Source: Hamadaea flava (GTDB taxonomy: Bacteria; Actinomycetota; Actinomycetes; Mycobacteriales; Micromonosporaceae). From it: a DNA stretch of 64,000 nt. Shown in pieces: positions 1 to 64,000 of the stretch. The notes beneath the pieces are model-generated. The model saw only the letters and a list, made by a program, of their open reading frames with translations, was not told the origin of the DNA and did no database searches. The position numbers and the translations under genes were made by a program. Numbering within the stretch: position 1 is the first letter of the stretch; each line of letters begins with the position of its first letter. The stretch is taken from positions 2,170,001-2,234,000 of the forward strand of contig NZ_JAMZDZ010000001.1 of the NCBI RefSeq assembly GCF_024172085.1, given 5' to 3'.

Positions 1-1
1 C

Positions 2-592
2 TATGTGCTTGCCACCGATCTGCGCCCCGACCGGATACGCGCTGACTGCGACATCATTTGCCACGATGTGATCGGCGACCCGGTGCCGCATGCGGGAACC
101 TGGAATCTGATCCACGCCCGGCTCGTGGAGATGCAACTGCCACCACGGCGCAAGATCGTCGCCAAGCTCGCTGATGCGCTGGCCCCGGGTGGCACGCTGC
201 TGCTGGAAAGCCTCGACTGCCGCACCCCGCCGGCACTGCTGCAGGTGCCCGACGGCGCCGACGCCACGGTGTGGCCGCGGGTCATCGCCGCGATGCTGCT
301 CCAGCAGGAGCGAGCAGGGACAGACCTTTCCTGGGCGCACAGCTGCCGGCAGGCGATGCGCGAGGCCGGGCTGTTCGACGTGGTCGCCGAGTGCTTCAAC
401 CGCACCTGGTCCGGAGGAACACCAGGAACGCTGCTGCACACCATCAACCTGCACCAACTGCAGGACGACCTCGACGGCGTGCCTGAGCATGACCGCAATC
501 GGTTCCGCGTCATCGCCACGCACCCCGACACCGTCGCCTGGTTCTACCCGGTCATCAGCACCCGGGGGAACCGGGCGTGGACAAATCCATGA
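2..592 (+). CDS. Class I SAM-dependent methyltransferase, 5' end cut off
   Basis: The reading frame is open at the left edge, so the N-terminus and the glycine-rich SAM motif lie outside the window. The visible part begins in the acidic strand that follows that motif (VLATDLRPD) and continues through HARLVEM and a PGGTLLLE turn, typical of Methyltransf_11/25-type folds. It is recognisably related to the methyltransferase at 5543-6349 (compare HARLVLMHIPERVKVLQRLA there), so the operon is bracketed by two paralogues. The C-terminal half, rich in Leu and His, probably forms the substrate lid. The substrate is unknown. Confidence 0.8.
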   Translation, partial: YVLATDLRPDRIRADCDIICHDVIGDPVPHAGTWNLIHARLVEMQLPPRRKIVAKLADALAPGGTLLLESLDCRTPPALLQVPDGADATVWPRVIAAMLLQQERAGTDLSWAHSCRQAMREAGLFDVVAECFNRTWSGGTPGTLLHTINLHQLQDDLDGVPEHDRNRFRVIATHPDTVAWFYPVISTRGNRAWTNP

Positions 593-792
593 TCGCCGAC
601 CTGGTGTCGTGCCTTGCCCCGCCGCGACCCTCCTGCAGGCAGGTCGCAAGGTCCCTCGCGCTGCGACCACGACACCTCCGCATGACCTGGTCGCCAACCT
701 GGCCCACAGATCACATGCGCTGCTCCGACCACGCCAGCCTTAGCAACCTACCGAAGCCCTCACGACCACCCATCGAGAAAGACCCGACTTCG

Positions 793-1413
793 ATGCCTTC
801 AATCCCTATTCGCGCTGCGGTTGCCCCATCGGCCGCAAAGCTCGTCGTCGCCGGCGGCTTCGGAGCCGGCAAGACCACCTTCGTCCGAGCCGTCTCAGAG
901 ATTCAGGTCGTCGACACCGACGCGCCGATGACCGCTCCGTCGCAGCCGACCGACGACACGACGCTGATCCCGGCCAAGACCGTCACCACGGTGGCGATGG
1001 ACTTCGGCCGCCTCACCCTGCAACGAGACCTGACGTTGTACCTGTTCGGTACCCCTGGCCAGGAGCGGTTCTGGTTCATGTGGGACAGCCTGATCCGGGG
1101 CGCTTTCGGCGCGATCATCCTCGTGGATGCCCGCCGTCTGGCTGACGCGTTCGGCGCGATCGACTTCTTCGAAGCGCGCGACATCCCGTTCACGGTGGTG
1201 GTCAACAAGTTCGACGGCGAACTGCTGTTCTCGGTCGACGAGATCACCGACGCGTTGAGCGTGGCTGCCGACGTGCCGGTGTTGACCTGTGACGCACGGG
1301 AGCGTGAGCAGGTCAAGCAGGTCCTGGTAGCGGTGGTTGAGCACAGCCTGAACCGCCGCCGACAGCAGGTTCTTCCGCCCGCCCTGGCCCTGTCCGCCAA
1401 CGGGGGGCGGTGA
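793..1413 (+). CDS. Conservon-type small GTPase (CvnD-like)
   Basis: This 206-residue protein has a P-loop GGFGAGKTT at about residues 21-29, a switch-II-like FGTPGQERF at 85-93 and a guanine-specificity NKFD at 138-141. These are the signatures of the ATP/GTP-binding protein of actinobacterial conservons (cvn operons). The ATG at 793 is chosen because GAGAAAG lies just upstream and the family's usual N-terminus starts close to the P-loop; the frame stays open upstream to 577 but that part looks non-coding. Its stop overlaps the GTG of the kinase gene (GTGA), so the two are translationally coupled. In conservons this protein joins the kinase and roadblock proteins in a membrane complex resembling a GPCR/G-protein assembly. 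Unusually it comes first in the operon, and no DUF742 (CvnC) gene is present. Confidence 0.9.
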   Translation: MPSIPIRAAVAPSAAKLVVAGGFGAGKTTFVRAVSEIQVVDTDAPMTAPSQPTDDTTLIPAKTVTTVAMDFGRLTLQRDLTLYLFGTPGQERFWFMWDSLIRGAFGAIILVDARRLADAFGAIDFFEARDIPFTVVVNKFDGELLFSVDEITDALSVAADVPVLTCDAREREQVKQVLVAVVEHSLNRRRQQVLPPALALSANGGR

Positions 1414-3746
1414 CCGTGGGGCGGCGTGTTTCAGGGTGGAGCCTGCGCATGCGGGACCTGCCGATCCGGGTCAAGACCGCGTTCATTCTGCTGCCCATGG
1501 CGGCCGCCGCGATGACGACCGGAGGCTGGTCACTCAACAACGCCGTGCAGTCGGCGCAGGCAGCCGATCGCACCCAGGCGCTGGTGCAGCTGTCGGGAGC
1601 AGCTGCGGACCTTGCGCACGAGCTGCAAACCGAAAGGGCCGGCTTGGCGGCACTGTTGCTGCCCGATGCCGGCCAGCAGGTCGCCGCCGCCTACGGCCAG
1701 CAGGTCGAACGGACCCGGCAGCGCACCGACGCGTGGCGCTCACAAGCCGGGAAGATTGTCGACCCGCCGGCGGCGATCACCGCGATCATCGGGCGGGTCG
1801 ACGGCGGGCTGGCAGACCTCGATGCTCAGCGGTCGCGGCTGGCCGACGGCAAACCAGCCGCATTGTCTGGGGCGATGTTCGCCTACCGGATCATCGTCGC
1901 GGACCTGCTGGCCTACCAGGACGCCGCCGCTCAGGCGGGCGTCGACCCGGTCCTCGCGGATCAGATCCGGGCCGCGGCCGCCTTGGCGCGCGCCACCGAA
2001 GCCGTCGGCCAGCAGCAGGTGTCGGTGCTGCAGGCGCTCGCCCTCGGCCAGTTGACCCCGTCGCTGTCGCAGGACATCGCCTCCGCACGCAGCGCGTACG
2101 ACGAGGGAATCAAGACGTTCACCACTCTGGGCACGGTCGGGTGGCGGGTCGAACTCGGGCGGCAGATGACCGGTGCGGCGGTCCTGGACGCAGTGCGCCT
2201 GGAGGGCGTGGTCAGCCGGACACCGGTCTACCAGCGGGTCGAGACCAGCGCGAAAGCGTGGACTGCGGCGATGGCCGCCCGCGCGGCCCGGCTGCGTCAG
2301 GTCGAGATCGCCGTCCACCAGGACATCACCACGACGGTCGCCGCGGCCCGCGACGCGCAGATCCGCATCGCCGTGACTCAGGGGTCGCTGACCCTCGCCG
2401 GCGTTGCGGCCGCGCTACTGATCGGTATCGCGGTCGCCCGAACGACAACGCGGCGTCTACGCGGCCTGGAGACTGAGGCAGGGCTGATCGGCACGGTGCG
2501 GCTGCCAGAGCTCAAAGACGCGTTGAGCACGGTCGCCACGCGCGACGGCGCCGCCGGGGTCATCCAGCGGCTCGCTGGACGGCGCGCAGTCACGGTGACC
2601 GGCCGTGATGAGATCGGTCGGGTCGCGGCGGCCCTCGGCGGGCTGCTCGGCGCGGCGGAGACGGCACTAGCCGGTGAGGCCGGTAACCGGGCCGCCGCAG
2701 GTGAGGCGACGGCCACGATCGCCCGCCGGGGTGCGGGGCTGGTCGAGGACATCATTCATCGCCTCGACGAGGTCGAACGTGACGCCGACAGTGAACTGCT
2801 CGCCAAGCTTTTCGCTGTCGATCACGGGATTACCCGGATGCGCCGGTTCCTGGACAATCTGCGGGTTCTCGCCGAACGAGGGCTCAGCAAGATCCACTCC
2901 GGTGATGAGGACACCCTGGAGGTGCTGACCGCAGCGGGTCAGGAGATCGAGCAATACCAGCGGATCCGGTTCGGGGCGGTCGCCCCGAGTCAGATCCGGA
3001 CTGCTGCAGTCCCTGCCGTGCTGGTGGTGTTGCGCGAGTTGCTGGACAACGCCATCCAGTACAGCCCGGGTGACAGCCCCGTCGAGGTGTCCGCCCAGTG
3101 GGCCGACCGGGGTCTGCACATCACGGTCCGTGACACCGGGATCGGCCTCCCCGTGGACACGCTGACGCAGGTCAACCTGCTGCTGGCCGGCCAGGTGGCC
3201 TACCCCGAGCAACCAGGTCATCTCGGGCTGACCGTGTCCGGGATCGTGGCCGGCCAGTATGGGCTGCCCGTCTGGCTGGAAGCTGCCCAGCCGGGCATCG
3301 CCGCCAGCGTGCTGGTGCCCAACGGCTTCGTCGTACGCATGATCGCCGACCGGCGTCCATCGGTGATTCCCGGTCCACGGGCAGCGCTGGCCAGAACTGC
3401 CGACCACACGGCGACGCTGCCGACGGTCGGCCCACCGGCCTGGCCCACCCCTGCACCTCAGCATGCGAGATCGAGCTGGTTGGACACCGACGTGGCACTA
3501 CCTGTCATCGAAGCCGAGGAGCCGTGGCAGGCAGCAGCCGAGTCACCAGCGGTCACGGGGACGACCAGGTCGGGCCTGCCGCGCCGTGATCCCGCCGAAG
3601 TTGCACGGCGTGTGCCGCCACCCGCGCCGCCGGCTAATCCCCGCGCGTTGCGGGTCGACCCCGAGCGGCAAAGCCACCAGGTCGCAGCCGTCGCCCGTGC
3701 CCTGTCCGCAGCGCACCACCGCCATTCGACACGAGGAGATACCTGA
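1410..3746 (+). CDS. Nitrate/sulfate-sensor-type histidine kinase-like protein (CvnA-like)
   Basis: The 778-residue protein has a membrane segment at about 17-37, an extracytoplasmic helical region to about 310 resembling the NIT (nitrate- and nitrite-sensing) domain, and a second membrane segment at about 325-345. HAMP-like and helical phosphoacceptor regions follow. The ATPase domain shows an N-box ELLDNAIQYSPG near residue 545 and a G1 box RDTGIGLP near 573. A long proline/alanine-rich tail follows, as in other conservon sensor proteins. It probably detects an external ligand and signals through the adjacent GTPase and roadblock proteins. The GTG start at 1410 overlaps the previous stop, and the stop at 3744-3746 overlaps the next ATG by one base. 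The location next to a solute-uptake system suggests that the sensed molecule and the transported molecule are related; that is inference. Confidence 0.9.
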   Translation: MTVGRRVSGWSLRMRDLPIRVKTAFILLPMAAAAMTTGGWSLNNAVQSAQAADRTQALVQLSGAAADLAHELQTERAGLAALLLPDAGQQVAAAYGQQVERTRQRTDAWRSQAGKIVDPPAAITAIIGRVDGGLADLDAQRSRLADGKPAALSGAMFAYRIIVADLLAYQDAAAQAGVDPVLADQIRAAAALARATEAVGQQQVSVLQALALGQLTPSLSQDIASARSAYDEGIKTFTTLGTVGWRVELGRQMTGAAVLDAVRLEGVVSRTPVYQRVETSAKAWTAAMAARAARLRQVEIAVHQDITTTVAAARDAQIRIAVTQGSLTLAGVAAALLIGIAVARTTTRRLRGLETEAGLIGTVRLPELKDALSTVATRDGAAGVIQRLAGRRAVTVTGRDEIGRVAAALGGLLGAAETALAGEAGNRAAAGEATATIARRGAGLVEDIIHRLDEVERDADSELLAKLFAVDHGITRMRRFLDNLRVLAERGLSKIHSGDEDTLEVLTAAGQEIEQYQRIRFGAVAPSQIRTAAVPAVLVVLRELLDNAIQYSPGDSPVEVSAQWADRGLHITVRDTGIGLPVDTLTQVNLLLAGQVAYPEQPGHLGLTVSGIVAGQYGLPVWLEAAQPGIAASVLVPNGFVVRMIADRRPSVIPGPRAALARTADHTATLPTVGPPAWPTPAPQHARSSWLDTDVALPVIEAEEPWQAAAESPAVTGTTRSGLPRRDPAEVARRVPPPAPPANPRALRVDPERQSHQVAAVARALSAAHHRHSTRGDT

Positions 3747-4156
3747 TGAGTCCGCAAGATCCCGGCCGTCTGGCCATGTTCAGCGACGTGCTGACCCAGC
3801 TGACCGCCAAGGTGCCGAAGATCGCCCACGCCGTCGCGATGTCGTCCGACGGCCTGGTCTTGGCCCGCACACCCCGCCTGAGCCAGGACCGGGCCGAGAC
3901 GCTGTGCGCGGCCGTGTCCGGGGAGGTGTCCCTCGCCAGGTCCACCGCCAAGTTCCTGGAGGCCGGGGACCACGTCTACTCGATGCTGGTCATGGACCTC
4001 GGGGTTCTGGTCGTACAACCGACCCCCGACGGCAGCGCACTGGCCGCGCTCGCTCCGGAACTGGCCGACGCCGCCGACCTCGCATATGCCCTGGCCGACC
4101 TCGCCCAGCGCATCGGCCAGCAGCTTTCACCTGGCCTGCGCGGCGCCGCCCGCTAG
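3746..4156 (+). CDS. Roadblock/LC7 domain protein (CvnB-like)
   Basis: A 136-residue single-domain protein of the roadblock/LC7 family, with the typical core (KIAHAVAMSSDGLVLART near residues 29-46) and two later beta strands. Conservon CvnB proteins of this size regulate the partner GTPase. ACGAGGAG precedes the ATG, which overlaps the kinase stop by one base (TGATG). A 76-bp gap with a small hairpin then separates the signalling genes from the transporter genes. In standard conservons a DUF742 protein would follow here; it is absent. Confidence 0.9.
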   Translation: MSPQDPGRLAMFSDVLTQLTAKVPKIAHAVAMSSDGLVLARTPRLSQDRAETLCAAVSGEVSLARSTAKFLEAGDHVYSMLVMDLGVLVVQPTPDGSALAALAPELADAADLAYALADLAQRIGQQLSPGLRGAAR

Positions 4157-4175
4157 CCCCTTTCCGTGTTTCCCA

Positions 4176-4197
4176 GCCGCACTCAACCGGGTGCGGC
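4176..4197 (+). terminator. Hairpin between signalling genes and transporter genes
   Basis: GCCGCAC (4176-4182) and GTGCGGC (4191-4197) form a perfect 7-bp stem with an 8-base loop in the gap between the roadblock and binding-protein genes. There is no clear T-tract after it. It could act as a weak terminator or an mRNA-processing hairpin that raises expression of the binding protein relative to the signalling genes. Confidence 0.35.
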
Positions 4198-4232
4198 AAC
4201 CCCTCTCCACTCCTTGAGAAGAAAGGATTCTG

Positions 4233-5528
4233 ATGTTTCGCAGACGCCTCCCGTGGGCGCTCGCGGCGGCGCTCGCCGTCGCCGTGTCCGGGTGCAGCGG
4301 TTCCGCGCTCAACCCGGACAACACCCAGACCTCGTCGGACACGGTGCGGGTCGGGCTGATCCTGCCCCAGTCGGGCCCGTACAAGACCGCCGGTGACGAC
4401 ATCAAAGCCGGTTGGCAGCTGTATCTGGATCAGCACGGCAGCAAACTCGGAGGGCACAAGGTGCAGGTCGTCGAGGCCGACGAAGGTGACGGCAAAGACG
4501 CCGTCCGCGCCGCTGGGAAGAAGCTGCTCGATCAGGACAAGGTCGATGTGATCGTCGGCAACGCCTCCGCTGAGACCGTGCTGTCGTTGGATCCGCTGTT
4601 GCGCCAGCACGGCGTGCCGATGATCGGCACCGGCGGCCGGCCGTCCACGATCACCGACCCCACCTACATCTGGCACACCTCCTGGCTGAGCCAGGAAACC
4701 GGCGCCGCGATCGCCGACTACCTGCGCACCACCGTCAACGGACCGGTGTATGCGATCGGCCCGGACTACATCGGCGGCCACGACCAGATCACCGGGTTCA
4801 CCAAGGCCTTCACCGCCAAGGGCGGCAAACTCGCCAACCCCGGCGGCGAGCCGGAATGGACCCCGTGGGCGCCGACGCCCACGACCAACTTCGAACCCTA
4901 CCTGGCAAAGATCAAATCCTCGGGCGCCAAAGCCGTCTACACGTTCTACGCCGGGTCCAGCGCGGTGGAGTTCGTCAAGCAATACCGCCAGTTCGGTGTC
5001 GACGTGCCGCTGTACGCCGCAGGGTTCTTAACCGACGGCGCGGTCCTCGCGGCCGAGGGTCAGGCCGCCGACGGCATCTCCACCGTCCTGAACTACGCAG
5101 CCAACATCGACACCGACGCCAACAGGCGGTTCGTCGCCGCGTTCACCGCCCAGCACGCCGGCGCGACCCCGAACATCTACCACGTGTGCGGCTGGGACGC
5201 AGCCATGGTCCTGGACATGGCTCTCACCCAGGCCACCGCCACCGGCTCCGCGGCCTCAACGACGACTCCGGCGGCCACCGGCAGCGCCACCGCGAACGGC
5301 ACACCCACGACGGCCGCGGCCAGCCCCCCGCCGGGTCGCAGCACCATCACAACGGCGATCATGGCCGGCCTGCCGCACCTCGGCGAAGTGAACTCCCCGC
5401 GCGGCGGATGGCAATTCGGGCCGGTCAACCACACCCCCGTGCAGAAGTGGTACCTGCGCCGCGTCACCGCCGACGGCGGTGTCCTGGCCAACGTCAAGAT
5501 CGCCGAACTGGCGACCCTGGGCTCATAA
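4233..5528 (+). CDS. Branched-chain amino acid/amide-type ABC transporter substrate-binding lipoprotein
   Basis: A 431-residue protein with a lipoprotein signal: Arg-rich start, hydrophobic core and lipobox VSGC with Cys at about residue 21. The mature part is a periplasmic-binding-protein type 1 fold of the LivJ/urea/amide class (GLILPQSGPYKTAGDDIKAG near the N-terminus, GGHDQITGF later). AGAAAGGA precedes the ATG. A low-complexity Ala/Thr/Gly/Pro stretch at about residues 330-370 interrupts the C-terminal lobe and is probably a surface loop. It captures an unknown solute for the permeases encoded downstream, and could also present it to the adjacent NIT-type kinase. Confidence 0.9.
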   Translation: MFRRRLPWALAAALAVAVSGCSGSALNPDNTQTSSDTVRVGLILPQSGPYKTAGDDIKAGWQLYLDQHGSKLGGHKVQVVEADEGDGKDAVRAAGKKLLDQDKVDVIVGNASAETVLSLDPLLRQHGVPMIGTGGRPSTITDPTYIWHTSWLSQETGAAIADYLRTTVNGPVYAIGPDYIGGHDQITGFTKAFTAKGGKLANPGGEPEWTPWAPTPTTNFEPYLAKIKSSGAKAVYTFYAGSSAVEFVKQYRQFGVDVPLYAAGFLTDGAVLAAEGQAADGISTVLNYAANIDTDANRRFVAAFTAQHAGATPNIYHVCGWDAAMVLDMALTQATATGSAASTTTPAATGSATANGTPTTAAASPPPGRSTITTAIMAGLPHLGEVNSPRGGWQFGPVNHTPVQKWYLRRVTADGGVLANVKIAELATLGS

Positions 5529-5542
5529 GGAGACACACGACC

Positions 5543-6349
5543 ATGACCGACACCGACGTCGAGCAGCGATACGGCTTCGACAACACCAGTTCCGAGGGCG
5601 GCCACCAACTGCAGCACCTCGCCGAGATTCTCGACCCGCACAGCATCAGCGTCCTTTCCACGACCGGGATCAAACCGGGTATGCGCTGCCTGGACGTCGG
5701 TCCCGGTGCGGGCACGATCACCCGTTGGCTCGCCGAGCAGGTCGGCCCGGACGGGCAGGTCACCGCGATCGACATCGCACCCTCGCTACCCGGCGGCCCG
5801 AACATCGAAATCCTGGCCGAAGACATCCGCACCTCCGACTTCGACCCGGGCAGCTTCGACCTGATCCACGCCCGTCTGGTGCTCATGCACATCCCCGAAC
5901 GCGTCAAGGTGCTGCAGCGGCTGGCCGACTGGCTGCGGCCGGGCGGGGCGATCGTGCTGTCCGAATGGGACTGCACCTACCTCAATCTGGTCCGGTACTG
6001 CCCCGGAGGCTTCGACGCGAGCCTGCACGACCTGTTCCAAACCACCCTGGTCGGGCTGCTCACCCCACGCGGCATGAGCACCACCTGGGCCACCGAAGCC
6101 CACGGGGCGATGCTGCACTCCGGGCTAACCAACGTCACGACCGTCGTCGACGCCCGCACCTACCACGGCGGCACCGGCATCTGCCAGCTGCACTACAGCA
6201 ACAGCCACCAGCTCAACGACGCGCTGCTGGCCGCCGGCATGACCGAACAGCAGTTGTCCGATCTGCGGCGCATGTTGCAGGACCCGCGGCTGACGCTGTC
6301 GGGCTACCTGATGCACACCACGACCGGCCGCCGCGCGGCCGCAAACTAG
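5543..6349 (+). CDS. Class I SAM-dependent methyltransferase within the transporter operon
   Basis: A 268-residue methyltransferase with SAM motif I CLDVGPGAGTI near residue 49, acidic motif II VTAIDIAP and a motif IV/V region ending RPGGAIVLSEWD. AAGGAG lies upstream of the ATG. It lies between the binding-protein and permease genes of a LIV-type transporter, 14 bp after the former and 13 bp before the latter, so it is probably co-expressed with uptake. It is paralogous to the truncated methyltransferase at the left edge of the window. No substrate-specific motif was recognised; a role in modifying the imported compound is possible but unproven. Confidence 0.85.
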   Translation: MTDTDVEQRYGFDNTSSEGGHQLQHLAEILDPHSISVLSTTGIKPGMRCLDVGPGAGTITRWLAEQVGPDGQVTAIDIAPSLPGGPNIEILAEDIRTSDFDPGSFDLIHARLVLMHIPERVKVLQRLADWLRPGGAIVLSEWDCTYLNLVRYCPGGFDASLHDLFQTTLVGLLTPRGMSTTWATEAHGAMLHSGLTNVTTVVDARTYHGGTGICQLHYSNSHQLNDALLAAGMTEQQLSDLRRMLQDPRLTLSGYLMHTTTGRRAAAN

Positions 6350-6362
6350 CCGGAGCCGTGCC

Positions 6363-7223
6363 GTGGACGGGATATTCGCCTACGCGATCACCGGCCTTGA
6401 CGGGCTCGCGTACGGGCTGCTGCTGTTCTGCGTGGCATCCGGCCTGACCCTGATCTGGGGTGTGGCCGACATACTGCAACTCGGCCACGGCACGCTCTAC
6501 CTCGCCGGCGCCTACCTGGGCTGGTGGCTGGCCGACGGCGGCTGGGGCGGCCTGGCCGCCGCGACCGCCGTCGGCGCCCTCGCCGGCGCCGCCGTCGGCG
6601 GTCTGCTCGCGATCTGCCTGCGGCCCCTGACGGGCCGGCACCTCGACCAAGGCCTCGCCACCCTCGGCGGGGCGTTCGTGACCGCCGACCTGCTCACCAC
6701 CGCCACCGGCGGACAGCCGCTGCGGGCCGAAGCTCCCCTGCCTGGCTCAGTGCCGTTGTTCGGACACCTGTATCCGACCTGGCGGTTGGTGTTCATCGGA
6801 GTCGCCGCCGGCCTCGCCACCATCCTGGTCCTGATCGTCGACCGGTCGACTGTCGGCGCCACGGTCCGGGCTGTGGTCGACGACGAGCAGATGGCCGCCG
6901 CCACCGGCATCCGCACCCGCCTCGTCCAAGCCGGCGTCCTGGCCGCTGGCTGCGCTCTGGCGGTCACGGTCGGAGTGATCGGTGCACCAGTGCTCGGCCC
7001 GGCCCCCGGAGTCGACACGACCGTGCTCACACTGTCGTTGATCATCGTGGTCGTCGGCGGCCTCGGATCCATCCGCGGCGCCCTGCTCGCCGCGGTCGGC
7101 GTCGGACTGCTGCAAACCCTCGGCGTCCTGCTCGCCCCCGCCGCGCTCGTGCCGTTCCTGCTCGCCGCCGCGATGCTGATCGTCCTGGTCGCCCGGCCCA
7201 CCCTGCACGGCAGGCCCGCATGA
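6363..7223 (+). CDS. Branched-chain amino acid-type ABC transporter permease (LivH-like)
   Basis: A 286-residue polytopic protein with about eight hydrophobic segments. The family motif region LQLGHGTLYLAGAYLGWW near residues 38-55 corresponds to the NLAHG(E/A)ff signature of LivH-type permeases. The GTG start is preceded by CCGGAG. The stop overlaps the ATG of the second permease by four bases. It forms a heterodimeric channel with the next gene product. Confidence 0.9.
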   Translation: MDGIFAYAITGLDGLAYGLLLFCVASGLTLIWGVADILQLGHGTLYLAGAYLGWWLADGGWGGLAAATAVGALAGAAVGGLLAICLRPLTGRHLDQGLATLGGAFVTADLLTTATGGQPLRAEAPLPGSVPLFGHLYPTWRLVFIGVAAGLATILVLIVDRSTVGATVRAVVDDEQMAAATGIRTRLVQAGVLAAGCALAVTVGVIGAPVLGPAPGVDTTVLTLSLIIVVVGGLGSIRGALLAAVGVGLLQTLGVLLAPAALVPFLLAAAMLIVLVARPTLHGRPA

Positions 7224-8140
7224 CAGCCTCCGGTCGTCTGCGTACGCTCACCCCAGCTGTCGGGCTGCTCGTCGCTGTACCGCTGCCGTGGCTCGCCAAC
7301 GCCTACATCGTGTCCATCGCCACCACCGGCCTGATCATGGCCCTGCTCGCGATCAGCGCACAGATCGTCGGCACGACCGGGCAGGCCGCGCTCGGCCAGG
7401 CCGGCTACCTCGGCGTCGGCGCCTACACCGCAGCGCTACTCGCCGGCACGTCCGCCGGCTACGGCATGGTCCAGCTGGCCGCAGCCGCCCTCACTGGCGC
7501 GGCCGCGGCCGCGCTGACCGGCCTGGTTGCGGTCCGGGCGCGTGGCGTCACCTTTCTGATGATCACGTTCGCGTGCGGGGAGCTGATCCACGTCGCCGCG
7601 CTGGCAGCGGTGCCGGTCACCGGTGGCAGCGACGGCATCCTCGTACCCGCGCGCCCGCCGCTACCCGGCACGGCGACGCTGGCCGCCGACGGATGGGTCT
7701 TCCTATACGTCCTGGCCGTCACCGGCCTGGTGTGCGCCGCAATATGGGGCTGGCGTCGCAGCCGCTGGGACCTGCGGCTCCGGGCGATCGCCGACCACGA
7801 GCGGCGCCTGCGGGCTAGCGGCCATCCCACCGGCCGCTACCTGTGGACCGCCTACACCCTCGCCGGGGCGATAGCCGGGATCGCGGGCGCGTTGCTGGTC
7901 ACCGCCACCCACCACGTCTCCCCCGCCGACCTCGGGTTCGCCGTGTCCGTCGTCGCCCTCGCGGCGGCGATCCTCGGGATCGGCACCATGCCCGGCGCGG
8001 TCCTAGCCGCTCTCGTTCTGGTCGCCGCCCGGGACTGGGTCGGCGGGTACACCGGCCACGGTGTCGCGATCCTCGGCGCCCTGCTCATCGTCGCCGCCGC
8101 CTTACCCCGTGACCGGCTGCTCTCGTGGAGGATCCGATGA
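7220..8140 (+). CDS. Branched-chain amino acid-type ABC transporter permease (LivM-like)
   Basis: A 306-residue integral membrane protein. The stretch GQAALGQAGYLGVGAYTAAL near residues 53-72 is the LivM signature (usually GQxSLGHAAFxGxGAY). The ATG at 7220 overlaps the preceding stop (ATGA), which fixes the start within a longer open frame. Its own stop overlaps the ATPase start at 8137. It partners the LivH-like permease. Confidence 0.9.
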   Translation: MTASGRLRTLTPAVGLLVAVPLPWLANAYIVSIATTGLIMALLAISAQIVGTTGQAALGQAGYLGVGAYTAALLAGTSAGYGMVQLAAAALTGAAAAALTGLVAVRARGVTFLMITFACGELIHVAALAAVPVTGGSDGILVPARPPLPGTATLAADGWVFLYVLAVTGLVCAAIWGWRRSRWDLRLRAIADHERRLRASGHPTGRYLWTAYTLAGAIAGIAGALLVTATHHVSPADLGFAVSVVALAAAILGIGTMPGAVLAALVLVAARDWVGGYTGHGVAILGALLIVAAALPRDRLLSWRIR

Positions 8141-9582
8141 CCCTGCGCCTGGACGGTCTCGAACGCCGCTACGGCGGACTGCACGCCCTCAAACCCGTCA
8201 GTCTGACCATCGGCGACGGTGCGCGGCACGCGGTCATCGGCCCCAACGGGGCCGGGAAGACCACCCTTCTGCATCTGATCGCCGGCAGCCTCAAACCGAC
8301 CAGCGGACGGCTGCTGCTCGATGGCACCGATATCACCGACCTTACGGTGCCCCGCCGGGTCACGGTCGGGATCAGCCGCACCCACCAGCATCCGGCCGTC
8401 TATCCGAAGCTGACCGTGGCCGAACACCTCACCCTGGCCATCCCACCGCGACGGGTACGCGGCGACCACGGCACTGTGGTCCTGGAGATGGTCGGTCTCG
8501 ACCGCAGCGCTGCCACGCCGGCTGGCAAACTCTCGTACGGGCAGCAGCGGCTCCTCGAACTCGCCGTCGCTGTCGCCGCCGGGCCCCAGCTGCTGCTGCT
8601 CGACGAACCCTCGTCCGGCCTGTCCGACCACGACCTACGGCGGCTGTCGACTGTCCTTGCCGCATTGGGCAACGACGTGACCGTGTTGCTCGTTGACCAC
8701 AACCTCGCCCTCGTTCGCGACGTCGCCGACCACGTCACCGTCCTGCACCACGGCCAGCACCTGACCACCGGCACCATCGACCAGGTCCGAGCCGACAGTG
8801 CTGTCCGTCAGGCGTACCTCGGCACCCCCACCGCCACCACGGCCAAGACCAGGTCGGCGACCGCAGCGACCCTGCTGACAGCGCGGTTGCCGCAGCTCGG
8901 CCACGGCATGGCAGCACCCGAGCTGACCGATGTCGACTTGACCCTCGCGGTCGGGCACGGCCAGGTCGTGGTCGGTCCGAACGGCGCCGGCAAGACGACA
9001 CTCCTGCACGCCCTGGCCGGGCTGCATCCCGCGCCCGGCGCGCAGCGGCTCGTCGACGGCAAACCCCTCACCGTGCGGCATCCTGCCGACGCCCTACGCG
9101 CCGGCATCTCCCTCGTTCCGCAGGGCCGCCGACTATTCCACCGGCTCACCGTCGCCGAACACCTCGCCGTCGCCCGCGCCCACAGCCCCACCCGCGGCGC
9201 ACCCACCAACATCCTCGACGCGATGCCAGAACTAGCCGCACGGCTACGCCACCGCGCCGACCGGCTGTCCGGCGGCGAACAGCAAATGCTCGCCCTCGCC
9301 CGCGCCCTGCTGGCTAACCCACGCCTAATGCTGCTCGACGAACCCGGCGAAGGCCTCGCCCCCATTGCCGTCGGCCGCCTCGGCCACCTACTCGCCGACC
9401 GGGTCGACAACGGCCTCGCCGCGCTCGTCGCCGAACCCCACCTGCTCCTCGGCCCGCTGATCGCCGACACCGTCCGCACCATCACCGACCGCACACTCAC
9501 CCCCGCACGGCCCATCGACCACACCACACCGGCTCCCGCCGAAGACCCGTTCGCCGCACCCTCCCACAAGGCCACCACATGA
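8137..9582 (+). CDS. Fused double ABC ATPase (LivG-LivF-like)
   Basis: A 481-residue protein carrying two complete ABC ATPase domains that are normally separate LivG and LivF proteins. Domain 1 has Walker A GPNGAGKTT near residue 36, signature LSYGQQ near 131 and Walker B LLLLDEP near 152. Domain 2 has Walker A GPNGAGKTT near 282, signature LSGGEQQ near 376 and Walker B LMLLDEP near 398. The ATG at 8137 follows GGAG and overlaps the permease stop (ATGA); an in-frame GTG at 8125 is possible but lies in front of that ribosome site. The fusion supplies both nucleotide-binding subunits from one chain. Confidence 0.9.
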   Translation: MTLRLDGLERRYGGLHALKPVSLTIGDGARHAVIGPNGAGKTTLLHLIAGSLKPTSGRLLLDGTDITDLTVPRRVTVGISRTHQHPAVYPKLTVAEHLTLAIPPRRVRGDHGTVVLEMVGLDRSAATPAGKLSYGQQRLLELAVAVAAGPQLLLLDEPSSGLSDHDLRRLSTVLAALGNDVTVLLVDHNLALVRDVADHVTVLHHGQHLTTGTIDQVRADSAVRQAYLGTPTATTAKTRSATAATLLTARLPQLGHGMAAPELTDVDLTLAVGHGQVVVGPNGAGKTTLLHALAGLHPAPGAQRLVDGKPLTVRHPADALRAGISLVPQGRRLFHRLTVAEHLAVARAHSPTRGAPTNILDAMPELAARLRHRADRLSGGEQQMLALARALLANPRLMLLDEPGEGLAPIAVGRLGHLLADRVDNGLAALVAEPHLLLGPLIADTVRTITDRTLTPARPIDHTTPAPAEDPFAAPSHKATT

Positions 9583-9752
9583 ACGGTTATCTGACCAGGT
9601 CCGCAACTACGCACGCGGCACCCAGGTCCGGTTCGGTCTCCACACGCCCCACGGAACACGACCCACGGAAGATGGTCGCCTGCCGGGTGTCTGCCAACGC
9701 CAGCCGCTGCACGGCCACGCTTCGCCGTTTGCGAGGTGACCGGGCGTGCTGA
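9579..9752 (+). CDS. Small ORF (57 aa) fitting exactly between two transporter genes
   Basis: An ATG at 9579 overlaps the stop of the fused ATPase (ATGA). The frame runs 57 codons to a TGA at 9750-9752, just past the GTG start of the next ABC ATPase. The product is basic, Arg/Thr/Ser/Ala-rich, with three Cys and no obvious domain or membrane segment. The stop-start geometry is the same as for its neighbours and suggests either a real small protein or a coupling ORF that carries ribosomes to the next gene. I recognise no family. Confidence 0.4.
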   Translation: MNGYLTRSATTHAAPRSGSVSTRPTEHDPRKMVACRVSANASRCTATLRRLRGDRAC

Positions 9753-10399
9753 CCCTCGACCAGGTGACCTTCGGCCACACCACCAAGCAGCTGCGGCAGG
9801 TGACCTTCACCCTGCCCGACGGCACGATGGCGTTGCTGAACGGCCCGGCCGGTGCCGGCAAATCGTTGCTGCTGTCCACGATCGCCGGCCACACCACCGT
9901 CGACGCGGGGACGATCACCATCGCCGGACGCGACGTCACCAGCTGGCAGACGGTGCGCCGAACCCAATTCGTCGCCTACGCACCGCAGCGACATCGGGTG
10001 TGGCCGACCATGACGGTCGCCGATCATCTGCATCTGGCCTGGCCGATGTCACGGGCTCGCCGCACGACCCGCGCCCACGTTCTAGATCTGTTCCCGCCGC
10101 TGGCCGATCGGCTACGACAGCCCGCCGAACTCCTGTCGACCACCGAGGCCCGAATGCTGACCCTGGCGGTCACCCTGCTACGCAACAAGCGTCTGCTGCT
10201 GCTCGACGAACCCTGCCACGGCCTCCCGCACGACATCGGCCAACGCCTCGCCGGGCACCTCCTGCGGCTGAAAGACCTCGGCACGACGATTCTGACCGTC
10301 GACTCCACCTGCACGCTGGACCGACCGACCGTCGTCCTCACCGCGGACAGCCAGACGATCACCATCGGCGAGCCTGCCACGGTCAGGGCCCGGCGATGA
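9746..10399 (+). CDS. ABC transporter ATPase subunit with degenerate signature
   Basis: A 217-residue ATPase with Walker A GPAGAGKS at residues 33-40 and Walker B LLLLDEP near 151. The LSGGQ signature is replaced by LSTTEARML, so signature-dependent hydrolysis may be altered. The GTG start at 9746 follows a GAGG sequence. It is a third nucleotide-binding domain in an operon that already has two in the fused LivG-LivF protein, and no third permease is obvious; the multi-domain protein that follows has only one membrane segment. It may be regulatory or serve another permease. Confidence 0.8.
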   Translation: MLTLDQVTFGHTTKQLRQVTFTLPDGTMALLNGPAGAGKSLLLSTIAGHTTVDAGTITIAGRDVTSWQTVRRTQFVAYAPQRHRVWPTMTVADHLHLAWPMSRARRTTRAHVLDLFPPLADRLRQPAELLSTTEARMLTLAVTLLRNKRLLLLDEPCHGLPHDIGQRLAGHLLRLKDLGTTILTVDSTCTLDRPTVVLTADSQTITIGEPATVRARR

Positions 10400-11505
10400 C
10401 AAGCCCTCCGGCAGCTGAGCTGTCTGACGCGCAGGTGATCCGCCGGGCGGCCGACCTGATCCGCCACTGGCACATCGGACAAGCCCACGTGCTGCTCGCC
10501 GCGACCATCCGCGACTGCGGCCCGCAGCTGCGACCGCTGCACCGTGCCACGATCGTGCGCCTGTTCGCCGACACCTGCCGCGAACTCGGCGACCTCAAAC
10601 TCGCCGTACCACTATTGCAGCAATGCCAGGGCCAGTTCGGCCCCAGCCATCCCGTAACCGTCCGGGCCGCCGTTACCGTCGCCGCCCTGCACTACGAGGT
10701 CGGCGACGACCATCACGCCGACCTCGCCCTCATACGCGTGCTGTCTGAGCCGGACGTCAGTCTGGTCGGGCCCCTCGCACGTGAAGCGATCCTCGCCGCC
10801 ACCTACCGCACCCTGATCGGCATCCGCCGCGGTGCCGACACCGTCACCCAACTCCAGCAGCGCCTCGACGAGTGCCGCATCGTGCTTGGCCCCCAAGACC
10901 CGCTCACGATCCGGCTGACCATCCACCTTGCCCACCTGTACGCCACATCCGGCCGAGCCGACAACGGGGCACGGCTCCTGCAGGACGTCCGCACCGAGGT
11001 CGTCACAGGGCACGGCGACGACCATCCACTCGTCGTCCACCTCACACAGGCCATCGACTCCTGGACGCCACAGCCCGCCCCGGCGTCTGCCGCCGCCACA
11101 CCTCGGGCGAGTCGGCGGCCAAGGAGTCCGATCATCGCTGCGGTACTCGCCGGCCTGCTTGCCCTGAGCGTGTGCGGCGTTGTGGCCGCCACCCACGGCA
11201 CGCCCGGCACAGCGCCGGTCGCCACCTGGAACAGCCCCACACCGACGGTGCCACCTGCGGTCGTCCACGTCGCCGTGCACGACCGCACCGTCACGATCAC
11301 CTTCACCTATCCCGCCAGCGAAGCAACCGCGACGTTGATCGTCACCGTCGGCGGGATCATCCGTCGCACCATCACACTCCCACCGACCGTCGACCGGCAG
11401 ACCCTCACCGGCATCGGACCCGGACAGGTCTGCGCCGCCGTCACCTGGAACTGCGGCGACACCATGCTCGCAACCGCCGCGGCCTGCTCCCGAGAGGCAT
11501 CATGA
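10396..11505 (+). CDS. TPR-like membrane protein with extracellular beta domain
   Basis: A 369-residue protein. Residues about 10-225 are helical repeats resembling the tetratricopeptide regions of actinobacterial signalling proteins (CRELGDLKLAVPLLQQCQ is one repeat). A single membrane helix lies near 243-265. The rest is a Thr/Val-rich beta domain that would be outside the cell and contains a Cys pair near the end. The ATG overlaps the previous stop (ATGA) and the stop overlaps the next ATG. It could link the cytoplasmic signalling complex to the exterior; no specific family is assigned. Confidence 0.65.
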   Translation: MTSPPAAELSDAQVIRRAADLIRHWHIGQAHVLLAATIRDCGPQLRPLHRATIVRLFADTCRELGDLKLAVPLLQQCQGQFGPSHPVTVRAAVTVAALHYEVGDDHHADLALIRVLSEPDVSLVGPLAREAILAATYRTLIGIRRGADTVTQLQQRLDECRIVLGPQDPLTIRLTIHLAHLYATSGRADNGARLLQDVRTEVVTGHGDDHPLVVHLTQAIDSWTPQPAPASAAATPRASRRPRSPIIAAVLAGLLALSVCGVVAATHGTPGTAPVATWNSPTPTVPPAVVHVAVHDRTVTITFTYPASEATATLIVTVGGIIRRTITLPPTVDRQTLTGIGPGQVCAAVTWNCGDTMLATAAACSREAS

Positions 11506-12238
11506 CCAGCAATACCTCACCCTTCGACGATCTGGACAGCCGGCTGGCACGGCTGGCCGCCGAACGCGACATCGCCCTCGCCCGGCTCATCGAAGCTGCC
11601 TGCGACAACGGAATCGGCGCACTGCTACAGATTGGCTCGCTCGGCCGCGGCCACGGCGACGCCTTCTCCGACCTCGACCTCGTCGCCACACCTACCGCCG
11701 CCTACACCGGCCGTGACGTGTGCGCCGCCGCGTTCGGCGACCGGATCCTCACCACGATCACCGTCCCCCGAAACACGCCCATCGGCGGCGACTACCAAGC
11801 CGTCTGCCTCGAAACAGTCGACGGCGTCCTCTGGATCGACTTCTACACGTTTCCACCAGCAGCGATGTCGATCCCTGCGGATACGAGCGTGGTGTTCGAC
11901 CACCTCGGCCTGCGGCACGCCGGGCGGACCTGGGAACAACTACTGGCCGCGCACTCCGACGCGACCCAGCCCGCCCATCCGACGGCCGGCACGACCACAT
12001 TGCTGCGCGTCGCGGTCGCCGCCAAATACTTCGCCCGCGGCGACCACGCCCGGATGGCTGACAAGCTTCCGCCCGCCGGACCTGGGGCGGCAGGCCAGGC
12101 GCCCGCACGTCTATATGAGGCCCTCGCGTCAGTCGACGAACCACGGCTTGCGGCCGCGGTCACCGCGACCCGCCGGCTGGTAGACTCGCCGCGGCACACG
12201 CGTTGCGGAACACGCTCCCGCCGAGGAGCCAGCAATGA
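11502..12238 (+). CDS. Nucleotidyltransferase-fold protein, probably frameshifted near its 3' end
   Basis: The frame starting at ATG 11502 (overlapping the previous stop) encodes a nucleotidyltransferase fold: GSLGRGHGDAFSDLDL near residues 44-59 gives the GS...DxD metal-binding motif of the pol-beta superfamily, as in aminoglycoside or small-RNA-type nucleotidyltransferases. As sequenced, the frame does not stop until 12872, running out of frame through the next gene. A single missing base at about 12176-12190 would switch to a frame reading LAAAHALRNTLPPRSQQ and ending at TGA 12236-12238, which overlaps the next ATG exactly as all neighbouring genes do. I therefore give 12238 as the true end (about 245 aa). 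Confidence 0.7.
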
Positions 12239-13185
12239 CCCCGGCAAGCCGGCGCAGGCCGGCGATCGTCAGTGCACCATGGCACTACCGGCATATTCGG
12301 CGCACGATCGCCCGCCGCACCGCCGCATCGTTGGCACTGGGTGTACTGCTGTCCACGCTCGTCAGCGGCTCAGCCACACCGCATTCAGCCGACCGGCCGG
12401 AGACCTACGCCGTCCCCGCAACCGGGGCGGTTCAATATCCGAAGCCGACCGTGACGCACCTGCACTACCGGCACTGGCAACTCGATATGAAACACCCCCA
12501 CGGCCTGGTCATGTCCGACGTGCAACTGTGGTGGAACATCGACGGCACCGCGCTCATCCAACGCTGCGACGTGGTCGAGGATCCCAAAAGCACCCGCATC
12601 AGCCAACCATTGACCGTTCGCGGCCCCTGCGCCGACACCTGGCACCTGACCGCCGGCATGTATCGGCCACGAATGCCGCATCCGCTACCGGATTCCATCG
12701 CCGCGCTGCGCACCTGGCTGACCGAGATCGGCGACGGCAACAGCGACCACGCGACAATCGCCGCGATCATGGCGATGCTCCGCGAGCACCACCTCAACCA
12801 GCAGCAACAAGCCGCGGTGCTGACCATCCTGGCCGACATGCCCGGCATCAAATACCGAGGCACCACCACTGACCGCGCCGGCCGCACCGGTATGGCGTTC
12901 AGCCTCGACAGCACCCTGACCGACGGCAGCACGATCACCGACCTGCTGATCGTCGACCCGGACGACGGCAGCATTCTCGGCTACGACAAGGTCCTGACCA
13001 CCCCGGCTCCCGGCAGCCGGCTCGATCCGATCACCGTCATCGAAACCCTCGTCATCGTCGAATCAGCCATGACGTCCGTCATCCCCGGCCACCGAAGCGA
13101 TGTCGTGCATCCAGCAGTCATGCACCGCCGCCAGCTCACCCTAGTCGGCCACAACCGCACAATCATCGACGCCAATCAGTGTTGA
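12235..13185 (+). CDS. Membrane-anchored CU044_5270-like protein
   Basis: A 316-residue protein with a basic N-terminus, a membrane segment near residues 28-46 and an extracytoplasmic domain ending in a strand LLIVDPDDGSILGYDKVLTT, which resembles the DPxTGxLLA element of CU044_5270-family actinobacterial proteins. CCGAGGAG precedes the ATG. Its molecular role is unknown. A related arrangement is seen in the protein at 19583-20566, so the two operons may share a building block. Confidence 0.7.
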   Translation: MTPASRRRPAIVSAPWHYRHIRRTIARRTAASLALGVLLSTLVSGSATPHSADRPETYAVPATGAVQYPKPTVTHLHYRHWQLDMKHPHGLVMSDVQLWWNIDGTALIQRCDVVEDPKSTRISQPLTVRGPCADTWHLTAGMYRPRMPHPLPDSIAALRTWLTEIGDGNSDHATIAAIMAMLREHHLNQQQQAAVLTILADMPGIKYRGTTTDRAGRTGMAFSLDSTLTDGSTITDLLIVDPDDGSILGYDKVLTTPAPGSRLDPITVIETLVIVESAMTSVIPGHRSDVVHPAVMHRRQLTLVGHNRTIIDANQC

Positions 13186-13227
13186 CGTGTCCGCATGACC
13201 GACCTCGGACAGCACAGGAGGAACCCG

Positions 13228-13521
13228 GTGAATGATGCTATGAACATGGTCCGCGTCCAGGTCGGGCTGCTGTTCTTGTTTCTCGGCAGTATGCCGATCC
13301 TCATGCACGTCGTCCGGATCGCACAGGACGGCTTGCCTGCATCGCTTCCCACAACGATCTTCATCGCGGCCACCGTCCTTGGGGTGGCAGGGGCGGCCGT
13401 CACCGCGCTCGGCATGCTGCCGGCCGTCAGCGCGGCGGGTTGGCGGCGGGTCTGGCTCGGCGGCGGCATGCAGATCCTGGCCTGCATCGCCCTTCTAGTT
13501 CTATACGCAAACATCGCATGA
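13228..13521 (+). CDS. Small integral membrane protein
   Basis: A 97-residue protein with three hydrophobic helices (starting VQVGLLFLFLGSMPIL, then TIFIAATVLGVAGAAV, then MQILACIALLVLYA). The GTG at 13228 is preceded by AGGAGG at ideal spacing. It lies 42 bp after the preceding gene and is the last gene of the plus-strand operon. No family recognised. Confidence 0.65.
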   Translation: MNDAMNMVRVQVGLLFLFLGSMPILMHVVRIAQDGLPASLPTTIFIAATVLGVAGAAVTALGMLPAVSAAGWRRVWLGGGMQILACIALLVLYANIA

Positions 13522-13670
13522 GGGCAGGACGGACTTCCGTGTGCACACGTCGGCCCGGGAAAGTTCGGTAGGCGGCTCGACCGGAGGGCCAGCGATGCGC
13601 ACACCTGCCGGAGCTACCTCGCCGCTTAGGTGCCGGAGGAGGCGGCAGATGGGACTTTGCGGCTGCCCAT

Positions 13671-14135
13671 TCAGGTCACCCCATAGATCGCGTCTAGTAC
13701 GTGTCGCACCACCTTTGCGATGCGCATCGGATGGGTCGGCGCCGGTACTGCTTGGTTCAACGCGGAGTTGATTCGTGCCCAGAAGGCATCGTCATCGAGG
13801 TCGGACGGGAGCCTCAGGAACCAGCGGTAGCCGCGTGGCCGCGGCGGCGCAACGGCATCGTGCAGATAGCTGTCGACGTCTTCATCGAGGGCGTCTTGCT
13901 CGGTCTGGCTTCGCCGCTCGCGCCATTGCGATTCATCTGTCGCGGCAACGGTCCGCACCTTAGTGTGGTGCTCTTGATTGTCGGGAAAGCGTAACACCTG
14001 GTCCGGTGGCGCCAGCCATGCGATCAGCGCTCCCCATCCTGATTCTGGAAGCTCGATGATGTGAGGCCGGCCGGTGGGGTCGGTGTCACACCGGCCGATC
14101 TGTTCCCAATGTGAGGACGGTTCGGAGGTCGCCAT
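13671..14135 (-). CDS. Hypothetical 154-aa protein, paralogue of the gene at 32794-33258
   Basis: Soluble acidic protein of 154 residues. It shares long conserved blocks with the protein encoded at 32794-33258: an N-terminal IELP(D/E)SGWGA(L/I)IAWL segment, a middle ERRSQ(T/A)EQDALD segment and a C-terminal PPRPRGYRWFLRLP block followed by AFWAR. Both are 154 residues long. No domain is recognised; the Trp/Arg-rich C-terminal block may be a binding surface. It lies downstream of two further minus-strand genes. Confidence 0.7.
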   Translation of the reverse strand: MATSEPSSHWEQIGRCDTDPTGRPHIIELPESGWGALIAWLAPPDQVLRFPDNQEHHTKVRTVAATDESQWRERRSQTEQDALDEDVDSYLHDAVAPPRPRGYRWFLRLPSDLDDDAFWARINSALNQAVPAPTHPMRIAKVVRHVLDAIYGVT

Positions 14136-14244
14136 CGTGCGCTACTTCCATGAGACCGGCTGCGGCAGGTCCCCCGGCTACTGCCGGTGGCATAACGATG
14201 CAAAGAGGCCGGCTCCCCCACAGTGGAGCCGAGCCCTTTGCGTT

Positions 14245-14574
14245 TCAGGCCGGCTCTGTGCGAACCGGCATCGCGACCGTGGAGAAGATCTCTACGTCGT
14301 CTACCTCGATGCGGACGGTGAGTACGTCCGGCGACTCCGGCGGGTCCTGGAACTGGCCCACATAGATGCTGTCGGACTTTCCGCCGGACCGGGAACCGCT
14401 ATGGAACTCCAGTGGCCGCCCCGCTGCGGGCGTGACGGTCATCGCCCACAGACCAGACGAGGCTTCGGCCAGGCCGCCAGGACCGGCAATGAGGACGTAG
14501 AGCCTGGCGCCACGCGGAACGCACACAAGCAGCTTGTACTGATCGGACGTATCCGCCTCGGCGATCCACATCAT
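14245..14574 (-). CDS. Hypothetical 109-aa beta-rich protein
   Basis: A 109-residue protein with alternating hydrophobic strands (YKLLVCVPRGARLYVLIAGP) that looks like a beta-sandwich. It has no signal peptide and starts three bases after the stop of the secreted protein gene upstream, so the two are probably translated together. No family recognised. Confidence 0.55.
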   Translation of the reverse strand: MMWIAEADTSDQYKLLVCVPRGARLYVLIAGPGGLAEASSGLWAMTVTPAAGRPLEFHSGSRSGGKSDSIYVGQFQDPPESPDVLTVRIEVDDVEIFSTVAMPVRTEPA

Positions 14575-14577
14575 GCG

Positions 14578-15084
14578 TCAAACCATATCTGAGCAGCCAA
14601 GCGTCTTCACGGGTCCGTACGCGGGGTACGGAGGTAGCTCGCCGCCCAGGAGGACCGCCGTCGCCCAGACCTTCACGTACCACCGACCGGAGGTCTTCAC
14701 CAGGCATTTTCCGCTTCCGGAGGCGATGAGATTCGTGGCTACACCGGAGTTGTACGCCTGGCCCTGGTATTCCTCGGTCTGGTGGTCGCCGACGCCGACG
14801 ATGGTCCAGATCTCGATCCTGATCGACAGCGTATCGGTGTGGTTGCAGATGGTCTTGGCACCGTACTGGACCGAGTTGTTGCTCGCCGAGTACAGCGGGT
14901 CCGGAGCAGCCTCGCCCTCGCACCAGAGGCTTTCCGTAGATGCGCCGCCCTTGGCGGAAGTCGTCCCGTATTGCAACGGCGCCGTCGGGTCGGTCGGAGC
15001 CGAAGCGGCACTGGCGGGTGTGCCAATTGCGACCAGAGCCAGAGCTACCGCGATGATCGTGCTGCGTTTCATGGCAATCCTCAT
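14578..15084 (-). CDS. Secreted protein of unknown function
   Basis: A 168-residue protein with a clear signal peptide (MKRSTIIAVALALVAIGTPA, cleavage after an ASA motif). The mature part contains four Cys residues that could form two disulfides, and ends GCSDMV. GGGGAGG lies six bases before the ATG at 15084; other in-frame ATGs at 15090 and 15072 are less well spaced. It heads a three-gene minus-strand operon and is transcribed divergently from the hydrolase region. Confidence 0.65.
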   Translation of the reverse strand: MRIAMKRSTIIAVALALVAIGTPASAASAPTDPTAPLQYGTTSAKGGASTESLWCEGEAAPDPLYSASNNSVQYGAKTICNHTDTLSIRIEIWTIVGVGDHQTEEYQGQAYNSGVATNLIASGSGKCLVKTSGRWYVKVWATAVLLGGELPPYPAYGPVKTLGCSDMV

Positions 15085-15194
15085 TGCCATCCTCCCCTGT
15101 GGTTTGGACACGGGGACAGTGCCGCCCTCCGTGGCATTGTCATGCGAGTTGAAACGAGAGAATTACATGTCTCGAACCCTCGCGACAAGGGGAA

Positions 15195-15264
15195 CTCGTA
15201 AGTCTCCCAACAAGTCTCCTGGCAAGTCGCCGTTCCGGCTGCTCTGGATCGTCCCGCACTGTAG
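15195..15264 (+). repeat. Upstream element A with 12-bp direct repeats
   Basis: Three direct repeats of AAGTCTCC (third copy AAGTCGCC) occur at 12-bp spacing, followed by a segment that is also present at 16527-16592 (about 70% identity over 60 bases by eye). It ends about 58 bp before the hydrolase start. It could be an operator array or the end of a short coding sequence, since the repeats also read K-S-P-x. Confidence 0.45.
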
Positions 15265-15321
15265 GCATCAAACGAATACGGGATCAGCGCCGCGCGTCGC
15301 CGGCGGCCGTGTGCCGATTCG

Positions 15322-16218
15322 GTGCCTGTCGACTCGGGGTGGTTCATGCGGCATGTTGAGTACGGCGGCCCGGCCGGTGTCCCGCGGATGGTGTACGTGC
15401 ACGGCTTGGGCGGCAGCCACGCCGACTGGTCAGACCTGGCTCCGATCTTGCGGCCACTGGTGGGGGGACTCGCCGTCGATCTACCTGGGTTCGGTGGGAC
15501 TCCCACTGACAGACGTGCTACCGGCGTCGCGGGCAACGCCGACGCCTTGACGCGATTCCTGCAGAACATCGTCGGCGAGCCGAGCATCCTCATCGGAACA
15601 TCGATGGGCGCCCTGATCGCAGCCTCGACCGCGGCGCAGGCCCCCGACATGGTCATAGGCCTCGCACTCGTCAGCCCGCCGCTGCCCGCATCGGCACCGT
15701 GGCGCACCCACACAGACGTACGCAGGGCCGCTTTCGCCGGAGCCGTCCCCGGCATCGGCGAATACCTGCTGCGTCGCCGCCGCGCGAAGCTTTCGGCCCG
15801 ACAGCGGGTCATGCAGATGCTGCAGCGTAGCTGCGCCGATCCCACACGTATCAACCCGACCACTCTCGCGGCGCTGATCTCGGCCGAGGAGAAGATGAGC
15901 CTTCGACCGGCGGCGGACTACCTCAGGGCCGCTCGATCGATCGCGCTCGCCGTCGCCTGCAAGCGCGCCTACTGGGCACGGATGCGCACACTCGCCATGC
16001 CGGTGCTGCTCGTCCACGGCATCCACGATCAGCTCGTGCCGATCGCCGACGCCCGATCTGCAGCCCGGCGCCTGCCGACCTGGCGCTATGAGGAACTCGA
16101 CTGCAGGCACATCGCGCACCTGGAGTTACCGAACAAGCTCGCCGAAATCTTGACGGTCTGGACCACAGCGGTCACGAATCCTGGATCAGACCTGTACCGG
16201 GACCATCAAGCGGGCTGA
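15322..16218 (+). CDS. Alpha/beta-hydrolase fold protein
   Basis: A 298-residue hydrolase with oxyanion-hole loop VHGLGGSH near residue 26, nucleophile elbow GTSMG near 92-96, acid loop GIHDQLVP near 236 and catalytic-His loop CRHIAHLE near 263. This is a complete Ser-Asp-His triad arrangement as in esterases, haloperoxidases and C-C hydrolases. GTG 15322 is used; an in-frame ATG at 15346 is the alternative. It stands alone, downstream of repeat element A, and the substrate cannot be told from sequence. Confidence 0.85.
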   Translation: MPVDSGWFMRHVEYGGPAGVPRMVYVHGLGGSHADWSDLAPILRPLVGGLAVDLPGFGGTPTDRRATGVAGNADALTRFLQNIVGEPSILIGTSMGALIAASTAAQAPDMVIGLALVSPPLPASAPWRTHTDVRRAAFAGAVPGIGEYLLRRRRAKLSARQRVMQMLQRSCADPTRINPTTLAALISAEEKMSLRPAADYLRAARSIALAVACKRAYWARMRTLAMPVLLVHGIHDQLVPIADARSAARRLPTWRYEELDCRHIAHLELPNKLAEILTVWTTAVTNPGSDLYRDHQAG

Positions 16219-16666
16219 TCCGTTGCCGCCGCACCGCTCGAAGCGACTCCGGCAACGACGCCGCATCGGCCATCGAGACCCCGCGTCTCAGCTGGCGCCT
16301 CGTGTCAGCATGCGCGACGCCAGTGGCAGCTGCCGACCGTCACACGCTACGGGTGTGCCTGCCTCACCGATGACAGTCGGGCCGGGCGTTGGACCACCAG
16401 TACGGGCTCGCTGGAGCGTGAGGAGCCACGCACTCGCACTGGCAGACGTGTGCGCAGACCACATCAACGAACACGGCACTTTCAGACGGCACCGCCGTGA
16501 CCAGCACAGCCGTCCGGCCTCCACAAGGCTCGACAAGTCTCCCGCTAAGTCGGCGTTCCGCCGTTGCTGGACAGTCCGGCACGGTGGGATGTCGCCGATA
16601 TTCCCACTGATCGCGGATGTGGGATCTGGAGATCGCTCGACCTTAGTCACATCGGAGAGGAGCGCT
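16219..16666. other. 448-bp intergenic region with repeat element B
   Basis: No convincing gene lies here. The frame open on the plus strand from 16223 has Arg/His-rich, non-coding-like composition until the GTG at 16667. The region holds the second copy of the repeat element (16527-16592) and is the likely promoter region of the kinase/Nudix operon. Confidence 0.5.
16527..16592 (+). repeat. Upstream element B with AAGTCTCC repeats
   Basis: Second copy of the element described at 15195-15264: AAGTCTCC and AAGTCGGC at 12-bp spacing preceded by a weaker AAGGCTCG. It shares GTTCCG, CTGGA, GTCC, GCAC and GG at matching positions. It ends about 75 bp before the small ORF that heads the kinase/Nudix operon, so both copies lie at similar distances upstream of plus-strand genes. 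Confidence 0.45.
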
Positions 16667-16867
16667 GTGACTGCCACTGTGTCCCCGTCGTCCACCGCCA
16701 GCGCCTTCACCGTTGCGGAAAAGACGTCGACTCTGACGGGCCAACAGTCAGCCGATAACTGTCATGCCAAGCAGATCTTCGTCACCGACCCCCGTTGGCA
16801 GGTCGACCATGGCAGCCACGATCAGCTAACGGCCGCAGGCGACGAGAGGGTGGGCCGAGCCTCATGA
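16667..16867 (+). CDS. Small ORF (66 aa) coupled to a phosphotransferase-like kinase
   Basis: GTG 16667 follows a strong ribosome site GAGAGGAG at 16655-16662. The frame ends at TGA 16865-16867, overlapping the ATG of the kinase gene (ATGA). The product is Ser/Thr/Ala-rich in its first half and has one Cys and a HDQLTAAGDERVG end. It has no membrane segment. The ribosome site and coupling argue that it is translated. It could be a small regulatory protein or a peptide substrate of the downstream enzymes; neither is shown. Confidence 0.5.
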   Translation: MTATVSPSSTASAFTVAEKTSTLTGQQSADNCHAKQIFVTDPRWQVDHGSHDQLTAAGDERVGRAS

Positions 16868-17724
16868 TCGCTCCTGCCGAACTCCACGCGCTGCTGACGG
16901 CGCGCGGGCTGACGGTGGTCCGTGTGCTGCGCGACACCAGCAACGGCCGAACTCTGGCTGTACAGGATTCCGACGGCCTCATCACGGTGCTCAAGGTCCG
17001 TTCGGGCGGTGACCCGCAGGCTGCCGCTCGGCACGCCATCGAACTGGTCGTCTACCGGGCGCTGCACACCGTCATCCCCACCGGCTGGCACGTCCCCACG
17101 CTCCTTGCCTCCGACGAGACCACGCTCACCGTGCAGTACCTGCCCGGCGCGCCGTTGGGTGAGGATCGCTATCCAGGGCCGATCAGCGACCATCGCATCG
17201 AGCAGGCCCTCGGCGCGCTGACCTCGATGCATCAGTGGCAGCCTCCCAGCAATTCGGTGCCGACCTGGCCGTGCACCCGCGTCTACGGACTGCATGCCGG
17301 CCCGAACCGCGCCGGTGTCCTCACCGAGACCGACGTGGCGTTGTTCCGGCCGTTGTGGCTGCGGGTGTGGGCTCGCATCGAACACGGTGATCCGCTGCCG
17401 GGCAACCTGCTGTGCGCCGACAGCAGTATCGCGGTGATCGACTTCGAGCACACCGGGTGGCAGCCCGCCGGAACCGATTGGGCGCTGATGGACTTGCTGT
17501 GGTCGCCTGGTAACCCGTGGCTGCGCCCCCACCTGGCTGGACTGGCTTTGGCCGAAGGCTGTGCGCCCGGGTACGCGCTGTCGCTGCTGCTGTACGCGGC
17601 GCATGAGATCCACCTGCACGACACGGTGTTCCCGCCCGCCGACGAGCAGCGGCGGACCGTGTTGGCGAGCAATCTCGCTTACGCCCGCGGCATGGCCACT
17701 GTCGCTGTTGGGGAGCTGTCGTGA
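16864..17724 (+). CDS. Aminoglycoside-phosphotransferase-fold protein 1
   Basis: A 286-residue protein of the APH/choline-kinase-like superfamily. The catalytic loop HGDPLPGN is near residue 178 and the metal-binding IDFEH near 192. A Lys in ITVLKVRSGG near residue 43 would be the ATP-binding lysine. It probably phosphorylates a small molecule. The ATG overlaps the stop of the 66-aa ORF and the stop overlaps the GTG of the next kinase. It is the first of three APH-fold proteins in this operon. Confidence 0.85.
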   Translation: MIAPAELHALLTARGLTVVRVLRDTSNGRTLAVQDSDGLITVLKVRSGGDPQAAARHAIELVVYRALHTVIPTGWHVPTLLASDETTLTVQYLPGAPLGEDRYPGPISDHRIEQALGALTSMHQWQPPSNSVPTWPCTRVYGLHAGPNRAGVLTETDVALFRPLWLRVWARIEHGDPLPGNLLCADSSIAVIDFEHTGWQPAGTDWALMDLLWSPGNPWLRPHLAGLALAEGCAPGYALSLLLYAAHEIHLHDTVFPPADEQRRTVLASNLAYARGMATVAVGELS

Positions 17725-18857
17725 AGCCGATCAACGCCAACCGGGTCTTGGCCACAGCCGCCGCTTCCGTCGTGCCCCGTCTGGAAGGTCGCTGGTTGTC
17801 GTGGTCGGCGTCTGCGCGTCGCGTCGTCGCCCATCGGTGGGTCGACTCGTCGGAGGCGCCCGCGGTGCTGCCGGTGCCCTGTCCCGCTGCGACCCCGCGT
17901 CCGGGGTGGGAGTGGCTGCCTGCGTCGGTCCAGGCGGAGATCGACGGGTGGTCGCATCAGCGGGTCGTCGCCGCGTCACCGGCATGTGGCGGCCTGTCGG
18001 CGGTGTTCGCTGCCACCGTGACTCACGCTGACGGCAGCAGTTCGTTCGTCAAGGCCGCCCCGTGCACGTCGCCGGCCGCTGCTGCGTATCTGCGGGAGGC
18101 GCAGATTGCCCGGCTGTTGCCGCTGGGTGTGCCGTCGGCGCGGCTGCGTTGGCACAGCGAACATGATGGCTGGGTCATTGTCGGGTTCGACGCCGTCGAC
18201 GGGCGGATGCCTGAGCCCGGCTGGGTCCCTCGGGACGGGCAGAGGCTGGTTGCCGCCTGGCAGCAGACGGCCGCCGCGCTCACCGGCGCAAGTCCCGCTT
18301 TGCGGTCGGCGGCCGGTCGGCCGCAGCCGCTGCCGTCCGGGTGGGCCGACATTGTCGCGGGCCGTCGGCGCCTGCCTGCGCACGCCGCGCACCTGGCCAC
18401 TTTCGCGCCGTCGATGCAGGATCTGGAGGCCGGGTTCCTGGCCACCTGCGACCAGGCAACGACGCTGGCGCATTTCGACCTGCGGCCGGACAACCTGCTT
18501 CTCGGCCCTGACCGGGTGTGGCTGGTCGACTGGGCGACCCTGCAGCCCGGCCCGGCCTGGATCGACCTGGTGACCCTCGCGGTCGCCGCCAGCGACGACG
18601 GTCACGACCCGCAGACCTTCCTCGACACCGCGATACCGGACCTCGACGGGGCGCGTCTGGATCAGGCGCTGGCGTGGATGGCCGGAGCATGGCTCACCTA
18701 CGCCGCCGGCGCGCCCCGACCCGACGCCCCGCACCTTCGCGCCTTCCAGCTGCGCAACGGCCTGCTGACCTGGCGGTGGCTCGCCTCCCGCCGCGACCTC
18801 CCCGGTACTCCCACGCTGGCCCGCCGGGGTGGCCACAACCTGCGCGGGAAGGCATAG
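17721..18857 (+). CDS. Aminoglycoside-phosphotransferase-fold protein 2
   Basis: A 378-residue APH-superfamily protein with catalytic loop HFDLRPDN near residue 252 and VDWA near 271. The candidate ATP-site Lys is in SSFVKAAP near 111. The N-terminal 75 residues, rich in Trp and Pro, are additional to the usual fold. The GTG start overlaps the previous stop (GTGA). It resembles actinobacterial phosphotransferases that lie near Nudix and acyltransferase genes; the substrate is unknown. Confidence 0.85.
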   Translation: MKPINANRVLATAAASVVPRLEGRWLSWSASARRVVAHRWVDSSEAPAVLPVPCPAATPRPGWEWLPASVQAEIDGWSHQRVVAASPACGGLSAVFAATVTHADGSSSFVKAAPCTSPAAAAYLREAQIARLLPLGVPSARLRWHSEHDGWVIVGFDAVDGRMPEPGWVPRDGQRLVAAWQQTAAALTGASPALRSAAGRPQPLPSGWADIVAGRRRLPAHAAHLATFAPSMQDLEAGFLATCDQATTLAHFDLRPDNLLLGPDRVWLVDWATLQPGPAWIDLVTLAVAASDDGHDPQTFLDTAIPDLDGARLDQALAWMAGAWLTYAAGAPRPDAPHLRAFQLRNGLLTWRWLASRRDLPGTPTLARRGGHNLRGKA

Positions 18858-18860
18858 CCG

Positions 18861-19526
18861 ATGCGAAAGCGCCATGGGGATCTGGCGAGCACCGACAGGG
18901 AGTCGACGTGGGCAGCTTTCGTGCGCGCGTGGCGGATGAGCACAGTGCGCGCCAACGGCAGGTTCCTGCTCAGCGACCCGCTGTGGACGGCATGGATGCG
19001 CACCTTCGCCCACATCGACACCACGGTCGCCGACCAGCCTGGGGTGCGCTGCCCGAGCTGCGGCAGCCTCGGGCTGCGGCTGGCATGGTCAGGTGTTGCC
19101 GGTCGTCCCAGGGTGGGATCGCTGTGGTGCCTGCGCTGCCGCACCGGTGTCGTCATGCGCCAGTCCGACGCACCACCTTGCATCGCGTCGCTACCGGGTC
19201 CAGCAGTCGACGGTGCCGATCCGTCCGTCGAGGACTTTCGGCTGGTGGTACGTCGTCATGACGAGCCGGTAGTCCGACGCTGGGCCAGGAACACAGCGGC
19301 CGGCTTGATGGCCGCGATGGGGTTGGTGCTGATCGCCGGGGTGGCAGCCTTCGTCACCGGCCACGCACAGGTGGCAGATGTGCTGCTCGGCTCGGTGCTG
19401 CGGATCGTGTTCGCCGGATACGCGGCCGCCAGTGTTCCTACCGTCGTCGGCTGGTTCCGCGGCCGCCGTGCCCAGCCATCCGACCTGCCAGCGTCGCCGG
19501 TTCGCGGCGAACCACCCGCCGCCTGA
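18861..19526 (+). CDS. Zinc-ribbon membrane protein
   Basis: A 221-residue protein with an N-terminal domain holding a CPSC...CLRC pair (near residues 63 and 90) that would bind one zinc, followed by two hydrophobic helices near 150-190 and a short Arg/Pro-rich tail. It starts three bases after the preceding stop. No named family recognised. It may be a membrane-associated accessory protein of the kinases. Confidence 0.65.
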   Translation: MRKRHGDLASTDRESTWAAFVRAWRMSTVRANGRFLLSDPLWTAWMRTFAHIDTTVADQPGVRCPSCGSLGLRLAWSGVAGRPRVGSLWCLRCRTGVVMRQSDAPPCIASLPGPAVDGADPSVEDFRLVVRRHDEPVVRRWARNTAAGLMAAMGLVLIAGVAAFVTGHAQVADVLLGSVLRIVFAGYAAASVPTVVGWFRGRRAQPSDLPASPVRGEPPAA

Positions 19527-19582
19527 GCCGCCTTGTCACCGCTCGATCCACCTGCCGACCGTCAACCATCAGAGAGGTTCCC

Positions 19583-20566
19583 GTGGCCACCAAACTGAAC
19601 AGACCGAACTTCAACACTGTGCTCACCCCAGCACAGCCCGACCGACGGCGGCTCGCCTTCATGCTGGCCGCCGTTGTCCTGATCGGCCCCATAGCTGCAG
19701 GGACGATCGCCTTTTATCTTGACAGCGGCAGTCTCTCAGCGGGTTCGGCGGGGATCATCCACAACGAAGACCTCATGACCGGCGATTACCTACTCGCCGC
19801 CGTCGCCGAACAGATCGGCGACGCTCCCGCCGACCACCGCACCGGCGCCTACACCGAACTCCGCACCATCGTCTGGGACCAGGCGATCCAAGGCCCGGTC
19901 GAGGCCGCCGAACAACGCAGCTGGCACACACCCGACGGCACCCAGTATCTTTCCCTGACCCGCAGCATCGACGACATCGGCGTACCGGCGAAAGACTTCG
20001 ATCCCATCGTCGCCTACCGCAACACCCGCTTCGACACCATCACCCCGCATGCGGTCGACAGCCGCGAAGGCGGAAAGTTTCGGCCCGACCTGACACTGCC
20101 CGGCGGCAGCCCCGCCACGGAACTGACCTGGATGCTCGACACCATCCGCAACGCCGGCCAGTCGTCGTACTTCGTCGAACCGGGCACTCGGGTGCGCATC
20201 GACGAACTGGTCGACCTGTACTACCAGCAGGCGGTCCCGAGGAAGATGCGCCAGGCGATCCTGTACGCGTTGGCGAACCTGACCCAGGTCACGTTCACCC
20301 ACACCCGGATGCGGGACGCCGCCGAACGTGAAGGCATCGGTTTCAGTGCCACCGCCGACCACACCGCCTTCACGATCATCATCGACCCGGCCACCGGGGA
20401 ACTGCTGGCCGTGCAACAGGAAACCGCTGGCAAGTCTGCCTCCTACACACTGTTCTTCCCCGCGCGGTGGACCGACCAGTTCGGCCCCGCCCTGACGGCC
20501 ACCCCCGTGTCCACGATCATCCCCACGCAGACCGCCTGGCCGACGATGCCGCCGGTGAACCGGTGA
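19583..20566 (+). CDS. Membrane-anchored CU044_5270-family-like protein
   Basis: A 327-residue protein with one membrane helix near residues 27-47 and a large extracytoplasmic part. A strand TIIIDPATGELLAVQQE near residue 270 is characteristic of CU044_5270-family proteins from actinomycetes. GAGAGG precedes the GTG start. It shares this end motif with the protein at 12235-13185. Function unknown. Confidence 0.7.
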   Translation: MATKLNRPNFNTVLTPAQPDRRRLAFMLAAVVLIGPIAAGTIAFYLDSGSLSAGSAGIIHNEDLMTGDYLLAAVAEQIGDAPADHRTGAYTELRTIVWDQAIQGPVEAAEQRSWHTPDGTQYLSLTRSIDDIGVPAKDFDPIVAYRNTRFDTITPHAVDSREGGKFRPDLTLPGGSPATELTWMLDTIRNAGQSSYFVEPGTRVRIDELVDLYYQQAVPRKMRQAILYALANLTQVTFTHTRMRDAAEREGIGFSATADHTAFTIIIDPATGELLAVQQETAGKSASYTLFFPARWTDQFGPALTATPVSTIIPTQTAWPTMPPVNR

Positions 20567-20724
20567 GCCCTCGCAGCAGCGACAACCACGCCCTGGACTG
20601 CGCACCGGTCGGGCCCGAACTACCGCCCGCGCTGTCGGGACGCCGGGCTCGTCGGGTTCGTCACCCGCCGACCTTTACACCTCGTTGCACCCACAAAGAA
20701 CGACCAGCAACGAAGGAAGTGCTC

Positions 20725-21306
20725 ATGACGAACGCGAACACCGGCAGCCCGCCAGTATTGGTGTCCGGGGAAGTCCCGCCGGGCCGAATGTGCGCGCCTG
20801 CCCAGGTCGTTGTCGGCATCCTGCGCGTCGACGACCGGCTCCTCCTGGTGCGTAGGCAACGTGATCGACCCAACGCGTGGACGCCGCCCGGCGGCGTCGT
20901 CCACGCTGGAGAGTTGGTCACAGAAGCTCTCACCCGCCAGATCCGGGAGAAGACCGGGCTGCGCCTAGCAGGCATGCCACAGTTGGCGTTCACCGTGAAC
21001 ACGGCGACCTCAACGGGCACGCCCACGTCGATGCTCGCCATGTACTTCGACTGCTACCCATGTGCGGGGGTCCTGAACCACGTGCACGATCCGGGCGGCG
21101 GCATCGCTGAAGCCCGACTGGCCACCACCAGTGAGGCCATCGGCCTGCTGGCTGGATCGTCCGCCGACCGGGCCGAAACCGAACCCGTACTGGCCTACCT
21201 GTCGGGCAACCTGCGTCCGCTGTGGTGTTACCGCAACGACGAACCCGCCACACCACCCGAACACGATCTCGCCGACGTCATCGCCACCCGGGGAGCAGAC
21301 CAGTGA
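20725..21306 (+). CDS. Nudix-fold protein with altered Nudix box
   Basis: A 193-residue Nudix-family protein. The box is GVVHAGELVTEALTRQIREK: the G, the first E and the R are in place, but REUxEE has become RQIREK, so two of the usual metal-binding glutamates are replaced. Pyrophosphohydrolase activity may be weak or lost, or the protein may act as a ligand-binding regulator. GGAAG lies upstream of the ATG. The stop overlaps the next GTG (GTGA), linking it to the large fusion protein. Confidence 0.8.
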   Translation: MTNANTGSPPVLVSGEVPPGRMCAPAQVVVGILRVDDRLLLVRRQRDRPNAWTPPGGVVHAGELVTEALTRQIREKTGLRLAGMPQLAFTVNTATSTGTPTSMLAMYFDCYPCAGVLNHVHDPGGGIAEARLATTSEAIGLLAGSSADRAETEPVLAYLSGNLRPLWCYRNDEPATPPEHDLADVIATRGADQ

Positions 21307-23363
21307 GCCGGCATCGCAGCATCGTCGACGTCCACATGATCCTGCGCCGCGACGACGGCAAGATCCTTCTAGCAAGACGATCCCAAACCAGCTACGGGGA
21401 CGGGATGCTCGCGTTGCCGTCGGGGCATCTCGAAGCCGGCGAGACCACAGCTGAGGCGGTCCTGCGGGAAACGGCCGAGGAGACCGGGGTCGTCGTCGAC
21501 CTTGCCGATCTGCGGCTGGTACACGTTCTGCACCGCGCCGGTGACGGCGGCGCCGACCGGATCGGTTTGTTCTATCTCGCCGACCGGTGGTCGGGCCGGC
21601 CGGTCAACGCCGAACCCGACCGGTGCAGCGAACTGGTCTGGGCCGACCCCGCCGATCTACCACCCGATGTGATCGCCTACCCGGCGCAAGGCATCCATGC
21701 CGGCCTGGCCGGACAAGCGTACGGCGAGTTCGGCTGGCTCCCTGGCGCCCGGATGGTTGGCCTGACCTACGGGACGGTGCAGGTCGTCGACCACGACGCG
21801 GCATGGTTCGCGCACGCCGCCGCCCACATCCGAAGCCTACGATCCGCCTTGCACAGCCACGCGGACGCCGTGGAGCACATCGGATCCACCGCGGTGCAAG
21901 ACCTGCCCGCGAAACCGATCATCGACGTGGCGGTCCGGCTGCGGCCCGACGCCGACGTGCCCAAAGTCATCGCCGCGCTGCACGAGGAGAAGTACCTGTT
22001 CCGCGGCGACAAACACGAGCAAGGCGGTCTGCTGTTCGTCGCCGAACCCACGCTGGGCGTCCGGGTCGCTCACATCCACGTCCTGACCGCCGACGACCCG
22101 CAGTGGGACCGCTACCTGCGAGTGCGGGACCGGCTGCGCACCGACCCAGCGATATGCGCTGAATATGACCACCTCAAGCGGCGGCTCGCCGCGACGCACC
22201 ACGGCGACCGGGCCGCCTACACCAAGGGCAAAGCCGAGTTCCTGCAGCAGCTCGCCGACGGCGATCAGCGCGTGGCCACGGTGCGGCGACAAGTCCAGCG
22301 GGTTCGCGCGCTGCTGATCACCCCCGACCATCGGATGCTCGTCATCCGGCGCGCCAAACCCGGCGAGCAGCCGTTCTGGATGCTGCCCGGCGGGGGCATC
22401 GAACCCCGCGACGCCAGCCTCGAAGACGCCTGCCTACGTGAAGTCGCCGAGGAAACCGGTGGCATCCCGGACCTGCACCGGCTGATCGAGATGTCCACGG
22501 TCGGCGGGCAAACCCATGCGATCTTCCTCGCCCGTATCCCCGCCTGGGACCCGAACCTACGTACGGGGCCGGAGCTGGCGGCAGACGGCGAGTTCGATCT
22601 AGAGGAACTCCCGCTCGACCCCGGCGTGCTCTCCACAGGCCGGGTCTGGCCAGTCCCGGCACTAGAGTCGATCGCGCAGCACCTGCGCGATGGCCGGGAC
22701 CTGTTCACCCTGCCCGATCTGCGCGACGGCGGCCGTCAGCTGGAATGGTGCTCAGTGCGGCGGCCAGCGCCCTGGCGTGGGCAGATCGTCATGGTCACCG
22801 GCAGCACGGCCAAACACGCGATCGCCGCCGAGCTCATCACCCCGTACGGCATCGACCTCGCCCACGTAGACCTGGTCTTGCCGGAACTTCAGTCGACCGA
22901 CGTGGAAGTAATCGCCGCTGGGAAGGCCAAACACGCCTACGCCGAACTCGGCCGGCCGGTGATCGTCGAAGCCTCCGGGTTCGGCCTCGACGACCTCAAC
23001 GGCTACCCCGGTGCCCTGGTCAAACAACTCATCACCGCCGGCGGAGCCGCCGCGGTCGCACTCCTGGCCGATCTGACGACCACCCGGGCGTGCACGTCGA
23101 CGGCCGCCCTCGCGTACGCCGACGCCTACGGGGTGATCACCTTCACCCAACAGCGCACGGGCCACGTCGCTCCGGCCCCGGTCGGGGAGTCGGATCGGCT
23201 GCCGCTATGGACCGTCTACATCCCCACCGGCGCCCAGCAGCCCCTCGCCGCGCTTCCCACATCCGAGCAGCGCGCCTTCCACCAGACGTGGATGAACACG
23301 AGTGTATTCGCGCAGTTCGCCCGCTGGTACAGCCGTCACCGCGGCGGATGGGGGCACGGCTGA
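21303..23363 (+). CDS. Four-domain fusion: Nudix - GrpB - Nudix - ITPase/HAM1
   Basis: A 686-residue protein with four nucleotide-chemistry domains in one chain. Domain 1 (about 1-145) is Nudix with a canonical box (GHLEAGETTAEAVLRETAEE near 40-62). Domain 2 (about 155-320) is a GrpB/UPF0157 nucleotidyltransferase-like fold (EHIGSTAV near 193, KPIIDV near 206). Domain 3 (about 325-460) is a second Nudix with intact REVAEETG. Domain 4 (about 490-650) is a HAM1/RdgB-type ITP/XTP pyrophosphatase (TGSTAKHAIA near 497; VEASGFGLDDLNGYPG near 560, where the usual D of DSGL is A). These families remove or rearrange nucleotides, so the protein may process an unusual nucleotide made or modified by the neighbouring kinases. 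The GTG overlaps the previous stop. Confidence 0.85.
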   Translation: MSRHRSIVDVHMILRRDDGKILLARRSQTSYGDGMLALPSGHLEAGETTAEAVLRETAEETGVVVDLADLRLVHVLHRAGDGGADRIGLFYLADRWSGRPVNAEPDRCSELVWADPADLPPDVIAYPAQGIHAGLAGQAYGEFGWLPGARMVGLTYGTVQVVDHDAAWFAHAAAHIRSLRSALHSHADAVEHIGSTAVQDLPAKPIIDVAVRLRPDADVPKVIAALHEEKYLFRGDKHEQGGLLFVAEPTLGVRVAHIHVLTADDPQWDRYLRVRDRLRTDPAICAEYDHLKRRLAATHHGDRAAYTKGKAEFLQQLADGDQRVATVRRQVQRVRALLITPDHRMLVIRRAKPGEQPFWMLPGGGIEPRDASLEDACLREVAEETGGIPDLHRLIEMSTVGGQTHAIFLARIPAWDPNLRTGPELAADGEFDLEELPLDPGVLSTGRVWPVPALESIAQHLRDGRDLFTLPDLRDGGRQLEWCSVRRPAPWRGQIVMVTGSTAKHAIAAELITPYGIDLAHVDLVLPELQSTDVEVIAAGKAKHAYAELGRPVIVEASGFGLDDLNGYPGALVKQLITAGGAAAVALLADLTTTRACTSTAALAYADAYGVITFTQQRTGHVAPAPVGESDRLPLWTVYIPTGAQQPLAALPTSEQRAFHQTWMNTSVFAQFARWYSRHRGGWGHG

Positions 23364-24403
23364 TGAGGTCGATCCTGCCGGACATCCGCCGAGCCCTGGA
23401 AACCTGCTACCAGCTGGAGGTCCTGTCCATCGACCGGGTGTGGTCGGGCACGACCGGTGTGCATGCCCGCGCGGACACCGCCCGTGGGCCGATGTTCGTC
23501 AAGACCCTTCCGCTGCGCGGCGACGACGGCTACGAACTGCTCAACATCACCGTCCAAGGCCAGTGGCGTAAGGCCGGCATTCCCACGATCGCACCCGTCC
23601 CAGCCCCGGACGGCACCTTGCTGTATCGCCGGTCGGGCCTGGCGATGTCGGTCTGGGAATGGAGCGACGCCGAACCCGTAGGTCCGCTCACCGTCGCCCA
23701 CGCACCGGCCGTCGGGCAAGCCCTGGCCCGGCTGCACCGGTGCCTCGACCGGCTGCCGGTCGCCGGGCTGCCGTTCGACCCGGAAGCCACCAGAAACGCC
23801 GCCCGGCCCAGCCTCGTCGCCCGGTTCGAATCACTCGAACAACAGCTCGCCAACCAGCCTGTGCCCGGTGACACTGCCCTGCAATTGCAGATCCGGCAGC
23901 GGATCCGCCTACTCGAGCAAGTGCCCCAGCTACGCGCCGGTCTGCCCCGGCTCCGGCTCGACCGCGTCCACGGCGACCTGACCGCACCCAACCTCCTGTG
24001 GACCGGCACGAAACTCACCGCTGTCATCGACCCACGCATCCAGCTCGCCGATCGGGCCCGCGAACTCGGCCGCATCGCGTTCGACCCCGCCACCGTCGCC
24101 GCCACCCACCTGTGGCAAGACATCGGCCTGGCAGTCGTGGCCGAATACCGAACCGCCGACGGGCCCCTCGCACCCGCCGAACTCGTCTCCTGCGCCCGGC
24201 TGGCTCTGCTCCACAGCCTCACCAGCACCTACCCCCTGGGTGACCTGATCAGCCAGCAGCTGCCCGCCCGCGTCCACGAACAACGCCACACCTACTGGAA
24301 CCAACGCCACATCAGCATCGACCGGATGATCGACGCCCTGCCCGACGTCGAAAACCAGCTACGGAAGCTGACGCGTGTGACCATCCCCGCAGGGTCGCGA
24401 TGA
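23363..24403 (+). CDS. Aminoglycoside-phosphotransferase-fold protein 3
   Basis: A 346-residue APH-superfamily protein with candidate ATP-site Lys in PMFVKTLPL near residue 48, catalytic loop HGDLTAPN near 203 and VIDP near 222, where the usual Asp of the metal site is followed by Pro. It overlaps the fusion gene by one base (TGATG). It is the third APH-fold enzyme of the operon and is distinct in sequence from the other two. Confidence 0.8.
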   Translation: MRSILPDIRRALETCYQLEVLSIDRVWSGTTGVHARADTARGPMFVKTLPLRGDDGYELLNITVQGQWRKAGIPTIAPVPAPDGTLLYRRSGLAMSVWEWSDAEPVGPLTVAHAPAVGQALARLHRCLDRLPVAGLPFDPEATRNAARPSLVARFESLEQQLANQPVPGDTALQLQIRQRIRLLEQVPQLRAGLPRLRLDRVHGDLTAPNLLWTGTKLTAVIDPRIQLADRARELGRIAFDPATVAATHLWQDIGLAVVAEYRTADGPLAPAELVSCARLALLHSLTSTYPLGDLISQQLPARVHEQRHTYWNQRHISIDRMIDALPDVENQLRKLTRVTIPAGSR

Positions 24404-24573
24404 GCAGTCTCCCCTTCGGCAACGATGCACGCCGGCCCGCCACCTTTGCCCGGCCTGTGTCCGGCCTGTGTCCGGCGCCGGTCAGCGGATTCGCTGGCCT
24501 GGCCATTGCGATCGTCGGGAACCGCGACGGCGACACACACGCCCTATCCCCCGCCCTTCTGGGAGTCTCGGTG

Positions 24574-24816
24574 ATGAATCAACGCCAGCGGCAAGTCCTC
24601 TACACCGGCCTTCTCATACTCGCAGTCGTCACCACGGTCCTTCGCAGTGTTCAGCAGCTATGGGACAACGCCGTCATCGCCGCCGCGATCGCGGGCGGGC
24701 TGGCATGGTTCGAGCGGCGCTGGCTTCGGCCGGGCCTGCGGTCCTGGCTCAACGGCACCGGCTGGCACTGGATCGATGAGCCCACGCATAGCCGTGACAA
24801 TCCCGCCGACCGCTGA
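24574..24816 (+). CDS. Small membrane protein
   Basis: An 80-residue protein with two hydrophobic helices (VLYTGLLILAVVTTVL and NAVIAAAIAGGLAW) and a Trp-rich basic end. ATG 24574 is eight bases after GGGAG. The frame also opens at an ATG overlapping the previous stop (24400), which would add 58 residues of non-coding-like composition. Function unknown. Confidence 0.55.
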   Translation: MNQRQRQVLYTGLLILAVVTTVLRSVQQLWDNAVIAAAIAGGLAWFERRWLRPGLRSWLNGTGWHWIDEPTHSRDNPADR

Positions 24817-24996
24817 ACGGCAGCAAACCCACTCGTGCCAGAGAGGCAACATCATGACTTTCCCGACGGCATGCGGCATCGGCCGGATGGATCGCCCTCC
24901 AGCCACACAGTCCCACCCACCGCTTCGCCCCGCGTCACGAGCGCACCACCCCGCGCCGGCCGGCGACTACTTCAGCAGCAAGTGTGGTGGTTTCTG

Positions 24997-25548
24997 GTGA
25001 CGCGGCCTGTACTCATCACGGGTGTGTCCGGCAGCGGCAAGTCCGCCCTGACCCGCGCGTTGATCGGCAGCGGCCAGCGAGCCATCAGCCTGGACGCCTA
25101 CCCGGGCCTGGCCTACTGGGCCGACCACACCCACACCCCGGTCACCCGCCCGCACCATCCCGACATCCAGTGGCTCACCGCCCACCACTGGATCCTGGAC
25201 CCGCAGGTACTCGACCAGCTCATCACTACCGATAAGCTCGCCGGCCAGACGCCGCCGCTGGTCCTGTGCGGCGTCGCGGCCAACCTCGCCGACCTGCGCG
25301 ACCGATTCAGCACCGTGATCATGCTCGACATCGACCGGGCCACCCAGGCCGACCGGCTCACCAATGCCAGCCGCGGCAACGACTTCGGACGCGCCGGTGA
25401 CAGCGCCCGCTGGCTCACCACCACGTTCGACACCGAACGCACCCGCCTCATGGCATTGGCCGACACCATCGTCGACGCCACCGGCGACCTGCACCACGTC
25501 ACCGGGACGGTCATCGCCGTGATCGGAGCCGGCGATGCGTCACGCTGA
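24997..25548 (+). CDS. P-loop kinase-like protein
   Basis: A 183-residue protein with P-loop GVSGSGKS at residues 8-15 and a compact Rossmann-like order of strands, as in shikimate- or nucleoside-kinase-type ATPases (TVIMLDIDRATQADRL near 105-125). GTG 24997 puts the P-loop at the usual distance from the N-terminus. The 3' end overlaps the HIT gene by 14 bp. Likely a small-molecule kinase; substrate unknown. Confidence 0.75.
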   Translation: MTRPVLITGVSGSGKSALTRALIGSGQRAISLDAYPGLAYWADHTHTPVTRPHHPDIQWLTAHHWILDPQVLDQLITTDKLAGQTPPLVLCGVAANLADLRDRFSTVIMLDIDRATQADRLTNASRGNDFGRAGDSARWLTTTFDTERTRLMALADTIVDATGDLHHVTGTVIAVIGAGDASR

Positions 25549-26053
25549 CCACCACGGCACCTGCCCATCGGCAGACCCGCCGCCTATGCACGGACAGGAC
25601 CCGCAAACATGCATCTTCTGCCGCGTCATCGCCGGGGACATCGATCACGACGTCTGCGTTGCTGTCAGCGGCGGTTTCGTGGCGTTCCCGGCCAAACAAC
25701 AACGGCCCCGCAACCACGGGCACATGCTGCTAGTCCCAGCCGTCCACGTGACCACCCTCCAGGATCTTCCCACCGACCTGGCCACCGGATGGCTCACCGC
25801 GACGACCGCGCTGAGCAACGCCGTCCGCTCCGCGTTCCACGCCACCGGCGTCACCATCCGCATGAACCTCGGCCCACCCGGTCAAGACATCGCCCACCTG
25901 CACACCCACGTGATTCCCCGCCATCCAGGCGACGAGTTGCCCACCACCCGATCCCAGAACGTCCCACTGGCCGACCGGATCGCCATCACCCATCGACTGC
26001 GCCCACACCTCGACGCCCACCGCGCCACCGGCGATCCCGGCGCGCTGCCATGA
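25535..26053 (+). CDS. HIT family nucleotide hydrolase or transferase
   Basis: A 172-residue HIT protein. The CIFC pair near residues 27-30 would bind zinc together with a His, and HLHTHVIPR near 122 is the HxHxH active-site motif (histidine triad). HIT proteins hydrolyse or transfer nucleotidyl groups from AMP-linked or dinucleotide substrates. The first 20 residues are His/Pro-rich and additional to the family core. It overlaps the kinase gene and fits the nucleotide-processing theme of the operon. Confidence 0.85.
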   Translation: MRHADHHGTCPSADPPPMHGQDPQTCIFCRVIAGDIDHDVCVAVSGGFVAFPAKQQRPRNHGHMLLVPAVHVTTLQDLPTDLATGWLTATTALSNAVRSAFHATGVTIRMNLGPPGQDIAHLHTHVIPRHPGDELPTTRSQNVPLADRIAITHRLRPHLDAHRATGDPGALP

Positions 26054-26174
26054 CCGCGGACAACACGTCCACCAAACCCCAGCACGGCGCACCCAAGCCA
26101 GGTGGCCGCCACGGCCGGGCTACACGACCGGTGATCCCGGACCCATCGCCCGCCACTGCCCGAGAGGAGACCGC

Positions 26175-26918
26175 ATGTATGACCCAGACCTCGCAGAAAT
26201 CTACGACGACCTCTATCAACATGGCATGGGCAAGGACTACGGGGCCGAAGCCGGCGAACTGGCAGCGCTCCTGCGGGCGCATCACGCCCGCATCGGAGAC
26301 GTGCTCGACGTCGGCTGCGGAACCGGCCTGCACCTCGCCGCGATCCGACACCAGTTCCCTCATGTCGAGGGCGTCGAACCAGCCGCGGCGATGCGCGCCG
26401 CAGCGCAGACACGGCTGCCCGACGTGCTGATCCACGACGGTGACATGACCAGCTTCGACCTCAGCCGGACGTTCTCCGCCGTGCTCTGCCTGTTCTCCAC
26501 GATCGGATACGCCACGACCGAGGACCGGCTACACACCACCGTGGTCCGGCTCGCCGCGCACACCGAACCCGGCGGTGTAGTGGTCATCGAACCGTGGTTC
26601 ACCCCAGAGCAATGGCGCGACAACCGTGTCAGCCACACGATCGCGGCCACCGATGCCCGCACGATCATCCGCATGACCCGCTCCACCCGCGACACGGAAG
26701 CCCTGTCCCGCATGGACATGCACTATCTGGTCGCCGACCACCGGACCGCCGATCCGATCCGCCACTTCCACGACACCCATGTCATGGGTCTGTCCACCGA
26801 GGAGCAGTACCAGCAGGCGATGACCGCGGCCGGGCTCACCCGCATCACCACCTTCGCCGGGTGGCAACCCGGCCGGCCTCGCCTGCTCGGCATCCGTCCG
26901 CAAGCCGAGTCCCGATGA
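26175..26918 (+). CDS. SAM-dependent methyltransferase, TylM1/DesVI-like
   Basis: A 247-residue class I methyltransferase. SAM motif LDVGCGTGLHLAA is near residue 44, GVEPAAAM near 65 and HDGDMTSFDL near 85. The N-terminus (MYDPDLAEIYDDLY, then GKDYGAEA) and the VVVIEPWFTPEQWRD and HYLVADH segments match the family of dTDP-aminosugar N,N-dimethyltransferases such as TylM1 and DesVI. GAGAGGAG precedes the ATG. No other deoxysugar gene is nearby, so the substrate may be a different amine. Its stop overlaps the ATG of the next Nudix gene. Confidence 0.85.
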   Translation: MYDPDLAEIYDDLYQHGMGKDYGAEAGELAALLRAHHARIGDVLDVGCGTGLHLAAIRHQFPHVEGVEPAAAMRAAAQTRLPDVLIHDGDMTSFDLSRTFSAVLCLFSTIGYATTEDRLHTTVVRLAAHTEPGGVVVIEPWFTPEQWRDNRVSHTIAATDARTIIRMTRSTRDTEALSRMDMHYLVADHRTADPIRHFHDTHVMGLSTEEQYQQAMTAAGLTRITTFAGWQPGRPRLLGIRPQAESR

Positions 26919-27409
26919 AACCCCGGATCACCTCCCATGAGCAGTACCTGGCCACCCTGCCCGGCAAGCCGATGGCCGCCGCCGTGCTGTTCACCGACGA
27001 CCACGATCGGCAACTACTCGTCGAGATCACCGACAAATCCCCTCACGCGTGGGAACTGCCCGGCGGGGCGGTCGAGAAAGGCGAGTCGCCCTACGACGCG
27101 GCCGTCCGCGAGGTCGCCGAGAAACTCGGCCTGACCGTCGTCCCCGGACGGATCCTGGTCATCGACTGGGTGCCGCCAGACACCCGCACCGACCGGCTAA
27201 TGATCGTCTTCGACGGCGGACCGTTGACCAGCACACAGACCGCGGCGATCACCCTTGCCCCAGACGAGTTACGCGACTGGGCCTGGAGCACCCCAGAGCA
27301 GGAAGCCATCCGCCTGTCGCCGCTGCTCGCCCGCCGGGCTGCGGCGGCCCGCCACGCCCGCCATGACGGCGTCACCGCCTACCTCGAAGCCGGTGCCGGC
27401 AGGACCTGA
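26915..27409 (+). CDS. Nudix hydrolase-like protein
   Basis: A 164-residue Nudix protein with box GAVEKGESPYDAAVREVAEK followed by LGL. All positions are canonical except the last of the paired glutamates, which is Lys (EK for EE), the same change seen in the Nudix protein at 20725-21306. The preceding E of REVAE is kept, so residual activity is possible. The ATG overlaps the methyltransferase stop (ATGA). It is the last gene of the kinase/Nudix operon. Confidence 0.8.
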   Translation: MKPRITSHEQYLATLPGKPMAAAVLFTDDHDRQLLVEITDKSPHAWELPGGAVEKGESPYDAAVREVAEKLGLTVVPGRILVIDWVPPDTRTDRLMIVFDGGPLTSTQTAAITLAPDELRDWAWSTPEQEAIRLSPLLARRAAAARHARHDGVTAYLEAGAGRT

Positions 27410-27585
27410 CCTGCGAAAGGCGACCTGCCGCAAACGGCCACCAGCGTTAAACGCACACGACCTGCAACCGTTGATGGAGTGAAAGATTCGGGGAGGCACC
27501 TGATGTACCACGGCGGAGACATCCAGCACGCCAGGCTTCACAGCGACAACGGCCAGGTTGCTGCCTATCGCAGGAGGGCATCAGG

Positions 27586-29680
27586 GTGCCGGCGCGTCCT
27601 CGGCTCGGCAGCCGGTGTCAGGTTCCCTCCCGCCGCCCCCGCAGCCGAGCACATCGAGTCTCCCCGACATTCACGGGTAACGGGGCCGGCAGGTCCTACG
27701 ATGCGGACCCGTCGGCGGGTGATGGCATGACGGCCACCTCAACCTGTCCAACGCCCGATCCGGCGCCCAGCGGCGACGACGCGAAGCCGCGACCGGTTCC
27801 GGCGCAGCCTGGCAAGCCCGCACCGGAACTGGCGGCCAGCCCCTGGCACAAACACCTCGAGGATCTGGCCAAGACCGGGTTCTGGACGATCGCCCGCCGC
27901 ATCCCGGCACTGGTCGGCTACGCATTGCGGCTAGGCTGGCAGGCATCACGCCGCGACACCGCGGCCGCGGTCGCCTTGACCCTGGCCGCCGGGCTAATGA
28001 CCACCCTCGGCCTGCTCGCCGGCACCGCCGCCCTGCGTACCTTGTTCAACGCCGGGTTCAGCACCGACGCCGTACGCGCCGCCGGCCCGTCACTGATCAT
28101 CGGCGGCCTCGCGGTCGCAGCCCGCGGCGGCCTCACCGTCGCGGCCGGCCACGCCCAGACCCGCCTCACCCCGCTGATCAACTACCGGGTGGAACTCGAC
28201 CTGTTCCGCGCCACCACAGCCGTACCAATGTCCGCATTCGACCAGGCCGGATTCGCCGAGGACATGCACCGCGCCCGCGACCGCGGCACCTTCGAGGCAG
28301 CCGGGCTCGTCGACTCCACCGTCAACCTGGTGACCGGCATGGTCGGGGTCGCGGCCACAGCGGTCGCGGTGGCGATCATCGAACCCTTGCTGCTGCCGTG
28401 CCTGCTGCTGTCCGCGCTGCCCACAGCGATCACCGCGACACGCATGGCCCGCCGCGAGTACGCGGCGCTGCTCGCCCGTATCACCCGCCGGCGCCGGATG
28501 TGGACGCTGGGATTCCTGATGGCGTCCAAACACACCGCCGCGGAACTGCGCACCTATCAGATGCGCGACCAGTTGCTGACCCAGTATGAGCAGGCCATGT
28601 CGGACGAAACCAGCGCACACATGCGGCTGGCCCGCCAGCAGACCCTGTCCCGGCTGTCTGGCATGATCGCCGGCGGCACAGCAATGTTCGGCCTGTATAT
28701 GGTGCTAGCGTGGATGCTGACCAGCGGCGACATCCCCCTCGCCGCCGCGGCCGCCACCTACGTCGCGGTCGTGCAGGCACGCACCAGCCTCAGCACCGCC
28801 GTGTTCGGCCTAAACCAGGTCTACGAACGCACCCTGTACGTGGGTGACATGCGCGATTTCGTCGACCGCTGCCACGCGGTCACCCCCACCGCCGACACGC
28901 AGCCCGTGCCCGCCGAGACACCAGCACAGATCGTGTTCGACGACGTATCGCTGTCCTACCCCGACACCGATCAGCCAGCGGTCGACTCGGTCAGCTTCAC
29001 CATCGAAGCCGGCCAGGTCGTCGCCCTCGTCGGCGAAAACGGCTCAGGCAAAAGCTCCATCTCCAAACTCCTCGCCGGTCTCTACCAGCCCACCAGCGGC
29101 CGCATCCTATGGAACGGCACCGACACCGTCGCCCTCGACCCGAACAGCCGGGCCGCGCACACGGCGGTCATGAGCCAGGACTGGTGGAATTCCCGTTCAC
29201 CGCCGGCGCCAACATCACCATCGGCCGACAGCAGGACACCCACGATCATCGCGAGGTCGAAGCCGCCGCCGTGGCAGCCGTCGCCCACGACATGATCACC
29301 GAACTCCCGGACGGCTACGACACCTGCTCGACCGCGAATACAAAGGCGGCCAGGAACTGTCCTCTGGACAGTGGCAGCGACTCATCGCAGCGAGGCTCAT
29401 CTACCGCAACGGCAGCCTTCTCATCTGCGACGAGCCGTCGGCGTCCATGGACCCCCGCGCCGAATACGCCCTATTCCAGCAGCTCACCGCACGCCCCGGG
29501 CGTATCGTCGTACTCGTCACCCACTGGCTGGCCAACGTCCGCGACGCCGACCTGATCCTGGTCATGGTCAAAGGCCACCTCGTCGCGGCCGGCACCCACG
29601 ACCAGCTCATGCGGCACACCGACAGCACCTACCGAACCCTATGGACCATGCAAGCATCCGGGTACATCGGCGCAACATAG
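27586..29680 (+). CDS. ABC exporter with fused membrane and ATPase domains, two apparent frameshifts
   Basis: The GTG at 27586 is seven bases after AGGAGGG; ATG 27727 is an alternative start. The N-terminal part is Pro-rich and is followed by about six membrane helices (residues 100-400), then Walker A GENGSGKSS near 485. The frame breaks at about 29185-29190, just after VMSQDWW, continues one frame over (EFPFTAGANITIGR), breaks again at about 29322-29325, and resumes with signature LSSGQWQ, Walker B LLICDEP and the H-loop VTHWL. Each break is repaired by adding one base in a short G or C run, giving about 698 residues. It is a type IV-like exporter; cargo unknown. It is either a sequence artefact or a recent pseudogene. 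Confidence 0.8.
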
Positions 29681-29954
29681 CCACATGGATGCAGCATCGT
29701 GTGGCCGTCACGCCAGCACTGATCGCCCTTCGGTGCAGCAGACCCGTACGACCAGAGCGTCGGTCGGCGGCATCCCAGTCAACCGTCGGCGACCACCGAG
29801 GCACAGCGTCGTGCGCGCCACTGGGAGGGTTTGCAGCGCTGAACCTCTTTGTGGCGCCGAGACGCCATCGGAAAATCGCCACAACCCCGGCCGGCGGGGT
29901 ACTTCCGCAGCGCCGGCCCTGTACACCCTTCACGGCTGGTTCATGGAAGGAACC

Positions 29955-31139
29955 ATGGTGCTTCAGATCGACTCGGCCGACGACCCCCACTACCGCATCG
30001 TCACGATCACCTACCAGCAGCCAGCCGGCGAGCCCGACCCGCATGACGTGTTCCTACGGTTCGTGACCCTGGACGAGAACGCCCGCCGCGCACGCGACCT
30101 CACCCCGTATCTGATGAGCCCCGAACCTGGCGGCCTGTGGCGCTGGACAGCACGCCTACGCGCCGATTTTCGCGCCTCCTACCAGATATGCCCCTCCCCG
30201 ACACCGTTGCCGACCGGGACGCTGGACGACCAGGCATGGACTGAATTGCTGGCCACCGGCGTCGCAGACGCGTCGAATCCGGCCACGTTCCCGACGATCT
30301 CCGGCAACCCCGGCCCCGCGTCGATCGTGGAACTGCCGCAGGCATCCGCACAGCCGTGGCGCCAACCGCGGCCAGGCACCGCCGCCGGCGCCCTGGTCTC
30401 CGGCGATATCGACAGTGACGTGCTGGCCAACACCCGACGGGTCTGGACCTACCTGCCACCCGGCGGCGTCCACGCTGACAGCCCAGCCGACGTGGTGGTC
30501 CTGCTCGACGGCGGCGACTGGATGCGCATCGACGTGACAACCACGCTGGACAACCTGATCGCAGACCAGGCGATCGGCCCCACCGTGGTGGTGATGGTCG
30601 ACACCGAGCACACCCGATGGCAGGAACTACCGGACCATCCGCGGTTCCTCCGCTTTCTGGTCGAGGAGCTCATGCCGTGGATCACCAGCCAATGGCCGGT
30701 CACCGCCGACCCCACGCGGACGGTGATCGCCGGGCAAAGCCTCGGCGGACTGATGCCCGCTTACACCGGACTACACGCATCGCACCGGTTCGGGCTCGTA
30801 CTGACCCAGTCCGGATCATTCCAATGGCCAAAGGGCAGCGAGTTCGACACCGCAGCCGGCGCGGTCATCCGCCAGTACGCCGCCGCGCCGCGCGTGCCCA
30901 TCCGCATCTTTCAGGAAGCCGGCCTTGTCGAAGTCCTGCTCCTAGACAAGAACCGGCACATGCGCGACGTGCTGACTGCCAAGGGCTACCCGCTGACCTA
31001 TCGGGAGTACTACGGCGGCCACGACTACGCCAGTTGGCGCGGTGGCCTGGCCGACGGACTCGCAGCGCTTCTGGGCGCCAGCCGCACCGCCGTGGGCGGC
31101 GATCCGGCCCCCACCCAGGGTCGCGACCAGGCGACCTGA
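29955..31139 (+). CDS. Fes/enterochelin-esterase-type hydrolase
   Basis: A 394-residue protein. The N-terminal ~150 residues form a beta-rich domain like the N-domain of enterochelin esterase. The C-terminal part is an esterase-D-like alpha/beta hydrolase with VVLLDGGDWM, nucleophile elbow GQSLGG near 259 and catalytic His in YYGGHDYASWR near 354. GGAAGGA precedes the ATG. Fes proteins hydrolyse siderophore ester bonds, but many actinobacterial homologues act on other esters. It lies downstream of the exporter. A degenerate copy of its N-domain lies at 32320-32590. Confidence 0.8.
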   Translation: MVLQIDSADDPHYRIVTITYQQPAGEPDPHDVFLRFVTLDENARRARDLTPYLMSPEPGGLWRWTARLRADFRASYQICPSPTPLPTGTLDDQAWTELLATGVADASNPATFPTISGNPGPASIVELPQASAQPWRQPRPGTAAGALVSGDIDSDVLANTRRVWTYLPPGGVHADSPADVVVLLDGGDWMRIDVTTTLDNLIADQAIGPTVVVMVDTEHTRWQELPDHPRFLRFLVEELMPWITSQWPVTADPTRTVIAGQSLGGLMPAYTGLHASHRFGLVLTQSGSFQWPKGSEFDTAAGAVIRQYAAAPRVPIRIFQEAGLVEVLLLDKNRHMRDVLTAKGYPLTYREYYGGHDYASWRGGLADGLAALLGASRTAVGGDPAPTQGRDQAT

Positions 31140-31404
31140 CACGTCCATCGAAGACGGCCGCCCTTCGAGGACCGTTGACACCTGAGGCGTCACCCACCAA
31201 CCAGCGCCGCAGGCTCAGAAGTTCTGCGGCGTTCCACGAGATCGCGGGCGGTCGACCGGCGCGCAAATGCTGTCGCTGGGCCAACCACGTCGAAACAAAG
31301 AGGCGCGGCGATGCAGCCGTTCGCGGACATCCGATGCAGCACAGGCACCTCACGACCAGCCGACAATGGGCCGCCGGCGGCCGCCGCTCGTCAGCAACGC
31401 CCGC

Positions 31405-32172
31405 TCAGTGACGGTGTGCCTCGATGTCGAAGACTCTGGCCTTGGTCGTCTGGTCGACCAGAACCAGCCCAAACTCGCGTGGTGTTCGCGCACGCCGCGC
31501 AACCATGATCACCAGCAGAGCCACATCCGGCTCCTGGCGACTGCCCAGCCTTGCCGGGAAAACCCGGTCCGGCAAGGGCTGCTGCTCCTCGTCGTCGAAG
31601 AACAGCGTGTAGGTCAGATCACCGGCCGGCTCGCCCGCAGACCGCCGATCGGTAGAAGCTGGGGCCGGCGCTTCGCAGAAAATGTAGAACACATCCTGGC
31701 CCTCGCCTGCGCCCAGTAGTCGATAGCCGTCGGACGCGGACGCATGACGGGGCTGCCACAGATCGCTGCCCGGCAGCGGTCGGCTGTGACGACCGAACTC
31801 GGTCGCGAACAGCTTCCGCTTCTCGTCACGGACCTGGCCTTGCCCGGCGTCGCCGGTGCCGGACCCGATTACTTCGAGCGACAGTCGTTCGACCTCGTCG
31901 GGCGGAAGCGGGAAGAAGCCGCTGAACAGCGTCCGGTCGAAGCTTCGCCCGGCGATATTGGCCCGGCCGAGGCTGAACCGCCCGTGCGGCCGCCAACTCT
32001 CACCTTCGACGATCACATCGGGAAAATGCGGGCCGGACTGCTCGTCGGCCATGTCGGCCGTCAGCGGCGGCCCTTCGAGCGCGACATGAAGATAGGTGCT
32101 GCCCTGCGCGCACAGCAGCATGCGGTAATCGCCGCCCAGATGACCGACCGAGGCGACCCACGTCGAACCCAT
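31405..32172 (-). CDS. Hypothetical 255-aa protein
   Basis: The ATG at 32172 follows GGGGAGGAAG; the frame stays open 42 bases further but lacks a ribosome site. The product is a soluble, beta-rich protein with no signal peptide (SVGHLGGDYRMLLCAQGS near the N-terminus, LTYTLFFDDEEQQPLP near 195). It ends with a strand-rich region, VALLVIMVARRARTPREFGL. No family recognised. It is the last gene of a minus-strand group that includes the 154-aa paralogue. Confidence 0.6.
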   Translation of the reverse strand: MGSTWVASVGHLGGDYRMLLCAQGSTYLHVALEGPPLTADMADEQSGPHFPDVIVEGESWRPHGRFSLGRANIAGRSFDRTLFSGFFPLPPDEVERLSLEVIGSGTGDAGQGQVRDEKRKLFATEFGRHSRPLPGSDLWQPRHASASDGYRLLGAGEGQDVFYIFCEAPAPASTDRRSAGEPAGDLTYTLFFDDEEQQPLPDRVFPARLGSRQEPDVALLVIMVARRARTPREFGLVLVDQTTKARVFDIEAHRH

Positions 32173-32319
32173 ATTCGTACTTCCTCCCCAAGGACACCGT
32201 CGATGTTCCTCCACGCCTAGTCGTCGGCATAGGGCCCGTTCGGTGAACGACTAAACGATCGACAGCGGCACCGGAAACCCGAAATAGCGACAAACACCGC
32301 CTATCCGGAGTAGCCGACC

Positions 32320-32590
32320 ATGTCCCATTCGGGGGACCCGGCGGTACCGAACGCCTCGATGCAGTGGACGGCCCTGCTGCGCTTCGACCTACTGCTCGCC
32401 TGGCAGTTCCGCATCCCACCCGACCCCGCTGACCAGCCCCGGCCTCCCCGCCAAGAAGGGGCGGATCTGCTGGCCGCAGGCATGCCGGATCCCACCAACC
32501 CGGTCACCTTCGACCTACAACGACAACCCGGACCCGGTTCTCTGCTAGATCTGCCGGGCGCGCTCCCCAGCCGGATCGCCGAGCTTCCCG
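32320..32590 (+). pseudogene. Remnant of a Fes-type esterase N-domain
   Basis: The translated stretch LLAAGMPDPTNPVTFDLQRQ and the following PGPGSLLDLPGA correspond closely to residues about 95-125 of the Fes-type esterase at 29955-31139 (LLATGVADASNPATFPTISG, PGPASIVELPQA), and the region before it (LLRFDLLLAWQFRI) to LWRWTARLRADFRASYQI. The first ~55 residues and the whole catalytic domain are missing, and the frame continues into unrelated sequence. It looks like a truncated second copy. Confidence 0.55.
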
Positions 32591-32793
32591 TTGAACACGG
32601 AAATTCGTCAGCCCGGCTCGGCCAACACGCCGGCGTCAGCCGATCTGCGGGAGGCTGGTCCGCTGGCTCGGCAGCCTACGTACGATCGTCCGCGCAGAAC
32701 GGGTATCCCCAACGCAGCGCCGCCTCTGCGATCACCCCGACGCAGGTCTTCGCTTGAGCGGCCAGATCGACCGACCAAGTCGGCCAGGCGGCG

Positions 32794-33258
32794 TTACTCC
32801 GCGGGGAAAATCGAGGCAAATACGTGTTGCAGGACCTGCTTGACGTCGCCGGGGTGAACCGGCGTCGGCTGGGCCTCGTCCATTGCGGAGTGGACCCGCG
32901 CCCAGAAGGCATTCCCGTCCAGGTCGGGGGGAAGCCGAAGGAACCAGCGATAGCCTCGCGGTCGCGGAGGCACGCTGGCATCTGCCAGGTAGCCGTCTAC
33001 GTCGTGGTCCAGCGCGTCTTGCTCCGCCTGGCTTCGCCTCTCGTGGAACTGCGATGGTCCGGCGTTGGATTCGATCCGCACCCATGTCGTGTGGACTCGA
33101 TCATCAAGCAATCGCGCGACTCGATCCCGTGGAGACAACCAAGCGATGATCGCTCCCCAGCCAGAGTCCGGCAGTTCGATCACGTCGGACTGGCCGATCG
33201 GTTCCGAGGCCAACTGGTTGAGGTTGTCCCAGCTCGAAAGCGGTGCAGCGGTTGCCAT
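32794..33258 (-). CDS. Hypothetical 154-aa protein, paralogue of the gene at 13671-14135
   Basis: ATG 33258 follows GGGAGTGG; the frame remains open upstream to 33294. The 154-residue product matches the protein at 13671-14135 in three blocks (SGWGAIIAWL, ERRSQAEQDALD, PPRPRGYRWFLRLP) and has exactly the same length. Both copies are on the minus strand next to other small genes of unknown role. No domain assigned. Confidence 0.7.
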   Translation of the reverse strand: MATAAPLSSWDNLNQLASEPIGQSDVIELPDSGWGAIIAWLSPRDRVARLLDDRVHTTWVRIESNAGPSQFHERRSQAEQDALDHDVDGYLADASVPPRPRGYRWFLRLPPDLDGNAFWARVHSAMDEAQPTPVHPGDVKQVLQHVFASIFPAE

Positions 33259-33503
33259 GCGGTGCCACTCCCACGGCATCGGACCAGCGGACACAATCCC
33301 TTCCAGTGCCTCTATTCAGTGTAGGCTGATGACGTCTCGCACACGCGCGTTGCCGGTGCCGCGGCAGCGGTGAAGCAAAGGAATCGCGGTACCTACGAGT
33401 GCGAGCAATGGACCGCACACGGGTCCGACCGGTCGAAGCGGCGCGCCGTAGTCCAGTCGGTCCCGTCATCCGCCAACCGATGAAAAGTGACGCAACCGTG
33501 GCG

Positions 33504-33773
33504 TCACAGACGGCGAATGACCACCGGCACCTTGCCCAGGGTCTCCTCTGGGGTGACGAGCGCTCCGGCGGAAGCGAGAAGTTCGTTGATGGCGGAGGTT
33601 GTGGCTACCCACTGCCCTGTCCACTCACGCAGGACGGCTGTTCCTGGATGCCCGGATCTGACGTACGTTCGCGATACGACGGCACGCACCGTCGTCGCCC
33701 GTTCAACGCCCGCGCCATCCTCCATACGCGCGGGCCTTCGGCTGGCTCGGACCGTGGCTACCTGCGCCGACAA
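33504..33773 (-). CDS. Hypothetical 89-aa protein
   Basis: TTG 33773 starts five bases after the stop of the upstream reconstructed gene. The C-terminal 45 residues have coding-like composition (TTSAINELLASAGALVTPEE). There is no family match and no clear ribosome site, so the call rests on composition and position only. Confidence 0.35.
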   Translation of the reverse strand: MSAQVATVRASRRPARMEDGAGVERATTVRAVVSRTYVRSGHPGTAVLREWTGQWVATTSAINELLASAGALVTPEETLGKVPVVIRRL

Positions 33774-33777
33774 AACA

Positions 33778-34237
33778 CTATTGCTGGGTACGGCTAGCGA
33801 CGATCAGCGCGTAGTCGGCGGACGCATACGTCTGTTCACCGATGGTGACGCTGGCCGGCCCTCGCCGGCCTGGTCCAACTCCTCCCCGCCGCTGACCACC
33901 CGCGCACCCGCGTTGGTCTTGGAGGAGCCAACGAAATACATCTCGCCGGCTCCATCGAGGTCGAGTTCGCCGCGGGCCTCAGCGAACGCACGGCCCTGGC
34001 TGATCCACGCGGACACGAGGATGTCGTAGCCGCCGTCCTGGCGGTCGCCGAACGCGGCGAAGACCGACAGCGTCTGGTCGGCTCCCGGGCCGGGTGAAGA
34101 GATGGACGCGGCGACCGGCTGGGCAGTGGCGGGCTGCGGGTCCAGTTGTGAAGCGGCACGACGGCCTCACCCAGCACGAGACACGCTGCGACCACCACAC
34201 CTACGGCCGGCCATCGGCGACTGTGGGCAATGGTCAC
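33778..34237 (-). CDS. Membrane-anchored extracytoplasmic protein, apparently frameshifted twice
   Basis: GTG 34237 overlaps the stop of the gene upstream (GTGA). The first frame gives a basic N-terminus and a membrane segment (WPAVGVVVAACLVLGEAVV) and then loses coding character at about 34135-34160. One frame over, coding resumes (ADQTLSVFAAFGDRQDGG), and at about 33850-33870 a second shift gives a convincing C-terminus (VTIGEQTYASADYALIVAS) ending at TAG 33778-33780. Each junction is consistent with one missing base. The corrected protein would have about 153 residues and a single N-terminal anchor. Function unknown. Confidence 0.5.
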
Positions 34238-34473
34238 ACCAGCACCGCGCACACTTGGTCGGTGTCCTTCTGGCTGGTGTAGGAGCTGTAATGGGCTTCG
34301 GCGTTGATGCACATGTACCGCGGAGCGGCGAGGTAGTACCACGGCCCAAGGTTGGCCGAGCCGCCGCCGAAGGAGCCGCTCTTGTGTGACAGCAGCCCAC
34401 CGCCGCAGTAGTCGCGCACGTGTCCCTGCCTGGTGTCGGGATTCTCTTGGTCGACTCCGTAACGAGGCCACAC
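34234..34473 (-). CDS. Hypothetical Cys-containing protein, possibly the 3' part of a broken gene
   Basis: A 79-residue frame rich in Gly, Tyr and Ser with three Cys (YCGGG..., YMCINAEAHYSSYTSQ, CAVLV end). There is no ribosome site before GTG 34473. The frame that overlaps just upstream (reading VWVTGQLIGLQAESDGDAHV) joins it in phase if one base is missing near 34470, so the true start probably lies further upstream. Its stop is coupled to the anchored protein gene. Confidence 0.4.
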   Translation of the reverse strand: MWPRYGVDQENPDTRQGHVRDYCGGGLLSHKSGSFGGGSANLGPWYYLAAPRYMCINAEAHYSSYTSQKDTDQVCAVLV

Positions 34474-34682
34474 ACGTGCGCGTCGCCATCGCTTTCTGCC
34501 TGTAATCCAATCAGTTGACCTGTCACCCAGACGGCGTCAACGACAGACCCTCCAGTGACCCATCGAACCCCGGGTATTGGCACATGCGTGCTAACTTTAC
34601 CCTCGGGGCCGCGGTCGTGCTGGAACGAACTTGTCAACTCCAGGGGCGACGGCGAGTGGTCGCGGGAGGGGAAGGAGTGATT

Positions 34683-35048
34683 GTGGCAGTGACAGGCACG
34701 CTGGTCGCCGAAAGCCTGGCACCTGGAATGCCGGTCGAATGCGGGCTGACGCTGCGCAAGGTGCAGCGGATCTCGGTGTCGAGCCCGGCGGACGATCAGC
34801 CAGCCGAGTGGACGCTGCTCGAATTCTCGTGCCCTGAGGATGTCGTCGGGCAGTTCGCGCAGCAGCTCGCGGACGCGATGCGCGCCGGCAGCTGGTATTG
34901 CGATTTCGCCTCGGCGCGAACGAAGTACGTCGTCTTCAGCGGCCGTGTATTCGCATTCGACCGGCACGATGCCGTCGCCAACGCCGAAGCCGTCGAGCAC
35001 GCGCGCAGCGTCGGCGTCCCGGAGGCTCAACTCGACTGGCCGCTGTAG
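34683..35048 (+). CDS. Hypothetical 121-aa protein, candidate immunity protein
   Basis: AAGGAG lies five bases before GTG 34683. The 121-residue acidic soluble protein has segments (WTLLEFSCPEDVV, GSWYCDFASARTKYVVFSGR, GVPEAQLDWPL) that resemble a family of small actinobacterial proteins I associate with polymorphic-toxin loci. That recollection cannot be checked here. It points towards the toxin cassette to its right but is on the opposite strand. It converges with the next gene. Confidence 0.6.
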   Translation: MAVTGTLVAESLAPGMPVECGLTLRKVQRISVSSPADDQPAEWTLLEFSCPEDVVGQFAQQLADAMRAGSWYCDFASARTKYVVFSGRVFAFDRHDAVANAEAVEHARSVGVPEAQLDWPL

Positions 35049-35117
35049 CGTCGCGTGTGCCACGCCTGCTGTCTGGGTCCATCCCCGGCCACAGCACTGG
35101 GCACATCTTGAGGGTCG

Positions 35118-35618
35118 TTAGAGCAGCGGCTGGTCGAGTGTGCGCTGCGGGCACCTGGCGACGATCATCGCGAGTTCGGGCGTCTCGGCGAACGCTTCCC
35201 AGTTGTCGAACACCACCCCGTGCGCGCGGGTGCACCGCATCAAGATCTGTTCCCGGTTGAATACCAGCACGGCGTCGCCCAGCCGCCACGCCGCAAGATC
35301 GATCGCTAGTTCCAGGACCTGTGCCCACGCGTGATCCGATTCCTCCAGGCTCGCCACGCCGCGTAGCTGGAAATAGACAGAGCTGCGAGTACGAAAGCCG
35401 AAGCTGGCGGCGGTTGACTGTTCGAGATATTCGCGCTCACGATTGCGGACACGTCGTGGCAGGGCTGCGCAGAAGACTCCCATTCCCGCTGTGTGCGCGT
35501 AGCGTGGGCTGCCGTCGCGTGGCTTGCGGATTTGCGCGCCCAGTCGGGATGCCACGAAAGTCAGCAGGCGTCGGTGCCTGATTACTTGATCTGTGAAGTA
35601 ATGGAGTTCTGTCGGCAT
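35118..35618 (-). CDS. SitI3-like immunity protein candidate
   Basis: ATG 35618 is eight bases after GGAG. The 166-residue protein contains FGFRTRSSVYFQLRG near residue 75 and GDAVLVFNREQILMR near 115, a pattern typical of the SitI3 family of immunity proteins from polymorphic-toxin loci. The N-terminus (ELHYFTDQVI) also fits. It lies downstream of the toxin cassette at 35844-37987 on the same strand, separated by 225 bp. It may protect against this or a related toxin. Confidence 0.6.
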   Translation of the reverse strand: MPTELHYFTDQVIRHRRLLTFVASRLGAQIRKPRDGSPRYAHTAGMGVFCAALPRRVRNREREYLEQSTAASFGFRTRSSVYFQLRGVASLEESDHAWAQVLELAIDLAAWRLGDAVLVFNREQILMRCTRAHGVVFDNWEAFAETPELAMIVARCPQRTLDQPLL

Positions 35619-35843
35619 GACCGCTGCTCCGTTGATGTCAATAGTTACCCGCACCTCGGACGAGCGTCGTCGATACGCTGGCCCGGCGACGATTTCGGTA
35701 ACGAGTTGTTCGCCCGACCGCCGGGTCACGCCTAGACTTCGGTGGGCGGGGGCGATGCCGCGTCCCATTCAAACGCTCCGTCTTCGACCGGCCGAGCATG
35801 GAGGGCGCGGCTCCCGCCTCGGCCAGTCCCGATCGTGGTGGCC

Positions 35844-36110
35844 TCACGCGGCGACGTCGACGGTCCACATGCGACCTGGGGATGCAAGTTCGCGGTCATC
35901 GCGGTCGAGAACGAGGGTTGTCTGGCCCGTGCGCAGTGTCCGCGGAGTCGCGAACTCGACCCCGAGGATGTGCAGCGCTTGACCGGTCGTCGCGTCGCGC
36001 ATCGCCGGGACGCCGACCGGCTGCTCGCCCTGGAAAGTCCCTACCACCAGCAGCCCACCGCGACTGACGATGTCGAAGACTTCGTCGACACGGAACTGGT
36101 TCGCGCTCAT
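35844..36110 (-). CDS. Small protein coupled to a WXG-like toxin, putative immunity protein
   Basis: An 88-residue beta-rich protein. The N-terminus (DEVFDIVSRGGLLVVGTFQG) resembles the second domain of elongation factor Tu-type beta barrels. The ATG overlaps the toxin stop (ATGA), so one toxin molecule is made with its partner. Position and size suggest immunity, but the fold is not a known immunity family that I can name. Confidence 0.6.
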   Translation of the reverse strand: MSANQFRVDEVFDIVSRGGLLVVGTFQGEQPVGVPAMRDATTGQALHILGVEFATPRTLRTGQTTLVLDRDDRELASPGRMWTVDVAA

Positions 36111-37297
36111 GACAGGATCCTCCTCAACAGTTCTAATGCTGATGATTCCACCGCATAGGCCTCGTCCTCGAGTTCTTTGAGATTCCGCACCAGGTGTTCG
36201 CCGGCTTGCTGCTGCGCTACGTGTTGATATTCGTGGGCGATGGTCGCCGCGAGCGTCTCCTCGTCAACGAAGCTGGCCGGTCCGAACCGGACTTCGGTGC
36301 CGGCCAGTTCGCTTGGGGTGTAGGCGCACGCGTCCATGAAGTCGAGGTAGCGCAGTTCTTCAGGATCGTCGATGATCTTTATCTTGATATTGTCGAGGTC
36401 AACGCCGATCCGCTGCGCGATGGCTTTGATGTTGTCCAGCGTCATCGGCGTGCCCGGTCCCCGTGCGAGCACCTCGGCGTTGCTGAGAGCAGGCGCTTTG
36501 CTGAAGTAGTTTTCGCCGGCGCGAGCTGTCGGGGTATGGGTATGGAGCCGGCCAAGGATCTTCTTGAGCTCGGTGGTCAGTTCGGCGAGCCGGCCGACGA
36601 TCGGGCCGAGGCGGCGCAGGCTGGCGATGAGGGCCTTGAGCCATCGGGCGATCTTGGCAGCCCACGACGCGACCAGGGTGGTGACCTGCTCGACGACGAG
36701 GGGCGTGGCGGCACCCCAGGAGGCGATCAGTTCGGCGGCGTACACGACCAGACGGGACACCGCGGTGGCGATCGCGTCACGAACCAGGATGCGCACGGCG
36801 GCGATGAGCGCGCCAGCCCCTTCGGTGATCGAGGCCATCGCGTCGGCGGATTTGGCGATGCCAAGGATCGCGTCGTGCTGCTGTCGTGCCCAGCCGCGGT
36901 AGGCGTCACCGGCGGGGCCACGCCAGGTTGCGACGGTCCTCGACGCCTCGGCCCGCAGGTCTTCGGCGTCACCTTGAAGGCTCTTGGCGATGTTGCGCCA
37001 GGTCTGGGCATGCCCGGCGATCTGGCCCGGATCCCCGGCCAGCCAATCAAGGGCCTCCGTCAGGGGTTTGACGTGTTCGATGAGCCAGGAGATGCCGTAC
37101 TGCAGTAGCGCGCCGATCGGGTCGGACACAAGGGCGAGCCCGTCGAGGCCGACACCGACGACACCGAGGGTGCCGTCGATCCAGGAACCGTTCTTGACGC
37201 CCTGGGCGATCAGCTCGATGTCTTCGGCGATCCAAATTCCGGACCAAGCGCTGGTCGGCTGTTCCAGGGAGCCAGCGACGAGCGGGTTGATCGTCAT
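36107..37297 (-). CDS. WXG100-like polymorphic toxin with HExxH C-terminal domain (copy 1)
   Basis: A 396-residue protein. Residues 1-240 are helical, with a WXG100-type turn (WRGPAGDAYRGWARQQ near 125-140), and are nearly the same as in the protein at 39421-40578. The C-terminal ~130 residues differ completely and contain TIAHEYQHVAQ, with HEYQH at about 355-359 as a zinc-metallopeptidase motif followed by an acidic helix. This pattern of conserved trafficking part and variable tip is typical of type VII-secreted polymorphic toxins. The gene overlaps the EspC-like gene upstream and the small gene downstream by four bases each. Confidence 0.75.
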   Translation of the reverse strand: MTINPLVAGSLEQPTSAWSGIWIAEDIELIAQGVKNGSWIDGTLGVVGVGLDGLALVSDPIGALLQYGISWLIEHVKPLTEALDWLAGDPGQIAGHAQTWRNIAKSLQGDAEDLRAEASRTVATWRGPAGDAYRGWARQQHDAILGIAKSADAMASITEGAGALIAAVRILVRDAIATAVSRLVVYAAELIASWGAATPLVVEQVTTLVASWAAKIARWLKALIASLRRLGPIVGRLAELTTELKKILGRLHTHTPTARAGENYFSKAPALSNAEVLARGPGTPMTLDNIKAIAQRIGVDLDNIKIKIIDDPEELRYLDFMDACAYTPSELAGTEVRFGPASFVDEETLAATIAHEYQHVAQQQAGEHLVRNLKELEDEAYAVESSALELLRRILS

Positions 37298-37611
37298 CCG
37301 CTGGCGCCGATCCGGCGAACGTCCCGTTCACTGGTGCCATCAGTGGTGACATAGGCGTGTGCCGCTGCGCGCAGCCGGGCTGCGGTGTCGGTCAGCGACG
37401 TGTCGGCTGCCGTGATCGCGTCGAGCACCATGTCCTGCAAAAAATTGATCATCGGCGGGAGAAGTGTGCAGAGCCGGCCGTAGGCGGCGTTGTCGACACG
37501 TGCCGTTTCCCCCGCTCGCTTGGCCGTGGTCACTCCGGCGGCGATACCGTCGACGGCCCCGGCGTGCTGGACGATGGCCGCCGGCGTCGCGGTCACCTCA
37601 CCGGGTTGCAT
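37294..37611 (-). CDS. EspC-like (DUF2580-type) small helical protein, copy 1
   Basis: A 105-residue helical protein resembling the ESX-1-associated EspC/WXG-type partners that accompany type VII substrates. AYGRLCTLLPPMINFLQDMV in the centre is conserved in the paralogue at 39104-39424 (AYGRLCVMVPVLVDGLQRML). It probably pairs with the toxin encoded by the next gene for export. The start overlaps the YbaB-like gene by 14 bp. Confidence 0.7.
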   Translation of the reverse strand: MQPGEVTATPAAIVQHAGAVDGIAAGVTTAKRAGETARVDNAAYGRLCTLLPPMINFLQDMVLDAITAADTSLTDTAARLRAAAHAYVTTDGTSERDVRRIGASG

Positions 37612-37987
37612 CGCCGGGATCCGACGTCAGACGGCGGGTGTAGGAGGACACGATCGCGTCGGCCGTCGGATTGTTCGTGCCGATGGTGTCTGCGACGACG
37701 AGCGCGGCTTTGCGAGCGAGATCGGCTTGGGCGGCTTGGGCGGCTTGCAGGATCTGCTGTCGGGTCAGATCCGCCGACTGGCGCCGGATCTGCTCTGGCA
37801 GCTTGATATCCGCCAAGACGCCGGAGGGGGCGACGGTAACTTGGACGATCCTGTCAGGGTCTAAACCGATCCCGGTCACCGCGTCGAGGCGTTCGCGTAC
37901 CTGCCGGGCCGCGTCGGCCCGCTCCTGCAACGATGCCTGCCAGCGGTCCACGACCTCCTCTGCGCCGTCCAGATCATCACCGAACAC
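37598..37987 (-). CDS. YbaB/EbfC-like protein
   Basis: About 129 residues, with an N-terminal helix (VVDRWQASLQERADAARQVR), a central strand pair (IVQVTVAPSGVLADIKLP) and a C-terminal helix, which is the YbaB/EbfC fold. Such proteins are frequent first genes of actinobacterial WXG/ESX-type operons. GGGGGAGG lies upstream; the GTG at 37987 is best spaced, with alternatives at 37993 and 37996. It heads the minus-strand toxin cassette. Confidence 0.65.
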   Translation of the reverse strand: MFGDDLDGAEEVVDRWQASLQERADAARQVRERLDAVTGIGLDPDRIVQVTVAPSGVLADIKLPEQIRRQSADLTRQQILQAAQAAQADLARKAALVVADTIGTNNPTADAIVSSYTRRLTSDPGDATR

Positions 37988-38270
37988 GAGCACCAACCTC
38001 CCCCTCGGTTAAGGCGCCATCACCCTAAGCCACTGAAGTGCCATTGAGAAAGGGAGAATCGTTGACCGCTCGGCTGAACCTCGCATGGAGGATCGGTGGA
38101 GTAAGGGCAGCGTAGGACCACAGAGCCTACGGCCTCCCCATCCCTTGCCCTTCCCGTTCGACTCACGAGTGGCGCTGATGCCGCCTGCGCCCCTAGATCA
38201 GACTCGTCGTCAGGTCGACGCTCAGGACGACAACCACGGTGCAGAGCAGCGCGAGCCGAGTGTTGGGGCG

Positions 38271-38935
38271 TCATAGTCCGGCGATCGCAACGGCCCCCGC
38301 GCATGGCAGCGACGGCGACAGCAGTGCGGCGCCTATCGCTGTCGCCGTGAACGTCACACCGTGGACAACGACCACACCGATGGGGCTGCCGACTGCGACG
38401 ATTGCGGCCGGAAGCCACAGAGGCGAGCGCCTCTGGACCGCCCGCGCGGCAGGCCAGACAACCACCATGACGGCAGCGACAGCCACCGTCGCCGCGACGC
38501 CGGACGCAGCGGCAAGCGTGACCACGTCGGCCAGGCTGGACAGTTGACACCGGCCGCTCCGGCCACGTTGACCCAGTCCCTCACCCCCACCAATGACTCG
38601 CCGGCAATGAGCGCGGCCAGCAGACTACTGGCCGAGATCACCGCGACCGGCACCTGGCGAGGCACGATCAGCGCCACCGCCCACACGGTGAAGATGGCGA
38701 GGTACCGCCAACGGTCCAGTACACCAGCAGCGGAGTTCAACGTGCCGGGAACCTGCGCCGAATCCAGTCCCACCGCGCCACACAACAGCACGGCACCTGC
38801 GCACATCCGATGTCGGGCGGCAAGCGGCAATGACGTGTGGGCAACGGGTGGGTGGGGCGGCAGTTCGATCACAGGAACGGGCACGCGAGGTGCAACCGCC
38901 GGTCGACATCCCGGTGACGGCACACCAATCCACAT
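38271..38935 (-). CDS. Multi-pass membrane protein, apparently frameshifted
   Basis: Two hydrophobic frames abut at about 38541-38552: the upstream frame gives RWRYLAIFTVWAVALIVP and AVISASSLLAALIAGE, and the downstream frame, one base over, gives VTLAAASGVAATVAVAAVMV and several more helices. One missing base joins them into a protein with six or more membrane segments. The ATG at 38935 is uncertain, since no ribosome site is visible. It lies between the two divergent toxin cassettes. Function unknown. Confidence 0.5.
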
Positions 38936-39103
38936 CGGCCAGCGCCCTCGCACACACGCTCCGGAACCCGCTTGCGGGAGATCTCTGCGACCTCAACGCG
39001 TCGCTGGCGCGCACTCAAGCCGCTACTCACACCCAACCAATCACATAACGACATGCATCGACGTATCGTATGGTGACTGTGCGGTTACCCAGGGAGGGAT
39101 GTC

Positions 39104-39424
39104 ATGGGTCTGCCGGCACAGGTCTCCGTCGTCCCCGCTGAACTCGTCCAGCACGCGGGACGCCTGGACAATGCCTCGGACGAGATCGCGACTGGGAAAG
39201 CAGCCGGGGACACGGTCCGGTTGGGAACCGATGCCTACGGTCGGCTGTGCGTGATGGTGCCCGTGCTCGTCGACGGGCTGCAGCGGATGCTCGTGGACGC
39301 GCTGGCCGCCGGATCGGACTCGCTGCATGACACGGCCGAGCGGCTGCGGGCGGCGGCCGCCGGTTATCGGCAGGCCGATGAACGGCGTGGTCAGGCGATA
39401 GCGGCCGTCGGCGGCCGGCAATGA
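39104..39424 (+). CDS. EspC-like (DUF2580-type) small helical protein, copy 2
   Basis: A 106-residue paralogue of the protein at 37294-37611, in the opposite orientation. AGGGAGGG precedes the ATG. The stop overlaps the toxin ATG (ATGA). It is expected to pair with the WXG-like N-domain for secretion. There is no YbaB-like gene in front of this copy. Confidence 0.75.
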   Translation: MGLPAQVSVVPAELVQHAGRLDNASDEIATGKAAGDTVRLGTDAYGRLCVMVPVLVDGLQRMLVDALAAGSDSLHDTAERLRAAAAGYRQADERRGQAIAAVGGRQ

Positions 39425-40578
39425 CGATCAACCCCCTGATCGCCGCTCGTGTCGAGGGACCACGGGGCGCGTGGTCAGGCGTGTGGCTGGCCGAGGACAT
39501 CCAGTTGATCAAGCAAGGGGTCGACGACAAGTCCTGGATCGACGGCACGCTCGGCGTGGTCGGCGCCGGTCTTGATGCGCTCGCGCTGGTGTCCGATCCG
39601 GCTGGGGTGCTACTGCAATACGGCATCGCCTGGCTCATCGAGCACGTCGCGCCGTTGACCGAGGCGCTCGATTGGCTCGCCGGCGACCCGGCGCAGATCG
39701 CCGCCCACGCTCAGACCTGGCGTAATGTCGCCAAGAACGTTAGGGGAACCGCGGCCGCGCTGCGGGATGCCACCGCCAGGGATGTTTCGTCGTGGCGAGG
39801 TCCTGCCGCTGACGCCTATCGCGGGTGGGCAAGCGAGCAGCACGGGGCTTTGACCGCACTGTCGGACGCGTCCGACACGATGGCGTCGATCACTGAAGGC
39901 GCCGGCATGCTCGTCGCCGCCGTGCGGCTGCTGGTGCGTGACGCGATCGCCGCCTGCGTGTCGCGGATCGTCGTCTACGCCGCGGAGGAACTGTTCAGCC
40001 TCGGCACCGCGACGGGTCTGGTGGTGGAGCAGGTCACCACGCTGGTCGCGTCCTGGGCGGGCAAGATCGCCCGCTGGGTGCGGGCACTGCTGGCGAGCCT
40101 GCGCCGCCTGGAACCGGTTATCCGCCGGTTGGGGTCGATCATCGAGGAACTCCGGCGGATCTTGCAGCGGCTGCGCGGGCGCGGCCCGGTCCTTGCCCGT
40201 GAGGGCGGCAGGGTGGTGCGCAACGGCAAGCGTCTGCTGATGACGAAGGACAACGTGCGCGAGATCGCCGCGAGGTACGGCATCGACCTGCGCGGCGTTG
40301 GTTTCATCCTCGACAAGGTGCGCTGCGGTCCTCCCGGCGAGCCGTTGTATGCCATCACCAGGGAGGACGGTAAGATCATCTTGACGCGTGACGCGTTTAT
40401 CGACGAAGAGCAGCTGGCCAGGACTCTCGCACACGAGAAGTTCCACCTCGACGAACTCCGGCAGGGCCTGCCCTATCCGAAGACCAAACCCGAGGCCAAG
40501 CTCTGGGAGGACCGGGCGGAAGCGTTCGAGGCAGCCTGGTGGGAGACGCATAAGCATCTGTTGGGCGGGCTGGGGTGA
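39421..40578 (+). CDS. WXG100-like polymorphic toxin with HExxH C-terminal domain (copy 2)
   Basis: A 385-residue protein. Residues 1-235 closely match copy 1 (both begin MTINPL and share SWIDGTLGVVG and ALDWLAGDP), with WRGPAADAYRGWASEQ as the WXG-type turn. The C-terminal part differs and carries TLAHEKFHLDELR, with HEKFH at about 338-342, plus downstream acidic residues (WEDRAEAFEAAWWE) that could supply the third zinc ligand. It is likely a secreted metallopeptidase-type toxin of another specificity. It overlaps the next gene at TGATG. Confidence 0.75.
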   Translation: MTINPLIAARVEGPRGAWSGVWLAEDIQLIKQGVDDKSWIDGTLGVVGAGLDALALVSDPAGVLLQYGIAWLIEHVAPLTEALDWLAGDPAQIAAHAQTWRNVAKNVRGTAAALRDATARDVSSWRGPAADAYRGWASEQHGALTALSDASDTMASITEGAGMLVAAVRLLVRDAIAACVSRIVVYAAEELFSLGTATGLVVEQVTTLVASWAGKIARWVRALLASLRRLEPVIRRLGSIIEELRRILQRLRGRGPVLAREGGRVVRNGKRLLMTKDNVREIAARYGIDLRGVGFILDKVRCGPPGEPLYAITREDGKIILTRDAFIDEEQLARTLAHEKFHLDELRQGLPYPKTKPEAKLWEDRAEAFEAAWWETHKHLLGGLG

Positions 40579-40931
40579 TGGCCATGGAAATGACACCGTC
40601 GCAGCAGCGGTGGGAGGCATGGATGACCGCGCTCACCGACGTGCTGGCCGCATTCCCCGCCGATGTCACGGTCACGTGCCCCAGCCACGCCGACGGCACG
40701 GTACAGGTCGCGTTCACCGGTGACCCGGCCTCGCGGATCGGCTACTACACCGCCTGGTGCGACACGTGCCACGAGGGCATCAGCAGCGGGCGCGCGGGCG
40801 CTCCGGAAGGCATGCCCATCATCGCACTGCGGGACTCGATCGAGGGCGACCCGGACATCATTCCCGACGACGTGCGGCTGTTGCCCCCGGATCCTTACCT
40901 GGGAGACGACGCCGAGGAGCACACGTTTTGA
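40578..40931 (+). CDS. Small zinc-ribbon-like protein coupled to toxin copy 2, putative immunity protein
   Basis: A 117-residue acidic protein. A CPSH...CDTCH pattern suggests one zinc site. The C-terminus is Asp/Glu/Pro-rich. The ATG overlaps the toxin stop by one base. It is unrelated to the partner of copy 1, as expected if each variable toxin tip carries its own immunity protein. Confidence 0.6.
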   Translation: MAMEMTPSQQRWEAWMTALTDVLAAFPADVTVTCPSHADGTVQVAFTGDPASRIGYYTAWCDTCHEGISSGRAGAPEGMPIIALRDSIEGDPDIIPDDVRLLPPDPYLGDDAEEHTF

Positions 40932-41317
40932 CCTGTGCGGACAGTGCGGCAGGATGCGCGCGCCGCCGAGGAGCCCCTCGAGCCACCGGCAGCAGGGCTC
41001 GCAACCGCTGACAGCATGGCTCCCCCGGCACCCGACAGCTTCCGGCTCGGCAGCCACCGGCGCACCGACGAACACTGCGGCATCGTGTCTGCTGGCAGAC
41101 ATTTGCCCCTGCGCAAGCTGCAGGATGAACAGCGCCGTCGCCACGGCCTGGCCTGCGAAATGACCGCGCCCTCCGCCGACCTGGGTGTTTCGGTCCTGGT
41201 GGAAAGTCATGCCGGATGTCTGGCCGTGACCCCTACCGGACATCTACGATGTCCCGAAATGGTATTGCAATCTGATGAGTAGCGGGTTGAGTAACCGAGG
41301 CAAGGTCGGGTTTCGCA
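40932..41317. other. 386-bp region without a convincing gene
   Basis: A plus-strand frame at 40935-41282 has no ribosome site and mixed composition, so I do not call it. The 3' part is AT-richer and holds TATTGCAATC at 41263-41272, whose reverse complement also occurs in the control region at 52945-52954. This is the likely promoter region of the next gene. Confidence 0.4.
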
Positions 41318-41863
41318 GTGGCAGACACATCTCGACGGCGTACCAACTACCGGAAGGTAAAACTCACCGCACTGAACCCGAGCGAGGCGGCCGGGGTGAT
41401 CGTTCCGCCGTTGCCGGGTGGGCCGCTACCGGGTGAGGACGGCCCGCTGACGTTTGAGCCGGACCGCGTGTCGCCGACCGTGAGCGACGAGGAGGCCCTC
41501 GGAGTCCTGCGACGCCGGGACGCGATGCAGCTGGCAGCTTTGTACGCCGAGTCCGAACCGCGGGCCCTCGCAGATGCCGGGCTGCCACCGACTCTCGATG
41601 AGGCGCTGGCCACACGGCTGCCGACCACGTTGCCGAAGTGGGACTCGAAGGCAAAGCCGACCAGCTATCGGCTACCCGAGCGGCTGCTGGCGCACTTGGC
41701 GGCGCGCGCGGAACTCGAAGGCGTGAAGGTCAACGCGTTGATCGAGCTGCTGCTGTGGGAGCTGACGCAGCAGCCGGTGCGCGACCCAGCCGAGGTGGCG
41801 CAGCTGTATGAGCTGATGAAACGGCGGACCGTCGTGGCGGAGCGGGTGGGCTTGTTCGAATGA
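41318..41863 (+). CDS. Ribbon-helix-helix-type DNA-binding protein
   Basis: A 181-residue protein with a basic N-terminus (RRRTNYRKVKLTAL) and a Pro-rich middle. A C-terminal segment, SYRLPERLLAHLAARAELEG followed by VKVNALIELLLWEL, fits the ribbon-helix-helix pattern of CopG/Arc-type proteins. It could be an autoregulator or partition-type protein. GTG 41318 has a weak ribosome site. It converges with the next gene. Confidence 0.6.
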   Translation: MADTSRRRTNYRKVKLTALNPSEAAGVIVPPLPGGPLPGEDGPLTFEPDRVSPTVSDEEALGVLRRRDAMQLAALYAESEPRALADAGLPPTLDEALATRLPTTLPKWDSKAKPTSYRLPERLLAHLAARAELEGVKVNALIELLLWELTQQPVRDPAEVAQLYELMKRRTVVAERVGLFE

Positions 41864-41867
41864 GTGG

Positions 41868-42434
41868 TCACCGTGGACTGCGGCGGGTTCGGGTGGTGGC
41901 CCGGACGTCGATCTCGGCGACCAGAGCTACGCCGGCGTCGAGCGACTGAAGGAATCGATCCGCGGGCGACGATCCCCGGGCGCGCTGGTCGATGTCGGGC
42001 AGCCGCGTGTCATCGCCCGGATGGTCCTGCCAGACCCGTAGCGCGGGTTCGCGCGGCGGCTGGGGCAGCACCGCCAGGATGGTGGTGTCGAGGTGCGCCC
42101 AGGATGACGGCAGCCGCACCGCGGCGACTGCCTGCTGACGCAGCACGAGAGTGCCGCGTCCGTCCCCGACGTGCAGGATCGCGTGTGGATGGTGGGGTAT
42201 CACCAGCATGTCGGCGGTCAGGTCGCGAACGAATCCTGGACGCAGCCGGGGAATGGTCGATGAGCTGACGTCGAGCACCAGGAGCGGATCCCCAGTTCCT
42301 GGCCAGGCAGTAACTGTGAGCCGGGCAGGATGTATCGCGGGGCTGCGGCGGGCGGCAGGTGCGGTGCGGGTCTGGGCCGGCGGTCCTTGACGGAGCGCGG
42401 CCCCGCGTCGTGGTTGCGCTGTGTGTGCTGGCAC
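41868..42434 (-). CDS. Hypothetical protein
   Basis: The frame encodes up to 188 residues; the true start may be later, since the first 35 residues are Arg/Pro/Ala-rich. The middle (LLVLDVSSSTIPRLRPGFVR, ILHVGDGRGTLVLRQQAVAA) looks like a beta-sheet protein. It is divergent from the membrane protein gene at 42596. No family recognised. Confidence 0.45.
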   Translation of the reverse strand: MPAHTAQPRRGAALRQGPPAQTRTAPAARRSPAIHPARLTVTAWPGTGDPLLVLDVSSSTIPRLRPGFVRDLTADMLVIPHHPHAILHVGDGRGTLVLRQQAVAAVRLPSSWAHLDTTILAVLPQPPREPALRVWQDHPGDDTRLPDIDQRARGSSPADRFLQSLDAGVALVAEIDVRATTRTRRSPR

Positions 42435-42595
42435 CCCCGGTGGCCTCCTGTAGCGGTGTGCTGCGACTTCGGCGACCCGGTCTAGCCTGCACCGTGGGAG
42501 CGCGCTTCGCCACGAACTGCCAGTTCATGGCGAAGCGGTCATCGGCCGTGCCACCCTCTTTGCGCATCAATATGTGCGTGACGGGGAGGTCTGTT

Positions 42596-43834
42596 GTGGA
42601 ACACGGTGAGAACATCGCCTTCATCACGGTCGCGGTCGTGACGTGGCTGGTGGTGGCACGGATGGCGATCTCCCAGATCAAGGACCCGACACCGCAGCGG
42701 GCGTTCATCATCGTCGCCGGCACGCTGCCCTCGTTCTCGTTTCTGGCTGCCGCACCGGCGGTGTACCACCGGCTCAACGACCTGGTCGGGATCCCGAATG
42801 TCGCGATCTTGATCGTGTACGGCGGGGTGCTGGCCTACCCGACGGCCATGGCCGCGTTCTTGATGATCGTCGTGCGGGGAGCGCGGTTCTTCTTCAGCCG
42901 CCGGGCCTGGATGTGGGCGACCGGCTATCTGAGCACCATCGTCGCGATGTGTGTTCTGTTCGCCCTGGCTGACGTCGGCGTCGACGCTGTCGACCCGACC
43001 GGGTTCGACAAGATGTACGCCACCGAACCGTATGCGAGCTGGATGCTGATCGTCTACCAGCTGTATCTGGCGGTCGGGCTGGCGGTGACCGCACCCTACT
43101 GGTGGCAGTTGAGCCGTCAGACGGCCGAGCCGTGGTTCCGCCGGGGAATGCCGTCCATCGCGATCGGCTCGTGGCTGCTGCTGGGCTACTGCATCCCGAA
43201 GATCGCCTACATGGCGCTACGTCAGGCCGATGTGGAGGTCGACGCCCTCAACACGTGGGCGCCGCTGGCGGCGGTGGCCGCGGCGGCGTTCAACACTGTC
43301 GGCTACTCGTTGTGCGCGCTGGCGCCGGTGTCGAACTATCTAGCCCGCTGGCAGGCCTATCAGCTCATCGCACCGCTGTGGCGGCTCGTCGTCACCCCGT
43401 TCCCGGAGGTCGTGCTCCACGGGTGGCAAGGCCCGGCCAACCCGCGGCTCGCGGTGCGCCCTGGCCGGCTGCCGACGCTGCTGTATCGGCGGGTCGTGGA
43501 GATCAACGACGCGCGGCTGCAACTGAAGCCCTATTACGACGCCGATGTCGCCGCCGCGGCACGGGCGCAGGCAGGTGCCCTTACGCTGGAAGGCATCGAT
43601 GCCGACGCGACGGTGGAGGCGGCGATGCTGCATGCCGCGCTGGCCGCCCACGCCGCTGGCACGCTGCCGGTGCGGCCGGCCACCCGCGAGGACCTGAAGC
43701 TGGCCGAGGCGTGGGACGACCCGGACGGCAGCCAGGCCGCCGAGGTGCGCTGGTGGACAGCCGTCGCCCAGTTCTCCCAGTACCCTCCACCGGCTCGGCC
43801 TGTGCTCGGCCAGACAGCGGCGAGCACCTCGTGA
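42596..43834 (+). CDS. MAB_1171c-like putative transporter (DUF6545-type)
   Basis: A 412-residue protein with about seven membrane helices in the first 270 residues and a cytoplasmic C-terminal domain (PTLLYRRVVEINDARLQL near 300 is the hallmark segment of the family). GGGGAGG is six bases before GTG 42596. In streptomycetes such proteins are encoded with XRE/ImmA gene pairs, as here. The stop overlaps the next GTG (GTGA), linking it to an oxygenase. Confidence 0.8.
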   Translation: MEHGENIAFITVAVVTWLVVARMAISQIKDPTPQRAFIIVAGTLPSFSFLAAAPAVYHRLNDLVGIPNVAILIVYGGVLAYPTAMAAFLMIVVRGARFFFSRRAWMWATGYLSTIVAMCVLFALADVGVDAVDPTGFDKMYATEPYASWMLIVYQLYLAVGLAVTAPYWWQLSRQTAEPWFRRGMPSIAIGSWLLLGYCIPKIAYMALRQADVEVDALNTWAPLAAVAAAAFNTVGYSLCALAPVSNYLARWQAYQLIAPLWRLVVTPFPEVVLHGWQGPANPRLAVRPGRLPTLLYRRVVEINDARLQLKPYYDADVAAAARAQAGALTLEGIDADATVEAAMLHAALAAHAAGTLPVRPATREDLKLAEAWDDPDGSQAAEVRWWTAVAQFSQYPPPARPVLGQTAASTS

Positions 43835-44565
43835 CGCCGAGCCAGGCGCATTCGATCTATCGCGATCTGGTGTTGTCGCGGCTGCCGGCTGATATGAGGG
43901 TCGGGTTCTTCCTGGCGTTCTGTCGCACCTTCGGGGTGGCGTCGATCGGCGGGCTACTGGCCTCGACCGGGCAGACGATCGAGCACGCCCGCCGGCGTGC
44001 CGCAGGCACCCGCGACACGATGTACGCCTTGTTCCGGCATGGCTTCGACGAACCGGAAGGAGCCGCCGCCGTGCAGCGGCTCAATCGGGTGCACAGCCGG
44101 TTCGCTATATCCAACGACGACCACCGGTATGTACTGGGTTGTCTGGCGGTTGTGCCGACCCGGTTCGCCGGCAGGTTCGGCCTGCGCGCGCTGACAGGTG
44201 AGGAGATCACCGCCACGCACGTGTTCTATCGGCATCTGGCCGGGTTGATGGGCATCGAGTCGGTCCCCGACACCTACGAGGGATTCGAAGCGTGGTTCGA
44301 CGCGTATGACCGCGATCATCTGGTTGCTCACCCGGCGGCCGGGCCACTGGTGTCGGTCAGTCGTCGGCTTCTGGTGCATCGGGTGCCGTCCCCGCTGCGG
44401 CCGCTGGCGGTGCGTTTTATCGACGCGGTCCTCGGTGAACGTCTTCGTGCCGCCGCCAGCATCGACCGGCCCGGCTGGCCGGTCCGGGCATCGTTGCAGG
44501 GAATGGTCCGGCTGCGGCGGTTGCTGCCGCCCGCCACGACTGCCGCCGTGATCTCGCCCAGATAG
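43831..44565 (+). CDS. MpaB/DUF2236-family oxygenase-like protein
   Basis: A 244-residue protein with RLNRVHSRFAISNDDHRYVL near residue 85, matching the His-containing core of the MpaB (latex oxygenase-like, DUF2236) family, in which a heme is bound by His residues. The GTG overlaps the transporter stop. The substrate of family members is mostly unknown. Confidence 0.75.
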   Translation: MTPSQAHSIYRDLVLSRLPADMRVGFFLAFCRTFGVASIGGLLASTGQTIEHARRRAAGTRDTMYALFRHGFDEPEGAAAVQRLNRVHSRFAISNDDHRYVLGCLAVVPTRFAGRFGLRALTGEEITATHVFYRHLAGLMGIESVPDTYEGFEAWFDAYDRDHLVAHPAAGPLVSVSRRLLVHRVPSPLRPLAVRFIDAVLGERLRAAASIDRPGWPVRASLQGMVRLRRLLPPATTAAVISPR

Positions 44566-44632
44566 CGCCGGCCTCCGATAAGACCGAGTCTCGCTGACGG
44601 CAGCGTCGCGCCGATGGCGTGCGCGGGGTGGG

Positions 44633-45277
44633 CTACCAGTGTTTGGGGCGGGCCTCGGCCAGGCCCTCAGCTAGCCGGGTCAACGACTGCGCCATGTCGG
44701 CCGGCACCTCGAAGGTTCCGCGCACGGATTCGGTGATGGCGCCGACCTTGCCGACGAACGTGGCGAAGTACTCGGCTTCCTGTTCCTGGTCGGCGGTGAA
44801 CGCGCTGCGGCCCAGGACGCGTTGCAGCGCGCCTGGATCGAGGTTCGGCATCGCCGCGCGCAGGAACTCCTCCCCGAACGGGCCCACGCCCTGGTGGTCA
44901 CAGAGCATGTGGCCGAGCTCGTGCAGGACGATGTGGTTGCGGTGCAGCCGTGAGGTGCCGCTTTCGTAGAACACGTAGTCGGTGTCGGTGGTGCCGATCC
45001 ACAGCCCGCATGGGCTGCGGGACTCCGTTTCGACCGGCACCAGCAGGATGCGCCGACCGCGCTGCTCCTGCAGGCTGGCGCAGAAGGTGTCCATGTCGAA
45101 CGGCTTGGGGACCTCGTAGCGGCGGACGAGGTCCTGGAATCGCTTGCGCATCGGCGACCGGCCGCGGCGGGAGCCGCTAACCGACGCCCACCATGGGCTT
45201 TGCCACGGCCACCAGGCGCGCAGGCACAGGTCCGCGCCGTCGAGCAGCACCCGTGCGTCTTGCGGCTGGCTGGTCAT
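44633..45277 (-). CDS. ImmA/IrrE-family metallopeptidase
   Basis: A 214-residue protein with HELGHMLCDH near residue 117 (HExxH zinc motif) preceded by IGTTDTDYVFYE. These proteins cleave partner regulators or act as sensors with XRE proteins. The ATG overlaps the stop of the XRE gene (ATGA). The ImmA gene follows its XRE partner as in many actinomycete loci. Confidence 0.85.
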   Translation of the reverse strand: MTSQPQDARVLLDGADLCLRAWWPWQSPWWASVSGSRRGRSPMRKRFQDLVRRYEVPKPFDMDTFCASLQEQRGRRILLVPVETESRSPCGLWIGTTDTDYVFYESGTSRLHRNHIVLHELGHMLCDHQGVGPFGEEFLRAAMPNLDPGALQRVLGRSAFTADQEQEAEYFATFVGKVGAITESVRGTFEVPADMAQSLTRLAEGLAEARPKHW

Positions 45278-45726
45278 GTCGCGGTGTCCTGGTTGCCACG
45301 ACGGTGCAGTTCGGCGGAGATGAAATCGGCGAACACCGACAGCTCCGCTGTGGACAAGTCCTTCATCCGGGCTGCCATGACGGTCACATTGGCCTCGCGC
45401 ATCTTGCGCAGCAGTTCCAGCCGGTCCAGATCCGCTTCGACGCCAGCCACCACCGGCGACCAGTCGGGCTCGGTGAAGTAGCCGGCGGTCACCCCGAATG
45501 CCTTGGCGAGCTGGTCGGCGACCTTAAGGCTCGGCTGCCGCTGGCCGCTGGTCAGGTACTTGACGTGCGTCTCCGATATCCGTGTGCCGGTCACCTGCGC
45601 GACCAGGTCACACACCTCCTTGGCCGTCATCGCCGCGTCTCGCTGCAGCGGCCTGAACCGTTGCCGTAACCGGTTGAGCCGTTGCGCGAACCGGTCAGGA
45701 TCAGCGGTCGGGATATCCATGAACAT
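45274..45726 (-). CDS. XRE-family transcriptional regulator
   Basis: About 150 residues, with helix-turn-helix region AAMTAKEVCDLVAQVTGTRI to KVADQLAKAFGV near 30-75 and a C-terminal helix pair. AGGAAGG precedes the starts at 45726 and 45720. It probably represses its own operon and perhaps the divergent MmyB-like gene; two GTCAC-N4-GTGAY sites lie between them. Confidence 0.8.
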   Translation of the reverse strand: MFMDIPTADPDRFAQRLNRLRQRFRPLQRDAAMTAKEVCDLVAQVTGTRISETHVKYLTSGQRQPSLKVADQLAKAFGVTAGYFTEPDWSPVVAGVEADLDRLELLRKMREANVTVMAARMKDLSTAELSVFADFISAELHRRGNQDTAT

Positions 45727-45822
45727 GAGCCTTCCTGACCGGTGTGGAACGTTCCGAGCAAGCTCTGAGCTTGGCAGATGTTGTTGCATTCGTAGGTGCG
45801 AGTCTATAGTGTTCCCCTTGTG

Positions 45823-45869
45823 GCGTCACTATTGTGACGCGTTCCACCTTCGATAGTCACCATCGTGAT
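45823..45869. promoter_or_regulatory. Tandem operator-like inverted repeats between divergent regulators
   Basis: GCGTCAC-TATT-GTGACGC (45823-45840) and GTCAC-CATC-GTGAT (45856-45869) share the form GTCAC-N4-GTGAY. Their centres are 31 bp apart, about three helical turns, so two dimers would bind on the same face. They lie between the XRE gene and the MmyB-like gene. Confidence 0.5.
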
Positions 45870-46024
45870 GGATGTGAGTGGCGCGGTTGTCGCGGTGTTG
45901 CGATCCTCGCGATTGCCCGCTCCTCCCGGTGTCCCGGCTGGTGGCCGTGGGTGCGGTTCAGAAGAACTGGCGGCGCCGGCGCCGCGGTGTGACCGTTGCC
46001 GGCACGGGGGTGAAGGAGATCGCG

Positions 46025-46918
46025 ATGGCCGCTTCGCAGAGCGAGCTGGAACCGGACGTTGATCGACAGACACAAGTGCGCAAGTTGCTGCAGAAGTGGC
46101 GGCGCAGGCTGCTGCGCAGCGAGTTCCCGCAGCTGCCACCCATCGGCCGCGCGCGGCCGTATGAGCATGTCAGCCAGGAGGACATGGCGCTGCTCACCGG
46201 TGTTACCGCCCGCTACTACAGCGATCTGGAACGCGGTGAGCGACGCAACTTCAGCAGCGGCTTTCTCGAGCGGGTCGCGACGATTCTGCGGCTAGACCGC
46301 GGCGAGCGGGACACGATCTTCTGGCTGGTCAAGTCTCAAGACCCACCGCCGATCCCGGGCCGTCATCTGCACCGGCCGACCCAGCCTCCGCTGACGCCTG
46401 GCATCCGCGCGCTGGTCGTCAGCCAGCCGTGGCCGGCGTTCGTCGTCGACGCAGCGTGGGAGATCCTGCTGGCCAACGAGGCGACCGCGATGTGGTTCGA
46501 CGGTCTGGCGATCGAGGGCAACTACATGCGGTGGATGTTCCTCAACCCCGCGGCGCAGTGGCAGATCGGCGAGTGGCAGGAGATCGCCCGGCTGATGCTG
46601 CGGCAGCTGACAGCGCAGCACGCCCGGCTGCCCCACCACGAATGTATCCAGAGCCTTATCCAGGAAATCCTGGACGGCTCGGAGGTCGCCCGCCGCTGGT
46701 GGAGGTCCGATCCCGGAGTGTGGCTGCACGAGGATGGCAACGAGCGGACCCTGTTCCTACCGACCGAGGTCGAGCCGGCGAAGCCGACCATCGCTGAGAT
46801 CGTGTCGATGGAGCCATTGCGCGACAGCCAGCTGCGCGCGTTCTGGGTCGTGCCGCTGGACGGATATGTGCCCGCCGACTGCGCCGAACTTGTCGCGGTC
46901 GCCCGAGCCGACCGGTAA
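46025..46918 (+). CDS. MmyB-like helix-turn-helix regulator
   Basis: A 297-residue protein with an XRE-type helix-turn-helix (VSQEDMALLTGVTARYYSDL near 45-65, then ERGERRNFSSGFLERVATIL) and a C-terminal MmyB-like ligand-binding domain (PAFVVDAAWEILLANEATAM near 140-160). AAGGAG precedes the ATG. MmyB-type regulators are common controllers of metabolite genes in actinomycetes. It is divergent from the XRE/ImmA pair. Confidence 0.8.
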   Translation: MAASQSELEPDVDRQTQVRKLLQKWRRRLLRSEFPQLPPIGRARPYEHVSQEDMALLTGVTARYYSDLERGERRNFSSGFLERVATILRLDRGERDTIFWLVKSQDPPPIPGRHLHRPTQPPLTPGIRALVVSQPWPAFVVDAAWEILLANEATAMWFDGLAIEGNYMRWMFLNPAAQWQIGEWQEIARLMLRQLTAQHARLPHHECIQSLIQEILDGSEVARRWWRSDPGVWLHEDGNERTLFLPTEVEPAKPTIAEIVSMEPLRDSQLRAFWVVPLDGYVPADCAELVAVARADR

Positions 46919-47194
46919 ACCTCGGCCCACCTTTCGCCGGACATGGCCGAACCAGGCACACCCCGTCCCGCCGGTAGCTACGATCCGGCCCGAACAGGAT
47001 CGCGGCGACTCAGCCGACCTGCTGCCCGCACACCGTCATGACCTGGTGCCGGTTCGATCGCAGCCGGCCGTGCCTGGCTGCGATCGAGCCTTGCCGCAGC
47101 GGATTGCGTCACATCTAACTGAGGTGCAGGCAGATAGCCGGTATGTGCGACGCCCATCGTAGGGTGGCATGCATCAGGATCACGGTGCTGCCGG

Positions 47195-47551
47195 TCAACC
47201 GTGATCGCCGCTGCCAGCGGCACGGAGCAGGTCGCGGACAGCAGTGCCAGCGATCGTGGTCACCGTAAGGTCGTGATGCGCGGCGAGCACGGCACGGATG
47301 GCACGAACGCTAAGCTGCAGCCCGTAGATGCTTACAGCCGAGCCGATAGCCGCGACGGCTGACGCCGCCACCGGATGGTCGAGTTGGCAGATGACTGCTG
47401 CGGCCCCGCAGCTGAGCACGCCGGCAAGCGCAAGCCGCAGGCCAGCTATACACAACCGGTACTGCGGCAAACGGCGGGCCTGGGCAACCATGCGGGACAC
47501 CGTAGGTCGCTGCCGGTCAAGACCACAGTCACCGGACCGAGTGAACGACAT
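47195..47551 (-). CDS. Small membrane protein
   Basis: About 118 residues with two hydrophobic helices (IAGLRLALAGVLSCGAAAVI and AAIGSAVSIYGLQL). No ribosome site marks the start; ATG 47551 and 47491 are both possible. No family recognised. Confidence 0.45.
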   Translation of the reverse strand: MSFTRSGDCGLDRQRPTVSRMVAQARRLPQYRLCIAGLRLALAGVLSCGAAAVICQLDHPVAASAVAAIGSAVSIYGLQLSVRAIRAVLAAHHDLTVTTIAGTAVRDLLRAAGSGDHG

Positions 47552-47584
47552 GACCCGATGTCTATACCGGCCGCCGGCAACCAA

Positions 47585-48184
47585 TCACCGGGCCGTCGCG
47601 GTCTTACGCGCGTTGCGGATCCAGGCGTAGGCGGTGTGCCGGGGCACACCGTAGTGGTCGCTGATGATGCCGGCGTTCTCCCCGGCTTGCCGCAGTACCT
47701 CGCCGAAGTCCTCGGGCATCCGCCGGTACGCCCTGCCCGCCGACGCGGTGGCGGCACCGCCCTTCCGCGCTGCGGACTGGGCGACCGATGTGGCTGCTGG
47801 CTTGGCAAGCGGCGCCCGGTCCGGTGTTGGAGACATCCGCGTGCCGGCCTGGTTCGTCGCCACCGCTGCGACGTTGGAGGACGTGGACTCGCGCCGATTC
47901 GCGCGACGACGGCTTTCCTCTGCCCGGCCGGACCGGCCGTCCGGCGGCGGCGTGCGTGCGATGCGGCTCGCGGGTTCTGGATTCGGCGCTATCGCCGCGG
48001 TCACCGCGGCGACGATCTGGTTCAGGTCGAGGACCGGCAGCCGGGTGGGGTTCAGGCCGCCCGTGTCTCCTGGTGTCAGCCGGAGCTCACGTACCGCCGC
48101 GACCTCACCATCGATGTCGAGCCGCATCGCTGTGGTGGGCAGATGCGGATCATCAGGGGTGAGGGTCACCGTGTACACCGTCAT
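47585..48184 (-). CDS. Protein with C-terminal helix-turn-helix
   Basis: A 199-residue protein. The N-terminal 65 residues form a strand-rich domain (VYTVTLTPDDPHLP), followed by an Arg/Ser/Ala-rich linker and a C-terminal helix-turn-helix (IISDHYGVPRHTAYAWIRNA) of the sigma-factor-region-4 or Hin-like type. GGAGAAAGGCAAGG precedes the ATG. It lies at the end of the dioxygenase operon, 102 bp after the previous gene, and may regulate it. Confidence 0.6.
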   Translation of the reverse strand: MTVYTVTLTPDDPHLPTTAMRLDIDGEVAAVRELRLTPGDTGGLNPTRLPVLDLNQIVAAVTAAIAPNPEPASRIARTPPPDGRSGRAEESRRRANRRESTSSNVAAVATNQAGTRMSPTPDRAPLAKPAATSVAQSAARKGGAATASAGRAYRRMPEDFGEVLRQAGENAGIISDHYGVPRHTAYAWIRNARKTATAR

Positions 48185-48286
48185 GAGCCTTGCCTTTCTC
48201 CGAGCGGCGGGTTTCGAAGCGCCCGCCGACGTGTGTCTCTGGTGCGGGGTGGAGGTTCTGTGCACGGCCGCTGGCGGCGGGGATAG

Positions 48287-48805
48287 TTAGCCGACGTTGA
48301 GCAGGAGGTGGGCCTCGTTGAGGTGTGCGGCGGCGAGCTGTCCCCGGTCCGCGGCGGCGATGAGCATGTCCGCTAGCAGTTCGGTGGTCGCCGCGGGCAT
48401 GAGGCTGCTGGCGGGGTGTGCCCGGTGGCGGATGTGACGGGCGATGTGCTCGGCGCTTTGCACGATGTGTCCTTGGACGAGGTTGAGCCCGGTCAGCAAC
48501 TCGCTCAACAGGTTCGGAGTGAGTGGGCAGTCCCCGGAGCTCAGCCTGGCGGTGAGGTGGTTCACGCAGGCGGCCGCCAGCCGAATCGCCGCCGTTGCCG
48601 CGTCTTCGCCGGCAACGGCTGCGGAGCCGAAAACGCTGTCTGCCAGGCCCTGCAGATCCTCGCCTGACGGGTTGTCGCCGGCGGCGGAGTCGGGCAGGTA
48701 CCACGCCCGGCGCAAACCCAGCTCTGCGGGTGCGTGAATGGATGGTGGCTGGCCGGTCGCCGGATGTGCGGTGCTGCGGATGCGGGCCTTACGGGCATTC
48801 CTCAT
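48287..48805 (-). CDS. Hypothetical 172-aa helical protein in the dioxygenase operon
   Basis: ATG 48805 follows GAGGAGG and overlaps the stop of the heme-dioxygenase-like gene (ATGA). The product is helical (RLAAACVNHLTARLSSGDCP, LLSELLTGLNLVQGHIVQSA) with no domain I recognise. Close coupling suggests that it works with the dioxygenase-like and PLP enzymes. Confidence 0.65.
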   Translation of the reverse strand: MRNARKARIRSTAHPATGQPPSIHAPAELGLRRAWYLPDSAAGDNPSGEDLQGLADSVFGSAAVAGEDAATAAIRLAAACVNHLTARLSSGDCPLTPNLLSELLTGLNLVQGHIVQSAEHIARHIRHRAHPASSLMPAATTELLADMLIAAADRGQLAAAHLNEAHLLLNVG

Positions 48806-50014
48806 CGGCTGACCTCCTCGGGTTGTGTGAGGCCGGGTAGGTGGCGGGTGGCGTCGAGGTAGGCGACACCCTCGGTGGCGCCGGTTCCGGGGGTGGCCGG
48901 GCCGAGCGTGCGGCGGGCGAGCGCGATATGGGTGGTGCGCCACCGGTGGACCCCGTCAACGAAGCCCGCGAGGGCATGCCATAGCCGCTGCGCGTGTTGG
49001 GCGTCGCCGATGCCGGCGATGGCGTGTGGCAGGGTTCGCTGCCCGTTGTGGGTAGCCAGATGCCGTATCTGGGGCATGCCGTCGTAGGCAGCCGACGTGA
49101 GGCGGGCAGACGGCGGCGGGCCGCCGGCGAGGACTTCGACGAGTTTGAAGGCGGCTGATTGGATGGCGCTGGCGCCGTCGGTGTAGACGCGGAAACTCGC
49201 CGAACGCTTGCCGTTGCATGGTGGCGATCAGGGAAAACAGCGGGCGGGTCTCACCGAGGAGCGCGGTCGCCTCACCGATCGCGGCGATCGCCTGGTCGTT
49301 CCGTCCAGTGTTGATCTCGTCGACGGCATGGGCCAGCAGGACTGCGAGCTGCGCGAAGGTGACCTCGAAGGATTGCAGGACCCGGATGAAAAGCCACTCG
49401 TCGTGAGCGCGATAGACCGGCATCATGGTCAGCGGCCACCAATGCCGCTGGGCGGTCGTGGAGCGGTCTGTCACCGCCTGTGTGAGCAGTCCGGCGGCCG
49501 TGTGCGGATCGCCCGGCGGGTCCAGGCAGACGCCCAAGAGCCGTTGGGCCGGTGCCGCTACCGCTCGCAGGGCCAGATGTGCTCGTTTGGTGCGCAGCTC
49601 AGGGTTTGGCCGCAGCAACGGCAGCCGGCGGTCATCGGCGTCGTTGTCCAGGCGCAGTTCGAAGTCGAGGATGTCGGTCAGCAGCCAGCACACGAGCAGG
49701 TCGCGGTTGGCCGCGGCAGGACGCGGATCGACGCACCGGACGGCTGGATTAGGCAGGTCGAACACTGGTAGGGCGAGGTAGGTGTTGTAGTCGTAGCGGC
49801 CGTCGAACTTGTCCAGGGCGCTGTCGAGCCACCGTTGCCGTAGCTCGCCGTCGAGCCGACTGGAGGGCGGGTCGCCGCGTTGCCGGTCGAGGTGACGCAA
49901 TAGCCCTGAGGGCAGGAAGTGCTTGCCGACGCGGTGGCAGATGGCCACCGTCGATTCGGCGGAGAACACGCCTGCCATGGGGTCGCCGCTCGTGATGGGT
50001 TCGCTGATGGTCAT
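48802..50014 (-). CDS. Tryptophan/indole-dioxygenase-like heme protein, one apparent frameshift
   Basis: ATG 50014 overlaps the previous stop (ATGA). The frame is coding to about residue 270 (MQRQAFGEF), where it shifts; one extra T in the TTT run at about 49193-49195 explains the break. The adjacent frame continues RVYTDGASAIQSAAFKL, GVHRWRTTHIALA and GTGATEGVAYL, which match the conserved FRxxTxGxSAIQS, HxWRxxH and GTGGxxG elements of the tryptophan 2,3-dioxygenase/indoleamine superfamily. The corrected length is 403 residues, longer than TDO because of an N-terminal helical extension. The His in HRWRTTH is a candidate heme ligand. Confidence 0.75.
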
Positions 50015-51180
50015 GCGACTCTCCCCACACCGGCGGCTGCTGCTGTGCGGGTGCTGCGGTGGGCTTCGATCGCGTCGCACAGGGTGTTGACGTCGTCGTG
50101 GTTGTTGAACGCGTGGAACGCGATGCGCAGGATCCCGGCCCGGGGTGCGGTGAGGATGTTGTGCCGTTCCAGCCAGTGGGCCAGGGTCTGCGGGCTCGCG
50201 TCGTGCAGGACCAAGTGCGCGCCGCGGTGTTCGGGGTTGGGCAGGGTGAGCCGTTCGCCGCGGGAGCGCAGGCGTTGCGCGGCGTGGTTGACCAGACCGG
50301 TGACGTGCTGGTGGACGGCTGAGAGGTCGAGGCGTCCGATCATCTGCAGGCCGGCGACGGCGCCATAGATCGCGGCGACGGCGGGGGTGCCGGTTTCCAG
50401 CCGGCGGGCCGACGGCGGCCAGTCGAGGGTGAGCGGGTCGAAGTCGAACGGCTGCTGGCGGGCCTGCCAGCCAGTCAGGGTGGGTTTGGGTCCGGCAGCT
50501 GGGCGCCGCACATACAGAAGCGCCAAGCCCGGCAGGCCGAGCAGGTATTTCGACGTTGCGGTGACCAGGTAGTCGCAGTCGAGGCTCGCGACGTCGACGG
50601 GCATGACACCGACGGCTTGGCTGGCGTCGACGAGGAGCTTGGCGCCGACGGCGTGGGCGTGGCGGGCGAGGTCGGCGATCGGCAGCCGCAGCCCGTCGCG
50701 GTAGGTGACCAGGGGGGCGCACACGATCGCGGTGCGTTCGTCGAGCACAGCCCGGTAGGCGTCAACGGGGTTCGTGCCGGGTGGGGTGTCGACGAACACC
50801 ACTTCGCAGCCGCGGACCTGCTGCGCCAGCCACACGTGCGCGATGCCGGGGAAGTCGGACGCGCAGACGAGGACCCGGCGTCGGGCGCCGCGCCAGCGTT
50901 GGGTGGAGGCGACCTGGTAGGCGCCGATCGACACGTTCGGCACGAGGGCGATTTGCTCGGTGGCTGCACCCAGCAGGGTCGCGGCGTGTTCGCGGACGTA
51001 GTCGGCGGTGTTTTCGAACTCGGTCCAGGCCGGGCGTAGCAGGGCGGCGAGCACGGCGTGCATGGCGGCGGTCATCGGTGTCGACGGCGGTGCGATCGAG
51101 CAGGTCGCCAAGTGGACCCGGTATTGCAGGTTCGGGTGCAGTTCGCGCATTTGGTCGAGGGTGAGGTCGGGTTCGTTCAC
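50011..51180 (-). CDS. Kynureninase-like class V aminotransferase-fold PLP enzyme
   Basis: A 389-residue fold-type I PLP enzyme. The PLP lysine is in TATSKYLLGLPG near residue 213, preceded by the Asp/His-equivalent LLVDASQAVGVMPVD near 185. The family covers kynureninase, cysteine desulfurase and isopenicillin-N epimerase. Its position between two tryptophan-dioxygenase-like genes favours a kynureninase-type or C-C/C-N lyase role, but no kynurenine formamidase is present. GTG 51180 overlaps the previous stop (GTGA). Confidence 0.8.
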   Translation of the reverse strand: MNEPDLTLDQMRELHPNLQYRVHLATCSIAPPSTPMTAAMHAVLAALLRPAWTEFENTADYVREHAATLLGAATEQIALVPNVSIGAYQVASTQRWRGARRRVLVCASDFPGIAHVWLAQQVRGCEVVFVDTPPGTNPVDAYRAVLDERTAIVCAPLVTYRDGLRLPIADLARHAHAVGAKLLVDASQAVGVMPVDVASLDCDYLVTATSKYLLGLPGLALLYVRRPAAGPKPTLTGWQARQQPFDFDPLTLDWPPSARRLETGTPAVAAIYGAVAGLQMIGRLDLSAVHQHVTGLVNHAAQRLRSRGERLTLPNPEHRGAHLVLHDASPQTLAHWLERHNILTAPRAGILRIAFHAFNNHDDVNTLCDAIEAHRSTRTAAAAGVGRVA

Positions 51181-51878
51181 GGCCGCCCACCCCGCTGTGT
51201 GGCGCCGGCCGTGGTGCCGTTGTGGGTCATCAGGAGCCGGACTTGCCACAGCATCGCGAAGGCCCGCGTGCCGATCGCGGTGGCGAGTACGTCGACGGGC
51301 ATGCCGCCGGTGCCGGTGCCTCCGGACCCGATGAGGCGGGCGGCGACCAGATGGTGGTGGAAGCGCCACAGGGCGATGCCGCTGTCGAGGTCGATCATGG
51401 TTTCAGCGAGGCGGTGCACCGGGTCTGGTTCGCCACTGCGGTAGACGTCGACTATGTCGACGTCGGCACGGACGAGGTAGGCGCCGAAGACTTCATCGAG
51501 GCGGGTCAACGCTCGCCGGATGTGCTGCCACGCCGGCGATGCCGCCGCTGTGCTGGTGCCTAGGTGTGGGCGCAGCACGTGGTAGTCGTGCAGGGTCAGG
51601 CGGCCGAGCAGCCGCAGCACGCCGGTGGTGGCGTCGACGGTGGCGACAGCGCGGGCCAGCAGCCGCTCGGCTGCTGACGGCTGGTCGCGGCCGAGGTGAG
51701 CGATGGCACGGGTGATGTCCTCGACGGCGACAGACAGCAGCAGTTCGTTGACCTGGTGCACGGTCTGGAACAGGCCTTCGTCGGGGTGCACGCGCTGATC
51801 CTGGGGTCGTCGCAGCGACAGCAGTTCCGGCAGCCGCATGTAGTCGGCATAGGCTGCGGAAGGTGGTACGGATGGCAC
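51177..51878 (-). CDS. Tryptophan 2,3-dioxygenase-family protein
   Basis: A 233-residue protein. The N-terminus ADYMRLPELLSLRRPQDQ with DEGLFQTVHQVNELLL corresponds to the YxxYLxLPxLLxLQ and DExxFIxxHQxYELWF elements of TDO. The C-terminal GSGGTGTGG corresponds to the GSGGTxG substrate loop. It is shorter than typical TDO (about 280). AAAGGAG is seven bases before GTG 51878. It is the first gene of the operon after the peptidoglycan-binding protein gene. It may oxidise tryptophan or a derivative; both copies in this operon are divergent from each other. Confidence 0.8.
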   Translation of the reverse strand: MPSVPPSAAYADYMRLPELLSLRRPQDQRVHPDEGLFQTVHQVNELLLSVAVEDITRAIAHLGRDQPSAAERLLARAVATVDATTGVLRLLGRLTLHDYHVLRPHLGTSTAAASPAWQHIRRALTRLDEVFGAYLVRADVDIVDVYRSGEPDPVHRLAETMIDLDSGIALWRFHHHLVAARLIGSGGTGTGGMPVDVLATAIGTRAFAMLWQVRLLMTHNGTTAGATQRGGRP

Positions 51879-51965
51879 GACCGTTCTCCTTTCTCGATGG
51901 TGATGCCCGGGTTGGGCGATGGCAGTGCTGCCGGGCGGTGGTGTCCGCCCGGCAGCCGGGCGGGT

Positions 51966-52637
51966 TTAGCCGTTGAGGGTGTGGCAGTAGGTGCTGATCG
52001 ACAGGCCGTCGTTGTCGATCTCGCCCTTGAACCGCATGTTGGTGGCGGTCTGCGAGCCGTAGATGCCGTCGGCGGTGATGCCGTGGTAGCGCTGGACCTT
52101 GGTCAGGGCGGCTTTGGTCTTGGAGCCGTAGACGCCGTCGACGGTCAGCTGCGCGAAGCCGAGGTTGTGGCCGCCGACCCAGTGGATGCTGTAGGTGCTG
52201 TAGCAGGCGTTGAGGGCGCGTTGCAGTGCCTTGACGGGTTCACCGGTCGCTCCCGTGCTCATCAGGCATGACCAGCGCGGTGTCCCGTCGCTGTAGCGGG
52301 CAATCGGTGTGGTGATCCAGTAGTGGAACGGGGTCCAGGTCCGGATCCATGGGCTGTACGCGGCGGCCAAAGCGGCGTCGCCGTTGTAGTCGTACTTGGC
52401 CCACAGATAGGACGTGGTGCAGCGTGGTGTGCTCGCCGCGGCGGCCGGTGTCGCGGTGACGACGAGGGCTCCGGCGGCGGTGGCGAGCGCGAGGAGCAGG
52501 CCGGCGATGCGCCGGCGGCTGCGCCCGTGTGTTCGCCGTCCGTCGTCACCGTCGTGACCCGGTCGCGGCGGCCGCGGCGCATGTTGCATCGGCTGCGCCT
52601 GCGGGGTGAGCTGGGTTGTGCCGTGGTTCTGGTTCAT
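51966..52637 (-). CDS. Secreted peptidoglycan-binding-domain protein
   Basis: A 223-residue protein with a basic N-terminus, a signal/anchor helix (IAGLLLALATAAGALVVTAT, then PAAAA) and a C-terminal PG_binding_1 domain (LTVDGVYGSKTKAALTKVQR with two DG(V/I)YG repeats). AAGGAGG precedes the ATG. The export-related fold suggests cell-wall binding. It is the first gene on the minus side of the divergent control region. Confidence 0.8.
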   Translation of the reverse strand: MNQNHGTTQLTPQAQPMQHAPRPPRPGHDGDDGRRTHGRSRRRIAGLLLALATAAGALVVTATPAAAASTPRCTTSYLWAKYDYNGDAALAAAYSPWIRTWTPFHYWITTPIARYSDGTPRWSCLMSTGATGEPVKALQRALNACYSTYSIHWVGGHNLGFAQLTVDGVYGSKTKAALTKVQRYHGITADGIYGSQTATNMRFKGEIDNDGLSISTYCHTLNG

Positions 52638-52901
52638 GACGGGGCCTCCTTGGGACAGGGGGCTTTGCGGGCACGGCGGATCGCGGCCGTGCACCGCGCG
52701 GCCGAACAACGTGGGATCGAAATTGCGCCTAGCGCGCGGCTCCGGCGCGCTGGCGGGAGCGGCGACTGCGCGGGTTGTGCCGCAGGAACGCCGCTGCGGC
52801 GGGCAGGCCGAAGCCCAGCCGCGCCGCGTACCGCTTCCTGATCTGGCCCATCTGCGATCAGCTCCCCGGATTGAGGTGGCGAACACCGCCACCCTCCAGA
52901 A

Positions 52902-52934
52902 TGTATAGCGCATCTAGAAGAGAAGCGCTATACA
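52902..52934. promoter_or_regulatory. Perfect 10-bp inverted repeat in the control region
   Basis: TGTATAGCGC (52902-52911) and GCGCTATACA (52925-52934) are exact reverse complements with a 13-base spacer. The site overlaps the likely -10 region of the plus-strand promoter and is a good candidate operator. Confidence 0.55.
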
Positions 52935-52962
52935 ATCTTGGCTAGATTGCAATACAATCTTG
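52930..52962 (+). repeat. Pair of exact 11-bp direct repeats
   Basis: ATACAATCTTG occurs at 52930-52940 and 52952-52962, 22 bp apart (two helical turns). The first copy overlaps the inverted repeat at 52925-52934. Between them lies GATTGCAATA (52945-52954), also found in reverse complement at 41263-41272. Confidence 0.55.
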
Positions 52963-53093
52963 CGCTTCCGGGTGTGTCCACACCGGAAAGCCCCACGCCT
53001 TCATCGGGCCGTGTCCGCACCGCCGTGCGCGATTCCACCGTGAACCCCTCGCCGCGCCGCGCCCTGCGACGCCAGTGGAAGGAACACCTCGCC

Positions 53094-54365
53094 ATGACCG
53101 TGCTCGTGCTGTCCAACCAGACCGACACCCTCGAACGCGCCCTCAACCACGCCGGACACGACGTCCTCGTCTGCCTCACCGAGGCCAACGCCGCCCTGCG
53201 CGCCGCCATCGACCCGCCGTATCAGGTCGTCACGGTCGACCGGTGGACCGCCTACGACCAGATAGCCGACCTCGCCCGCACCCTGCGCGGCCATGTCGAC
53301 CAGGTGGCCACCACATGGGAAGGCGCGATCGTCGCCGCCGGCCTCCTGCGGGATCTGCTGGACCTGCCGGGCCAGCGCACCGGCGACGCGGTCGCCGCCA
53401 CCGACAAAGCCGTCATGAAAGCCCGGCTCGCCGACGCCGGCGTGCCGGTGGCCCGGCACCGCATCGTCACCACCATCGACGACATCGCCGTCGCCGCCCG
53501 CGACCTCGGCTGGCCCCTGGTGGTCAAACCCCTGGCCGGATTCGGCTCGACCAACACCCACGTCGTCTACACCCTGTCCGACCTGGACTCCATGCGCCCG
53601 GTCCTCGACAAGCCGGTCGCCGCGTCGGCGTTCTTCGCGACCGAACCGGCCTTCACCCCGCTGACCGAGCAACGCGGCATCCTCGTCGAGCAGTACGTCG
53701 ACATCCACCGCGAATACCACGTCGACGCCTGCTGGACCGGCGGCGAACCCGTCTACCAGATCCCTGGCCGCTACAACGTGCCGCCACTGGCCGGCATGGG
53801 CGGCGCCCTCGGCTCGGTGCTGCTACCCGCCGACGGGCCTGAAGCCGGCCCGGTCGTGCGGCTGGCCGAACACGCCGCCCGGACCCTGGGCATCCGCGAC
53901 GGATTCACCCACACCGAGATCTACCTCGACTACGCCGGACGCCACATCGTCGGCGAGGTCGCCGCCCGCCCCGGCGGCGGCGGCATCCAGCGCAGCCTGC
54001 ACCACGCCTACGGCCTGGACATCGCAACCCTGCTCGCCCACAGCGCCGCCGGACAACCGATCAAAGCCGACCTACGCCCCCGGCCCGGCGTCTACGGCTG
54101 GGTGGGCCCCTACGTGCCCGACGGCACCATCACCACCATCGGCGCCCCCGAAGCCATCGAACGCCAGCCCGGCGTCATCGAAGCCACCGTCAAAGCCAAG
54201 ACCGGCGGGGTCGGTGGCATGACCGGCACCGGCCTGTGGGCCGGCGCCGCAGGGTACGCGTTCCTGCGCGGCTCGACCGTCGAGCACGTGCTGCAACTGA
54301 TGCCCCGCGCCGTCGAAGCGTTCGCCATCCGCGTCACACCCACTCGACCGGAGCTGCTGCGATGA
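53094..54365 (+). CDS. ATP-grasp ligase
   Basis: A 423-residue ATP-grasp enzyme. The ATP-binding Lys is in WPLVVKPLAGFGSTNTHVVY near residue 145, and the metal-binding end is GFTHTEIYLDYAGRHIVGEV near 280 with AARPGGGG. These match carboxylate-amine ligases of the dapdiamide/BacD type and DUF4343-like ligases. It probably forms an amide or peptide bond using an amino acid. The ATG at 53094 follows GGAAGGA. Its stop overlaps the MFS start. Confidence 0.85.
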   Translation: MTVLVLSNQTDTLERALNHAGHDVLVCLTEANAALRAAIDPPYQVVTVDRWTAYDQIADLARTLRGHVDQVATTWEGAIVAAGLLRDLLDLPGQRTGDAVAATDKAVMKARLADAGVPVARHRIVTTIDDIAVAARDLGWPLVVKPLAGFGSTNTHVVYTLSDLDSMRPVLDKPVAASAFFATEPAFTPLTEQRGILVEQYVDIHREYHVDACWTGGEPVYQIPGRYNVPPLAGMGGALGSVLLPADGPEAGPVVRLAEHAARTLGIRDGFTHTEIYLDYAGRHIVGEVAARPGGGGIQRSLHHAYGLDIATLLAHSAAGQPIKADLRPRPGVYGWVGPYVPDGTITTIGAPEAIERQPGVIEATVKAKTGGVGGMTGTGLWAGAAGYAFLRGSTVEHVLQLMPRAVEAFAIRVTPTRPELLR

Positions 54366-55618
54366 GCACCACCACCGTCATCGCCCAGGTCGTGTCCACC
54401 CCCGACGCAGCCTTGGAAACCGCCGGCTGGTGGGCCCGCCGCTTCGGCGGACTACCCACCACGTTCTGGCGGCTGATGGCCGGAGTCGGCGCGGCCCGGC
54501 TCGGGTTCGTCGTCGTGCCGTTCCTGGCCTTCTGGCTCACCAGCGACCAGCACTACACGCCGGTCCAGGTCGGCTGGGTGATGACCGCGTTCGGCACCGG
54601 CTGGATGATCGCCATGCCTCTCGGCGGGTGGCTGGCCGACCAGATCGGCCGCCGAGCGACCATCACCACCACCGCGGCGTGCGCCGCGGGCAGCTACCTG
54701 CTCCTCGGCGGCGTGCACGGCCTACCGGCCACCATCGCCGCCGCGCTTCTGGTCGGAGTCGGTTTCGACGCCTACCGGCCCGCCGTCCAGTCCACCATCA
54801 CCGACACCCTTCCCAACACAGATCGCGGCCGCGGGCTCGCTCTGCTGTATCTGGTGATGAACCTTTCCCGGCTGGCCGCTTGCGCTCTCGGCGGACTATT
54901 GGCCAGCGGCGCGGGGTTCCGGTGGCTGTTCACGGCCAACGCCGCCGCCAACCTTGGCCTGGCCGCCGTCGCCTGGCGGGTCGTCCCGGCCCGCGAACCC
55001 CGCCCCACCCGGCCGGTACGAGCACGATCGGCAGGCTACGGCTGCGTGTTCGTGGGGTTCACCGCGATCACACTCGTCTTCTACACCGTGCACATGCAGA
55101 GCATGGTCGCCCTGCCGGTGATGCTCGGCCACGCCGGGGCCACCCCAGCGCTCTACGGACTTCTGCTGGCCCTCGACCCGCTCGTGGTCGTGGTCGTGCA
55201 ACTCGTCGCGCAGCAGTGGCTCACCCGCACACCCACGCTTCTGGTCAGCGGACTCGGCGTCGCCGTCGTCGGAACCGGACTCGCCCTCACCGGACTGAGC
55301 CCCAGCCTCGGCTGGGCTGCGGCCACCATCCCAATCTGGGTCGCCGGCGAGGTCGCGTTCCTCACCGCCGCACCCGCCGTCATCGCCACGCTCGCCCCAG
55401 CCGACCAACGGGGCCGCTACTTCGGCATCTGGGGCGCCACCCAAGGCACCGCAGCCGTCGCCGCACCCCTGCTCGCCGCCGCAGCCGCCGGATCAGACCT
55501 GCTCTGGATCGCCGGCGGCATCAGCGGACTCGCCGCGGCGATCGGCTGCCTCGCACTGCACCACGCAACCACCCACCGCGGCGCCGCACCGGCTTGCCTG
55601 GAAGGACCCACAGCATGA
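54362..55618 (+). CDS. Major facilitator superfamily exporter
   Basis: A 418-residue protein with twelve hydrophobic segments and the MFS loop motif GGWLADQIGRR near residue 90. It belongs to the drug-efflux-like MFS class. The ATG overlaps the ATP-grasp stop (ATGA), and the stop overlaps the next ATG. It likely exports the product of the ATP-grasp pathway. Confidence 0.85.
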   Translation: MSTTTVIAQVVSTPDAALETAGWWARRFGGLPTTFWRLMAGVGAARLGFVVVPFLAFWLTSDQHYTPVQVGWVMTAFGTGWMIAMPLGGWLADQIGRRATITTTAACAAGSYLLLGGVHGLPATIAAALLVGVGFDAYRPAVQSTITDTLPNTDRGRGLALLYLVMNLSRLAACALGGLLASGAGFRWLFTANAAANLGLAAVAWRVVPAREPRPTRPVRARSAGYGCVFVGFTAITLVFYTVHMQSMVALPVMLGHAGATPALYGLLLALDPLVVVVVQLVAQQWLTRTPTLLVSGLGVAVVGTGLALTGLSPSLGWAAATIPIWVAGEVAFLTAAPAVIATLAPADQRGRYFGIWGATQGTAAVAAPLLAAAAAGSDLLWIAGGISGLAAAIGCLALHHATTHRGAAPACLEGPTA

Positions 55619-57822
55619 CCAACTATCCCCGCCAGTCGATCTTGACTCTGCCGTACGCGGCAGCGGCCCAGATCCCGGCAAACCCGCTGTCGGTGCCGGA
55701 CCCTCCGTCGACCGCAGACGCCGCCACAGATCCGGTCCGCCTCACCGACCACGGGTTAGCGCACGGCGCGGCCTGGCCAGCGGCCGGCACACGATCTGCG
55801 GCAGCGCGGCTGGCAGTCGACGTCGGCGCCGACAACACGACCGCGCTGCTGGAGATCGACCAGCGCCGCATCCCGCTGCTGTTCGATGGGCAGCTCGCCC
55901 TACCGACTCCGCGCGCGGACGTACTCGGACGCCTGATCGATGTCAAAGGCGCGCTGCGGCCGTCCGGCGACGCCCACCATCACAGCTCCGAGCAGGCCGT
56001 CTACCAAGCTCTGCTGCAACGAGTGGTCGCCGCGGCCGACACCCCAATCGCGCAACTGGTACTCACCGTGCCCCCGACCTGGGGACCACGACGCCGCGAC
56101 CTGATCCGCCAACGCGCCGCCGACGCCGGACTGCCCACACCGGTCATCGTCAGCGAAGCCGCCGCCGCAGCACAGGCCACCATGCCGCACACCGCCGAAG
56201 CCGACACGGTCCTGGTGTGTGACCTCGGCACCACCGGACACCTCACACTGCTACGCCGAACCGACCGCGGCTGGAACCAGCTGGCCACCAACAGCTCCGA
56301 CACCTACGGCGGCCGAGGCCTCGACCAGGCCATGGCCCACACACTGTCCCCCGACGACGCCGACGAACCCGCGCTGCTGACCCGCTGCGCATCCGCCCGG
56401 CTAGACCTGCAAACCCAGGCAGCAGTGCTGGACGATCCCGGGCCGACCGCGATCCGCATCCCCGGCCACGACCTGGCCGCCCTCTACCACCTCGACGACC
56501 TCGTCCAGGTCACCACCACCGCCTGCGAGCAGCTCGTCAACGCAGCCCGCGACACCCTGGCCGCCGCCGACACCACACCCAACGCCCTGTCCGGGATCGT
56601 CGTACGCGGCGGCGCCGCAGCCGCGATCATCCCCGGCGCCGAACTCCGCGCGGACCTCGGCGTCACCCCCGTCGAACCCATCGACCCGCACCTGCTGTGC
56701 CACGGCGCCCTCTCCCTCGCACCCGCCCCTACCGCGCAAGCCGTCACACAGCCTGCGGAGTCGGCGGGCCGGCGATGGCTCAAACCCGCGCACTTGGCCG
56801 CGATCGTGCTCCCCTCGATCCTCGGCGCGCACCTGGCCACCCAAGAGATCGACGAAACGTTCACCTACACCGACAAGCTGCGCTCCTACCGCGACATGTA
56901 CGACTACGAAAAGATCCAAGTGCTGTTCGACCGGCCATCGTTCGCCGTCGCCGGCTGGTGCCTCATGCTGTCCGCGATCGCAGCCGGCACCCTGATGACC
57001 AGCCTGCTGCACCGCCACGACATCGAGGAAGGCATCCCCGGCCGGCATGCGCGCCTCGGCGGGCAGGTACAGATCTACTCGGTGGTGATCGGGCTGGCTA
57101 TCGTGCTGATGCAAGGAGTGCTCGGCTACGCGATCATCGGCAGCCCGCCCTTGGACGTACCCCGCTTCCCGGTGATCGCCCTCACCGGAGCCGTCGTCCC
57201 CGCGGCGATCGTCTTACTCGTCGGGCTGCTCGCACCGCTGTCCAGACGGCTACGCATCCACGGCTGGGCCGAACGGCTGCACCATCCGATCAGCGGGCCA
57301 CTGCTGGCCGCCTGTGGCTCGATCGCCGGCAACCTCTACTTCGACACTCCACGCGTGCTCGACTGGGTGTCGCTACCACCGGGCGGCGGGCAACGCATCA
57401 GAGCCGTCCTGATCGGCGTCGCGATCGTCATCACCCTGGTCAACCACCGCATCGCCCGCGCCATCCTCGCGATCGTCCTCGCCCTCGGCGCATTCCTGGC
57501 AACCGGCGACTACTACACCGTGTTCGCCGCCGGCGACCAGCTCACCACCGCCTACCTCGCCGTCGTCGCATTCTGGTGGATCCGTCAAACCGCCCACATC
57601 GCCCTCGACGCCCATCCCCACGGGTTACGCCGCATGTGGGACTCGATCAACCAGCAGCCCGGACCCGCATCGCCGCCCACCCACGAGGCGACCGCCGGCA
57701 GCACCCCAGCCCCTACCAATACCCCGACCTCGCCGACATCGGCCGCTTCCGGCCTTCTGGCATCCGGGCCGGCCGGGGCAGATCCCGCACCCGCCGGCCA
57801 CGACACCAGCACCACGGTGTGA
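55615..57822 (+). CDS. Hsp70/actin-fold ATPase fused to a membrane domain
   Basis: A 735-residue protein. Residues about 60-360 show an Hsp70-like ATPase: LAVDVGADNTTALLE (phosphate 1), VLVCDLGTTGHLTLL (phosphate 2), VIVSEAAAAAQA (linker) and GIVVRGGAAAA (adenosine site). There is no substrate-binding domain. Instead about six membrane helices follow (residues 400-670), then a Pro/Thr/Ala-rich tail. The stop-start overlap with the MFS gene suggests common regulation. Membrane-anchored Hsp70-like ATPases of this form occur in actinomycetes; function unknown. Confidence 0.75.
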   Translation: MTNYPRQSILTLPYAAAAQIPANPLSVPDPPSTADAATDPVRLTDHGLAHGAAWPAAGTRSAAARLAVDVGADNTTALLEIDQRRIPLLFDGQLALPTPRADVLGRLIDVKGALRPSGDAHHHSSEQAVYQALLQRVVAAADTPIAQLVLTVPPTWGPRRRDLIRQRAADAGLPTPVIVSEAAAAAQATMPHTAEADTVLVCDLGTTGHLTLLRRTDRGWNQLATNSSDTYGGRGLDQAMAHTLSPDDADEPALLTRCASARLDLQTQAAVLDDPGPTAIRIPGHDLAALYHLDDLVQVTTTACEQLVNAARDTLAAADTTPNALSGIVVRGGAAAAIIPGAELRADLGVTPVEPIDPHLLCHGALSLAPAPTAQAVTQPAESAGRRWLKPAHLAAIVLPSILGAHLATQEIDETFTYTDKLRSYRDMYDYEKIQVLFDRPSFAVAGWCLMLSAIAAGTLMTSLLHRHDIEEGIPGRHARLGGQVQIYSVVIGLAIVLMQGVLGYAIIGSPPLDVPRFPVIALTGAVVPAAIVLLVGLLAPLSRRLRIHGWAERLHHPISGPLLAACGSIAGNLYFDTPRVLDWVSLPPGGGQRIRAVLIGVAIVITLVNHRIARAILAIVLALGAFLATGDYYTVFAAGDQLTTAYLAVVAFWWIRQTAHIALDAHPHGLRRMWDSINQQPGPASPPTHEATAGSTPAPTNTPTSPTSAASGLLASGPAGADPAPAGHDTSTTV

Positions 57823-57875
57823 CCCCGGCCGACTCCGTCCACACCCGCACAGGTCCCGGGAACGCCGACTATCCA

Positions 57876-57909
57876 CTGTGGTTATCCACATCCCTGTGGA
57901 TAACCACAG
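57876..57909. repeat. Perfect 15-bp hairpin containing two DnaA-box-like 9-mers
   Basis: CTGTGGTTATCCACA (57876-57890) and TGTGGATAACCACAG (57895-57909) are exact reverse complements with loop TCCC. The 9-mer TTATCCACA is the classical DnaA-box consensus, present twice in inverted orientation. No T-tract follows, so a terminator role is less likely. It lies between the Hsp70-like and LysM-BTAD genes. Confidence 0.6.
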
Positions 57910-57978
57910 GGCGGGTCGGAACACCGCCCGCGACCAGCGGCACCGCACATCAGAGGATCTCTTCAGGGGTGATCGACA

Positions 57979-60645
57979 GTGGCAGCCAACACCTCGCCAT
58001 GGACACGACTGGCCCGCGGTGTGCGCGCCGTGGTCAACACGATCTGCAGCCTGACGGTCATGGCCGGGTTCGCCTGGTTCCTGGTACGGCTGTCCGGCTG
58101 GCCGCTACCCGACCATTGGCCCACCCGCGCGGAGTGGATCGCGCTGCTCGACGATCCGCTGCAGGGCAGCTTTCTGCGCGATCTCGGGGCCTGCACAGGG
58201 TGGCTGCTGTTGCTGCTCATCGTCACCGCCCTCGCCGTCGAGATCATCGCCCGGCTGGCCCACCGCCGCTGGCCGCGGCTGCGGCTGCCCGCTCCGTTGC
58301 GGGCGTTGGCGGCCGGCATCGTCGGCGCCAGCATCATCGGCCTGATCACCGGCCCCGCCCACGCCAAAACCACCAGCGGACCAGCCCAGAAACCACCAGC
58401 AGCGACCGCCGTCGTGGCCACCCCGGCCACCATGCATCCGTCCATCGTCAAGACGACGAACACGACCGGCAAGGTCACATTCGTGGTCAAAGGCCAGCGA
58501 TATCACGTCACCGTCCGCCGCGGCGACACCATGTCCACGATCGCCCGGCAGTGGCTCGGCAACGCCGACAGGTGGCCAGAAATCTGCCGGCTCAACAAGC
58601 ATCGCCATTTCGCCGCAGGTGGAACCCTGCGCGACTGCGACCTCATCTATCCCCGCTGGGACCTCAAACTCCCCGCCGACGCCGTCCCGCCAACCGGCGC
58701 GATACCAGCACACAAGCCGACACCGAATCCACCCACGACCACACCACCGGCCACCGATCCGGAACTGCCGCCCCGCCAGCCACCCGTCACACCGACGATC
58801 CCGACGCCATCGCCGAGCATCACCACTCCCGCCACCGTCGACCCCGACGGCGTCGTCAACCTCGAAACCACTGCGCCATCGAATCAGGCCCCCACACCTG
58901 ATCGCAGCGCCAGCAGCAAGGCCACTGCCGCCCGCTCCGCACACACCGCAGCCGACAGTTGGCTGACCTATACGCTCGCCGCCGCGCTGCTGGCTGCTGC
59001 GACTCTGGTCATCCGACGCCGAAGGCTGGCCCGCCAGAGCTCCCGCGACCGTGCTACCAGAACCGGCCAACCACGGCCGCTGCCCTACATCGCCACCCTC
59101 GCCCGGCACCTACTCCGGCTGCCAGACTCCTCCACCCGGGCAGCACACCGAAACCAGCCTGACGACGAGACCATCGCCCTGCCTGCCGAACTCGGCCCAC
59201 CCGACACTCGGACATCGGAGCCGGCCGCAGTCGGCGCCGTCGGGATGGTCGGGCCCGAAGCAGTGGCCGCCACCCGCGCGGCCGTCATCGCCGCGCTGTC
59301 GCCCGACGGCGACAACCCGCCAGGGCACGTCATCACTACCACCGAAACCATGCAGGCACTGCTCGACGACCGTGCCGTCGACACGACCGGCTGGCCCCAT
59401 CTGCACATCTGCGACTCGGTCGACGACGCTCTCGACGAGATGCACGCCCAACTCCTGGCTACCCGCCGCACCCTCGACGATCCAGTCTCCACCCACCCGA
59501 CCGTCCACCGGACGCTGCTGGTCCTCGTCCCGCCGCTGGACCACCACCAAACCGATCGAATGCAATCGCTACTCGAGGCGGCCAGCACCTCGGCGGCTGT
59601 CCGCATCGTCGGCGACTGGCCCACATCACAATGGATCGCCGTCGACGGAACCACCGACGGCAACGGCCCAGGACAAGCGCAGCTCACCGCCGCGGACACC
59701 GTCGACGCCCTGCACCTGATCCGCGAAGCCACCGCTGGACCCGCCACCGCGCCACCACCCGACCTCAGCGCAGGCGTCACCCGGGGCGCTGGGGACGGGG
59801 AACCTATCAAGCTACCGCGCGAGAATGGCTACACAGCGGCCGCCGTCGGCGCTGTGCCTGGCCCCGACGGCGACGACAAGGCAACCCTGCAGGTCCTCGG
59901 ACAGATCGCCTTCGGACCTGACCGACCTGGCACCCGCCCACACCTGCGCGGCAAAGCAAAGGAACTCGCCGTCTACCTCGCGTGCCGGCCCAACGGCGGC
60001 GACGTCAGCATCATCTGCGAGATCCTCTACCCCGACTCCACCGTCGCCAAGTCGCTGACCAGCGTCCAGCAAGCCGTCACCAGCCTGCGCAGAGTCCTCA
60101 CCTACCACACCACCCTGCGCGGCAACCCGATCTTGCTGTCCGGCGACCGGTACCGGCTCAACCCCGACCTCGTCGACGTCGACCTATGGCAACTCCACCG
60201 ACACACCAGAGCCGCAGCCGCAGCCACCGACCCACACCAGCGGCAAACACACCTCGAACACGCCACCAGCCTCGGCGCCACAACCCTGGCCCCCGAACTC
60301 GACGCCGACTGGATCGAGGCATACCGCGTCACCACCACCGTCACCATCGTCGAAGCCCACACCGCCCTCGCCGACCTCACCACCCCCCATGACCCCGAAC
60401 GCGCCACGGAGCTACTGGCCACGGCCATCTGCGCCGACCCCGGCAACGAAGCGCTTTACCGCCGCCACATGCGCCTGCTGGCCAGCCTCGGCATGACCGA
60501 CGCCGTCCACGCCACCATCCGCAACCTCACGCAGGTCCTGGCCGACCTCGACACCGCACCCGAGCAAGCGACGCTGGACCTGGCCCGCGAACTCCTCGAC
60601 GCAAAGCCGAACCTCGCGGCCTTGGCTCCAACCGGCGCAGCATGA
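57979..60645 (+). CDS. LysM-BTAD membrane regulator (SARP-related C-terminus)
   Basis: An 888-residue protein. Two membrane helices lie near residues 20-40 and 75-95, with a third near 105-125. Then comes a LysM domain (YHVTVRRGDTMSTIARQWLG near 175-195), a Thr/Pro-rich linker, a further membrane helix near 333-350, a middle domain, and at the C-terminus (about 620-880) a winged helix plus bacterial transcriptional activator domain (LRGKAKELAVYLACRPNGGD; LTSVQQAVTSLRRVL). BTAD domains are found in SARP antibiotic regulators. The combination could link cell-wall sensing to transcription. GTG start, after AGGGGTG. Confidence 0.75.
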   Translation: MAANTSPWTRLARGVRAVVNTICSLTVMAGFAWFLVRLSGWPLPDHWPTRAEWIALLDDPLQGSFLRDLGACTGWLLLLLIVTALAVEIIARLAHRRWPRLRLPAPLRALAAGIVGASIIGLITGPAHAKTTSGPAQKPPAATAVVATPATMHPSIVKTTNTTGKVTFVVKGQRYHVTVRRGDTMSTIARQWLGNADRWPEICRLNKHRHFAAGGTLRDCDLIYPRWDLKLPADAVPPTGAIPAHKPTPNPPTTTPPATDPELPPRQPPVTPTIPTPSPSITTPATVDPDGVVNLETTAPSNQAPTPDRSASSKATAARSAHTAADSWLTYTLAAALLAAATLVIRRRRLARQSSRDRATRTGQPRPLPYIATLARHLLRLPDSSTRAAHRNQPDDETIALPAELGPPDTRTSEPAAVGAVGMVGPEAVAATRAAVIAALSPDGDNPPGHVITTTETMQALLDDRAVDTTGWPHLHICDSVDDALDEMHAQLLATRRTLDDPVSTHPTVHRTLLVLVPPLDHHQTDRMQSLLEAASTSAAVRIVGDWPTSQWIAVDGTTDGNGPGQAQLTAADTVDALHLIREATAGPATAPPPDLSAGVTRGAGDGEPIKLPRENGYTAAAVGAVPGPDGDDKATLQVLGQIAFGPDRPGTRPHLRGKAKELAVYLACRPNGGDVSIICEILYPDSTVAKSLTSVQQAVTSLRRVLTYHTTLRGNPILLSGDRYRLNPDLVDVDLWQLHRHTRAAAAATDPHQRQTHLEHATSLGATTLAPELDADWIEAYRVTTTVTIVEAHTALADLTTPHDPERATELLATAICADPGNEALYRRHMRLLASLGMTDAVHATIRNLTQVLADLDTAPEQATLDLARELLDAKPNLAALAPTGAA

Positions 60646-61018
60646 ACACCCACATCGATCGGCACCACTCCCCCAGCAAGGACACGAGCGACTCGAAGGT
60701 GGTATGCGAAAGGGCACGGCCACTCCCACAGGGGGCCGGCTACTCGGCCCGGCGAGGTTCATGAACCGAAACCGCAGGCGGGGTGGTGGTGCGCTCGATC
60801 ACAAGATCAGGTCGAACCTGGATTGATTAGGGCATTGCTGGCTAGCCCATGACGTGCTCTGCCCTCTGATCGCGCGAGGCGGATCGACCACGGTAGAAGC
60901 CGGTGCACCCTTGGCACGCTGCCTGCACCGAGTATGCACTCGGTGCAGGCAGGGCCGCTTTCCTACGGTGTCACCTGTAACGACGGTGGAGACGGCCGTG
61001 ACGGCCCGGCTCGGGTCT
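60646..61018. other. Intergenic region between convergent genes
   Basis: The only clear structure in these ~370 bases is the hairpin at 60919-60952. The plus-strand LysM-BTAD gene and the minus-strand DUF4314 gene converge here. No gene is supported. Confidence 0.5.
60919..60952. terminator. Perfect 15-bp hairpin, likely bidirectional terminator
   Basis: CTGCCTGCACCGAGT (60919-60933) and ACTCGGTGCAGGCAG (60938-60952) are exact reverse complements with loop ATGC. The location between convergent genes fits a bidirectional terminator, although T-tracts are weak, as is usual in high-GC actinomycetes. Confidence 0.6.
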
Positions 61019-61019
61019 A

Positions 61020-61271
61020 TCAGCCGCTGGCGGGTAGGAGTTCGAACTCGTCGCCGATGGCCAGTCCGAGGGTGGATCCGTTGTCCCAGCGCATGTGCAG
61101 GGTGCCGAGGTCGTCGATGAAGGTGATAGTGCCGCACGTGCCGTTCGGGACGAGGTGATTGTCGTCGAGGCCGTCGCCGGTGGTGGCGAATCGGATCAGG
61201 CGGACCCGCATCCCGCGCCGGTATTCGGCTTTACGGTGGGCGGCGTGCTCATGTGCATGCTGGCTGTTCAT
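61020..61271 (-). CDS. DUF4314-domain protein
   Basis: An 83-residue protein containing RRGMRVRLIRF, GTCGTITFIDDLGTLHMRWD and NGSTLGLAIG, matching the DUF4314 pattern (GxRVRLI...GTV..ID..GTLHV.WD.GS.L.L). Such small SH3-like proteins are frequent on actinomycete and firmicute mobile elements. The ATG overlaps the stop of the preceding gene (ATGA). Confidence 0.75.
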   Translation of the reverse strand: MNSQHAHEHAAHRKAEYRRGMRVRLIRFATTGDGLDDNHLVPNGTCGTITFIDDLGTLHMRWDNGSTLGLAIGDEFELLPASG

Positions 61272-61753
61272 GACGGTTCCGGCTGACTGATGGTGGGCTG
61301 TGCGGCGGGGTGCATGGTGTAGCCGGGTTCCCAGGGGAACCGGCCGTCCGGGTCGGGCCAAACACATTGCTGCAGCCGCACGGCACCAGGCCCGTACAGG
61401 TACAGGGCCGCCGATGGGCGCAGCAGTCCGTCGGCGGGTCCCTCGAGGATGAGCACGTCGAGGCCGGTGATCAGGTCGTCGAGGCGTTGCCCGTGCAGGA
61501 GCGGGCCGCTACTGTTGGCTCGGCGGGCCAGGTCGTTGAGCAGGCTGATCGCGGTGTCGTGCCGCACTCCGACGATGAGTAGTTCCGGCAGGTCGCGTTC
61601 GGTGAGCCCGACGGTGTAGGCGAAGGGTACATCGACGCTGACGGCCTGCAGGGCTGTGGTGATGACCGCCCAGCCGACGGTTTCGATGGTGTGCTGGAGC
61701 CACTGCTGCTGTTCTGGTGTCAGCGGGCCTGGAGCGGGTCGGTGGTGGTTCAT
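61268..61753 (-). CDS. DUF4262-domain protein
   Basis: A 161-residue protein. WAVITTALQAVSVDVPFAYT and VGLTERDLPELLIVGV match the DUF4262 core (FAYTVGL....PEL.I.G). The function is unknown. Genes overlap by four bases on both sides, so this lies in the middle of a tight three-gene operon with the DUF4314 and 183-aa genes. Confidence 0.75.
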   Translation of the reverse strand: MNHHRPAPGPLTPEQQQWLQHTIETVGWAVITTALQAVSVDVPFAYTVGLTERDLPELLIVGVRHDTAISLLNDLARRANSSGPLLHGQRLDDLITGLDVLILEGPADGLLRPSAALYLYGPGAVRLQQCVWPDPDGRFPWEPGYTMHPAAQPTISQPEPS

Positions 61754-62301
61754 GGGATCACCGGGTTGTCGACGAGACGCGGATCGATCCAGCCGGTGGG
61801 GCCGATGGCCATGCCCTCGGAGGGGTCGGCCAGTGGATCGTCGGCGACGTGAACGCCGAACAAGCGGGCCACCAGGTCGCGGGGGTTGACACCGGGTGGG
61901 GTCGTCCATTCCTCGGCCCACTGGCCGTCGCTGCCGATGGCGAACACCTCCGGTGCCAGCAGATGTGCGCGCAGCAGGATGGCGGTCACCGCCAGGTCGT
62001 ACGGGCGGCGTGCTGTTTTGACGAACCGCCAGACGCGGCAGTCCGCCGGTGCGCCGGGAGTGTGGTGCGGGGCGGGCAGGTCGAAGCCGTCGAAGCTGAG
62101 CCCGGCCGCGTCGTCGCCGTTGAGCATGATGCCGTCGGACAGGTCGGCGATCGGGTCGCCGGTGCCCATCGGGCCGCATACGGCGATGCCGATTTCGGCG
62201 ACCGCGGCGATGATCGTTTGGACGTCGCCGACGATGGCCGGCCAGGCCGCCGCGAACGGGTCGCTGCCGGGTTGATAGCCGTATGTGTGCACGTATCCCA
62301 T
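61750..62301 (-). CDS. Hypothetical 183-aa protein
   Basis: ATG 62301 is preceded by GGAAGGA. The acidic protein begins MGYVHTYGYQPGSDPFAAAW and contains a VWRFVKTARRPYDLAVTAIL segment. Related sequences are common as unknown genes on actinomycete plasmids and integrative elements, to my recollection. The stop overlaps the DUF4262 start. Confidence 0.65.
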   Translation of the reverse strand: MGYVHTYGYQPGSDPFAAAWPAIVGDVQTIIAAVAEIGIAVCGPMGTGDPIADLSDGIMLNGDDAAGLSFDGFDLPAPHHTPGAPADCRVWRFVKTARRPYDLAVTAILLRAHLLAPEVFAIGSDGQWAEEWTTPPGVNPRDLVARLFGVHVADDPLADPSEGMAIGPTGWIDPRLVDNPVIP

Positions 62302-62681
62302 GTCGAGGTCCTTCCGCTGTGGCGCGCATGGGGGCGCGGGTAGAGGGGAAGCGCGTGTGCCAGCGCCGAACCACCCTGAACGGGTGTCGGGACAGCCGAG
62401 GCGCGAAGTAGGTGTCGGATTCACCGCCGTCGGTGAGATCGACAATAGTCGGTGACGGTCCGCGCCGGTGGTACCAGCGCGGGCCGTCGTGACTGCGGCC
62501 CACGTCCAGGGTCCGGACGGGGTCGGGGCGGGTTAGCTGTCGGGCCACCGCACAGGTGGCGCGGGCGACGAGCCCGACGGTATTGGGCAGGTGGACCACC
62601 CGCGGTCATCGCTTGGTCGCCCAGGATCCGGGCGGTGGCCTGCCAGGGGCCGGATCCTGGGCGGTCGGTGGCGTGCCGGTG
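62302..62681. other. 380-bp region without a gene
   Basis: Open frames here are Arg/Gly/Pro-rich in all phases and lack ribosome sites. It is the probable promoter region of the 62301 operon. Only short imperfect inverted repeats are visible. Confidence 0.4.
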
Positions 62682-63263
62682 TCAGACGGCGTCTGATGCG
62701 TGATGCAAGGCGGCGGTCAGGCGCTGCACCGTGGGGGCAAGGTCGGCCAATAATGGCCAACTAGCTGCGGTGCTGTGATCAGGAAAGGGGCCGATTGCGC
62801 AGATCAGGGGCTGTTGCCGATAGACCAGGACGAGGATCGCGGTGGGTCCGTCGGCGTCTGCGGGATGAATGGTCTCCGCGATGTCGTCGGGCGTGTTCGT
62901 CCAGAGGTCGAGGGGCGGGATCTTGTCGGGGAGGTATAGAGGCAGTGCCCGGGTGGCGGCCACGTCGGGACGGGACAAGGCCGCGGTCGCCGCGTAGCTG
63001 TTGGCTGCGGTGTTGCCAGTGAATGGCCCGTATGCGGTGATGCCGCCGCTGAGGTCGATCGCCGCGAGGATGTGGGGTGCGGTGTCCTCATCGCTGTCCA
63101 TCAAGCCGATGGTGAACATGTCGCCGCTGTGTAGGTCGGTCATCGTCACCATGACCGGTTGCTGGTCACTGTCGCGAAACCATTGTCCGACGTCGAAGTG
63201 TTCGCCGATGACGGTGAGGAATCGGCGGTAGGCCCGATTGTCGGGATTGAAGGGTGAGCTCAC
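62682..63263 (-). CDS. Hypothetical 193-aa protein
   Basis: GTG 63263 follows GAGGAG. The product is soluble and acidic (RFLTVIGEHFDVGQWFRDSD near 15-35, TAILVLVYRQQPLICAIGPF near 141-160). No family recognised. It belongs to the same minus-strand group as the DUF4314/DUF4262 genes. Confidence 0.6.
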   Translation of the reverse strand: MSSPFNPDNRAYRRFLTVIGEHFDVGQWFRDSDQQPVMVTMTDLHSGDMFTIGLMDSDEDTAPHILAAIDLSGGITAYGPFTGNTAANSYAATAALSRPDVAATRALPLYLPDKIPPLDLWTNTPDDIAETIHPADADGPTAILVLVYRQQPLICAIGPFPDHSTAASWPLLADLAPTVQRLTAALHHASDAV

Positions 63264-63514
63264 ATCGTGCTCCTCGTGGGGGATTGTCCGCCCGCAATGC
63301 GGCCGGGGTTGTTGGGCTGGCATCGCATCGACCCGTGCTGTGTGCGATCGGTCAAGTCGCGTGGGCGATGCCTGGACTTGGCCGGCTTTTGCCGCACGGC
63401 TGCGCTGGGAACGGCCAGTCCAGGGCGGTGTCGATTCCCGGGGCGCTGCCAGGCCCGGCGCGGCCAGCGAGTCTTGGGGGGCAGCGGCGGGCGTCGCGTT
63501 GTGGTCTGTCCGGG

Positions 63515-64000
63515 TCAGTCGAGGTCGCCGTCGAGGATTCGGTCGACGCGGTGCCCGACCGGCACCGTCTTCAGCGGCGGTCCAGTAACGAGTTGCGGGT
63601 CGTATGCGGCCAGTTGCTGGCGGATGGCGGCTTCGGCGAGGATTCGGCTGTCGATGCCGCGGAGGCACACTAGGTAGGTGACGGTCTGCGGGGCGGACCA
63701 CTGCCCTGGCGCGGTTTCGGTCGGCTCGTGGTGGGTGACCGGTCCGGTGGTGTAGGTGATGGGCAGCATGTATTGGGGCCGGGTCGGGTAGATGTCGGCG
63801 ATGGCGCGGCTGGCAGCCGACGCGGCGTCGGCGGCGCTGGCGGCGTGCACGGTCACCGGGATTGTGGCGGTGATCTCGTATTGCCAGGAGCGCGGCAGGG
63901 GCTGCAGGCCCATGGCGGTCAGGATCTGGTCGGCGTAGTCGTATCCGAGGTCGCCGGTGGTGCCGAGGCCGTTGCCGATGTCGTCGATGACCTGTCTGCG
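63515..64000 (-). CDS. Hypothetical protein, 5' end outside the window
   Basis: The frame is open through the right edge; translation from 64000 gives VIDDIGNGLGTTGDLGYDYA before the internal ATG at 63913, with coding composition throughout. The visible part is about 161 residues: a helical N-terminus, then strands WQYEITATIPVTVHAASAAD and a C-terminal strand-rich region. Similar proteins are common on actinomycete mobile elements. No function assigned. Confidence 0.6.
   Translation of the reverse strand, partial: RRQVIDDIGNGLGTTGDLGYDYADQILTAMGLQPLPRSWQYEITATIPVTVHAASAADAASAASRAIADIYPTRPQYMLPITYTTGPVTHHEPTETAPGQWSAPQTVTYLVCLRGIDSRILAEAAIRQQLAAYDPQLVTGPPLKTVPVGHRVDRILDGDLD

Follow-up and report, generated by a model that had tools for sequence, protein, structure and literature searches.

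Background

The heme-dependent aromatic oxygenase superfamily, represented by IDO, PrnB, SfmD and the tyrosine and tryptophan hydroxylases, has a histidine-ligated heme core, which is predicted to be common to the two proteins described here that resemble tryptophan dioxygenase (TDO). Other enzymes of interest are the bacterial heme-dependent tryptophan hydroxylases and the furylalanine-forming RhzB. Residue assignments follow the roles established for TDO (the histidine that ligates the heme, the distal histidine and the arginine that binds the carboxylate), mapped onto the structures 2nw7 and 1yw0.

The pathway-specific kynurenine genes of antimycin and actinomycin likewise comprise TDO and kynureninase homologs within a biosynthetic cluster. 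These clusters presumably contain one canonical TDO, and we know of no second TDO-like enzyme in them and of no ATP-grasp ligase acting as their main assembly enzyme. L-amino acid ligases, such as 4wd3 and BacD, are also ATP-grasp proteins and, as here, adjoin a transporter gene; the present locus differs in that the ligase is joined to an oxidative module, and dipeptide synthesis by it is putative. Another relevant enzyme is MarE, the 2-oxindole-forming monooxygenase of maremycin biosynthesis. According to its description (PMC11904535), MarE lacks the alpha-F and alpha-G helices of TDO, and residues of a neighbouring subunit line its active site in an overall structure like that of tetrameric TDO.

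Here we describe a locus in a 64,000-nucleotide stretch of the Hamadaea flava genome (the window), where two divergent TDO-like proteins, TDO1 and TDO2, are encoded on either side of a pyridoxal phosphate (PLP) enzyme. With confidence that is about evenly balanced, we read the locus as a specialised-metabolite cluster built around this conserved three-enzyme module, for oxidative remodelling of a tryptophan-type substrate, ligation and export. No recognisable description of a TDO1-PLP-TDO2 module was found in the literature searched, which is largely that outside subscription journals, and the trio is apparently unstudied.

Organization of the locus

Genes, families, residue conservation and co-occurrence were computed. 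Open reading frames and Pfam matches uphold the gene calls, which form a minus-strand operon and a plus-strand gene pair standing face to face. The minus operon encodes, in order, a peptidoglycan (PG)-binding-domain protein (51966-52637, 223 aa), TDO1 (51177-51878, 233 aa), the PLP enzyme (50011-51180, 389 aa), TDO2 (48802-50014, 403 aa if read through) and two proteins of unknown function. The first of these, of 172 aa (48287-48805), has no Pfam or NCBIfam match at E 0.1; the second, of 199 aa (47585-48184), has a weak helix-turn-helix match below cut-off (HTH_23, E 0.012) and is uncertain as a cluster member. Overlaps of 4 bases at TDO1/PLP, PLP/TDO2 and TDO2/172-aa gene agree with the gapless operon proposed in an earlier note on this sequence. 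The operon's first gene (52637-51966), absent from that note, matches PF01471 (E 8.7e-13, scored on a longer ORF, 51966-52913), and its product appears by eye to be secreted. The 64-kb window contains no tRNA and no match to an Rfam family at gathering score.

The plus strand carries an ATP-grasp ligase of the L-amino acid ligase type (53094-54365, 423 aa) and an MFS transporter (54362-55618, 418 aa), as the earlier note had proposed. The ligase exceeds the cut-off of CPSase_L_D2 (23 bits against 19.8) and falls below those of ATP-grasp_4 (26.9 against 27) and LAL_C2 (21.7 against 29.4, E 2.4e-4); its best solved relative is the L-amino acid ligase 4wd3 (E 1.3e-37). The MFS protein matches PF07690 (E 2.5e-36) and is a probable exporter, the direction of transport being inferred.

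A 456-bp control region (52638-53093) separates the divergent operons, which have this repeat-bearing region in common. It contains a near-palindrome (52898-52915/52921-52938), direct repeats at 52927 and 52949, and a promoter-like site at 52929-52958 on the plus strand, the only one in 51800-53150 against a mean of 0.1 in shuffled sequence. Three copies of the control-region motif lie within 67 bases here, and other loci have, at up to three mismatches, scattered single matches only. Since the motif was found neither in the related locus L076 (see below) nor next to the paralogous ligase pair in locus L166, we do not take these repeats as main evidence.

The two TDO-like proteins

TDO1 matches PF03301 (E 1.9e-16, 60.8 bits against a gathering score of 34.9), and a profile search of solved chains finds the Xanthomonas campestris TDO 2nw7 at E 5.8e-40. 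In an alignment of 29 rows, the window included, H41, R103 and H175 are invariant; mapped on 2nw7, these are the distal histidine, the carboxylate arginine and the proximal heme histidine, respectively. TDO1 thus has the fold and these three residues of TDO, but it is shorter and far below the trp_2_3_diox equivalog cut-off (92.6 of 390.7 bits), against which the intact type A copies of TDO1 and TDO2 score 118 and 63.2 bits. The best PDB match of its predicted structure (pLDDT 86.6) is MarE (9ca3, TMq 0.84), at 21-23% identity in the structural alignment, although by sequence profile TDO is the better match (E 5.8e-40 against 5.2e-21 for MarE). Its short length agrees with the missing alpha-F and alpha-G helices of MarE, whereas its loop reads GTGG in place of the SLGGR given for MarE (PMC11904535).

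A profile search with TDO2 at E 0.01 matches no solved chains other than those of TDOs (best 1yw0, E 6e-20). The fold match is modest: the best PDB match of the model (pLDDT 86.1) is the TDO 2nox (TMt 0.65, Foldseek E 1.1e-3), none reaches Foldseek E <=0.001, and IDO1 is also matched. TDO2 has an N-terminal helical domain and, compared with TDO, carries about 160 extra residues ahead of the matching region. In 32 rows, with the window sequence read through and mapped on 1yw0, the proximal heme histidine (H362) and the carboxylate arginine (R275) are invariant, but the distal histidine of TDO is replaced by leucine (L213) in every row. The proximal heme histidine is therefore kept in both proteins. 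We also considered that TDO2 might lack the N-terminal aromatic motif and borrow that of TDO1; this was dropped, as the alignment shows a Y-x-x-Y motif in TDO2 itself.

The earlier note had two TDO-like genes flanking the PLP gene, which holds as regards two divergent superfamily proteins; TDO2, however, is split over two frames. Its reading frame switches at about 49196-49203, residues 1-274 of the read-through protein lying in frame 1 and residues from about 271 to 403 in frame 2, and search matches fall in two pieces. The frame-1 ORF alone has no Pfam match at E 0.1, and the frame-1 part scores 12.4 bits against the equivalog cut-off of 390.7. Taking a frame-1 ORF of 588 aa or 352 aa as the entire gene was rejected, because the gene continues in frame 2.

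This break gives rise to the strongest alternative, namely that the cluster in this strain is a recent loss-of-function remnant whose pathway is off or, lacking the second oxygenation, ends in a shunt product. We give it appreciable weight, while judging it somewhat doubtful. The frame change is clean and lies within a conserved segment, TDO2 is a single ORF in all 31 named TDO2 loci, and the one-contig assembly, rated 100% complete, weakly disfavours a sequence rich in indel errors. Broken copies also seem to occur in other genomes: the match in G297 is likewise split over two frames, and matches contain one TGA each in G047, G067 and G084 and two in G006. On the other hand, the codon score per codon is 0.326 past the break against 0.335 before it (under a codon model trained partly on the gene's first part), GC3 is 0.83 against 0.82, and the window agrees at 24 of the 25 post-break positions that are uniform in all 54 other rows, the exception being position 296. 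The adjoining genes appear intact, and a single-base assembly error is possible. Because codon bias and the heme histidine persist beyond it, we attribute the break to one of three causes: recent mutation, faulty assembly or recoding. For the proposed pathway to be complete in the sequenced strain, the break would have to stem from the assembly or be bypassed.

To follow the module in other genomes, 107 loci picked by TDO2, PLP or ATP-grasp matches, but not by TDO1, were examined, some genomes being represented twice. TDO2 is present in 57 of them, in 54 cases with TDO1 alongside, and TDO1 occurs without TDO2 in one locus of the 107. Such near-obligate pairing, like the active site lined by a neighbouring subunit reported for MarE, would fit a single hetero-oligomeric heme oxygenase with TDO1 and TDO2 as its subunits, in place of two successive enzymes. 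However, TDO1 also has its own N-terminal Y-x-x-Y motif, so that each protein carries both this motif and a proximal histidine, and three TDO2 genes lack TDO1 within their 20-kb loci; we consider a hetero-oligomer unlikely.

The PLP enzyme

The PLP enzyme is a fold-type I relative of kynureninase and SufS. It matches Aminotran_5 (E 1e-33), and its best solved relative by profile is the kynureninase 1qz9 (E 1.3e-46), with which it has in common the PLP lysine (K211) and the carboxylate arginine (R352), both kept in 52 of 52 relatives. Its score against the kynureninase model TIGR01814 is nevertheless below cut-off (55.7 against 246.4 bits), and at D132, H204 and Y226, which we take to be the catalytic positions of kynureninase, none of the 52 relatives has the kynureninase letter. 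The result for D132 varies with the alignment used: a profile alignment to 1qz9 puts that residue in an insertion. An assignment as kynureninase by signature was thus rejected, and "kynureninase-like", the term of the earlier note, holds for ancestry and not for demonstrated activity.

That note had also remarked on missing formamidase and other kynurenine-pathway genes. This is correct for the locus but not for the genome, which has an ordinary TDO-type gene at 6.065 Mb (PF03301, E 8.6e-32), a kynureninase 0.6 kb away at 6.066 Mb that exceeds the TIGR01814 cut-off (248.7 bits), and, elsewhere, two matches to the PF04199 cyclase family. The module could be a pathway-specific kynurenine route (TDO, kynureninase and hydroxylase) to an anthranilate or 3-hydroxyanthranilate unit, with another part of the genome providing the formamidase. 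Apart from the kinship to 1qz9, such a route would fit the neighbours in related loci: of 31 named TDO2 loci, 18 have a gene of the cyclase family that weakly matches arylformamidase, and 19 have an FAD aromatic hydroxylase. These neighbours also favour the cluster reading, but they are not confined to TDO2 loci, the cyclase family being present in 9 of 49 loci that have the PLP relative only and the hydroxylase in 3 of 49. The antimycin literature speaks of a pathway-specific kynureninase as well (PMC3869250). We nonetheless find this route improbable, as the three catalytic residues missing from all 52 relatives are all present in the genome's own kynureninase.

Conservation and partners of the module

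TDO1-PLP-TDO2 is a widespread and, as judged from sequence, conserved module. Of the 29 loci outside the window that came from the TDO2 search, 26 have all three genes grouped within 1.5 kb, and the module occurs in Actinomycetota, two Chloroflexota MAGs and one betaproteobacterium. Although this core is common, the full gene set of the locus is found in two genomes in all, the present one and a Catenulispora MAG (L076). In this other genus the minus and plus operons recur colinearly on one strand, with two PG-binding genes (homologs of 44% and 32% identity) directly upstream of TDO1 and the MFS homolog adjoining the ligase. Identities are 51% for the ligase, 50% for MFS, 53% for the PLP enzyme, 46% for TDO1 and 42% for TDO2, and the L076 TDO2 is sister to that of the window in the tree (support 97/96), both branches being long and flagged.

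An ATP-grasp gene lies within 10 kb in 13 of 31 named TDO2 loci against 0 of 49 named PLP-only loci (Fisher p 6.5e-7, kinship ignored), counts in which contig ends truncate a number of loci and for which part of the ATP-grasp references were drawn from these same clusters; none is nearby in the other 18. Counting the families searched, 11 of 57 TDO2 loci have an ATP-grasp gene immediately upstream of TDO1 in the same orientation. A second ligase-MFS pair (57% and 60% identical) stands alone without TDO genes at 3.374-3.376 Mb in this genome, so that such a pair can work without the module. That the two operons are merely accidental neighbours, as this pair might suggest, is very unlikely given the colinear set in L076, the common control region and the ATP-grasp association in other branches, though the ligases there are only 23-31% identical to that of the window.

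Proposed pathway

The divergent TDO pair with its heme ligands, the L-amino-acid-ligase-type enzyme and the co-occurrence in L076 favour the biosynthetic locus envisaged in the earlier note, for which we infer the substrate, the order of the reactions, the ligation and the export. Neither of the two findings that the note named as contrary evidence, loss of heme-binding residues in both proteins and failure of the operons to co-occur in other genomes, is observed. In the preferred reading, TDO1 would oxygenate the indole ring of tryptophan or of one of its derivatives, either opening the ring as in TDO or by mono-oxygenation as in MarE. The PLP enzyme, with its carboxylate-binding arginine kept, would act next on the resulting alpha-amino acid, probably by a chemistry other than that of classical kynureninase, and TDO2, as a second histidine-ligated heme enzyme with a distal leucine, would add another oxygen. 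In this branch, the ATP-grasp enzyme may then ligate an amino acid to the product so formed, and the resulting conjugate would leave the cell through the MFS protein, the secreted PG-binding protein being presumably accessory. A recurring divergent pair of TDO-superfamily proteins with a PLP partner points to an uncharacterised tryptophan-derived building block.

Partners of the module vary. They are an ATP-grasp ligase with an MFS gene, an FAD hydroxylase with an arylformamidase-like cyclase, a nitric oxide synthase, or a methyltransferase, the last of which accompanies a second module copy in this genome. The nitric oxide synthase neighbours the module in Micromonospora; one such case is a plasmid, which also carries a flavohemoglobin-like gene. 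As a tentative and rather speculative extension, TDO1-PLP-TDO2 may be an undescribed three-enzyme unit, plasmid-borne at least once, that performs two heme oxygenations around a non-kynureninase PLP step on a tryptophan-type amino acid, with finishing steps that vary by lineage: dipeptide-like ligation here and, in Micromonospora, nitric oxide from the neighbouring synthase leading to a nitro, nitroso or N-N bonded product. The Micromonospora link is a directly testable case of nitric oxide in biosynthesis. The nitric oxide synthase of the present organism (3.345 Mb) was rejected as part of this pathway, as the 20-kb stretch around it has no further called gene that matches a protein of the window or of the clusters. 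In the one annotated record concerned, that of an M. zamorensis plasmid, TDO2 is labelled "hypothetical protein", and for this reason the module may escape genome-mining tools.

Gene organization of the locus

The window spans 2.170-2.234 Mb of a genome represented by a single contig of 8.86 Mb. On its minus strand, TDO1 (51878-51177), the PLP enzyme (51180-50011), TDO2 (50014-48802) and a gene for a 172-aa protein with no family assignment (48805-48287) are linked by 4-base overlaps; the same strand also carries a gene for a secreted peptidoglycan-binding protein (52637-51966). The ATP-grasp gene (53094-54365) and the MFS gene (54362-55618) are located on the plus strand. An ordinary TDO-type gene and a kynureninase are present elsewhere in the genome, so this locus does not represent the housekeeping pathway.

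Similarity of the encoded enzymes to known proteins

TDO1 matches the Pfam family PF03301 (E 1.9e-16). Among solved chains, its profile finds the Xanthomonas campestris TDO at E 5.8e-40 and MarE at E 5.2e-21 or better, and its predicted structure (pLDDT 86.6) is closest to that of MarE (TMq 0.84), with TDO in second place. Residues F37, H41, R103 and H175, which are invariant in an alignment of 29 rows, align with F51, H55, R117 and H240 of TDO, in which H55 is the distal and H240 the proximal histidine.

TDO2, compared as a read-through protein, also finds TDO by its profile (E 6e-20). R275 and H362 align with R117 and H240 of TDO and are invariant (32 rows), whereas the distal position, a histidine in TDO, is occupied in the same 32 rows by an invariant leucine (L213). 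The predicted structure (pLDDT 86.1, pTM 0.90) matches TDO with a target-normalised TM of 0.65, followed by IDO1. Since these fold matches are modest and none reaches a Foldseek E-value of 0.001 or lower, TDO2 is regarded as a divergent member of the superfamily.

The best solved relative of the PLP enzyme is the kynureninase 1qz9 (E 1.3e-46), followed by SufS-type desulfurases. The PLP lysine and the carboxylate-binding arginine are present in all 52 relatives from TDO2 loci; in contrast, none of the 52 has any of the kynureninase letters Asp132, His204 and Tyr226, all three of which are found in the genome's own kynureninase at 6.066 Mb. The best solved relative of the ATP-grasp ligase is the L-amino acid ligase 4wd3 (E 1.3e-37), and among its Pfam matches CPSase_L_D2 alone exceeds the cut-off.

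Frame break in TDO2

In the window, TDO2 is split over two frames: residues 1-274 are read in the first and the remainder one frame over, with the switch at about 49196-49203, and the TDO2 search of family genomes returned the window's own copy as two pieces. The score per codon is 0.326 past the break and 0.335 ahead of it, with negative scores in the remaining two frames past the break, under a codon model trained in part on the first portion of TDO2 itself. GC3 is likewise 0.83 past the break and 0.82 ahead of it. Of 25 post-break positions that are uniform in 54 other rows, 24 agree in the window, including the heme histidine H362; the sole mismatch is position 296. The codon score, GC3 and conserved positions kept past the break indicate that TDO2 has hardly decayed, and the break may reflect a recent mutation, an assembly error or recoding.

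TDO2 is a single open reading frame in all 31 TDO2 loci from named species genomes. Among the family genomes, the match in G297 (contig C2, 1832661-1833775) is divided between two frames and those in G006, G047, G067 and G084 contain internal stops, so that broken copies are not confined to the window and may be recurrent.

Distribution of the three-gene module

When 300 family genomes were searched with TDO2, 123 had a match with an E-value of 0.001 or lower; many of these matches are weak and resemble ordinary TDO genes. TDO1 and the PLP gene lie within 1.5 kb in 26 of the 29 non-window loci from this search, 16 being type A (TDO1-TDO2-PLP) and 10 type B (TDO1-PLP-TDO2, the order in the window). 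Scanning the genomes of named species with the PLP alignment yielded 218 confirmed loci, of which the best 80 were retained. In the set of 107 loci, where some genomes are entered twice from two collections, TDO2 occurs in 57 and is accompanied by TDO1 in 54 of these; 46 loci, the window counted, are type B and 8 are type A.

At 1.473-1.476 Mb the genome has a type A copy of its own, which is intact and adjoins an O-methyltransferase-family gene; its identities to the window are 41% (TDO2), 42% (TDO1) and 34% (PLP enzyme). This TDO1-TDO2-PLP cluster lies at 10137-14158 of locus L008 (1.472-1.476 Mb), and type A forms one clade in the tree.

PLP-enzyme relatives also occur elsewhere. One on a Streptomyces plasmid (L175, 9965-11155) has a KedN5-family radical SAM methyltransferase as its neighbour, and the annotation of that stretch includes no TDO gene. 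The TDO2-free loci L104, L092, L111, L091 and L085, whose gene labels were assigned by eye from sequence, have a helix-turn-helix regulator or permease-like gene, some also with a cyclase-family gene, and look catabolic.

Partner genes

Locus L076, from a Catenulispora metagenome-assembled genome, carries on one strand relatives of the window's ATP-grasp (51% identity), MFS (50%), TDO1 (46%) and PLP (53%) genes, together with a small secreted protein and two peptidoglycan-binding proteins (44% and 32%). Its TDO2, encoded on that strand in a single frame, shares 42% identity with that of the window and 47% with the type A copy; in the tree it is the sister of the window's TDO2 (97/96), a placement to be read with caution as both branches are long.

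ATP-grasp genes are found near 13 of the 31 named TDO2 loci and none of the 49 named PLP-only loci (p 6.5e-7, ignoring kinship, with some loci ending at contig ends and reference sequences drawn partly from the clusters being counted). Across 394 class genomes, the ATP-grasp search gave matches at E 1e-20 in 9, the window's own included, and identity above 40% in the window's own genome alone. At 3.374-3.376 Mb (L166, 7869-10318) that genome also has a paralogous ligase-MFS pair, with 57% and 60% identity to the pair in the window, standing without TDO genes. The exact gene combination of the window was thus seen in only two genomes, and the core module in many.

In actinomycetes, Streptomyces among them, other partners often come after the module. 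Within the 31 named TDO2 loci these are a FAD aromatic hydroxylase (19 loci), a gene of the cyclase family whose match to arylformamidase is weak (E 6.4e-8; 18 loci), a class IV aminotransferase (12 loci) and a methyltransferase (12 loci). The cyclase family is present in 9 and the FAD hydroxylase in 3 of the 49 named PLP-only loci.

Downstream of the module, many Micromonospora loci encode a nitric oxide synthase oxygenase domain (E 5.5e-112) together with a small secreted protein. The synthase is present in 11 of the 46 type B loci, two genomes being counted twice; on a Micromonospora zamorensis plasmid, it and a flavohemoglobin-like gene lie upstream of the module, with an MFS gene after it. 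Synthase loci include L042 (7555-12392), nine more, and L174 (5600-13857). The small secreted proteins of three synthase-type clusters (L042, 11901-12392; L047, 7571-7999; L040, 7699-8166) all have G-D-W or G-E-W as their last residues.

Possible function of the locus

The gene content of the locus fits production of a small tryptophan-derived molecule that would be oxygenated, ligated and exported. Two heme oxygenations and one PLP-dependent step could act on a tryptophan-derived substrate, and the product would then be ligated and exported. Homology, residue conservation and linkage are what the analysis established; substrate, step order, product and export we infer. The enzymes of the locus fall in known superfamilies; what appears new is how they are combined, as well as the second TDO-like protein. 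The literature searched holds no recognisable description of the module, which is weak evidence, as most subscription papers were outside its scope.

Elsewhere in the window, the gene at 36107-37297 encodes a WXG100-like protein whose eCIS_core match is barely above the cut-off (23.4 against 22 bits); two gene sets, at 36-38 and 39-41 kb, mirror each other, and this gene is part of the pair.
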